The notes under the pieces: generated by a model | What the model was told of the DNA's origin: nothing | Databases searched by the model: none | Seen by the model: the letters and a program-made list of their open reading frames with translations, nothing else | In this document: in pieces, positions 1-28,421 of the stretch | How positions within the stretch are numbered: position 1 is the stretch's first letter | Layout: every line of letters starts with the position of its first letter | IMG/VR virus record: IMGVR_UViG_3300030382_000241 | Location: 1-28,421 of that record | Origin: a virus | DNA length: 28,421 nt | Strand: one strand, 5' to 3' | Program-made: the position numbers and the translations under genes

Positions 1-10
1 TGGTATTCTT

Positions 11-604
11 TCAAAATAATTCTTTTTGTATTATGTTTTGATATTGAGCAGTATCTAAAAAGTGTTTGCCTATTTTTGGTTCTACGCAATTTCTTAATAA
101 TACTCCTGCTTTATATCTTGGAATAGGTACACCTAAATATTCAGACAATTCTTTATTAGTGCTTCTTGTTATATCTATATTTTTAACCTCTACAGGTGTT
201 ACATTAAAATTACTCCAAAACGGGTGTCTGCCTATTATAAAAGATGGCTCTACTAAATAATCATAATAAGGCATTACATTTTCAATAACCCATTTACCTT
301 TAAACCAAGATTTAAGCAATATAATTTGTTGGTATAAAGTTACATCAATATATTGCTTCGTATTTTGACTATAGGATAATTTACTATGAGTAGGACAGGG
401 TGGGCTGCTCCATATAAAATCATACTCCTTATAGTGATTTAATAAATAATAGTGAGCATCTGTAACAACTACATTATCATTAGCAAACTTACTCTTGTAA
501 ATTCCTGCATATTCAGAATTAATTTCTACTGCTGTTATTTGGTGTTCTTCACCCCATAAAGTCCTATTTCCACCTATTCCTGCATATAAGTTTAATATTT
601 TCAT
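11..604 (-). CDS. Short C5-type DNA cytosine methyltransferase
   Basis: A 197-residue protein that probably transfers a methyl group from S-adenosylmethionine to cytosine C5 in DNA. Motif I is visible at residues 4-13 (LNLYAGIGGN). The catalytic Pro-Cys motif IV reads SSPPCPTHS at 66-74 with the nucleophile Cys70, and motif VI ENV is at 108-110. It is much shorter than bacterial enzymes (usually over 300 residues): no clear target-recognition domain or motifs IX-X follow, so it is a minimal phage version. The ATG overlaps the stop of the DUF3310 gene (ATGA), placing it last in the early module of this window. A likely role is methylating phage DNA against host restriction; no restriction partner is present. 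Class is well supported; activity and target are inferred. Confidence 0.85.
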   Translation of the reverse strand: MKILNLYAGIGGNRTLWGEEHQITAVEINSEYAGIYKSKFANDNVVVTDAHYYLLNHYKEYDFIWSSPPCPTHSKLSYSQNTKQYIDVTLYQQIILLKSWFKGKWVIENVMPYYDYLVEPSFIIGRHPFWSNFNVTPVEVKNIDITRSTNKELSEYLGVPIPRYKAGVLLRNCVEPKIGKHFLDTAQYQNIIQKELF

Positions 605-864
605 GTTGCAAGTCCCCCTGTTTTAATATCACCACCTTTAAAGAGCTTATCTAGTTCAAAATGCAAATGGTTTATTGCTTTCTGTATATCTTGTTCAGCA
701 GGATTGCCGTCTTTCTTTCCTGCTCTCATTAAATAAGAACAAGCCGTCCCTACATTATAGCTGAGATCAAAGTCCTCCACTACCTTTCTAGCTGAATAGC
801 CATATTTTATTCCCGTATAATATGTCGGTTCAGGATTTTTTTTGTAATCTTCTTTCTTTGTCAT
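601..864 (-). CDS. DUF3310 family protein (copy A)
   Basis: An 87-residue protein of the DUF3310 type, a small helical family common in phages and sometimes labelled nucleotide kinase without proof. The diagnostic part is residues 38-75: GTACSYLMRAGKK, then NPAEQDIQKAINHL, matching the family pattern of a Tyr-Leu-x-Arg-x-Gly-Lys-Lys stretch followed by a D-x-x-K-A helix. A second copy (28124-28387) lies at the other edge of the window and differs at only five residues (V/L, M/L, D/E, G/I, T/Q). The start overlaps the end of the 71-aa gene by 35 bases, and its stop overlaps the methyltransferase start. Function unknown; family call firm. Confidence 0.85.
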   Translation of the reverse strand: MTKKEDYKKNPEPTYYTGIKYGYSARKVVEDFDLSYNVGTACSYLMRAGKKDGNPAEQDIQKAINHLHFELDKLFKGGDIKTGGLAT

Positions 865-898
865 TTTCTAAAATTTTAATTAGTCCATCTTTTGTATT
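601..898. repeat. Divergent repeat, left copy
   Basis: The block holding DUF3310 copy A and the 3' end of the 71-aa gene is about 89% identical (hand alignment) to the right-edge block at 28124-28421, in the same direction. Similarity begins at the DUF3310 stop and continues past the gene into the 71-aa frame. Confidence 0.8.
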
Positions 899-1045
899 TA
901 ATGTTCTTGGTTTTTTATTAGCCCTATATTCTTCTGGGCTATAAATAAGTTTCACCTCTCTCACTAGATCGTTGTCATCATACTTGACAATCCATCTGCT
1001 TGAATAGTGGTGATCGCTTCTTTTTAAGTGTGTTAAATAGCTCAT
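830..1045 (-). CDS. 71-aa hypothetical protein paired with DUF3310
   Basis: A basic 71-residue protein that I do not recognise. It begins MSYLTHLKRSDHHYSSRWIV and has a charged, lysine-rich C-terminal half. Its last 35 bases overlap the DUF3310 gene in another frame, a large overlap for this genome. The overlap looks real, because the same arrangement recurs at the right edge of the window. There the last 22 residues of a second copy (28353-28421) are identical in protein sequence although the DNA differs. That conservation supports it being a true gene and suggests the two proteins travel as a pair. A function cannot be assigned. Confidence 0.7.
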   Translation of the reverse strand: MSYLTHLKRSDHHYSSRWIVKYDDNDLVREVKLIYSPEEYRANKKPRTLNTKDGLIKILENDKERRLQKKS

Positions 1046-1049
1046 GTTT

Positions 1050-1547
1050 TTATTTAAAAATTATTTTCCTTTTCAATATGTCTTTGCAAAACCAAGCCAC
1101 TCCAAAATGAGGACTTCCTTTGCCTGTAAAATCTATTCTTTTTTTTAACACTAACAACTCAACACCATTTTGACTGAACATTTCCCCCCTTTTTATTCCC
1201 TGCAAAGAACTTACGGGCAACAATAAAGCAAAAGGTTTTTTTAATTGATAGCATCTTTCTATAAATTTATCCTTTTTAGAATAAGGGGGATTGGTTATTA
1301 TAACATCTACTCCATCAGGAATATCATCTGTAAGAAAATTTCTATCTTCACTTGACAAGCATTTATATCCGTTTTCATTAAAACAATCCAAAAGACTTGA
1401 ACTAATACCACTTGTGCAGTCATAGTAAACATTATCTTTGCTTAATTCACTAAGCAACGGAAGTACGGCATTCTCAGGAGTATAGCATTCATCTGACAAA
1501 GAATGGTTAGATGTTTTCTGCAACATTTTTATATTTGCTGAGGCCAT
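1050..1547 (-). CDS. NPPY-motif N6-adenine-type methyltransferase
   Basis: A 165-residue protein with the NPPY catalytic motif of amino-methyltransferases at residues 86-89, preceded by the strand DVIIT. A preceding YTPENAVLPLL segment (22-32) and the region YYDCTSGISSS (41-51) sit where the S-adenosylmethionine-binding motif I belongs, but the usual F-x-G-x-G is not obvious. Small phage proteins of this kind often carry SPxF-like and AWFC elements near the C-terminus, seen here as SPHFGVAWFC (145-154). The probable role is adenine methylation of DNA; an RNA substrate is possible. It lies between the DUF6171 and 71-aa genes with gaps of only a few bases, so it is co-transcribed. The fold is likely; substrate is inferred. 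Confidence 0.7.
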   Translation of the reverse strand: MASANIKMLQKTSNHSLSDECYTPENAVLPLLSELSKDNVYYDCTSGISSSLLDCFNENGYKCLSSEDRNFLTDDIPDGVDVIITNPPYSKKDKFIERCYQLKKPFALLLPVSSLQGIKRGEMFSQNGVELLVLKKRIDFTGKGSPHFGVAWFCKDILKRKIIFK

Positions 1548-1549
1548 AG

Positions 1550-1951
1550 TTAATTATTGTATTTTTTATAAAGGTTTTTAATTCCATCAAAACAAGTTGA
1601 TATACAAGAACCGCAATTAGTGGTTGTGCTGTAATTAGTCATGTGTATGACGTTGTAAATCTCAATCATTTTTTTCTTAGCTGCATGGTCTTTTGCTTTG
1701 CCTGTTTTTAAGTCCTCCCATACTTCTAAGACCTCATCTATTATTTCTTGTGGCAAATCATCAGGGGTTTCTATCTTAGTTGTTTTCTGCCATTTCTTTT
1801 TCGGACACTCTTGAGGGGCTAACCTGCATTTCAGCTTCATAAAACATTTACAAATAGAGCAATTTCCAAGTAAACTTACATAAAATTCGCAACCCTTACA
1901 AATAGCAATCCTATCTTTATAAACTTCATTAGGAACAAAAAACTTATTCAT
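1550..1951 (-). CDS. Cys-rich zinc-binding protein (DUF6171-like)
   Basis: A 133-residue protein with two parts. The N-terminal half carries seven cysteines at residues 18, 21, 31, 34, 36, 42 and 49, ending in a CPKKKW motif, which matches the small phage zinc-finger family I know as DUF6171. The C-terminal half contains TNYSTTTNCGSCISTCFDGI (about 106-125), a second Cys cluster often found as its own small phage protein, so this may be a fusion. It overlaps the upstream sigma-like gene by 8 bases. Metal binding is likely from the spacing of the cysteines; the biological role is unknown. Confidence 0.65.
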   Translation of the reverse strand: MNKFFVPNEVYKDRIAICKGCEFYVSLLGNCSICKCFMKLKCRLAPQECPKKKWQKTTKIETPDDLPQEIIDEVLEVWEDLKTGKAKDHAAKKKMIEIYNVIHMTNYSTTTNCGSCISTCFDGIKNLYKKYNN

Positions 1952-2522
1952 TCAATTTCTTTTTAAGCAAATTTCTTACTTTGTCTATTGTAGTGAATAT
2001 ACTGTTGCGACTTATTCTAGTCTTTGACGCTAGTGAATCCAATGTATTGCCTTCGTAGTAATAGAGTTTAAACAACTCCCTGTCATACCAATAATCTATT
2101 TTATCTAATTCTTTGTCAATTAATTCTAATTTTTCTAATCTTGAATTGTCTACTTCTTGGTTTGGAATGTTTGATATATTTTTATTATTAGTAGTATTAT
2201 ATACATCAGCATTATTGTTATGAGTTGTGTTGCAATTATGACTAAAATTATCAATATGTGTGTAATACTTTTCATACTTATAGTAGAAATTGCTTCTTTT
2301 ACTTGTTAATGCTCTCCTTAATGCTACTGCTCCATATCGTGTAATACCAAGTATTCCATCCTTTTCATAAATGCTCCTAAGCGTGTCGGGGTTCATTTGC
2401 AGGAAATAGAGCATCAGTTCCTGCACCGCTTCATTAACTTTGTTTTCGTCTGTTGTAATGCCATAAGCCATTGTTCTGAATTTCTCTGTAAGCTTTGATA
2501 TTTCAACATATATATCAGTCAT
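1944..2522 (-). CDS. Sigma-70-like / ECF-like factor
   Basis: A 192-residue protein with the layout of a small sigma factor. An N-terminal helical region (about 8-60) includes the stretch EAVQELMLYFLQMNPD, reminiscent of region 2. A long Asn-rich linker follows (about 95-118). A C-terminal helix-turn-helix (about 155-190) reads GNTLDSLASKTRISRNSIF, resembling region 4.2. The similarity is moderate and region 2.4 residues are not clear, so it could instead be a phage transcription activator with only a region 4-like fold. It overlaps both neighbours by 8 bases and belongs to the early block. A plausible role is directing host RNA polymerase to late phage promoters; this is inference. Confidence 0.55.
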   Translation of the reverse strand: MTDIYVEISKLTEKFRTMAYGITTDENKVNEAVQELMLYFLQMNPDTLRSIYEKDGILGITRYGAVALRRALTSKRSNFYYKYEKYYTHIDNFSHNCNTTHNNNADVYNTTNNKNISNIPNQEVDNSRLEKLELIDKELDKIDYWYDRELFKLYYYEGNTLDSLASKTRISRNSIFTTIDKVRNLLKKKLNE

Positions 2523-2871
2523 TAGTGGGTTCTAATAAATCTAATCTTTCAACCGTTTCTTTTAGCATCTCATCAAGCACCACCTTATATGCTCTTACAA
2601 CTGCTGCATTAGTCTTAGTTTCTATCCCTGCAAAAAAGCCGCTTGTTGCAACTGACAAATTGATAGGTATTATCATGATCCAATCATAGAAATTGTTCTC
2701 TCTAAGCCCCTGCCCGTAGCCATTTGAATATTCCACGATTATATCCAAAACCTCTAAATAATTGTTGTATCTTGCTTGGGTGGTTGACTCTTGCACAAAC
2801 TGTTTACACATAATAATATAAACCTCAATTATAGATTTGTGTTGCTCACTTGAATAGATCGCTTTGTGCAT
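2515..2871 (-). CDS. 118-aa hypothetical protein
   Basis: I do not recognise this 118-residue protein. It is largely helical in appearance, with a mildly hydrophobic stretch (DWIMIIPINLSVATSGFFAG, about residues 63-82) that is borderline for a membrane segment, and an acidic C-terminus. It sits between ninG and the sigma-like gene, overlapping the latter by 8 bases. A TAnnTTTG-like octamer lies just 5' of its ATG at 2876-2883, but no matching -33 element was seen. No function proposed. Confidence 0.6.
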   Translation of the reverse strand: MHKAIYSSEQHKSIIEVYIIMCKQFVQESTTQARYNNYLEVLDIIVEYSNGYGQGLRENNFYDWIMIIPINLSVATSGFFAGIETKTNAAVVRAYKVVLDEMLKETVERLDLLEPTND

Positions 2872-2892
2872 ACGTCAAAATTATAAAAAAAG

Positions 2893-3297
2893 TTACATTA
2901 TTCCCTTTTCTTTTTTTAAGTTTTCAACAGCCGATTTGTAATAACTTATTTTTTCTTCGTAATCTGTTCTAGTAAACTTTTGTGTTTGTTTGGATTTGAT
3001 TTGTAATTTTTCAGCAGTCCCCTCTCCGAATTGAGCATCTAAATTTATTCCGAATTGATACTGTCGTCCCTGAGCAAAAAGATTATCTGCAACTGATTGT
3101 GCTTGTACGTTGATCTCACACCACCGAGTTGACAGGCATTTTCTTGACATGAAGTGACCTGCATGAATGTTCTTATAGTGATAATATTTTCCCGAAGTGA
3201 AACACTTTACGAACCCTAAATCATCACAATCTCTAAGTCTTATGAATAAAGAAAACCATTTGTCTAGCTCTTTTTTTAATTTACTTATTGACTTCAT
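2893..3297 (-). CDS. ninG: NinG/Rap-like recombination protein
   Basis: A 134-residue protein resembling lambda NinG (Rap), a structure-specific endonuclease that acts on recombination intermediates. The family features seen are the start LKKELDKWFSLFIRLRD (7-23), Cys32, the AGHFMSRK motif (46-53), an Arg-Trp-Cys-Glu-Ile-Asn element where the family has R-x-D-x-x-N (58-63), and QYQFGINLDAQFG (79-91). In typical members a C-x-x-C knuckle and a C-x-x-C-N motif bind zinc; here they read KCFTSGK and VQAQSVADN, so several expected cysteines are missing. It overlaps the 103-aa gene by 17 bases. Family membership is likely; activity is uncertain because of the degraded metal site. Confidence 0.75.
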   Translation of the reverse strand: MKSISKLKKELDKWFSLFIRLRDCDDLGFVKCFTSGKYYHYKNIHAGHFMSRKCLSTRWCEINVQAQSVADNLFAQGRQYQFGINLDAQFGEGTAEKLQIKSKQTQKFTRTDYEEKISYYKSAVENLKKEKGIM

Positions 3298-3592
3298 AAC
3301 CTAAGTCTTTTTTCCATTTGTCTTGAACTGCCCCTTTCCTTAATTCATACGCCTTACCCCTTAACTCAGGACATTCTTCTTGCAGCTTTCTTCTCATTCT
3401 TTCTATTGTCTTTATATTGGTAAGTTTGTTATTAGCAAACATCTGCATAAATTCCAAGCCATTTAATTTATTAGGATCAATTTCTTTTACCTTTAATTCT
3501 TTCCACCAATAAGCTGCAATCAATAGATTGTCATTATCTCTTAAATAAGGTTTAATGGTTAGTAATTCTCTTACTACTTCTTTTGTTTTCAT
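3281..3592 (-). CDS. 103-aa hypothetical protein upstream of ninG
   Basis: I do not recognise this gene. The open frame extends upstream to an ATG at 3643, but I place the start at the ATG ending at 3592 (MKTKEVVREL). That ATG overlaps the stop of a tiny membrane-peptide gene as ATGA, the normal junction in this genome. The protein contains a Trp-rich patch AAYWWKELKVKEIDP, a predicted helix with the sequence LEFMQMFANNKLTN, and a basic segment around ERMRRKLQEECPELRG. Its position directly before ninG suggests a DNA-metabolism role, but that is only context. Confidence 0.6.
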   Translation of the reverse strand: MKTKEVVRELLTIKPYLRDNDNLLIAAYWWKELKVKEIDPNKLNGLEFMQMFANNKLTNIKTIERMRRKLQEECPELRGKAYELRKGAVQDKWKKDLGYEVNK

Positions 3593-3651
3593 TCTTTTAG
3601 TTTGTAATTTATATACAGAAATATTGCTGCTATTATTACCCATCCTATCAT
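3589..3651 (-). CDS. 20-aa predicted membrane peptide
   Basis: A very short frame encoding MIGWVIIAAIFLYINYKLKE: one hydrophobic span followed by a lysine-bearing tail, the classic form of a small single-pass membrane peptide. Its ATG overlaps the upstream stop (ATGA) and its own stop overlaps the next ATG (ATGA), so it fits exactly between the 122-aa and 103-aa genes in a different frame. This double junction is the main reason to accept it. Function unknown. A longer version of the downstream gene would overlap it completely, so the two readings are mutually exclusive. Confidence 0.5.
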   Translation of the reverse strand: MIGWVIIAAIFLYINYKLKE

Positions 3652-4016
3652 TTGAGTAATTTTATTGGTTCTTGATAATATAATGTTTCTTCTTTTGGCT
3701 TTCCTAATGTGTGAACTTCATACCAAGCGTTGTCTATCACTTTCTTATGGGCATATACCCAACGATAAAAAGTTCTAATATTTAAAAAGGGCTCGTCCTT
3801 TCCAAATCTTACTCCAAGTCTGAAAGCATCTTGAACTTGATTAAAAGTCATTTTCCCAAAACGTTTTTCTTGTATTAAGTCTGTTGCAAATATTTTACTA
3901 AGACTAGCCATTGTTTTGCCATCTGTTTTATGACCGATCTCTATTGAAGTCTTGGCAATTAATTCATATACCTTTTCTTTTAAATCTTTTATATCTTCTT
4001 GTTTTAATGCTTTCAT
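3648..4016 (-). CDS. 122-aa hypothetical protein of the replication block
   Basis: An unrecognised 122-residue protein. The frame is open to 4124, but the ATG ending at 4016 (MKALKQEDIK) is preferred: it overlaps the upstream stop as ATGA, while the longer form would cover over 100 bases of the replication protein gene. The protein is basic and helical, with a conserved-looking stretch KMTFNQVQDAFRLGVRFGK followed by FLNIRTFYRWVYAHKK (about residues 54-92). Its position immediately after the winged-helix replication protein suggests a replication or helicase-loading accessory role, which is inference from neighbours alone. Confidence 0.65.
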   Translation of the reverse strand: MKALKQEDIKDLKEKVYELIAKTSIEIGHKTDGKTMASLSKIFATDLIQEKRFGKMTFNQVQDAFRLGVRFGKDEPFLNIRTFYRWVYAHKKVIDNAWYEVHTLGKPKEETLYYQEPIKLLK

Positions 4017-4618
4017 AAATATTCTTTTCCTTTTAAGTATTCGTTTAATTGTGAATCTATTTTGCTCATTGTTTGTGGTTTCTTTTCTTCTCTTTTTTCC
4101 CAAGTGACAATAGCTTGTTTCCAATTTTTCATTTTATTGCTTCCCACCATCCATCCCTTGCTTTCATAAAACGCAATAAATGCTTCGGCATCTATATTAT
4201 TTTTTCGTAAGATACAATAATTTTTAACATCATCAATAGTTGGTTTTTTAAAGAACGCCTTTTTATTACTATCTGTAAGATTAGTATTAGTTATATTTAT
4301 ATTATTATTATCTGTAAACATTTCTTTACAAGGGTTGTTAACCAAAGTTATCACCCTTGATAATATTTCTTTACTACCTTGTTTATATATATTAACACGC
4401 TTTATGTATTTATTATCTTCTAAAATTTTTAGCCATTTTTGAATAGATACCCTACTAACTTCATACAGGTTGCAAAAATATTGAGTAGAAGCAGTACATT
4501 TTCCATTCATATTACATAGTGCCGTAATTTCTGCATAAAGAAGTTTAGCGTTTGGTGTTAGCTTTTTGCTGTATCTTACTTCAGCAGGAATAACGGCATA
4601 GTAATTGGGTTTCTCCAT
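4013..4618 (-). CDS. Winged-helix phage replication protein
   Basis: A 201-residue protein with an N-terminal winged-helix domain (about 1-95). The start YYAVIPAEVRYSKKLTPNAK, the helix LLYAEITALCN, and STQYFCNLYEVSRVSIQKWL followed by LEDNKYIKRV are the usual layout of phage replisome organisers. A polar Asn-rich linker (about 100-120) leads to a C-terminal part with AFIAFYESKGW and NWKQAIVTWEKR (about 148-174), a motif common at the end of DnaD-like and initiator proteins that recruit helicase. It starts at a TAATG overlap with the DnaA-like gene. The likely role is origin binding and helicase recruitment; the domain reading is good, the exact role inferred. Confidence 0.75.
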   Translation of the reverse strand: MEKPNYYAVIPAEVRYSKKLTPNAKLLYAEITALCNMNGKCTASTQYFCNLYEVSRVSIQKWLKILEDNKYIKRVNIYKQGSKEILSRVITLVNNPCKEMFTDNNNINITNTNLTDSNKKAFFKKPTIDDVKNYCILRKNNIDAEAFIAFYESKGWMVGSNKMKNWKQAIVTWEKREEKKPQTMSKIDSQLNEYLKGKEYL

Positions 4619-5127
4619 TAAATAATTTTAATTGTGTAGTGATAATTTTTCATGGCAAATTTAACATTTTCTAATTGATTAGAAAAATCAAAGTAAGAAG
4701 TTGATATTATACACATAGAATCACCGCTTTTTATTTCTAAGAATACTTGTGACTTTGCATTTTCTCTAACTCCACTTTGTATCAAGTGTCTTTTTAAAAA
4801 GTCATCATCTAAAAATGTGAGTTTTGAACTGTCAATATCCTTATATCCACGATAGACCTTGTTGAAGGTATTTCTATAAACCAGACAGGTTGCATAGTTA
4901 GTTTTATGTCCATGCTCATAGTGATATATAAGACTTCTGTCTCTATTAAGTCCTTTAGCAATTACTGTTCTATGTATACCCTCCTCGCTTCTTGCAATAC
5001 AAGCTGCAACTGCTCTAGCTACTTGCAAAGGTCTTTTTCTGCTTTTTAAAGCTAAAGCATTATCATCAAATCCCATTAACTTTGTAGTAAGATCACATAT
5101 ATTTTTAAAGTTATCTTCTTCTGTCAT
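4618..5127 (-). CDS. Stand-alone DnaA domain IV-like protein
   Basis: A 169-residue protein whose centre resembles the DNA-binding domain IV of the chromosome replication initiator DnaA. A helix reads SRKRPLQVARAVAACIAR (29-46), matching the SRKR-x-x-x-x-AR-x-x-A start of that domain. After it come EGIHRTVIAKGLNRDRSLIYHYEHGH (49-74), close to the helix-turn-helix and the R-D-H-(S/T)-T-V-x-H signature. There is no Walker A or AAA+ region, so it cannot act as a full DnaA. The C-terminal 90 residues are unrecognised. It lies between the DUF3127 and winged-helix genes, so an origin-binding or DnaA-box-binding role is plausible. Confidence 0.65.
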   Translation of the reverse strand: MTEEDNFKNICDLTTKLMGFDDNALALKSRKRPLQVARAVAACIARSEEGIHRTVIAKGLNRDRSLIYHYEHGHKTNYATCLVYRNTFNKVYRGYKDIDSSKLTFLDDDFLKRHLIQSGVRENAKSQVFLEIKSGDSMCIISTSYFDFSNQLENVKFAMKNYHYTIKII

Positions 5128-5128
5128 C

Positions 5129-5446
5129 TTAAAATGGTGTATTATCCGAAGTCATAAATTCATCACTTTCAGCATCACTTTGATTTGTAAAATGATAGCC
5201 GTCTATATTGTGATAATATTTCCCTTTGTATTCTCTTGAATAAACATTACACAAAATCGCTACTGTCATTCCCTCTTGTAACTTATTGAGTTTATCCACT
5301 TTATCACCAAAAGCATTGACACAAACTATATTATTAAAGTCCTCACCCGTATCTATTACAACTGATTGCTTTTGCCACTCCTTTCCTGCTTTGCTTGTGC
5401 CTGTTTCTAAGTCAAGCATTTTTACTAATTTACCACGTACTTCCAT
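5129..5446 (-). CDS. DUF3127 SSB-like OB-fold protein
   Basis: A 105-residue protein of the DUF3127 type, a Bacteroidota family with an OB fold related to single-stranded DNA-binding protein. The pattern is VRGKLVKMLDLETGTSKAGK followed by WQKQSVVIDT and an alternating strand region to GYHF. The C-terminus is acidic and ends DNTPF, like the D-D-x-P-F tip by which SSB recruits partners. The gene is preceded by an A-rich leader with no Shine-Dalgarno sequence. It lies between the 54-aa gene and the DnaA-like gene. The likely role is coating single-stranded DNA in replication or recombination; strongly suggested but not proven. Confidence 0.8.
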   Translation of the reverse strand: MEVRGKLVKMLDLETGTSKAGKEWQKQSVVIDTGEDFNNIVCVNAFGDKVDKLNKLQEGMTVAILCNVYSREYKGKYYHNIDGYHFTNQSDAESDEFMTSDNTPF

Positions 5447-5464
5447 AATTTATTTATTTAGTTA

Positions 5465-5629
5465 TTAAAATTTTTCATTGTAATTAAGTTCCTCTTTTTT
5501 TATTTCTTGTATTGTTACTAAGCCCTTAAACGCTAATTGATATTCTCTACGTAAACATCTGGCCTTACTCATAGTTCTAGTTCTGTCTATTTCTTCTCCT
5601 TTAAATATTAAAACATATTTGTCTAACAT
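5465..5629 (-). CDS. 54-aa hypothetical protein
   Basis: A small basic protein beginning MLDKYVLIFKGEEIDRTRTM and ending NYNEKF. It fills the space between the DUF3127 and 131-aa genes almost exactly. Its ATG is preceded by the same AAATAAATAAATT leader that precedes the DUF3127 start, which supports real translation initiation. An SKARCLRREYQLAFKGL segment (about 21-37) is likely helical. No function can be proposed. Confidence 0.6.
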   Translation of the reverse strand: MLDKYVLIFKGEEIDRTRTMSKARCLRREYQLAFKGLVTIQEIKKEELNYNEKF

Positions 5630-5636
5630 AATTTAT

Positions 5637-6032
5637 TTATTTTTGATTATTACTGTTTTTAAAGTCCTCGCTTTCATCTTCGCCAAATACTCCCAATTCA
5701 TAGAAGCCCGTTAGCTTCAGAACCGCCCTGCTCATTGCTCGTTTCTCCGCCATCTCCATTACGTACCAACTATTGCAGTTTCCGTCTTTAAACCCTCCTT
5801 TTAAAGCTGAGCCAAACGTTTGTATTGACGCTTCACCTTTTAAGGCATTTGCTTTTACTACACAAAAATCTCTTTCGCAATTTATTACTTCATAGTCAAT
5901 AGTTATGTTCTCTATTGCTTGGATTTTATCTATGCCGCTTCTTGTGATGATGACATAGTGTTGATGCTTGAAAATGTCATCTTTGTCTAGTCCGTAGTGA
6001 TGATACTTTTCTTTAATTTTTTCCGTTCTCAT
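5637..6032 (-). CDS. Possible recombination / annealing-type protein
   Basis: A 131-residue protein I recognise only as a type often found beside SSB-like genes in Bacteroidota phages. Visible features are an N-terminal strand region YVIITRSGIDKIQAIENITI, a central CVVKANALKGEASIQTFGSA, and the helix MAEKRAMSRAVLKLTGFYEL (93-112) followed by an acidic tail. The pattern of substrate-like strands followed by a M-A-E-K-R-A helix recalls single-strand annealing or Rad52/Erf-like proteins, where a similar E-x-x-A-x-x-R-A helix occurs, but the similarity is too weak to name. It is the first larger gene of the SSB/replication series. Confidence 0.55.
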   Translation of the reverse strand: MRTEKIKEKYHHYGLDKDDIFKHQHYVIITRSGIDKIQAIENITIDYEVINCERDFCVVKANALKGEASIQTFGSALKGGFKDGNCNSWYVMEMAEKRAMSRAVLKLTGFYELGVFGEDESEDFKNSNNQK

Positions 6033-6072
6033 ATTTCTTTTTTTTGTTTATAATTGTGTTAAAAATACTAAA

Positions 6073-6399
6073 TTATTTTGAATTAATATGTTTAACTAAT
6101 TGTTTTTTAATATATTCTAAATGTTCTGTATCAATCCATTCTAAAAAGTTATAAGAGTCAAAACAGATCTGAAAGTCTTTGCCGTATTCGTCTGTTCCTC
6201 TTAAATAAACTTCGTTTTCACACGCTTGGAATGTATTAATATCATTCATTCTTCTGTGTATTAATTCGTCTTGTTCTTCTTCAAATGTTTCTGAATGTTC
6301 TTTGCAATCAGAGCATAAATCTGTTTCTGCTATAAACTTTGCATCACAGCAATTTGTTCTTGGTTCTTCTTTTGGTTCTTCTAAAGGTATTGGTGTCAT
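6073..6399 (-). CDS. Small zinc-ribbon-like phage protein
   Basis: A 108-residue acidic protein. The N-terminus is Pro/Glu rich. Then CCDAKFIAETDLCSDCKEHSE (residues 18-38) carries two Cys pairs, CC and C-x-x-C, a zinc-ribbon pattern seen in many small phage proteins. The remainder is unrecognised but ends in a likely helix (about 90-108). It begins in an ATG adjacent to the stop of the preceding gene. A metal-binding structural role is likely; function unknown. Confidence 0.6.
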   Translation of the reverse strand: MTPIPLEEPKEEPRTNCCDAKFIAETDLCSDCKEHSETFEEEQDELIHRRMNDINTFQACENEVYLRGTDEYGKDFQICFDSYNFLEWIDTEHLEYIKKQLVKHINSK

Positions 6400-6680
6400 T
6401 ATCTTAAATTTATTATTAGTGCCTTATTTTTATATAATTGTGCATATTCTTTTAATTTATCCTTATCTTCAAAATCATAGCCCTCATCAACATTAAGTCC
6501 CGAAGCATCACAATAATCGTTAAACGCTTTGTCTATTTGTTTTCTAGTTCCAAATATTCTTATTGCCCTGCTAACTTCGTAAATGTCATGACTATAACAA
6601 TCAAGTCTGTTGTTCCATTCTGAACTTGTTTTATATTCGCCATTAGGATAAAAGTAGTATGTATCGCATTCTAGTTTCAT
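6399..6680 (-). CDS. 93-aa hypothetical protein
   Basis: An unrecognised acidic protein rich in Tyr and Asp. The frame is open to 6746, but I prefer the ATG ending at 6680 (MKLECDTYYFYPNGEY), because it sits two bases after the stop of the upstream membrane protein, whereas the longer form would overlap that gene's membrane span. A central RAIRIFGTRKQIDKAF segment looks helical. It is the second gene after the promoter at 6941-6972. Confidence 0.55.
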   Translation of the reverse strand: MKLECDTYYFYPNGEYKTSSEWNNRLDCYSHDIYEVSRAIRIFGTRKQIDKAFNDYCDASGLNVDEGYDFEDKDKLKEYAQLYKNKALIINLR

Positions 6681-6682
6681 GA

Positions 6683-6913
6683 TTAATAATTTAAGTGCAA
6701 GTATAAAAAGAAAGAGCCTAGACTTAATGCCATTAATCCAACACAAGTTAATAAGAACTTGATCTGACTTATTTCATTTTTACCATCATTAATATTGTAG
6801 TCCTCAACTTTGTTGATGAACCTTCCTCTAGCGTTTTTAGCATAAAAGAAGTCTGCTGCTCCTTTTCCGCTTAGGTTAAAGCTATTACCTGTTTTTTTGT
6901 TTGTTAATTTCAC
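6683..6913 (-). CDS. 76-aa C-terminally membrane-anchored protein
   Basis: A small basic protein with one hydrophobic span near the C-terminus (IKFLLTCVGLMALSLGSFFLYL), suggesting a tail-anchored membrane protein with a cytoplasmic N-terminus. The frame runs up to a TTG at 6943, but that codon lies inside the -7 element of the promoter, so a transcript from that promoter would not contain it. The GTG ending at 6913 gives a leader of roughly 20 bases and is the preferred start. It is the first gene of the early unit. Function unknown. Confidence 0.55.
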   Translation of the reverse strand: MKLTNKKTGNSFNLSGKGAADFFYAKNARGRFINKVEDYNINDGKNEISQIKFLLTCVGLMALSLGSFFLYLHLNY

Positions 6914-6940
6914 TTTGTTTTTGTATTGATTAATATGACA

Positions 6941-6972
6941 CAAAGATAAAAAGAAAATTCAATTACTAACAA
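6941..6972 (-). promoter_or_regulatory. Bacteroidota-type promoter for the early module
   Basis: On the minus strand the region reads TTG, 21 bases, then TATCTTTG. This matches the Bacteroidota consensus TTG-N17-23-TAnnTTTG read by the primary sigma factor of that phylum. It is the only full match I found in a true intergenic region, and it points into the 6913-11 gene series. The start point would be about 6934. Confidence 0.7.
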
Positions 6973-7097
6973 CTTTACTTACAAAGTTATTAACAATTTA
7001 AGTGTTAATAGTGTTTTGACTAGATAAGCGACTTTAAGGGCTGTCTAGTATATAGGTATTAAAAAGAAAAGAAAGTGCCTAAAACGGCTAAAGGGTA
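6973..7097 (-). other. Non-coding divider with inverted repeats
   Basis: A gap of about 125 bases between the lysis-like and early modules. It contains an inverted repeat ACTAGA (7019-7024) / TCTAGT (7044-7049), with an inner AGC/GCT pair, and an AT-rich part nearer the promoter with TTAACA/TGTTAA-like repeats. Near 7056-7090 a weak GCC/GGC hairpin is followed on the minus strand by a T-rich run, a possible but poor terminator for the lysis genes. The inverted repeat next to the promoter could be an operator or replication site. None of this is proven. Confidence 0.35.
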
Positions 7098-7175
7098 CTA
7101 TAAACTGAGCAATATTACGACTACTATAAGAAGCAAGTAAATGCCAAAGACTTTCCAAGTGATATTGTCTTTCAT
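7098..7175 (-). CDS. 25-aa predicted membrane peptide
   Basis: A tiny frame beginning MKDNITWKVF and continuing as GIYLLLIVVVILLSL: a charged N-terminus and a single strongly hydrophobic span running to the end. The ATG overlaps the stop of the metallophosphoesterase gene as ATGA, the usual coupling here, and the stop is followed by the non-coding divider. It is the last gene of the lysis-like cluster, so it could be a pinholin-like or regulatory membrane peptide; that is inference. Confidence 0.5.
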   Translation of the reverse strand: MKDNITWKVFGIYLLLIVVVILLSL

Positions 7176-7909
7176 AATTCCATGGGTTCTAAAATAGGCA
7201 AGCGCCCATTATCTAAAATAACACCAACGGCTATAATAGGTTTTTTTGTAAAGTTCTTAGCATAGTTTGCAGCGTAAGAATTAACATTAAACGCCGATCC
7301 TAATTGCATAGACCACAATAAGTTATGTTGGTTCGCATGATAGATTATGCTAGTTTCAGTATGTATATGACCTTGACAAATTTTAGTGTTCCAATTTATA
7401 GCCCTATTTATTGCACCATTACGCCCAGAACTTCCTGTTCCGTGCAAATACATAACGCCATCTTCTATGAACTTGTCTTTCCAAATCCATCCATGAGTTC
7501 CTAAAACATCATTAAAATCTTTTAGCCAAGCACTAGACAGTCCTGATGCTACAAGCTTCCTTGATATGATGGCGTCATGGTTGCCAATGCAGACAGTTGC
7601 CTCTTTCCATTCTTCCCAAAAAGGCTTAATCTGTTCTATTGCTAAAGCTAATTCATCACCTGCACTTTTGCCATCAGGCGCTATCTCATGAAATGAAGAA
7701 AATGAGTTATCCAAAAGGTCACCCGTGAAATGTACAGAGTTGCAATTCCATTTGTCATATACAGCCTTGCAATGCTCAAAAAAACCAGGCTCAACGAATG
7801 GAGCGTGCAAATCTGGTATGATAAGCTTTCTCCTTTCGTTTGCCCTTAGTTTTTCTAATGCCGCAATCTCATGCGGTTTTAATCTGTATCTATTATTTTT
7901 TAGATGCAT
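7172..7909 (-). CDS. Calcineurin-like metallophosphoesterase
   Basis: A 245-residue two-metal phosphoesterase. All signature motifs are present in order: D-x-H (DLH, 33-35), GDLLD (63-67), GNHD (109-112), HG (156-157) and GHIH (180-183). These bind the metal pair and the phosphate, so the enzyme should be active. Known relatives include lambda protein phosphatase and DNA or nucleotide phosphoesterases; the substrate cannot be told. The start overlaps the holin-like gene by 17 bases and the stop overlaps the 25-aa peptide gene. Its place beside lysis genes is common in some phages but its purpose there is unclear. Confidence 0.88.
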   Translation of the reverse strand: MHLKNNRYRLKPHEIAALEKLRANERRKLIIPDLHAPFVEPGFFEHCKAVYDKWNCNSVHFTGDLLDNSFSSFHEIAPDGKSAGDELALAIEQIKPFWEEWKEATVCIGNHDAIISRKLVASGLSSAWLKDFNDVLGTHGWIWKDKFIEDGVMYLHGTGSSGRNGAINRAINWNTKICQGHIHTETSIIYHANQHNLLWSMQLGSAFNVNSYAANYAKNFTKKPIIAVGVILDNGRLPILEPMEL

Positions 7910-8087
7910 CTGCCCATCCCTGACCTAATACTAAAGCGATTATTCCATAAAGAATGTTTTGAGATGTTGCAGCGTCTATGCCCCAATTATCACTAAGCAG
8001 TTGAACTACGACACCCACTACTGTGTAAAGGAATTTACGGCTTCCTAAAGCCTTTTTGATTGTTTGCATTAAAATCCAATTTTTCAT
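7893..8087 (-). CDS. Holin-like small membrane protein
   Basis: A 64-residue protein with two hydrophobic segments, FLYTVVGVVVQLL (about 19-31) and ILYGIIALVLGQGW (about 45-58). They are separated by a short polar loop (SDNWGIDAATSQ), and the protein has a basic N-terminus and a lysine C-terminus. This two-span design and its position directly after the DUF5675 gene fit a holin that permeabilises the membrane at lysis. The hydrophobic stretches are short, so a membrane-anchored accessory protein remains possible. Confidence 0.55.
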   Translation of the reverse strand: MKNWILMQTIKKALGSRKFLYTVVGVVVQLLSDNWGIDAATSQNILYGIIALVLGQGWADASKK

Positions 8088-8089
8088 AT

Positions 8090-8629
8090 CTATTTATTTT
8101 TGATTATTAAATTAATATTTTTCCCTCCCAAATTTATTATTTCTTTCATAAGTAAATCCATAGCTAAAGCTGAATTATGAACAACGTCTTGTTGGCTTCC
8201 CAAACCTACTAGGATGCAGCCCCTTGTGTCTTTAGCTGAATTTCCCCTATGAAAGAGTATGTATTTTCGGTTAGGCACTTCTTTGACTAATAGGTGCAAA
8301 TACCCCCTAGTTGCGCTTTCTCTAGGGTATCTCATTCGCACTTGATATTCTCCTGATGGTATACAGGACACACTTCTTTGATTATCTTTATATGGTAACT
8401 CTAAGGTATCACACATTCTCTCACCATTCAAGAGCAGTTCTCCCATTGTAGAGTTCTCTGTAAAAGTATCTCTAATCAATAAGAGATTAACGCCCTTGTC
8501 CTCTGTACGTTTGCTTGTAGGCATTTTGACTTTTGGAGGCGTTTTTGGAATGTACCCCTTTGCGCTTCTTTCTAGTAGGTCTATAAGTTTGTGCAACAAC
8601 TTTACGAGCCATCTATTTATTTTTTTCAA
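8090..8629 (-). CDS. DUF5675 protein, candidate lysis enzyme
   Basis: A 179-residue protein. The N-terminal 40 residues are basic and amphipathic; the rest (about 48-175) is the DUF5675 fold. The segment LFHRGNSAKDTRGCILVG (126-142) places His127 and Cys138 in an H-x-G...G-C-I pattern like that of YkuD L,D-transpeptidases, which act on peptidoglycan. Together with the holin-like neighbour this suggests a cell-wall role, though no activity is established here. The start is a TTG ending at 8629, overlapping the 52-aa gene; the first ATG (residue 36) would remove the N-terminal segment. No other endolysin is visible in the window. Confidence 0.7.
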   Translation of the reverse strand: MKKINRWLVKLLHKLIDLLERSAKGYIPKTPPKVKMPTSKRTEDKGVNLLLIRDTFTENSTMGELLLNGERMCDTLELPYKDNQRSVSCIPSGEYQVRMRYPRESATRGYLHLLVKEVPNRKYILFHRGNSAKDTRGCILVGLGSQQDVVHNSALAMDLLMKEIINLGGKNINLIIKNK

Positions 8630-8771
8630 ATTGTATAAATTTATATACGGTAAAAGTGATTGCCAATATCAAAGATACTAGCGTTAGCACTTCGTTGCAA
8701 TCCGTTATGCTAACACCGATTGCCGATCCGTTAGCTATCCCTACTTGTAGTGTGTCTTTTAGATCTGTCAT
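8613..8771 (-). CDS. 52-aa single-span membrane protein
   Basis: A small frame starting MTDLKDTLQVGIANGSAIGV and ending in the hydrophobic span LTLVSLILAITFTVYKFI with a charged tail EKNK. The design (polar N-terminus, one C-terminal span, basic tail) and the position directly upstream of DUF5675 fit a small lysis-associated or virion-assembly membrane protein. It overlaps the TTG start of the DUF5675 gene by 17 bases and the end of the 40-aa gene by 41. No function can be named. Confidence 0.6.
   Translation of the reverse strand: MTDLKDTLQVGIANGSAIGVSITDCNEVLTLVSLILAITFTVYKFIQFEKNK
8670..8700 (-). promoter_or_regulatory. Possible internal promoter before DUF5675
   Basis: On the minus strand TTG, 20 bases, then TATCTTTG matches the Bacteroidota promoter pattern. 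It lies inside the 52-aa gene and would start transcription near 8663, about 34 bases before the DUF5675 start, giving separate control of lysis genes. One or two such matches are expected by chance in an AT-rich window this size, so it is only a candidate. Confidence 0.35.
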
Positions 8772-8853
8772 TTTTATTTATTTTGGGCTTTTTATCCAAG
8801 TAGGATTTCAGCTTCGTTATATTTATTATTTTTGGTTTGTAGTATTTCTTCAT
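8731..8853 (-). CDS. 40-aa basic hypothetical peptide
   Basis: A short, very basic frame starting MKKYYKPKIINITKLKSYLD and ending SKRHTTSRDS. Its ATG overlaps the stop of the head-tail adaptor gene as TAATG, the normal coupling in this phage. Against it, its last 41 bases overlap the 52-aa gene, more than most junctions here. It may be a real small protein or only a translational bridge to the next start. Confidence 0.4.
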   Translation of the reverse strand: MKKYYKPKIINITKLKSYLDKKPKINKNDRSKRHTTSRDS

Positions 8854-9422
8854 TAATCACTTGCACTTAAAAAGTTTCTTAAAGTTAATTCAGTTCCCTG
8901 TGTCGGTCTTTCTAGGTTCATATTAGCATAGTAGTTTTCAGTAGACGGGCTTACATCTGCACCCGAATTGGTATTGTATTCAGGAAAGCTACTGATATTG
9001 TTTCTAATGTAATCTATAAGGCGTTCCCTGTAATAACTAGAAGTGTTCAAAATTTCCTCTCTAAAATGTTGTGCTTCTTCGGTACTTAAAGCATTTCCTG
9101 TTTCTGATGTCTTGGAATAAATATTTCCGTTTTCTACTTTAAATCTAAGGTATGGCAAAGCGTGATAAAGACTGTATCCTGGAAGCATATCTCCAACGTA
9201 TTCATCAACTAAAGTTTTGTACGCTTCATTCCCCACATTTCCAATAGTTCCTGCTGTTATTAAGTCTTTCAGCTTTTGTGTTAAGTCCGTTCCTAGAGCT
9301 GTTTCAACATATAATTTCTGCGCTTCTCTTACCGAAAAAAGTAATAAAGAATCGTCCACGCTAAGGTTTATAGGTGTTGAGTCTTTTAGTTTCTGTTCTG
9401 ATATAAATAATACGTATGCCAT
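8853..9422 (-). CDS. Head-tail adaptor / DUF6712-like virion protein
   Basis: A 189-residue protein with the N-terminus YVLFISEQKLKDSTPINLSV typical of the family I know as DUF6712 in Bacteroidota phages, followed by helices rich in Tyr and Leu (YSLYHALPYLRFKV, about 82-95). It directly follows the portal gene (6-base gap), where head-completion or connector proteins normally lie. The likely role is a neck protein joining the portal to the tail. The family is fairly clear; the structural role is from position. Confidence 0.65.
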   Translation of the reverse strand: MAYVLFISEQKLKDSTPINLSVDDSLLLFSVREAQKLYVETALGTDLTQKLKDLITAGTIGNVGNEAYKTLVDEYVGDMLPGYSLYHALPYLRFKVENGNIYSKTSETGNALSTEEAQHFREEILNTSSYYRERLIDYIRNNISSFPEYNTNSGADVSPSTENYYANMNLERPTQGTELTLRNFLSASD

Positions 9423-9428
9423 AGTTTC

Positions 9429-11273
9429 TTAGTTGTAATATCCGTGATTTTTCATTGTTCTAGGTGCTTCCGCCACTTTCTTATTGTTAGGTTCGGGATA
9501 AAACCCCTGACTTCTAGCTTTAGCAGTAGAAATTAATTTTCCGTAGGTCGTTATGTCTTTTTCATTATAAGCGTCCTCTAAGTCCATCACAAACACCTTT
9601 CTGATGAACCGATGAAAACATTGTGGGCCTCCTTTATAGAGCCAAATATTATATTTTTTAGCACCCTTAATGCCAAAACCAGGATTAACAACTTTGTCTT
9701 TTAGAGCCACTAAGTCAGATTTTTTATATAGCTTGTTAGCCCCCATCATTTTTCTGCAAAACTCCCTCTTAGTCCCTGATTTGTTAGTCAATGCAGGATC
9801 TCTATCATATTTGTATCTTACTTTAAAAAACTTGCTGACTTTTTTACTCCATCCGTCCTGGTCGTCTAGACCATCTCTATCTGACTTGGGAACAGTTGCT
9901 AACTCTACTTTATATATTTCGTTTAATTCATTTTCAAAATCAAAATCTTCATGCTCATCTTCCACCATTTCCTCATCTAATAAAGTATATCCGTCAGGGT
10001 CGTCCTCTCCAAATTCTTCAATAAAAGATTCTAGTTCTGTCTTTTCAACTTTACTAAAGTCCTCTCTTACTTCTACATCTAGAGGAGCTAACCCCATTTC
10101 TGACCTTAACTCATCTTCTGTCATGATTCCTTTTAAGTCCTCAGAAGTAAATTCTAGTGTGATTGGTTTTAATTGTACAAACTCAACAGGCAAATCCATG
10201 TTATTAACTGAGAACAAAGTCTGTAAAGTGTTTTTGATATTTAGTTGGAACGGAATGATTACTGTGTTCAGATAAAAATTAAAAGCAGAATTAAGTTCGT
10301 CTACGTTTGAACCAAGCCCTGTGTCATTTTTAATACCCATAAGCATTGGTGACGTTACTCTGTGTCCTGTAAGGATGTTTTGAACCAATAGCTCTTGGAG
10401 TGCTAAATATTGTTTGTCGGCATCAGAAACGCTTATAGGGGTGATCTCAGGCGTTCTAGTTCTGTCATCTGAAAAGGTTAATACAAACTTCCCTGAGTTT
10501 TTAGCCCCTGTGAATTTCTCAGCTAGACTTTGTTCTATTTGTCTGCGTTCCTCAGATGTTGGAACTCCATTTGCGAAGGAAATAAAGTAACTCCCACTAA
10601 AGCCGTTCTCTATATTGTTTAAATGAAACTCAGCAACTCTTTGATCTACCAAAGCCCAATTACATGAAGCTAAGTAATCAGGAGTATGGTAGATGTCCAT
10701 ATTAGGAGAGTAAGAGCCTGTATAAAGAAGCTGACTCCCTGCTGTTCTATCATGAGTATTAAAAGCTGCTATTGGATAAGGTTTGTGAGTTCTAGTATTT
10801 GACCAATCAGCACTAATAAAATAAGTGTCAACCTTCCCCATTTCATTCGGTCTACCTGCTCTTACTCTTTCAACAGGGACGTGATACACTTCTGATATTT
10901 CAGTACGCTCCCTGTTCCAAATAACGTGCAAAGCGTAAGCACCTTGAAGTTTAAAATCAAAAGCTACTTTTTTAATTACTTGATGTAAAGACTCTTTAGA
11001 GTTAGCGTGTCTTAGAAACTTCTTTAGTTTTACATAAGCATCTAAATTTACGTCATCATCCGAAGCTATTAAGTCCTCCCCTGCTATCATTTCAGCCGTT
11101 GCATTAATAATGGCAGCATGAGTAGAGGAATTATAGTAAAGGTCTATAAGAAATTGAGGATAGAGGTTTCTCCAATCTTCTGCCCCATATTCTATATAGT
11201 CACGACCTCTTACTTCTTTGATAATAGGCGCAGTTGATGTTTCTAAAGATACTGAAATTATTGAATCTTTCAT
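9429..11273 (-). CDS. Portal protein with C-terminal extension
   Basis: A 614-residue portal protein, the dodecameric ring through which DNA enters and leaves the capsid. The N-terminal 400 residues have the portal pattern: EYGAEDWRNLYPQFLIDLYY near residue 28, THAAIINATAEMIAGE, PVERVRAGRPNEMG, and a GIKNDTGLGSNVDELNSAF segment in the crown/stem region, then an acidic stretch (about 405-450). An additional domain follows (about 470-560) with TKREFCRKMM, NPGFGIKGAKKYNIWLYKGG and PQCFHRFIRK, which is not part of a normal portal and may be a fused minor head protein. It lies unusually far from the terminase, after the capsid gene. Confidence 0.82.
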   Translation of the reverse strand: MKDSIISVSLETSTAPIIKEVRGRDYIEYGAEDWRNLYPQFLIDLYYNSSTHAAIINATAEMIAGEDLIASDDDVNLDAYVKLKKFLRHANSKESLHQVIKKVAFDFKLQGAYALHVIWNRERTEISEVYHVPVERVRAGRPNEMGKVDTYFISADWSNTRTHKPYPIAAFNTHDRTAGSQLLYTGSYSPNMDIYHTPDYLASCNWALVDQRVAEFHLNNIENGFSGSYFISFANGVPTSEERRQIEQSLAEKFTGAKNSGKFVLTFSDDRTRTPEITPISVSDADKQYLALQELLVQNILTGHRVTSPMLMGIKNDTGLGSNVDELNSAFNFYLNTVIIPFQLNIKNTLQTLFSVNNMDLPVEFVQLKPITLEFTSEDLKGIMTEDELRSEMGLAPLDVEVREDFSKVEKTELESFIEEFGEDDPDGYTLLDEEMVEDEHEDFDFENELNEIYKVELATVPKSDRDGLDDQDGWSKKVSKFFKVRYKYDRDPALTNKSGTKREFCRKMMGANKLYKKSDLVALKDKVVNPGFGIKGAKKYNIWLYKGGPQCFHRFIRKVFVMDLEDAYNEKDITTYGKLISTAKARSQGFYPEPNNKKVAEAPRTMKNHGYYN

Positions 11274-11283
11274 ATTTTATTTT

Positions 11284-11958
11284 TTAAAGACTTGCTAGTC
11301 TTGTATTTACGTTAGCAGTCAAACCTGCACTTGTTGAACTAAATATTTCCACCTCACTTATTGTTCCATTATAAGGGTTTAAGTCTGTTTTTCTTACTCC
11401 TATTGCATCAATATCAGCCGTTCCACTTAAAACTTCTGTGTCAGATTGCAACACTCCATTCCACCACATTGAGATGGTATTTGATGCTCTAGTCAAAACC
11501 ATATAACCTGCACTCCATCCCGAAACATCTAAACTTAAATCTACTGCCGTAGCGTTGTCAATTTTAATTCTTACAGTTGATGCTGATATAATTCTTAGCC
11601 ATTCTCCCACTGCTGTGTTGTCACCTAATACCGTTCCAAATGGTGTTACAGGACTAAGAACAACCCCAATAGTAAAATCACCTGACAAACTAATGTCACT
11701 AGCTGATTGTAAGCTTTCCCCCGTACCGTCAAAAGTTAAAACCCCTGACGAATAAGCAGGTTGCTCACTTGCAGTTGCTTGAACCATATTATGTGAGTTT
11801 GTAGAACTATCCGCCCATGCACTTACATCTGAGCCGTTTAAAGTGATTCCTTCTTCTTTTTGATACCACGCTTCCAAACTTGATTCATCAGTAGGAAGCC
11901 AAACTCCTGATGGTCTATTAGAACCACCTAACATTTGCCCTAGTTTTAAAATCTTCAT
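11284..11958 (-). CDS. LamG/concanavalin-like virion protein
   Basis: A 224-residue beta-rich protein. After a short N-terminal segment containing RPSGVWLPTDESSLEAWYQ it shows the LamG jelly-roll pattern: WADSSTNSHNM, a LTFDGTGESLQS strand, DFTIGVVLSPV, VRIKIDNATAVDLSL, NTISMWWNGVLQ and a terminal YNGTISEVEIFSS. Such domains bind glycans and are common on phage capsid decorations and tail tips. It starts one base into the stop of the 94-aa gene and precedes the portal, in the head module, so a head decoration role is more likely than a tail role. Confidence 0.7.
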   Translation of the reverse strand: MKILKLGQMLGGSNRPSGVWLPTDESSLEAWYQKEEGITLNGSDVSAWADSSTNSHNMVQATASEQPAYSSGVLTFDGTGESLQSASDISLSGDFTIGVVLSPVTPFGTVLGDNTAVGEWLRIISASTVRIKIDNATAVDLSLDVSGWSAGYMVLTRASNTISMWWNGVLQSDTEVLSGTADIDAIGVRKTDLNPYNGTISEVEIFSSTSAGLTANVNTRLASL

Positions 11959-12242
11959 TATAGAACCTCCTCATAATAACAGATAGCCAAACCACTAGTC
12001 AAAGTGATAGCGGTGCATTGGAGAAACAAAGTTGTTCCTGCAGGGATTGTAGTGTGTAAAGAACTAGCTGCACTTCCTGTTCCTGTTTGGATATTTGAAG
12101 CCGTTATTGAAGCTATTACACTCTCTGTAACAAAGTGAATTGCATAATAATCTTTGCTCGTCATTGCCGTTGTTGTGATTACATCACATCTATTTTTTCC
12201 AAGTTGTTCTGTTAAAAGTTGTTGTACGTTTTCTATTGCCAT
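11958..12242 (-). CDS. 94-aa beta-rich structural protein
   Basis: A 94-residue Thr/Ser/Ala-rich protein starting MAIENVQQLLTEQLGKNRCD and continuing in alternating beta-like stretches (HTTIPAGTTLFLQCTAITLT). The helix-plus-beta pattern resembles small capsid decoration or fibre-anchor proteins. It shares its terminal base with the LamG-like gene, suggesting they are made together and perhaps assemble together. No family named. Confidence 0.55.
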   Translation of the reverse strand: MAIENVQQLLTEQLGKNRCDVITTTAMTSKDYYAIHFVTESVIASITASNIQTGTGSAASSLHTTIPAGTTLFLQCTAITLTSGLAICYYEEVL

Positions 12243-12254
12243 TTTTTTAATTGT

Positions 12255-12737
12255 TTATTGTCCGTAATATATGTAATTCGTTCCTGTTGGTTCTTGTCTT
12301 TGCGTGTATTGTACCTGTTCTGTTCCTCCTTTTTCAGCTATATACATTTTTCCTTTAGTCACCAACCCTTGAACCACCCCTTTGTTATTAGCAGCAGGTG
12401 ATAATACATCATCCTCTGTTGTAGGTGCAAACCCATCCAATATGGTCACCGTTCCAATCCAACTAACCTCGTATGCTTCATATTTCCAATATCCCGCAGG
12501 GAGAAAATTAATCTGTCCTCCAAAGGGGTCGGGGGTTGCACTATATAAATATTCCAACAAGGTATATCTGTCATAGATAATTTCCAATCTAGGATAAGCA
12601 TACACAATAGACTTATCCATATCATTTGTGAACTTCATTAAGTGCCTTATCTGAGTTGAAGCAACAGTAGTATTTATCCTATTGTCCTCCGTTTGTATGA
12701 AAGCATCAAGATTGGTTGCAGTAATTCCTTGTATCAT
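12255..12737 (-). CDS. 160-aa putative head structural protein
   Basis: A 160-residue protein starting MIQGITATNLDAFIQTEDNR, with a central aromatic region (YPRLEIIYDRYTLLEYLY) and a glycine-rich C-terminus ending GTNYIYYGQ. I do not recognise the family. It is the first gene after the terminator at 12786-12816 and precedes the small beta protein, LamG-like protein and portal. The position in the head module and absence of enzyme motifs suggest a virion protein. Confidence 0.55.
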   Translation of the reverse strand: MIQGITATNLDAFIQTEDNRINTTVASTQIRHLMKFTNDMDKSIVYAYPRLEIIYDRYTLLEYLYSATPDPFGGQINFLPAGYWKYEAYEVSWIGTVTILDGFAPTTEDDVLSPAANNKGVVQGLVTKGKMYIAEKGGTEQVQYTQRQEPTGTNYIYYGQ

Positions 12738-12785
12738 AATTCCTTTGTCTAATATATATATAGAAAAACTCTGTTTTTATTTGCC

Positions 12786-12816
12786 TTTAAAAAGAAAAGA
12801 GGGCTAAAAAGCCCTC
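12786..12816 (-). terminator. Intrinsic terminator after the tail-tube-like gene
   Basis: On the minus strand a perfect 7-bp stem GAGGGCT / AGCCCTC with a TTTT loop is followed by TTTTCTTTTT. This is a textbook Rho-independent terminator for leftward transcription. It splits the highly expressed capsid and tail-tube-like genes from the portal part of the module. Confidence 0.85.
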
Positions 12817-12849
12817 CAATCAAGAAATATATTGAAAACTAAAAGAATA

Positions 12850-13434
12850 TTATGATGTAGTTATAGACACATTAGTAAACGCTGAGTTGTCAAATGGATT
12901 AGTTGTGTAATCCGCCACTAAAGGCATTGGTAACGCTTCCATTCCGTCGAAGGTGAGGGTATAACCATTTTTGTCACCCCAAGCAGCCCCAGAATCAATA
13001 GTTCCTGCATTTAATTCCATTCCATTAACAACTCCCATTCCCACAATAATATCGTGGCCGTTTGCTAGTTGTTGGTTTAATTGAGCAAATATAACAACCT
13101 TCGTTGCCCCTAATAATTTTATTTGGTTTTGATCTTCTTTAGTGATACGGTTGAATAAAACCTGTGCGGTTGGTGTGTAGTAAATTGTGCCATTTTCTCT
13201 AGAACCTACAATCGTATCAGTAATACTAGCAACGCCCAATGGCATTGTGTATCTATAAAGACCTGTTCCTGCTCCCATTTCAATATCAGTAATTTCTCCT
13301 GCGGTTTGAGGTATTCCCACTGTTTCAATAGGTGCTGTAAATTGGTCTAGAACTCCGAAGTATATGTATTTCACACCCCCCGATATTCGTGAGCAATCAA
13401 GCCCTCTCCCCTTGGTTAAGTCTGTACAAGCCAT
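12850..13434 (-). CDS. Major structural protein, probable tail tube
   Basis: A 194-residue protein beginning MACTDLTKGRGLDCSRISGG, a Cys-bearing N-terminus that I associate with abundant virion proteins of Bacteroidota phages. It contains VASITDTIVGSRENGTIYY (about 68-86), NQIKLLGATKVVIFAQLN (about 103-120) and GYTLTFDGMEALPM. These alternating strand patterns fit tail-tube-like beta sandwich proteins. It follows the capsid gene and is closed by a strong terminator, consistent with high expression. A capsid decoration role is the main alternative. Confidence 0.6.
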   Translation of the reverse strand: MACTDLTKGRGLDCSRISGGVKYIYFGVLDQFTAPIETVGIPQTAGEITDIEMGAGTGLYRYTMPLGVASITDTIVGSRENGTIYYTPTAQVLFNRITKEDQNQIKLLGATKVVIFAQLNQQLANGHDIIVGMGVVNGMELNAGTIDSGAAWGDKNGYTLTFDGMEALPMPLVADYTTNPFDNSAFTNVSITTS

Positions 13435-13463
13435 GTTATTTTATTTTTTAAAGGTTAAAAGTT

Positions 13464-13481
13464 GGGGGCTTTTACACCCCC
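13464..13481 (-). terminator. G/C hairpin after the capsid gene
   Basis: GGGGG and CCCCC arms with an 8-base loop lie between the capsid and tail-tube-like genes. On the minus strand the stem is followed by AACTTTTAACCTTT, a weak T tract. It may act as a partial terminator or protect the capsid mRNA 3' end. Confidence 0.4.
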
Positions 13482-13493
13482 TCCTTTGTATTA

Positions 13494-14426
13494 TTACGAT
13501 TGTCTTACGATATCTGCACCAACTCCTGTTTGAACACCTCCTGAGAATCTAGCTACAAGTCTCATGTTATCTGACCCATCAAGAGAGGACATATCCATTA
13601 AACCTATTCTAACCCCTGTTCCAACATCTCCAAAGTCATCCACTAGATTTGTTCCCCAGAATAAGTTAGATTTCTGAGCCGCAACCATTTCGTTGTCAGG
13701 CATACCTGGACAAACTGCGATTCTATAGCCCTCAAATACAGGCTCATAGTCACCATTCATATTGTAAGCATTAACATATCCTAAAGTAGATACTGCTGAA
13801 ATATAGAAAGCATATGTTTTGTTATTCATGTAGATATGTAAATCTTCTTTCCCAAGTACGGAAGGAATAGACGTAGCCATGTCTGCCGTTAAAGTTTGTA
13901 AGTTAGCTATAATGTTAGCTGCCGTATAAGCACCTGAAGCTGATGATTGAATTACTGTTGCATCAACACCTGGCAATAAGTACCCAACTGCTGCACCTAA
14001 GAATCCTGTAAATTCTCCTGTTGTTGCAGTAACTCCACTCCATACTGAGTTTTCTACTCCCTCAGCAATAATTCCGCCCATGTAAGAAATTACATAATCT
14101 TCAAAAGATGGTGGAGGTGAAGCGTAAGCACCTGACATCTGTAAAGATTCCCATGATGAGACCAGGTTATTTTTGCATAAGTCAATATTTATTTGTAAAG
14201 GCTTGACTTCCAATACCTTATCAGTAAGACTGAGAGTACCCGCATCGGTGAAATCGCACGTGCTGTCCACCAACAATGATGTCCCCGCCATAGTTTGCAA
14301 ATTACTTTTATAACGAACGTTATTAATTTGCGTTAAATAGTCTAATGATCTTGCTTCTTTTAAACTGGCTGATAGATATCCTCCCGCTTCTTTTCCCGCA
14401 AAATTTGATGTTACATTAAATGCCAT
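13494..14426 (-). CDS. Major capsid protein (HK97 fold)
   Basis: A 310-residue protein beginning MAFNVTSNFAGKEAGGYLSA. It has the expected order for an HK97-type coat protein: an N-terminal arm, an E-loop-like beta region (QTMAGTSLLVDSTCDFTDAG, then VLEVKPLQINIDLCKN), a long alpha/beta P-domain (YTAANIIANLQTLTADM), and an A-domain ending with VFEGYRIAVCPGMPDNEMV and the C-terminal strands. It follows the protease and scaffold genes in order, the standard arrangement for head assembly. A hairpin follows it. Strong call from size, order and pattern, although not confirmed by search. Confidence 0.85.
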   Translation of the reverse strand: MAFNVTSNFAGKEAGGYLSASLKEARSLDYLTQINNVRYKSNLQTMAGTSLLVDSTCDFTDAGTLSLTDKVLEVKPLQINIDLCKNNLVSSWESLQMSGAYASPPPSFEDYVISYMGGIIAEGVENSVWSGVTATTGEFTGFLGAAVGYLLPGVDATVIQSSASGAYTAANIIANLQTLTADMATSIPSVLGKEDLHIYMNNKTYAFYISAVSTLGYVNAYNMNGDYEPVFEGYRIAVCPGMPDNEMVAAQKSNLFWGTNLVDDFGDVGTGVRIGLMDMSSLDGSDNMRLVARFSGGVQTGVGADIVRQS

Positions 14427-14445
14427 AATTTTGTTTTTTTATTTA

Positions 14446-15135
14446 TTATTTATTTAGGTTATATAAAAATCTTTCTTGTTTAGAAAGTTTATTGTATTCT
14501 TTTCTGCTTAGTGCAGGTCTTTCTGAAGTAAATTTGTTTGTGTTAATTGGTGAGTCAGCAGGACTTGCTGCTAATTCCGTTTTAAGTTTTTCGTTCTCAG
14601 CTTTAAGATTTTCTAATTCTTCTTCTGCTGAAAATTCTTTAACCTCAGTTGTTTTGATTGTCTTAGGATTTGTGCCTGGCTCAGTTACTTCTTCAGTCAT
14701 TTCTTCAACATCTCCTGTTTCTCCTATTTGTTTTTTAAGGTCAGATACTGCATCTTCTAGGTTCTTGATTCTTTTCTCCATACCTTCCCAATCATCAACT
14801 GACGCTTCGTCATCATCTTCACCTCTATCTTCTCCCGCTTCAACTTCTTCTTTTGGAGTTTCTTTTTCTTCTGTTTCACTCTCAATAACTTCAGATACTA
14901 CACCTTCTTCTTCAACTCTAAATGACACTCCTGTATCAGTTTTGTAAGTTCCGATTGGTAAAGGAATAGTCGTTCCATCTTCAGTTAATACCGAAATATC
15001 AACTCCTGATTCTAATTCTTCGGCAGTAGAAACAAAGATTGTACCATCTTCGCTTTTAGCTTGCCACTCTAATTTGATTTCTTCTTCAGCTTTGTTTAAG
15101 CCAAGTGCTACTAATATTTGTTCTTTTAAGTCCAT
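14446..15135 (-). CDS. Capsid scaffolding-like protein
   Basis: A 229-residue very acidic protein. After a short folded N-terminus (about 1-85, beta-like, VDISVLTEDGTTIPLPIG) come a Glu/Asp-rich low-complexity stretch (about 88-112), two coiled-coil segments (MEKRIKNLEDAVSDLKKQIG and a later EEELENLKAENEKLKTELAA) and a basic C-terminus rich in Lys/Arg. The acidic coiled-coil body with a basic end is the usual design of phage scaffolds, whose tail binds the coat protein. It lies immediately before the capsid gene. The folded N-terminal part is less usual. Confidence 0.75.
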   Translation of the reverse strand: MDLKEQILVALGLNKAEEEIKLEWQAKSEDGTIFVSTAEELESGVDISVLTEDGTTIPLPIGTYKTDTGVSFRVEEEGVVSEVIESETEEKETPKEEVEAGEDRGEDDDEASVDDWEGMEKRIKNLEDAVSDLKKQIGETGDVEEMTEEVTEPGTNPKTIKTTEVKEFSAEEELENLKAENEKLKTELAASPADSPINTNKFTSERPALSRKEYNKLSKQERFLYNLNK

Positions 15136-15187
15136 AGGTTCTTTTTTAATATAATAGAATAGTTATTTATTTATTTGATTTTTAGAT

Positions 15188-16102
15188 TTATATCAATTTT
15201 AATAAGTCCTGATACTCTTTAGTAATATTCTCGCTTACTTTACTTATAGTTTCAAAACCATTAATTCCTCTAGGGTCTACTCCTAGCTCTTTTGCAGCAG
15301 TTTCAGCTTCATCTATTATTGCAAGTGCTGTTCTAACGACATCAACACCTTCTTCTCTTACATTTAAAGCATCATCTTTTGCTTTTTTAAATTCTTTAGT
15401 TGCACTTTCTATTTTTTTTCTAACTGCTAAAAGTTTTGTTACCTGTTTTTGTATATCCCCTGCAATACTCAACTCAACCTTTTCTGCTTTTAGTTCAGTT
15501 TTAGATTCTTTTATTATCTCATTAAGTGCTGATAGTATTTGTTCCGTAGTTGGTTGTTTCTTATTCATTTGCTCAAATTTATTAGAAAAATAACCCTCAA
15601 TTGAAAGCCCTTTAAGTTCGCCTGATTTTATCTTAGCCCATAAATCATCATTGGATATTTTTAGAGAAACCATCCAAGTGCCTTTTGGAAGTGAAAATCC
15701 ATAAAGAGTAGATTTATCTGTTTTAGTATCTTCAATAATCCACGACTCTACTGTTAAAACACCTGACACCCTTTCGTTGTGTTCGTGAGTAGCTTTGTGA
15801 TGATTGTTATGTTTTAAATATAACTCAGATGCCTTACGTACAGTCTCAGGACTAAAATAAACATAGTAGTCTGAATCGGTGTTAGGATCATATCTAAATA
15901 TCTGCTTGTTAGGAATAAGGGCAGGACTAACTAACATTCTCTTTTCCTCATCTACCTTAGCAAATGTCAAGTTGTTTTTTTCTTTTCCAAAAAATACAAA
16001 GTCTTGTTCTATTGCAGGAGAGTTTACTAGCGAGATAGCATCTATTGCTAACTCTTGGTTGTCATCTTCTATGACTAATTCTACTATTCTTGTGTTATTC
16101 AT
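15188..16102 (-). CDS. Prohead maturation protease (XkdF-like)
   Basis: A 304-residue protein; I prefer the ATG ending at 16102 (MNNTRIVELVIEDD) over the one at 16147, because it lies one base after the upstream stop. Residues about 1-180 resemble XkdF-like phage serine proteases that trim scaffold and coat. They show NSPAIEQDFVFFG near the start, a His cluster NNHHKATHEH as the catalytic His region, and GELKGLSIEGYF with the probable nucleophile Ser. The C-terminal third is charged coiled coil, which may be an internal scaffold domain, and ends with a KELGVDPRGINGF motif. It is next to the scaffold and capsid genes. Confidence 0.75.
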   Translation of the reverse strand: MNNTRIVELVIEDDNQELAIDAISLVNSPAIEQDFVFFGKEKNNLTFAKVDEEKRMLVSPALIPNKQIFRYDPNTDSDYYVYFSPETVRKASELYLKHNNHHKATHEHNERVSGVLTVESWIIEDTKTDKSTLYGFSLPKGTWMVSLKISNDDLWAKIKSGELKGLSIEGYFSNKFEQMNKKQPTTEQILSALNEIIKESKTELKAEKVELSIAGDIQKQVTKLLAVRKKIESATKEFKKAKDDALNVREEGVDVVRTALAIIDEAETAAKELGVDPRGINGFETISKVSENITKEYQDLLKLI

Positions 16103-16103
16103 A

Positions 16104-16769
16104 TTATCGTTTAAATGATTTAGCAGCATCAGGAACTTGTTTATCAAATTCTTCTACACTCCATTTTGCGTTTTGTAATGCTTGTGGTGTAGCTTTTACT
16201 CCTAACGCTTTTAATTGTTGTTCAAATTCTTTGATTGCAGTTACAGTTTTGGATTTTAAACCTTCTCCTTTACTATAAGTGGATTTGTAATTACTATTAG
16301 CTTTTTCTAAAACTGTTTCAGATTTTTGCCATTCTTGAAAGAGTTTTTTTCCGTTCTTTAAAACATCATCTAATCTTTTATCTGCCTGTTCCTTTATTTT
16401 ATCAGTTTCTTTTTTAGTTTCAGCAGATAAATCAATAGCTTCATTTTTTAATTCTTCATCATCTCTAGCGTTAGCAGCAAAATCTTCAATCCTTAACAAA
16501 TCTTTATCTAAGCTTACTGTAACGCTTTCTAATTGTGCAGCTAATTTATCTAAAGTTTTAACATCTTTTAATTCAACCTTATAAACTGAACTAAAATTAT
16601 ATTCTTTTAATTCTTTTGCGTATTCTTCATACGTTTTCTTTCCTAGTGGTGTTGGTTTCATCTTATTATATTTATGATTAGCTGATTCACAGGCTTCTTT
16701 AGTGGCGTATTCACACTCTCCTGTTTTACCCCATTTATATTTCCCTTCTTTACACTTAGTACATGGCAT
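16104..16769 (-). CDS. Cys-rich/coiled-coil structural protein
   Basis: A 221-residue protein. The N-terminus MPCTKCKEGKYKWGKTGECE followed by ACESANH has five cysteines within 27 residues, likely metal-binding, and is a type I recall from Bacteroidota phages. The rest (about 45-205) is lysine- and glutamate-rich coiled coil with a C-terminal QLKALGVKATPQALQNA motif. That motif is similar in placement to KELGVDPRGINGF at the end of the neighbouring protease, so the two may share a domain. Position between the tape measure and protease genes suggests a virion or assembly role. Function unknown. Confidence 0.5.
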   Translation of the reverse strand: MPCTKCKEGKYKWGKTGECEYATKEACESANHKYNKMKPTPLGKKTYEEYAKELKEYNFSSVYKVELKDVKTLDKLAAQLESVTVSLDKDLLRIEDFAANARDDEELKNEAIDLSAETKKETDKIKEQADKRLDDVLKNGKKLFQEWQKSETVLEKANSNYKSTYSKGEGLKSKTVTAIKEFEQQLKALGVKATPQALQNAKWSVEEFDKQVPDAAKSFKR

Positions 16770-16806
16770 ATTATATATATAGATTTAATTAATATTTATT
16801 TGATTT

Positions 16807-18345
16807 TTAAATTGTTGCTCTACGTCTTATATTTGCTAATTGATTTTGGCTGTTCGTCATTTCGTCTGTAACTACATAAGCCCTAGTTGCTTCTGGTGCA
16901 ATCCCACCACCTAATTCAAATTGTCCTGACATCATTTGTGGGGCAGGAGTTGTTGGAGCAGAACCACCTCCACCACCTCCACCCCCTCCAGGAACTTCGG
17001 TTTTCATAATTGTGGCAACATTCGCCAACCCTGTTGCAATTACTGCTGCTGCTGAAGCCCATCTTGCAGGGCCTACTAGAGTGGGATCTTTTAAGACAGA
17101 ATTGGCTGCTGCATAAGTGTCTATGACTGCCGTTGCAAGAGCCAACGCCTTGTTGTCCCCTGCTAATTGCCCCAAAGCCCCTGTAAGTCCTGAGTATGCA
17201 GATAGTTGTGTGGCAACCCCATCAGCTACAATTTTAGCTTTTTGCCCCTCAAATTGTTTCGTAATGGCAGCAGTTTTCATTCCTGACTTTCTGGCCATCT
17301 CTAATTTTTGCTGATACGAGGTTTCAAGTTCTTCTAACTCTCTTTGTATTCCTGTCATTCCCTCAGCTCTAAGTTCGTTCTGAGTTTCTAAAAGTTCTTT
17401 TTCTAAAGCTACTTGATTGGTCTTTTGCTCAGATAGTTGACCTGTAATAGTTTCCTCTAGTTCTAGCATGGCAACTTTTTGCTCTTGCAATGCTATATAA
17501 TTTTCTTCACTAGCATTAATGTTGTATTGTGCTTGGGCTGCATCAATTTGAACCTGAACTTGCGCCCTTTGAAGTTTTTGTTGTTCTGCTAAAATCTTAT
17601 CTAGCTCTAGGTTTGCCGCTATCCTTTCTTCAAAAGTCTTTGTTTCGTCATCTCTAATTTGTCTTTGAATCTCAGCATCTTTTAAGTATTGAGCATTTAA
17701 CTTGGCAAATTCTACTGCTGCTCTTTCTGCGGCCTTAGTCGTTGCAGTAATTGCTACTGCTTGTTCCACTACTTTTTTTGTGTAATTTGTAACAGTTTCA
17801 GCTACCTGTGCAAAACTATCATCTACTCCTGTAACAACATCAATAGTTTGCTTACCTGCTTCTTTTATAGTATCAAATGCTGCACTAAATTCTCCACTAA
17901 TTAATTGCCCAAATGCTTTTCCTGCTAATCCTAAGACTTCTACAAATTCATTGAACCTATCTATTAGCCCTTCTTTGATTGAAGTTCCAAGTTCTTTAAT
18001 TCTTTCAGCAGGGTTCTCAAAAATTTCTTTGAAAAATCCTGTGATAGTCCCTAGATTGTTTTCAATATAGCCAAATAAATCATTAAAGGCAATACTTAGT
18101 GCTGTCATAGCTGTATTGAAAATATCAACAACCTTTTGATTTTTCATAAACACCTCTTGCAACACTTCAAATGCTTTATTCAATAAAGCAACCACCCCAA
18201 CCGCCTTAAACAATGAGCCAAAACTTACTCCAAGCTTTTTAACACCCCCACTTACTGCATTAGTTGCCTTCCCTAATTTCCCTACGTCTTTAGTAACCTC
18301 TTTTGTGTTACTTTTTATTTCCATTTCTAAGACTTCTTTCGCCAT
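16807..18345 (-). CDS. Short tape measure-like protein
   Basis: A 512-residue protein with a helical, repetitive, Ala/Glu/Gln-rich body. The N-terminus has coiled-coil character, then a hydrophobic span LFKAVGVVALLNKAFEVL (about 45-62) and helical segments such as LFGYIENNLGTITGFFKEIF. A long coiled coil (about 205-345) leads to an alanine-rich segment and a run of nine glycines near 456-464. These are features of tape measure proteins, which set tail length. At the common 0.15 nm per residue it would give a tail near 75 nm, short to medium. It lies at the end of the tail gene block, next to the head genes. An internal core protein is an alternative. Confidence 0.6.
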   Translation of the reverse strand: MAKEVLEMEIKSNTKEVTKDVGKLGKATNAVSGGVKKLGVSFGSLFKAVGVVALLNKAFEVLQEVFMKNQKVVDIFNTAMTALSIAFNDLFGYIENNLGTITGFFKEIFENPAERIKELGTSIKEGLIDRFNEFVEVLGLAGKAFGQLISGEFSAAFDTIKEAGKQTIDVVTGVDDSFAQVAETVTNYTKKVVEQAVAITATTKAAERAAVEFAKLNAQYLKDAEIQRQIRDDETKTFEERIAANLELDKILAEQQKLQRAQVQVQIDAAQAQYNINASEENYIALQEQKVAMLELEETITGQLSEQKTNQVALEKELLETQNELRAEGMTGIQRELEELETSYQQKLEMARKSGMKTAAITKQFEGQKAKIVADGVATQLSAYSGLTGALGQLAGDNKALALATAVIDTYAAANSVLKDPTLVGPARWASAAAVIATGLANVATIMKTEVPGGGGGGGGGSAPTTPAPQMMSGQFELGGGIAPEATRAYVVTDEMTNSQNQLANIRRRATI

Positions 18346-18356
18346 ATCTTTATATT

Positions 18357-19217
18357 TTAAAGTGCTACTCCTGTTTTAATTTGTGTGAATGTTATATTTA
18401 ATGCCCATTCAACTGTCATGTTATTTGATGCTTTTACTTGTATAGTAAAATTCGTGCCTGACACCGCCCCTGTTGGCTGCCAACCTGTTGTTGTTCCCGA
18501 TCCCTTAATTGTATCTCTTTCCCTTTCTATGCTTAAAGTTCCTGACTTATTAATTACAACGCCTCTTTCAACCCAAGACTTATAATCACCTGCTGAACCT
18601 GCACCCGATCCCCCAACCCTAACCGCTAAAACGTCTGCATGAAAATACATAGCCGTATTGTCAGGGACTTCTAAATAACTATTATAAGTATTGTTTAAAT
18701 AAGAATCAACTGTTGTTCCGTCTATTGTTTGGCGGCCATACATTAACTGCATACTTTGTCTTTCGCCTACGCTGTCCTCATCAGCGTTACCTCCTATCAC
18801 TAAAGAGTTGGTTGTTGTGGCTTCGCCTAAATGCCCGAATACAAAAGCTCTATTAACTCCATTAGCTATCTCGTTGTTTGAACCTATTATAATATTGTTT
18901 CTAGTAGCACCATGAGTAATATTAGCGTCACCCATTATGTAGGTGTTGTTAGTTCCCCCTGCCGTTACGTTTCCTGATCCCTGAATTTCGTTGTTCTCAT
19001 TAATTAGGTTTCTACCTAAATTCTCATTAAAAGAAAATGCAGAACAAGTCCCTGTTTTTTTATTATAGTGATAGCCATACGCTTCACATTGTTGTTGGTT
19101 AGGCAATATATTATTTCCATCACCTGACGTAAAAAATACAACTCCCGTTTTATCAACTCTTTGTGGTTTTATTGGATAACCTTTTATGTATGGTATTGTA
19201 GGAATTGGTTTTGCCAT
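18357..19217 (-). CDS. Beta-roll fibre-like virion protein
   Basis: A 286-residue protein. The N-terminus has the paired-Cys segment CEAYGYHYNKKTGTCSAF (44-61). The middle (about 72-148) is a series of short repeats built on N-x-I/V-x-G steps (NNEIQGSGNVT, NNTYIMGDANIT, RNNIIIGSNNEIA, TNSLVIGGNA), like the left-handed beta rolls of YadA-type heads and phage fibres. A final part contains SYLEVPDNTAMYFHADVLAV and a beta C-terminus. A trimeric adhesin or fibre role is plausible, possibly host recognition. It overlaps the upstream tail gene by one base. Confidence 0.6.
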   Translation of the reverse strand: MAKPIPTIPYIKGYPIKPQRVDKTGVVFFTSGDGNNILPNQQQCEAYGYHYNKKTGTCSAFSFNENLGRNLINENNEIQGSGNVTAGGTNNTYIMGDANITHGATRNNIIIGSNNEIANGVNRAFVFGHLGEATTTNSLVIGGNADEDSVGERQSMQLMYGRQTIDGTTVDSYLNNTYNSYLEVPDNTAMYFHADVLAVRVGGSGAGSAGDYKSWVERGVVINKSGTLSIERERDTIKGSGTTTGWQPTGAVSGTNFTIQVKASNNMTVEWALNITFTQIKTGVAL

Positions 19218-22000
19218 TATGGTAGAAGTATAAATTCAACTGTTGCTAAATCGTTTGGTTTGTAGTCTATTTTATTAACTCTAAATTGTCTGTTCTTAAT
19301 AAATACGGTATCATACATATTAAAGGTTGCAATATCGGCTGCCGTTAAATTCACTTTGATACTCATTGTTCTTGTATCAGGGTCATAGAGTTCTGCAAAA
19401 TAAGGAAGCCAATAAAGATTAAATAAATTTAAAGCCGTTGGACTTCCCGTAGGTGGTATTAATTGACATTCTCCAAAATGAAAATCAACATTAGAACCCG
19501 TAGAAGGAATTGTGCTTAAATGACTAAATTGCAAAAACTCATCTTCTGCCGAATCTCCACAACTACTGCTACCGCAATTTTGAGCAGGTACAAAATAAGT
19601 AGCGTTTATCATAGTTTTCACTCCGTTGCTATACATTATTCTTGGTGCATTATCAAATGCTTCAGAAGTTCCATCATCAGCGTTGTAAGAATAAATTGCA
19701 GGGGTTAATAATTCGGGAAACTGCGACATTAAAGGTTTTACTACTGTTGCCGCAAATGGCTCGGGTATTACTTCTTTCTCTCCATCTAGTACACTTTGAA
19801 AGCCCCCTGTTGTTAAACTAGCGTCATATTTTTTACTTCCGTATAAATGTCCCTGTACAGAACTTTTATAAAGATTAAAAGCATAATCATCATCATCTTC
19901 TACAAACTTAAAAATAGTCATTTTATTTAAGTCTGTTAACGGTGTTAATTTCATTTCTGTCACATCTATCTTATCCGTCCAATCGTGAGCAATACTCCTA
20001 GATGCTAAAGTCATGTCGTTAATATCACCACTATTTGTGTTGTTTATAAAAACGTCTGAATAAGGTTCTATCAAGATATTATTAGGATTTGACTTATCAG
20101 GGATAGATATTAGATTAAACATAGTCATAATTCCTTTAAGAAACTCCCATTGTCCGAGTTCGCCTCTTAAAGTTTGCAGTAAAGAATTACTTGTTGTTTC
20201 ATTTGCACCTGTCGTTACCGTCCAAAAAAGGGCATATCCCAATATAGAAGAGCCCGTTCCTATTTTTATATTTGAACTGCCCTCTTTTGCTTGAAAGACT
20301 AAAGTATCACCAAGCTGCATAGTTACAGAGAAATTAGCAGTATAAGTATAACTCTGAGTCAGTGCTAATGTTCCTGAGTCGGGTGCGTAAATTGTTGTTC
20401 CTGCTGAATGAGTATGTACCCATCTACAATTCCAAGTCCCTGCCAGTCCAGCTCCATTAAATGTACACGACCCATTTACGTTATAAACTTGATTGTTAGC
20501 AACAGCCGTAAAAACTCCAGAAGCATATCCAAGTTCGGCAGGAACAGGCGCCAAACTATTATTGGGATACGGTAGCCCATCAAATTCCGTCCAATTAATT
20601 GTCGCATAAGATGATGTAAGATCAACGTCACCATCTAGAGTTAAATAACCTGTTGCATCAAATATCATTGGGGTTCTACTATCCCCCCAATTAAAGTCCA
20701 TAAATAATTCTTGAAAGTTTACATCATTATCAATAAAATCACTTGTATAGGTAAAAGGAAAATTAGGTTGATTGAATATCCTATCAATTAAATATTTTAT
20801 TTTTATAAAAGGTCTAAATGTGCTTTCTAAATTTGGAAGTACAGGCATTCCCGTATTTACTTCAACTGTATAGTTATGCGCCCAATCTACAAAAGGATAT
20901 TTCAAAACATTAGTAGTTGTCGCACCTGCTACTCCTGTATTGTTTGCAAATGAATCTAGTGGCAAGGCCGCTACTGTTAATTGTCCCTGCCAACTATTTC
21001 TAATCTCTGAATAGATATAAGGGTGGTCAAGTTCTGAAAAATCTAAGTCGCTGAAAGTCTTTGCATCTAAAACATCCATTAATGCTATTACTTCAGAATA
21101 TAAGTTTACATCATAACTGATTTCCCCCTCTTTGTCTTGTATATTTATCAATCTTAAATAGCCCTCAAATAAAACTAACCCATCTTGTTTTAAAGTACAT
21201 TGAGTTTTGGCATAAGGATTGAATTGCAAGTTGCCCTGTGCCGATCTTGTTATCTCAAATACATTATCAAAAATCTGATTGTTTCTTTTTGTAGCAGGTA
21301 GATTAAATGCCTTTGAATAAGATTGCACCTGTTCTGCTGCATTTTTAAAATCATCAACACTTAAAGTTAAAGGAATGTCCTCATCTTCATAAAGATCACA
21401 TATTACTTCACCGCTTTCTACAAGATAACCAGGCGGTGTAGTCCCTGTTTCAAAAACTGAAACATTCTGAATAGATATTGTATCATTAGTTGTATTATCA
21501 TAATAAATCATGATAGTATCATTAGGCGTGGATGCCGTAAAATAATGATTGATAGTAGTTGTTGTTGTTGCGGCAGTAAATAGATTAGAAACAAATGTAC
21601 TGCCATTATAGACCGCTAAAACCACATTCCCTGCACCTGTTGTTCCTAAATTTATTCTAAATGTATATTGTTGTCCTATACTAAGGTTTGAAAGTCTTTG
21701 ATATATTCCTGAGACACTTTGAGTTGTTGCTGAACTTAGAACGGCAGCATTAGAGGTTACAACAGGTAAGGCAGGAGTTCCCGTTATCGTTGATCTAAAT
21801 CTATACCAAGTATTCACCACATTAGGGGCTGCAAATATCAAAGTAGTTACAATAGGTATACTAGTTGAACTATCATAAGAGGGGTTGCCACTTAGTCCTA
21901 CAAAATTAAGACCGTTGACAACATACTCATTTGGACTATTTGATATTGAATTAAATTGTCCATTGAAACTTTGCGGAAATACTATAAGTTGTATACTCAT
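19217..22000 (-). CDS. Large tail/baseplate protein
   Basis: A 927-residue protein, the largest in the window. Residues about 1-190 form a beta-sandwich-like domain resembling carbohydrate-binding modules (WYRFRSTITGTPALPV, then YTFRINLGTTGAGNVVLAVY). A conserved-looking region begins with EVICDLYEDEDIPLTLSVDD, followed by SYSKAFNLPATKRNN (about 195-250), which I associate with baseplate hub-like proteins of Bacteroidota phages. Near the C-terminus are QNCGSSSCGD and a final beta module ending ATVEFILLP. Together with its neighbours it likely forms the tail tip. Role by context and size; the family name is uncertain. Confidence 0.6.
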   Translation of the reverse strand: MSIQLIVFPQSFNGQFNSISNSPNEYVVNGLNFVGLSGNPSYDSSTSIPIVTTLIFAAPNVVNTWYRFRSTITGTPALPVVTSNAAVLSSATTQSVSGIYQRLSNLSIGQQYTFRINLGTTGAGNVVLAVYNGSTFVSNLFTAATTTTTINHYFTASTPNDTIMIYYDNTTNDTISIQNVSVFETGTTPPGYLVESGEVICDLYEDEDIPLTLSVDDFKNAAEQVQSYSKAFNLPATKRNNQIFDNVFEITRSAQGNLQFNPYAKTQCTLKQDGLVLFEGYLRLINIQDKEGEISYDVNLYSEVIALMDVLDAKTFSDLDFSELDHPYIYSEIRNSWQGQLTVAALPLDSFANNTGVAGATTTNVLKYPFVDWAHNYTVEVNTGMPVLPNLESTFRPFIKIKYLIDRIFNQPNFPFTYTSDFIDNDVNFQELFMDFNWGDSRTPMIFDATGYLTLDGDVDLTSSYATINWTEFDGLPYPNNSLAPVPAELGYASGVFTAVANNQVYNVNGSCTFNGAGLAGTWNCRWVHTHSAGTTIYAPDSGTLALTQSYTYTANFSVTMQLGDTLVFQAKEGSSNIKIGTGSSILGYALFWTVTTGANETTSNSLLQTLRGELGQWEFLKGIMTMFNLISIPDKSNPNNILIEPYSDVFINNTNSGDINDMTLASRSIAHDWTDKIDVTEMKLTPLTDLNKMTIFKFVEDDDDYAFNLYKSSVQGHLYGSKKYDASLTTGGFQSVLDGEKEVIPEPFAATVVKPLMSQFPELLTPAIYSYNADDGTSEAFDNAPRIMYSNGVKTMINATYFVPAQNCGSSSCGDSAEDEFLQFSHLSTIPSTGSNVDFHFGECQLIPPTGSPTALNLFNLYWLPYFAELYDPDTRTMSIKVNLTAADIATFNMYDTVFIKNRQFRVNKIDYKPNDLATVEFILLP

Positions 22001-23454
22001 TATACGGCTTGTGTTCTTAGTGTTTTAGTTTTCTCTATTTCAAATGTATATTGTATTAGTCTATCATTTACACTTGTCTTTCTTGTAAAGCTAGATGTTG
22101 TAAGTCTTACAGGAACTACATAGGTATTAAAAGCCGTAAAGTTGTCTGTTTTAAAACCATTTAATAAATATACCTCTGGGCTGTTTATTAACTCCTCAAA
22201 CATCACATTGTCATCTTCACTTACAAAGTCTGTATTCATTTTTATCTTCTCGGTTGAATTTACTCTAAACGATTTCTTTCCTCCTTTATAACTGTCTACT
22301 GTATAAACACTATCATTCCAAGTTCCTTGTAATTGTGTATATGTAGAACCTTTAGTTGATATTGTTTTAATTGACTTCTTTGTGAATGTATAATAGTCCC
22401 AAGCACCCCATTGGTTCAACCAACAAAGTCTAATACTTTCATACCCTTTGTTATCAGGACATTTCACCTGTATAGTGTAAATTGACATTGTATTTGCACC
22501 TGCTGCATTTTCAAATCTTATTGTGTAGTACCCACCTAAAATAGTTCCCAATGAAACCAACCCTTGAAATGTTGATGACCAATTTTGTAAGTTAGCAGGA
22601 AAGCAACCAAAAAACAAAAGCTGCTTGTTTACTTCTGTATCCCACACAGTATATGCCCCTGTTGTCGTCCCCTTACCTATAAACTCAGAACCAATATCAT
22701 TACCACCGCTATCATAATAAGTAAACTCCATTCTATAAATTGCGTCACTTTGCGTTTGGTTTTTTTGGAAGAGCGCTAAAGTTCCATAGTCATTTACATT
22801 TGCATATTGAGTTTTTGGTGCGTTGGTAAGAAACTTTTTGCTTGAACCCGCAGGTGATGGTGATAAATTATCGTCAGGGAAAAAGTCGGTTAAAGAATAA
22901 CCAAAGTCACCTTGAAATAAAGCTAATTCATCTGTATATTTTAAATAGCCATTAAATAAAGTGAATAGATTAGAATTTGCGGATGTTCCTGCTGCACGTC
23001 TTACTATATTCGGATCAACTGTATTCACTCCATCATCTGCACCTAAGTATTCTACATAGAATTGTAATGCCATATATCTTACTGTATTATTATTAAGGGA
23101 GAACCAATCAATTAAATGTATAGGGTGTCTATTATCAGCATCAGTAACAGTGCTTTTATATTGACTGCCATCTGCTGCCATATTATCGGCTTTCACATAG
23201 TTCTCCACTATGCTTCTTAAATCAAAGATTCCAACCCCTGCATTGTTAGGTGTCGTTTTGAAAGTCCCTATTAAATCTGTACCGACACTTGTGTTTGGTT
23301 GTAGCGTTGGGCTTATATGAACCTCAGCACAAAATTTTACTTTAGTTTCATTCGCTACTGCATCTTGATTTGATACTACAAATATAATCTCTTGACCAAC
23401 AGGTAGTTGATCGTATAAAGGTTCTTGTTCTATTATTGAATTTGATACGGGCAT
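22000..23454 (-). CDS. 484-aa tail structural protein
   Basis: A 484-residue beta-rich protein with no enzyme motif, starting MPVSNSIIEQEPLYDQLPVG. Features include PVGQEIIFVVSNQ, GIFDLRSIVENYVKADNM (about 76-93), KCPDNKGYESIRLCWLNQWG (about 328-347) with WDYYTFTKK, and a C-terminus with RLIQYTFEIEKTKTLRTQ. The C-terminal pattern resembles tail-tip proteins located before the hub in such phages. It shares one terminal base with the 927-residue gene, so the two are probably partners in the tail tip. The exact family is not identified. Confidence 0.55.
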   Translation of the reverse strand: MPVSNSIIEQEPLYDQLPVGQEIIFVVSNQDAVANETKVKFCAEVHISPTLQPNTSVGTDLIGTFKTTPNNAGVGIFDLRSIVENYVKADNMAADGSQYKSTVTDADNRHPIHLIDWFSLNNNTVRYMALQFYVEYLGADDGVNTVDPNIVRRAAGTSANSNLFTLFNGYLKYTDELALFQGDFGYSLTDFFPDDNLSPSPAGSSKKFLTNAPKTQYANVNDYGTLALFQKNQTQSDAIYRMEFTYYDSGGNDIGSEFIGKGTTTGAYTVWDTEVNKQLLFFGCFPANLQNWSSTFQGLVSLGTILGGYYTIRFENAAGANTMSIYTIQVKCPDNKGYESIRLCWLNQWGAWDYYTFTKKSIKTISTKGSTYTQLQGTWNDSVYTVDSYKGGKKSFRVNSTEKIKMNTDFVSEDDNVMFEELINSPEVYLLNGFKTDNFTAFNTYVVPVRLTTSSFTRKTSVNDRLIQYTFEIEKTKTLRTQAV

Positions 23455-23460
23455 TGTTTT

Positions 23461-24015
23461 TTATTTTACTTGTTTTAATTCGTCTAAAATATCATCTTTT
23501 AGTCCCTTTAACATTTCGGGCATAAACTTTTTTAAACCCAACATTATTGGCCTTTGAAAGAAACTGATACCTTTTATTCCTTTTAATTTGATTTTTCTTG
23601 CTACTAAAAACGCAAATGATTTGTGTGTTATAAATTGACCACCCCTATTCCCTGCACTTTTCCAATTTTTGTCCACTCTCCCTTTTAATCCTCTTTTTTT
23701 TATCCACTTTTCAATTATTCCTGTCGGTGGCTGCTTACTCGTATATTTATAAGGGCTTGGTGCATCTTTTCCTTCCCAATTTTTAAAACTCCGATTTTTT
23801 TTAGCCCCCGAAACCCCTTTGTCTACAAAAGTACCATAGTCTGCCATATAGAATTCTATACTTAAACCATCTGTGCTTGTACTTACTTCAAATTTAATTG
23901 AATTATACAAAGTCTTATCCACATTCTTTTTGCCTTTGGTCAAATTAGTTCTTGATTGCTGAACCACATATTTACCAAAACTATCCAAATACCTTTCTAA
24001 GTTTTCGGTTTTCAT
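23461..24015 (-). CDS. HK97 gp10-like tail completion protein
   Basis: A 184-residue very basic protein. The helix LERYLDSFGKYVVQQSRTNL, then DKTLYNSIKFEV, an IEFYMADYGTFVDKGVSG segment (about 54-71) and FFQRPIMLGLKKFMPEML near the end match the HK97 gp10 type, whose DYGxFVDxGV and F-x-x-P motifs are typical. These proteins sit at the head-tail junction. It overlaps the upstream 149-aa gene by one base. Family likely; position within the tail module agrees. Confidence 0.7.
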   Translation of the reverse strand: MKTENLERYLDSFGKYVVQQSRTNLTKGKKNVDKTLYNSIKFEVSTSTDGLSIEFYMADYGTFVDKGVSGAKKNRSFKNWEGKDAPSPYKYTSKQPPTGIIEKWIKKRGLKGRVDKNWKSAGNRGGQFITHKSFAFLVARKIKLKGIKGISFFQRPIMLGLKKFMPEMLKGLKDDILDELKQVK

Positions 24016-24464
24016 TAGACAAGTCCAACAAATATTTCTACTTGCACATCAGTTGTTGCGGCAGGTCTTACTTCTACTGTTACCAAATCTTCTAGCGTAG
24101 GGAATGCAGGAGACGCATCTTCTTCTCCTATTAGTACTTCTTCTGCTTGAAATAAGATATGAGAACCTCCTGCCCTTACAGTTACTTGATAGTTTGTAGC
24201 TGCTGTTACAAAAGCCACTTTCATATCTTGATCTGAACTTAAGTTGGTGATCCGTAAATATTTACAGTTCTCTACATCTAAAGCCCCATCTGCACTATAT
24301 GGTGTTGAACCAAATACTGCTACGGTTGTAGTTTGAGAATGTGTACAAGTTACTATCCTTTCAAAGACATCTACTATGTCTGCTGTTGTTACTGAATTTG
24401 TTGAACCTCTTAGACTTCCATTCAAAGAAACGGATTCGCTAATGGTTGTTACTAAGTTTGCCAT
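24015..24464 (-). CDS. 149-aa beta-rich virion protein
   Basis: A 149-residue acidic, Thr/Val-rich protein with alternating strands, for example ITNLSSDQDMKVAFVTAATN and YQVTVRAGGSHILF. The fold seems a single beta domain such as those of small virion proteins. It lies between the 182-aa tail protein and the gp10-like protein. I do not recognise a family. A structural role is inferred from the neighbours. Confidence 0.55.
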   Translation of the reverse strand: MANLVTTISESVSLNGSLRGSTNSVTTADIVDVFERIVTCTHSQTTTVAVFGSTPYSADGALDVENCKYLRITNLSSDQDMKVAFVTAATNYQVTVRAGGSHILFQAEEVLIGEEDASPAFPTLEDLVTVEVRPAATTDVQVEIFVGLV

Positions 24465-24557
24465 GTTTTATATTTTAATTGTTATTGTTGGTGGTATTAT
24501 TTGTATTTCTATTTTGCCTATTTTTATTTTATTTAATTTCTTTAAGTATTTCCACAT
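24453..24557 (-). CDS. 34-aa possible small peptide
   Basis: A short frame starting MWKYLKKLNKIKIGKIEIQI and ending LKYKTWQT, basic and amphipathic. Its ATG overlaps the preceding stop as TAATG and it fills the 92-base gap before the next gene, overlapping it by 12 bases. The composition is low-complexity A/T-rich, so it could be chance; only the junction supports it. Confidence 0.3.
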
Positions 24558-25105
24558 TAGTACCCTGCTCCTGCATCTGTTACAGGAATGACACAAGTAT
24601 CAAAGTCATTCATTACTTTAATTCCGATTGTAAAAGTCCAACCACATAAAAGATTGTCAAATCTTTCTTGGAACGGCTCTATTGTAAATTGATCTTGTGT
24701 AAAGTATATTGGAACATTAATATCATTCACTCCTGCTAAAGATTGTCTTGAGCTATGTCTTAACATACCAATAAAGTCAGTACATATTTCTAAAGTCTGG
24801 TTCCATACTTGCTGCTCATTATTCTTAGGGTCTAACAGCTTAGTTAATTGAGCCGCTTGAAATGTTTGCCAATTATCCTTTTCTGATACAAGATCGCAAA
24901 TAAATATCTGGAAGTTGTATATAAGTTCACTATCCCCTGTTGCTACTGATGTTGGATTGAGGTGCAAGAGGGGTAGTTTTTCCATCTTATCAAGTTGAAT
25001 GTCAAATATATCCCCAACCGAAACGGTTGATATTTGAGAATGATATTCTCCAAGTCTACAAAGAGTGTCTACTACGTTATTATATGTCTTATTGTTTACT
25101 GCCAT
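24557..25105 (-). CDS. 182-aa tail/neck protein
   Basis: A 182-residue protein starting MAVNNKTYNNVVDTLCRLGE. A core with LELIYNFQIFICDLVSE-like strand/helix alternation (about 78-94), a region mentioning CTDFIGMLRHSS, and YFTQDQFTIEPFQERFDNLL then WTFTIGIKV follow. The pattern (helix, then strands with an F-x-x-R-x-x-N-L-L turn) resembles tail terminator proteins, but I cannot name the family firmly. It overlaps the end of the frameshifted chaperone part by 17 bases. Confidence 0.55.
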   Translation of the reverse strand: MAVNNKTYNNVVDTLCRLGEYHSQISTVSVGDIFDIQLDKMEKLPLLHLNPTSVATGDSELIYNFQIFICDLVSEKDNWQTFQAAQLTKLLDPKNNEQQVWNQTLEICTDFIGMLRHSSRQSLAGVNDINVPIYFTQDQFTIEPFQERFDNLLCGWTFTIGIKVMNDFDTCVIPVTDAGAGY

Positions 25106-25346
25106 GTTTTACTTTATTTTGCGACTCTAAGTCTGTTTCATAACTCAACCATGTAAACGCTTCTAATATGTTGAGCTTTGTTATTTGTTCTAATTTTGAA
25201 ATATCAGCATTACATAACCGATACATCAATCCAAAGTATCCCCACTTTTCTGCAAAAGATTCGGAGGCAATTGCGTTTTCATTTCCTTCAGCCGATCCAT
25301 CGAAAATGATTCCAAAGTCTTTGACAATACCCTCCCTAAATTGCAA
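25089..25346 (-). CDS. Tail chaperone, frameshifted C-terminal part
   Basis: An 85-residue frame that has no ATG at its start and overlaps the 214-aa chaperone gene by 121 bases. Reading on from nine T residues in the -1 frame gives LQFREGIVKDFG, then a helical region with SFAEKWGYFGLMYRLCNADI and LNILEAFTWLSYETDLES. The design (K-W-G-x-x helix plus a short helix repeat) is that of the T part of gpG-gpT tail assembly chaperones. The likely product is a fusion of 175 residues from the 0 frame plus these 85 (about 260 in all). The only alternative in-frame start is TTG at the slip site. Confidence 0.65.
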   Translation of the reverse strand: MQFREGIVKDFGIIFDGSAEGNENAIASESFAEKWGYFGLMYRLCNADISKLEQITKLNILEAFTWLSYETDLESQNKVKHGSKQ

Positions 25347-25870
25347 AAAAAAACCAATGCACTTTGCACTTGTTCTGCTGACATCTTCTTCATTTCTTCC
25401 GTCCTTATGGCAATATCCCCATCATACGCTTCAATAGTATAAACTCCGCTTTCTGTTTCTTCAACTATTGGTCTATAAAGAACTGCCATCACTTGTGGCA
25501 TATTCTTTTCAATTCCATCTTTGATAAAAGTCTCTAGATCTGACCACTCACCGAGAGTCATGCTATTTAGATCTGGCATATAGCCGTATCTTTTTTCGTT
25601 TACTTCTATTATACCTTTTAAAGAACTATCTTGCTCCTGTTGTATCTCAGCTACCTTCTCCATTATAATAGCAATGTCTCTTATTTCCAACTGCTTTATT
25701 AAGTCTTTTGGAATATTTGATAATGCTGCTATTGTTTCTTCCGCTTCTTTTGTTTTCGTTCCCTCTTTAAAGTCAATTAGTTTTAGCCACTTTTCTAGCG
25801 TTACATCTGACCACTTACTTATTAGCTTGAACTCTTTTACTTTGCCCTTCTTCTTGATTTTAACCTTCAT
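25226..25870 (-). CDS. Tail assembly chaperone, G-like part
   Basis: A 214-residue protein, first gene of the tail module. The N-terminus is basic with FKLISKWSDVTLEKWLKLID, followed by TIAALSNIPKDLIKQLEI, a helix-rich region, GYMPDLNSMTLGEWSDLETF and then KNMPQVMAVLYRPIV (about 122-136). Towards the end, MSAEQVQSALVFFCNLGRVL marks the frameshift site (after residue 175). The 0-frame tail ends RLKEMKTQLPPNLLQKSG. Such proteins bind the tape measure during tail assembly. The family is recognised from memory of Bacteroidota phages, together with the frameshift architecture; it lies before the other tail genes. Confidence 0.7.
   Translation of the reverse strand: MKVKIKKKGKVKEFKLISKWSDVTLEKWLKLIDFKEGTKTKEAEETIAALSNIPKDLIKQLEIRDIAIIMEKVAEIQQEQDSSLKGIIEVNEKRYGYMPDLNSMTLGEWSDLETFIKDGIEKNMPQVMAVLYRPIVEETESGVYTIEAYDGDIAIRTEEMKKMSAEQVQSALVFFCNLGRVLSKTLESFSMDRLKEMKTQLPPNLLQKSGDTLD
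25344..25355 (-). promoter_or_regulatory. Probable -1 ribosomal frameshift site
   Basis: On the minus strand GG, nine T residues, then G. In the 0 frame it reads GTT TTT TTT TGC; slipping back one base gives TTT TTG CAA and enters the 85-aa frame. Homopolymer U runs are good slippery sites and tail chaperones commonly use -1 frameshifting here. A homopolymer length error is the main alternative. Confidence 0.6.
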
Positions 25871-25923
25871 ACATTAATATAATAGAAAATGTTGTTATTT
25901 AGTTTAATTGAAAATATATAGTG

Positions 25924-25931
25924 TATATTTG
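25924..25931 (+). promoter_or_regulatory. Plus-strand -7 element TATATTTG
   Basis: TATATTTG fits the Bacteroidota TAnnTTTG -7 consensus exactly. No TTG lies at the ideal 17-23 base spacing upstream (nearest at 13 and 29), so the -33 box is weak. It points right, opposite to all genes, and would start transcription near 25938 toward a terminator. Confidence 0.45.
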
Positions 25932-25937
25932 CCCGTT

Positions 25938-25995
25938 TTTGTATTCATTTTAGTTTTAAAGGGTGTGGGTTTAATTAATCTGCACCCTTTTTTTT
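25938..25995 (+). ncRNA. Candidate ~58-nt plus-strand small RNA
   Basis: The interval from the expected start of the plus-strand promoter to the end of the T run would give an RNA of about 58 bases: an unpaired U-rich 5' part, then a terminator hairpin. No protein frame of use is present. It is antisense only to the terminase stop codon. Existence depends on the promoter being active; not shown. Confidence 0.35.
25958..25995 (+). terminator. Plus-strand intrinsic terminator
   Basis: AAAGGGTG (25958-25965) pairs perfectly with CACCCTTT (25983-25990), a G-U pair can extend it, and eight T residues end it. The T tract is on the plus strand; on the minus strand the stem is followed by AAAACTAAAA, so it would not end the terminase transcript. 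The T run overlaps the terminase stop codon. Confidence 0.7.
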
Positions 25996-27190
25996 ATTGC
26001 ACAAAATACTTACCTGCATTTGGATTGTCTAAGTGATATATAACGTTATATCTTATTCCATCAATAGCATGATTCCAATTGTCTATGTATAATTTTGAAC
26101 CTTTGTCTTGAAAAGCATAGTTGTTTAATTCTTTAGCAATATTCGTACTCTCAGGAGTTATAACTAAATGAAAGTCTTGCATTCTAGTTATTCCGCTTTC
26201 AATAGTTCCTTTTTTTACAGGTTTAATGTTTACTCCTAAATGCCTAAGATCTGCAATAAGACGCGGTTCTGCACTATCAGCAATTATCAGTTTATCGCCT
26301 ACTTTGTCTAATATCACTTTTGCAAGTTCATGCGACTTCAACCCGTTCCTGTATATATGTTCTTTTAAATAGATTCTTTGTTTCTTCTTATCTATTGCCA
26401 CTTCAGTAAGACTATCAGGATCAATACTAAATCCAAAGTCCATTCCACAAGAAGTTTGAAGCCCATCAGGATTAAATTCACCAATACTCCAATTATCAAA
26501 CACGACACCTTCGGCACGTTCTAACCAACCCCCCATAATCTTATGCTGATACTTTTTAAAGTTATTATGCTTTATGCTCTTAATACGCTCTAGGAAGCTG
26601 CTAGAGAGGTTTTCTTTGTTGTCTAGGTATGTACTATGCATATAGCATATATTGTCCTTAGAGCCGTTAAAACCTGCCTCTACGCCTTTATCCTCAAAGA
26701 AGCGTTTATATATCCAATGTTCTTTAGTGACAGGGTTTAATATTAAGACAACTCTATTCTGTATGTCCTTTTCTCTTATACTTAGATCAATTGTATCAAA
26801 TATATCTTCATCAATAAGTTCTTCTGCTTCATCTAATACCCAACAGCTAATGCCCTGTAAAGACTTTAAACTTGCAGTTTGATTTCCTGCTGATGTCTTA
26901 ATACCTCTAAATAGAATGTCAGATTGATTACTTGTATTTAATACTTCTGCTTTGTTAATACTAAATATTTCATCAAAACCTAATAGCCCTATCTTTTCTA
27001 AGAACTCGGGAATGATTGATAGGTGTGCTGATACCATTGTGTATCTCGTAAACAATACCCTAATGTTTCTTGACATTGTGAGTAGTGTTAAAAAGACTGT
27101 AACGGCAAAAGACTTACCAGAACCCCTACCGCCTGTTATTATGTAATAACGACAGTCAGACTCAAATAAGGGATTGTATTTTTTACTCAG
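25994..27190 (-). CDS. terL: Terminase large subunit with non-ATG start
   Basis: The ATPase-nuclease that packages DNA, about 398 residues. Walker A GGRGSGKS (20-27) lies upstream of the first ATG (ending at 27076), so a shorter annotation would lose it. Walker B is CWVLDEAE (116-123). The nuclease acidic residues are in GMDFGFSIDP (Asp251), IADSAEPRL (Asp305) and NHAIDGIRY (Asp377). The last two motifs are typical of PBSX-type terminases. The frame is open only to 27199 and holds no ATG, GTG or TTG before Walker A. The CTG ending at 27190, which overlaps the small subunit stop as CTGAGTAA, is the best start; CTG at 27196 or ATA at 27193 are possible. Confidence 0.88.
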   Translation of the reverse strand: MSKKYNPLFESDCRYYIITGGRGSGKSFAVTVFLTLLTMSRNIRVLFTRYTMVSAHLSIIPEFLEKIGLLGFDEIFSINKAEVLNTSNQSDILFRGIKTSAGNQTASLKSLQGISCWVLDEAEELIDEDIFDTIDLSIREKDIQNRVVLILNPVTKEHWIYKRFFEDKGVEAGFNGSKDNICYMHSTYLDNKENLSSSFLERIKSIKHNNFKKYQHKIMGGWLERAEGVVFDNWSIGEFNPDGLQTSCGMDFGFSIDPDSLTEVAIDKKKQRIYLKEHIYRNGLKSHELAKVILDKVGDKLIIADSAEPRLIADLRHLGVNIKPVKKGTIESGITRMQDFHLVITPESTNIAKELNNYAFQDKGSKLYIDNWNHAIDGIRYNVIYHLDNPNAGKYFVQ

Positions 27191-27443
27191 TATCAGTTTC
27201 TATAAATGTAATAAGTGGCATATTAAGACTCTCCTCATTTGATGTAACATCTACTCTTTGCTGTGGTCTTCCATAAAAGTATTCGAAGAATAACTTAACT
27301 GCCCATTGTTCTTTTTTTTCTAATCCTTTTTGTAATGACTCTAAAGCCATTGCATTCATAGGTGTAAGATTCTCTATTAGCTTTTGTTCTTCTGCTTTTG
27401 CCTTTCTACCTGCCCCTTCTCTTTTCCCTCCGTGTGTATTCAT
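27183..27443 (-). CDS. terS: Terminase small subunit-like protein
   Basis: An 86-residue protein placed directly before terL. The N-terminus GGKREGAGRKAKAEEQKLIE (5-24) is a common start of DNA-binding phage proteins and small terminases. The rest is helical with KEQWAVKLFFEYFYGRPQQR (44-63). It is shorter than most small subunits (140 residues or more), so it may be a minimal version with only part of the DNA-binding and oligomer domain. It overlaps terL by 8 bases, suggesting coupled translation. Its role is DNA recognition for packaging; inferred from position and N-terminus. Confidence 0.65.
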   Translation of the reverse strand: MNTHGGKREGAGRKAKAEEQKLIENLTPMNAMALESLQKGLEKKEQWAVKLFFEYFYGRPQQRVDVTSNEESLNMPLITFIETDTE

Positions 27444-27486
27444 TTTGAAATATTTTGATTAATCAAGTTGTATTATATAATAGAAA

Positions 27487-27870
27487 TCACTTGAATTCAT
27501 TTGGCAACATTAATCTTATGCCTAGCTCTGTCATTGCCCATATTCTTATTTGGTCTGCATATACTTCAAACTCTTTTGTGTTCATTCTTGCGGTGCTATT
27601 AACTGTTTGTAGTCCTATCTGCTTATCGTTTATATCTATGCTTTGCCATTCACTTGCAAACTTTACTTTGAGTGTGTCATGTAATTCGTCAGGAAAATAG
27701 CCTAGCTCATTTGCTAATGGTTGTACTATACAAGCCCAATAGTAATTGTTTTGCATACTTGACCTATTGTTTCTTTGTTTCTTTACTTTAACTATGTAAT
27801 CACTTCCCAACTCTTTTAAGTAGTTAAAAAGACTTTGTTTATCTTGATTGTTATTTATTACAAAGTTCAT
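27487..27870 (-). CDS. ninB: NinB-like recombination protein
   Basis: A 127-residue protein resembling NinB of lambdoid phages, a small DNA-binding protein that helps recombination. The typical features are RNNRSSMQNNYYWACIVQPL (35-54), then ELGYFPDELHDTLKVKF and a C-terminal TKEFEVYADQIRIWAMTELG (98-117), the usual Trp and Gly positions of the family. It starts one base into the stop of the zinc-ribbon gene (TAATG) and lies before the terminase. With ninG at 2893-3297 the window holds both members of a recombination pair, although at opposite ends. Confidence 0.75.
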   Translation of the reverse strand: MNFVINNNQDKQSLFNYLKELGSDYIVKVKKQRNNRSSMQNNYYWACIVQPLANELGYFPDELHDTLKVKFASEWQSIDINDKQIGLQTVNSTARMNTKEFEVYADQIRIWAMTELGIRLMLPNEFK

Positions 27871-28127
27871 TAGTCAAAGGATTCATTAATGCCTCTTTCG
27901 CCTAATAGTTTTTCTTTTGCACCATCCCAAAGTTTATCATGTCTTTTTTTTTTACTTAATGACGCTTCTGTTCTTTTAAGACTAGGCATCCCATCTTTAG
28001 GTTCGCTATCCATATACTTCCCACAATCACAAAGAGCTTGTAGTGTCACCCACTTTCCATCTCTTAGACCAATAGTCTGTTTGCTTATTTCTTTAGAGTT
28101 TCCGCAAATACATTTGTAGAGTGTCAT
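27870..28127 (-). CDS. Zinc-ribbon protein
   Basis: An 85-residue protein. Cysteines at residues 6, 8, 33 and 35 form a C-x-C ... C-x-C-G ribbon (YKCICGNSKE and ALCDCGKYM) around a beta hairpin. A basic, lysine-rich C-terminal half follows, SLSKKKRHDKLWDGAKEKLL. Small zinc ribbons of this kind occur in many phages and may bind nucleic acid or help virion proteins. Its start overlaps the DUF3310 copy B stop as ATGA. Function unknown. Confidence 0.6.
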   Translation of the reverse strand: MTLYKCICGNSKEISKQTIGLRDGKWVTLQALCDCGKYMDSEPKDGMPSLKRTEASLSKKKRHDKLWDGAKEKLLGERGINESFD

Positions 28128-28387
28128 TGTGCAAGTCCCCCTGTTTTAATATCAATACCTTTAAAGAGTTTGTCTAGTTCAAAATGCAAATGGTTTATTG
28201 CTTTCTGTATATCTTGTTCAGCAGGGTTGCCTTCTTTCTTTCCTGCTCTTAAAAGATACGAACAAGCAGTCCCTAGATTATAGCTTAGGTCAAAATCTTC
28301 TACCACTTTTCTAGCTGAATAACCATATTTTATCCCTGTATAATATGTTGGTTCAGGATTTTTTTTGTAATCTTCTTTCTTTGTCAT
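28124..28387 (-). CDS. DUF3310 family protein (copy B)
   Basis: An 87-residue DUF3310 protein nearly identical to copy A at 601-864: five residue changes, while the DNA differs at about one base in ten, mostly at third codon positions. The pattern GTACSYLLRAGKK with NPAEQDIQKAINHL is intact. Here it is followed by the zinc-ribbon gene, not by the methyltransferase as for copy A, so the two copies have different downstream partners. Same unknown function. Confidence 0.85.
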   Translation of the reverse strand: MTKKEDYKKNPEPTYYTGIKYGYSARKVVEDFDLSYNLGTACSYLLRAGKKEGNPAEQDIQKAINHLHFELDKLFKGIDIKTGGLAQ

Positions 28388-28421
28388 TTTCTAAAATTTT
28401 AATTAATCCGTCCTTAGTGTT
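28353..28421 (-). CDS. 71-aa type protein, 3' end only (window edge)
   Basis: The last 22 codons and the stop of a second copy of the 71-aa gene, cut by the window edge. The encoded residues NTKDGLIKILENDKERRLQK, then KS, are identical to the C-terminus of the copy at 830-1045, and the same overlap with DUF3310 is kept. Partial, but clearly a real copy of the pair. Confidence 0.75.
   Translation of the reverse strand, partial: NTKDGLIKILENDKERRLQKKS

Follow-up and report, generated by a model that had tools for sequence, protein, structure and literature searches.

A putative small-RNA gene on the strand opposite terL in phages related to Nonlabens phages P12024S/L

Introduction

The window analysed here is a stretch of viral DNA of 28,421 nucleotides whose long genes lie on the minus strand. 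The one-sided layout described in the first-pass annotation extends to ten relatives of 24-30 kb, in which the long genes occupy almost entirely one strand. The gap behind the large terminase gene holds a promoter box, a hairpin and a T tract that all point rightward. Do these elements form a gene for a phage small RNA, and by what mechanism might such an RNA act? Phage-encoded small RNAs are a known kind of molecule (PMC12197685). The features of the gap and its borders are as follows.

25226-25870, minus strand: next gene, matching phrog_32199, without known function
25876-25887, minus strand: TTCTATTATATT, candidate phage promoter motif before gene 25226-25870, divergent from the plus-strand promoter, recognised by motif recurrence
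25898-25906, plus strand: TTTAGTTTA, -33-region element of the plus-strand promoter, found also in relatives without the unit
25924-25931, plus strand: TATATTTG, predicted -7 promoter box of the Bacteroidetes sigma-A type (TAnnTTTG / TAHHTTTG), from the sequence
25935-25995, plus strand: predicted small RNA of about 58-60 nt, its start placed 4-5 nt after the box and its end inside the T tract
25935-25957, plus strand: predicted unpaired U-rich leader of 23 nt, from the fold
25958-25995, plus strand: intrinsic terminator, a 14-bp stem with G-U pairs and an eight-T tract overlapping the terL stop, from the fold and strand comparison
25994-27076, minus strand: terL, large terminase subunit (PHROG terminase large subunit, E about 1e-31), upstream neighbour of the unit

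Results

The gap and its neighbours

Among isolates, the closest TerL proteins are those of Nonlabens phages P12024S/L (63% identity). In these phages terL and the next gene abut and the gap is absent, and no unit-bearing relative was found among isolates. The unit had been placed between terminase and tail genes. The terL match bears out the terminase side, but the tail side is not established because gene 25226-25870 has no known function.

The TTCTATTATATT element before that gene is kept in relatives both with and without the unit. TTCTATTATATW stands directly before three minus-strand genes of the window (25876-25887, 15148-15159 and 27474-27485, all minus strand). Ten relatives carry it 3-6 times per genome, in nearly every case on the strand of the genes, 1-32 nt ahead of an ATG. 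By sequence, TTCTATTATATW is a candidate phage-specific promoter. Two further elements were seen elsewhere in the window. The palindrome TTGATTAATCAA, just upstream of 27443 (minus strand), belongs to the leader of the small gene that precedes terL; it is kept in many relatives and is a possible operator. Gap 12738-12849 holds GAGGGCTTTTTAGCCCTC and then TTTTCTTTTT (12799-12816, minus strand), probably a gene-strand terminator.

A predicted host-type promoter on the plus strand

The plus-strand box TATATTTG at 25924-25931 is followed 27 bases on by an 8-bp stem with eight Ts, exactly as first annotated. The refined -7 box of F. johnsoniae is TAHHTTTG (PMC6847099). Because the -7 box of F. psychrophilum spans -12 to -5 (PMC9723704), transcription is predicted to start at about 25935/25936. 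The consensus is that of these two species. Across 58 distinct relatives the TATATTTG-type box is near-invariant; it is followed directly by C in 48/58, and G occupies the predicted start in 38/58. The unit therefore appears to carry a promoter of its own.

The weak -33 box, the main doubt raised at first, was confirmed in the window, where no TTG lies at a spacing of 17-23 from the -7 box. Yet TTG does stand at this spacing in 29/58 distinct relatives, where shuffled upstream sequence gives 10.3 +/- 3.0. The T-rich TTTAGTTTA element also occurs in relatives without the unit and so belongs at least partly to the element of the minus-strand neighbour.

A predicted terminator on the same strand

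The 8-bp stem AAAGGGTG/CACCCTTT begins at 25958, 27 bases 3' of the box, and the hairpin occupies 25958-25990. The eight Ts are 25988-25995, the last two opposite the TerL stop TAA (25994-25996). Folding of plus-strand RNA 25935-25995 gave a single stem, extended to 14 bp by G-U pairs (-18.1 kcal/mol, z -5.0), and none of 200 shuffled sequences folded as well. On the minus strand the hairpin forms no more than 8 bp (-9.3 kcal/mol), and because AAAACTAA comes next, that strand lacks a T tract. The hairpin is thus not the terminase terminator, as had been argued. With its stem and T tract on the plus strand only, the unit has its own intrinsic terminator on the same strand as the promoter.

A descriptor of box, stem and T tract found exactly one site when both strands of the window were scanned, and the combination was absent from 60 dinucleotide shuffles of the window. 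The shuffles together with the relatives described below rule out a chance origin. No open reading frame of 50 amino acids or more lies on the plus strand of the gap, so that a moron protein was not found there. The window matched no Rfam covariance model, and seven relatives gave none either at E up to 0.5.

Discrete presence and absence among relatives

Over 500 related viral contigs were found. A first set of 80 TerL loci from viral contigs grew with three more queries and one pattern to 235 distinct loci, of which 164 belong to the window's clade. Box and terminator are both present in 72/164 and both absent in 85/164, where the gap measures 19-44 nt. In the remaining loci the contig stops inside the gap (L188, L129, L253) or opposite-strand genes have been inserted there; two of the latter (L009, L159) still show a box. 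No complete half-unit, that is box or terminator alone, was present among the 164 loci, the apparent cases being contigs that end in the gap. Stem and box are thus conserved together across related phages, as the small-RNA proposal had predicted.

On 0.93 Mb of clade sequence the descriptor matched 51 times in the gap, each time on the opposite strand and never on the same strand, and twice elsewhere; one of these two is the small-RNA unit itself, displaced by an inserted gene. At least 15 changes are needed to place presence and absence of the unit on the TerL tree. Since about half of the relatives lack it, the unit is not essential. Some empty gaps retain a T run beside the stop codon (e.g. 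L134, L123), which looks like a relic of deletion.

The same gap holds other insertions. Small opposite-strand genes are inserted after terL in L008/L009, L065, L078 and L159, with TAnnTTTG-like promoters in L008 and L065. L008 has the small-RNA unit plus a separate gene with its own promoter. L076, L103 and L176 have a second hairpin in the interval from the unit to the terL stop; in L076 this is CCCCTTATGTTAGCAGAAATGGGG, directly after another TATATTTG. In the more distant L270 and L282 a hairpin and T run on the opposite strand adjoin the terL stop; a short hydrophobic reading frame of about 20 codons may precede them.

TerL relatives in genome contigs amounted to two phage-like contigs binned in unrelated MAGs and two distant matches; the phages are not known as prophages. 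The two phage-like contigs, L085 and L086 (29 kb and 36 kb, in MAGs named Euryarchaeota and Pseudooceanicola), are likely mis-binned.

Selection as RNA of the plus strand

Stability favours the plus strand in all 57 distinct hairpins and the minus strand in none. G-U pairs make up 122/844 pairs on the plus strand against 8/688 on the minus strand, and at least five Ts fall within eight bases after the stem in 44/57 plus-strand cases against 1/54. A stem maintained by G-U pairs on just one of the strands indicates selection as RNA of that strand.

The hairpins fall into two classes. Most units, including that of the window, have a G-rich 5' arm and a mostly small loop. This class is too variable to align for pair counts, and its stems with G-U pairs are kept in every case. 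The second class (17/59 distinct units) combines a C-rich 5' arm with a large loop in which TTGTCG is near-invariant. Here the structure is conserved with covariation: four of ten pairs show changes in both partners (11 cells, compared with 4.5 in shuffles), and the covariation score is 0.377 against at most 0.200 for slid-partner controls. A covariance model of the C-rich class found strong copies in phage contigs only at this locus. It also gave two weak matches, 36-38 nt long, in a sample of 198 genomes from the phylum taken around a Bacteroidota MAG.

Conservation of the unit exceeds that of terL third positions at short range (26/34 independent near pairs). Part of this may be explained by recent exchange. 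The window and L001/L002 have identical gaps despite a 12% base difference in terL, but identity continues at 98.7% through the 300 bases that follow, and exchange may account for this pair. In L004/L225 the gap, at 95% identity, stands clear of its diverged neighbours, terL at 89% and the next gene at 70%. In distant pairs identity is about 0.44 in the hairpin and about 0.75 in the promoter stretch, and hairpin and leader diverge strongly between subclades. Leaders of relatives remain 58-59% T.

Searches for a target

The leader was compared with the start region of every phage gene in 11 genomes. A general antisense role at such regions was rejected: in most genomes cognate leaders had no clear pairing advantage over shuffled ones when all genes were taken together. 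The family of window gene 5637-6032 scored best of 39 families in the first ten genomes (swap p 0.001). It was not replicated in nine new leaders (cognate -1.61, non-cognate -1.21, p 0.12), and several unit-bearing records of 26-30 kb have no match to the family. This minus-strand gene encodes 131 amino acids without known function, lies next to the gene for a single-strand DNA-binding protein (5129-5446) and has relatives in several hundred viral contigs. A 12-bp match of the window leader over the AUG of the gene before terL (27183-27443) was also rejected, as it is not kept in relatives with other leaders. ACGACAA, the complement of the C-rich class loop, has no recurring site in these phages outside the RNA locus itself. 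The proposal of a phage small RNA of about 58 nt thus stands for the unit, by co-occurrence of its parts, its single strand, G-U pairs and covariation in one class, but not for its target. Host or phage mRNA is possible.

Discussion

Most of the weight of probability falls on a genuine, selected small-RNA unit in a family of marine phages related to Nonlabens phages P12024S/L. Comparison of the sequences strongly supports a rightward unit, from promoter through leader to terminator, that would encode an RNA of about 58-60 nt; what carries this reading is conservation, strand, coupling of promoter to terminator, covariation in one class and discrete presence or absence. From these features we infer transcription, its timing and a base-pairing role. 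Host RNA polymerase with the primary sigma factor would start at about 25935 on the plus strand. The product, about 58-60 nt, would be a single-stranded U-rich leader joined to a terminator stem, and synthesis would stop at the terminase stop codon. It would be the one clear case of transcription against the prevailing strand of the genome. With a host-type promoter, the RNA would probably be produced either early in infection or during the whole of it.

Base pairing in trans ranks first among the mechanisms, and we hold it tentatively, at a little under an even chance. Pairing would most likely go through the leader or the hairpin loop, with a target that differs between subclades.

Second comes cis-antisense action, in which the RNA, a perfect complement of the intercistronic stretch between terL and the late genes on the minus-strand mRNA, would pair with it and cause cleavage or uncoupling, in the manner of OOP RNA of lambda on cII mRNA. 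The unit sits exactly between the terL stop and the next gene on the opposite strand, and automatic complementarity would tolerate the sequence turnover between subclades. Such an RNA would not need the near-invariant TTGTCG loop of the C-rich class or short-range conservation above third positions, however. The next gene also has a separate candidate promoter, so an mRNA spanning the gap is not certain. We consider this mechanism possible and clearly less probable than trans pairing.

Third, the unit might be an interference or spacing device. The plus promoter is divergent from the candidate late promoter of 25226-25870 and overlaps its upstream part; host polymerase bound there would delay the late promoter early in infection, the terminator would only shield terL from antisense transcription, and the RNA would be a by-product. 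Promoter and terminator are coupled and are the most conserved parts, and the plus -7 box and the minus motif lie about 40 bp apart with TTTAGTTTA common to both. Against this, 85 relatives keep the minus-strand element without the unit, and leader and loop are conserved at short range. We regard promoter interference as doubtful.

It is improbable that the unit is the remnant of an opposite-strand accessory gene, or moron, that lost its coding part and kept promoter and terminator. The same gap does hold opposite-strand small genes with host-type promoters in other relatives (L008/L009, L065, L078, L159), but in L008 the unit stands beside a separate gene with its own promoter. Stems kept by G-U pairs and covariation, in a unit that recurs across the clade, are unlike decay. 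A minus-strand hairpin at the 3' end of terL mRNA or a DNA packaging site, suggested by the location directly after terL, is very improbable given the strand asymmetry (0/57 hairpins more stable on the minus strand, T tract there in 1/54) and the absence of the hairpin in 85 relatives; a DNA recognition site would also keep its sequence between subclades, as the hairpin does not. The packaging-related role first suggested is unsupported, about half of the sampled relatives being without the unit.

Within the small-RNA reading, one speculative extension is an RNA-only moron of marine flavobacterial phages. Gains or losses of the self-contained cassette would recur at a hot spot for insertions just after the terminase gene, its leader and loop evolving with the subclade to re-target mRNAs of the host or of rival phages early in infection. 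We regard this as possible but less likely than not. The gap after terL is a place where independently transcribed extra genes settle. The unit adds a promoter-to-terminator RNA family, supported by comparative genomics, in a common marine phage group, and natural presence/absence pairs among close relatives make its function directly testable.

A literature search found no small RNA reported in phages of marine flavobacteria. The unit would be a new RNA family, of a kind already known from other phages. OOP RNA, for instance, is 77 nt long and ends at an intrinsic terminator, and the morons of lambdoid phages are independently transcribed accessory genes. Like lambdoid morons, the unit is self-contained from promoter to terminator, lies between late genes and is sporadic; unlike them it encodes no protein, and its phages are not known as prophages. 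OOP is a cis-antisense RNA of lambdoid phages (PMC12197685) and, like the RNA described here, is short, has its own promoter and runs opposite neighbouring phage genes. However, OOP overlaps the cII coding region and acts on cII mRNA, whereas the present RNA would cover an intercistronic gap; phages, host and promoter type all differ. PreS of lambda and VpdS of VP882 are trans-acting phage small RNAs (PMC12197685), and base pairing is expected here too. Both are described as Hfq-dependent and belong to Proteobacteria hosts (PMC12197685). The independent small RNAs of F. psychrophilum (PMC9723704) come from a related group of bacteria and resemble the unit in having sigma-A TAnnTTTG promoters and in being short and noncoding. 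They are encoded on the host chromosome and are longer (median 176 bp).
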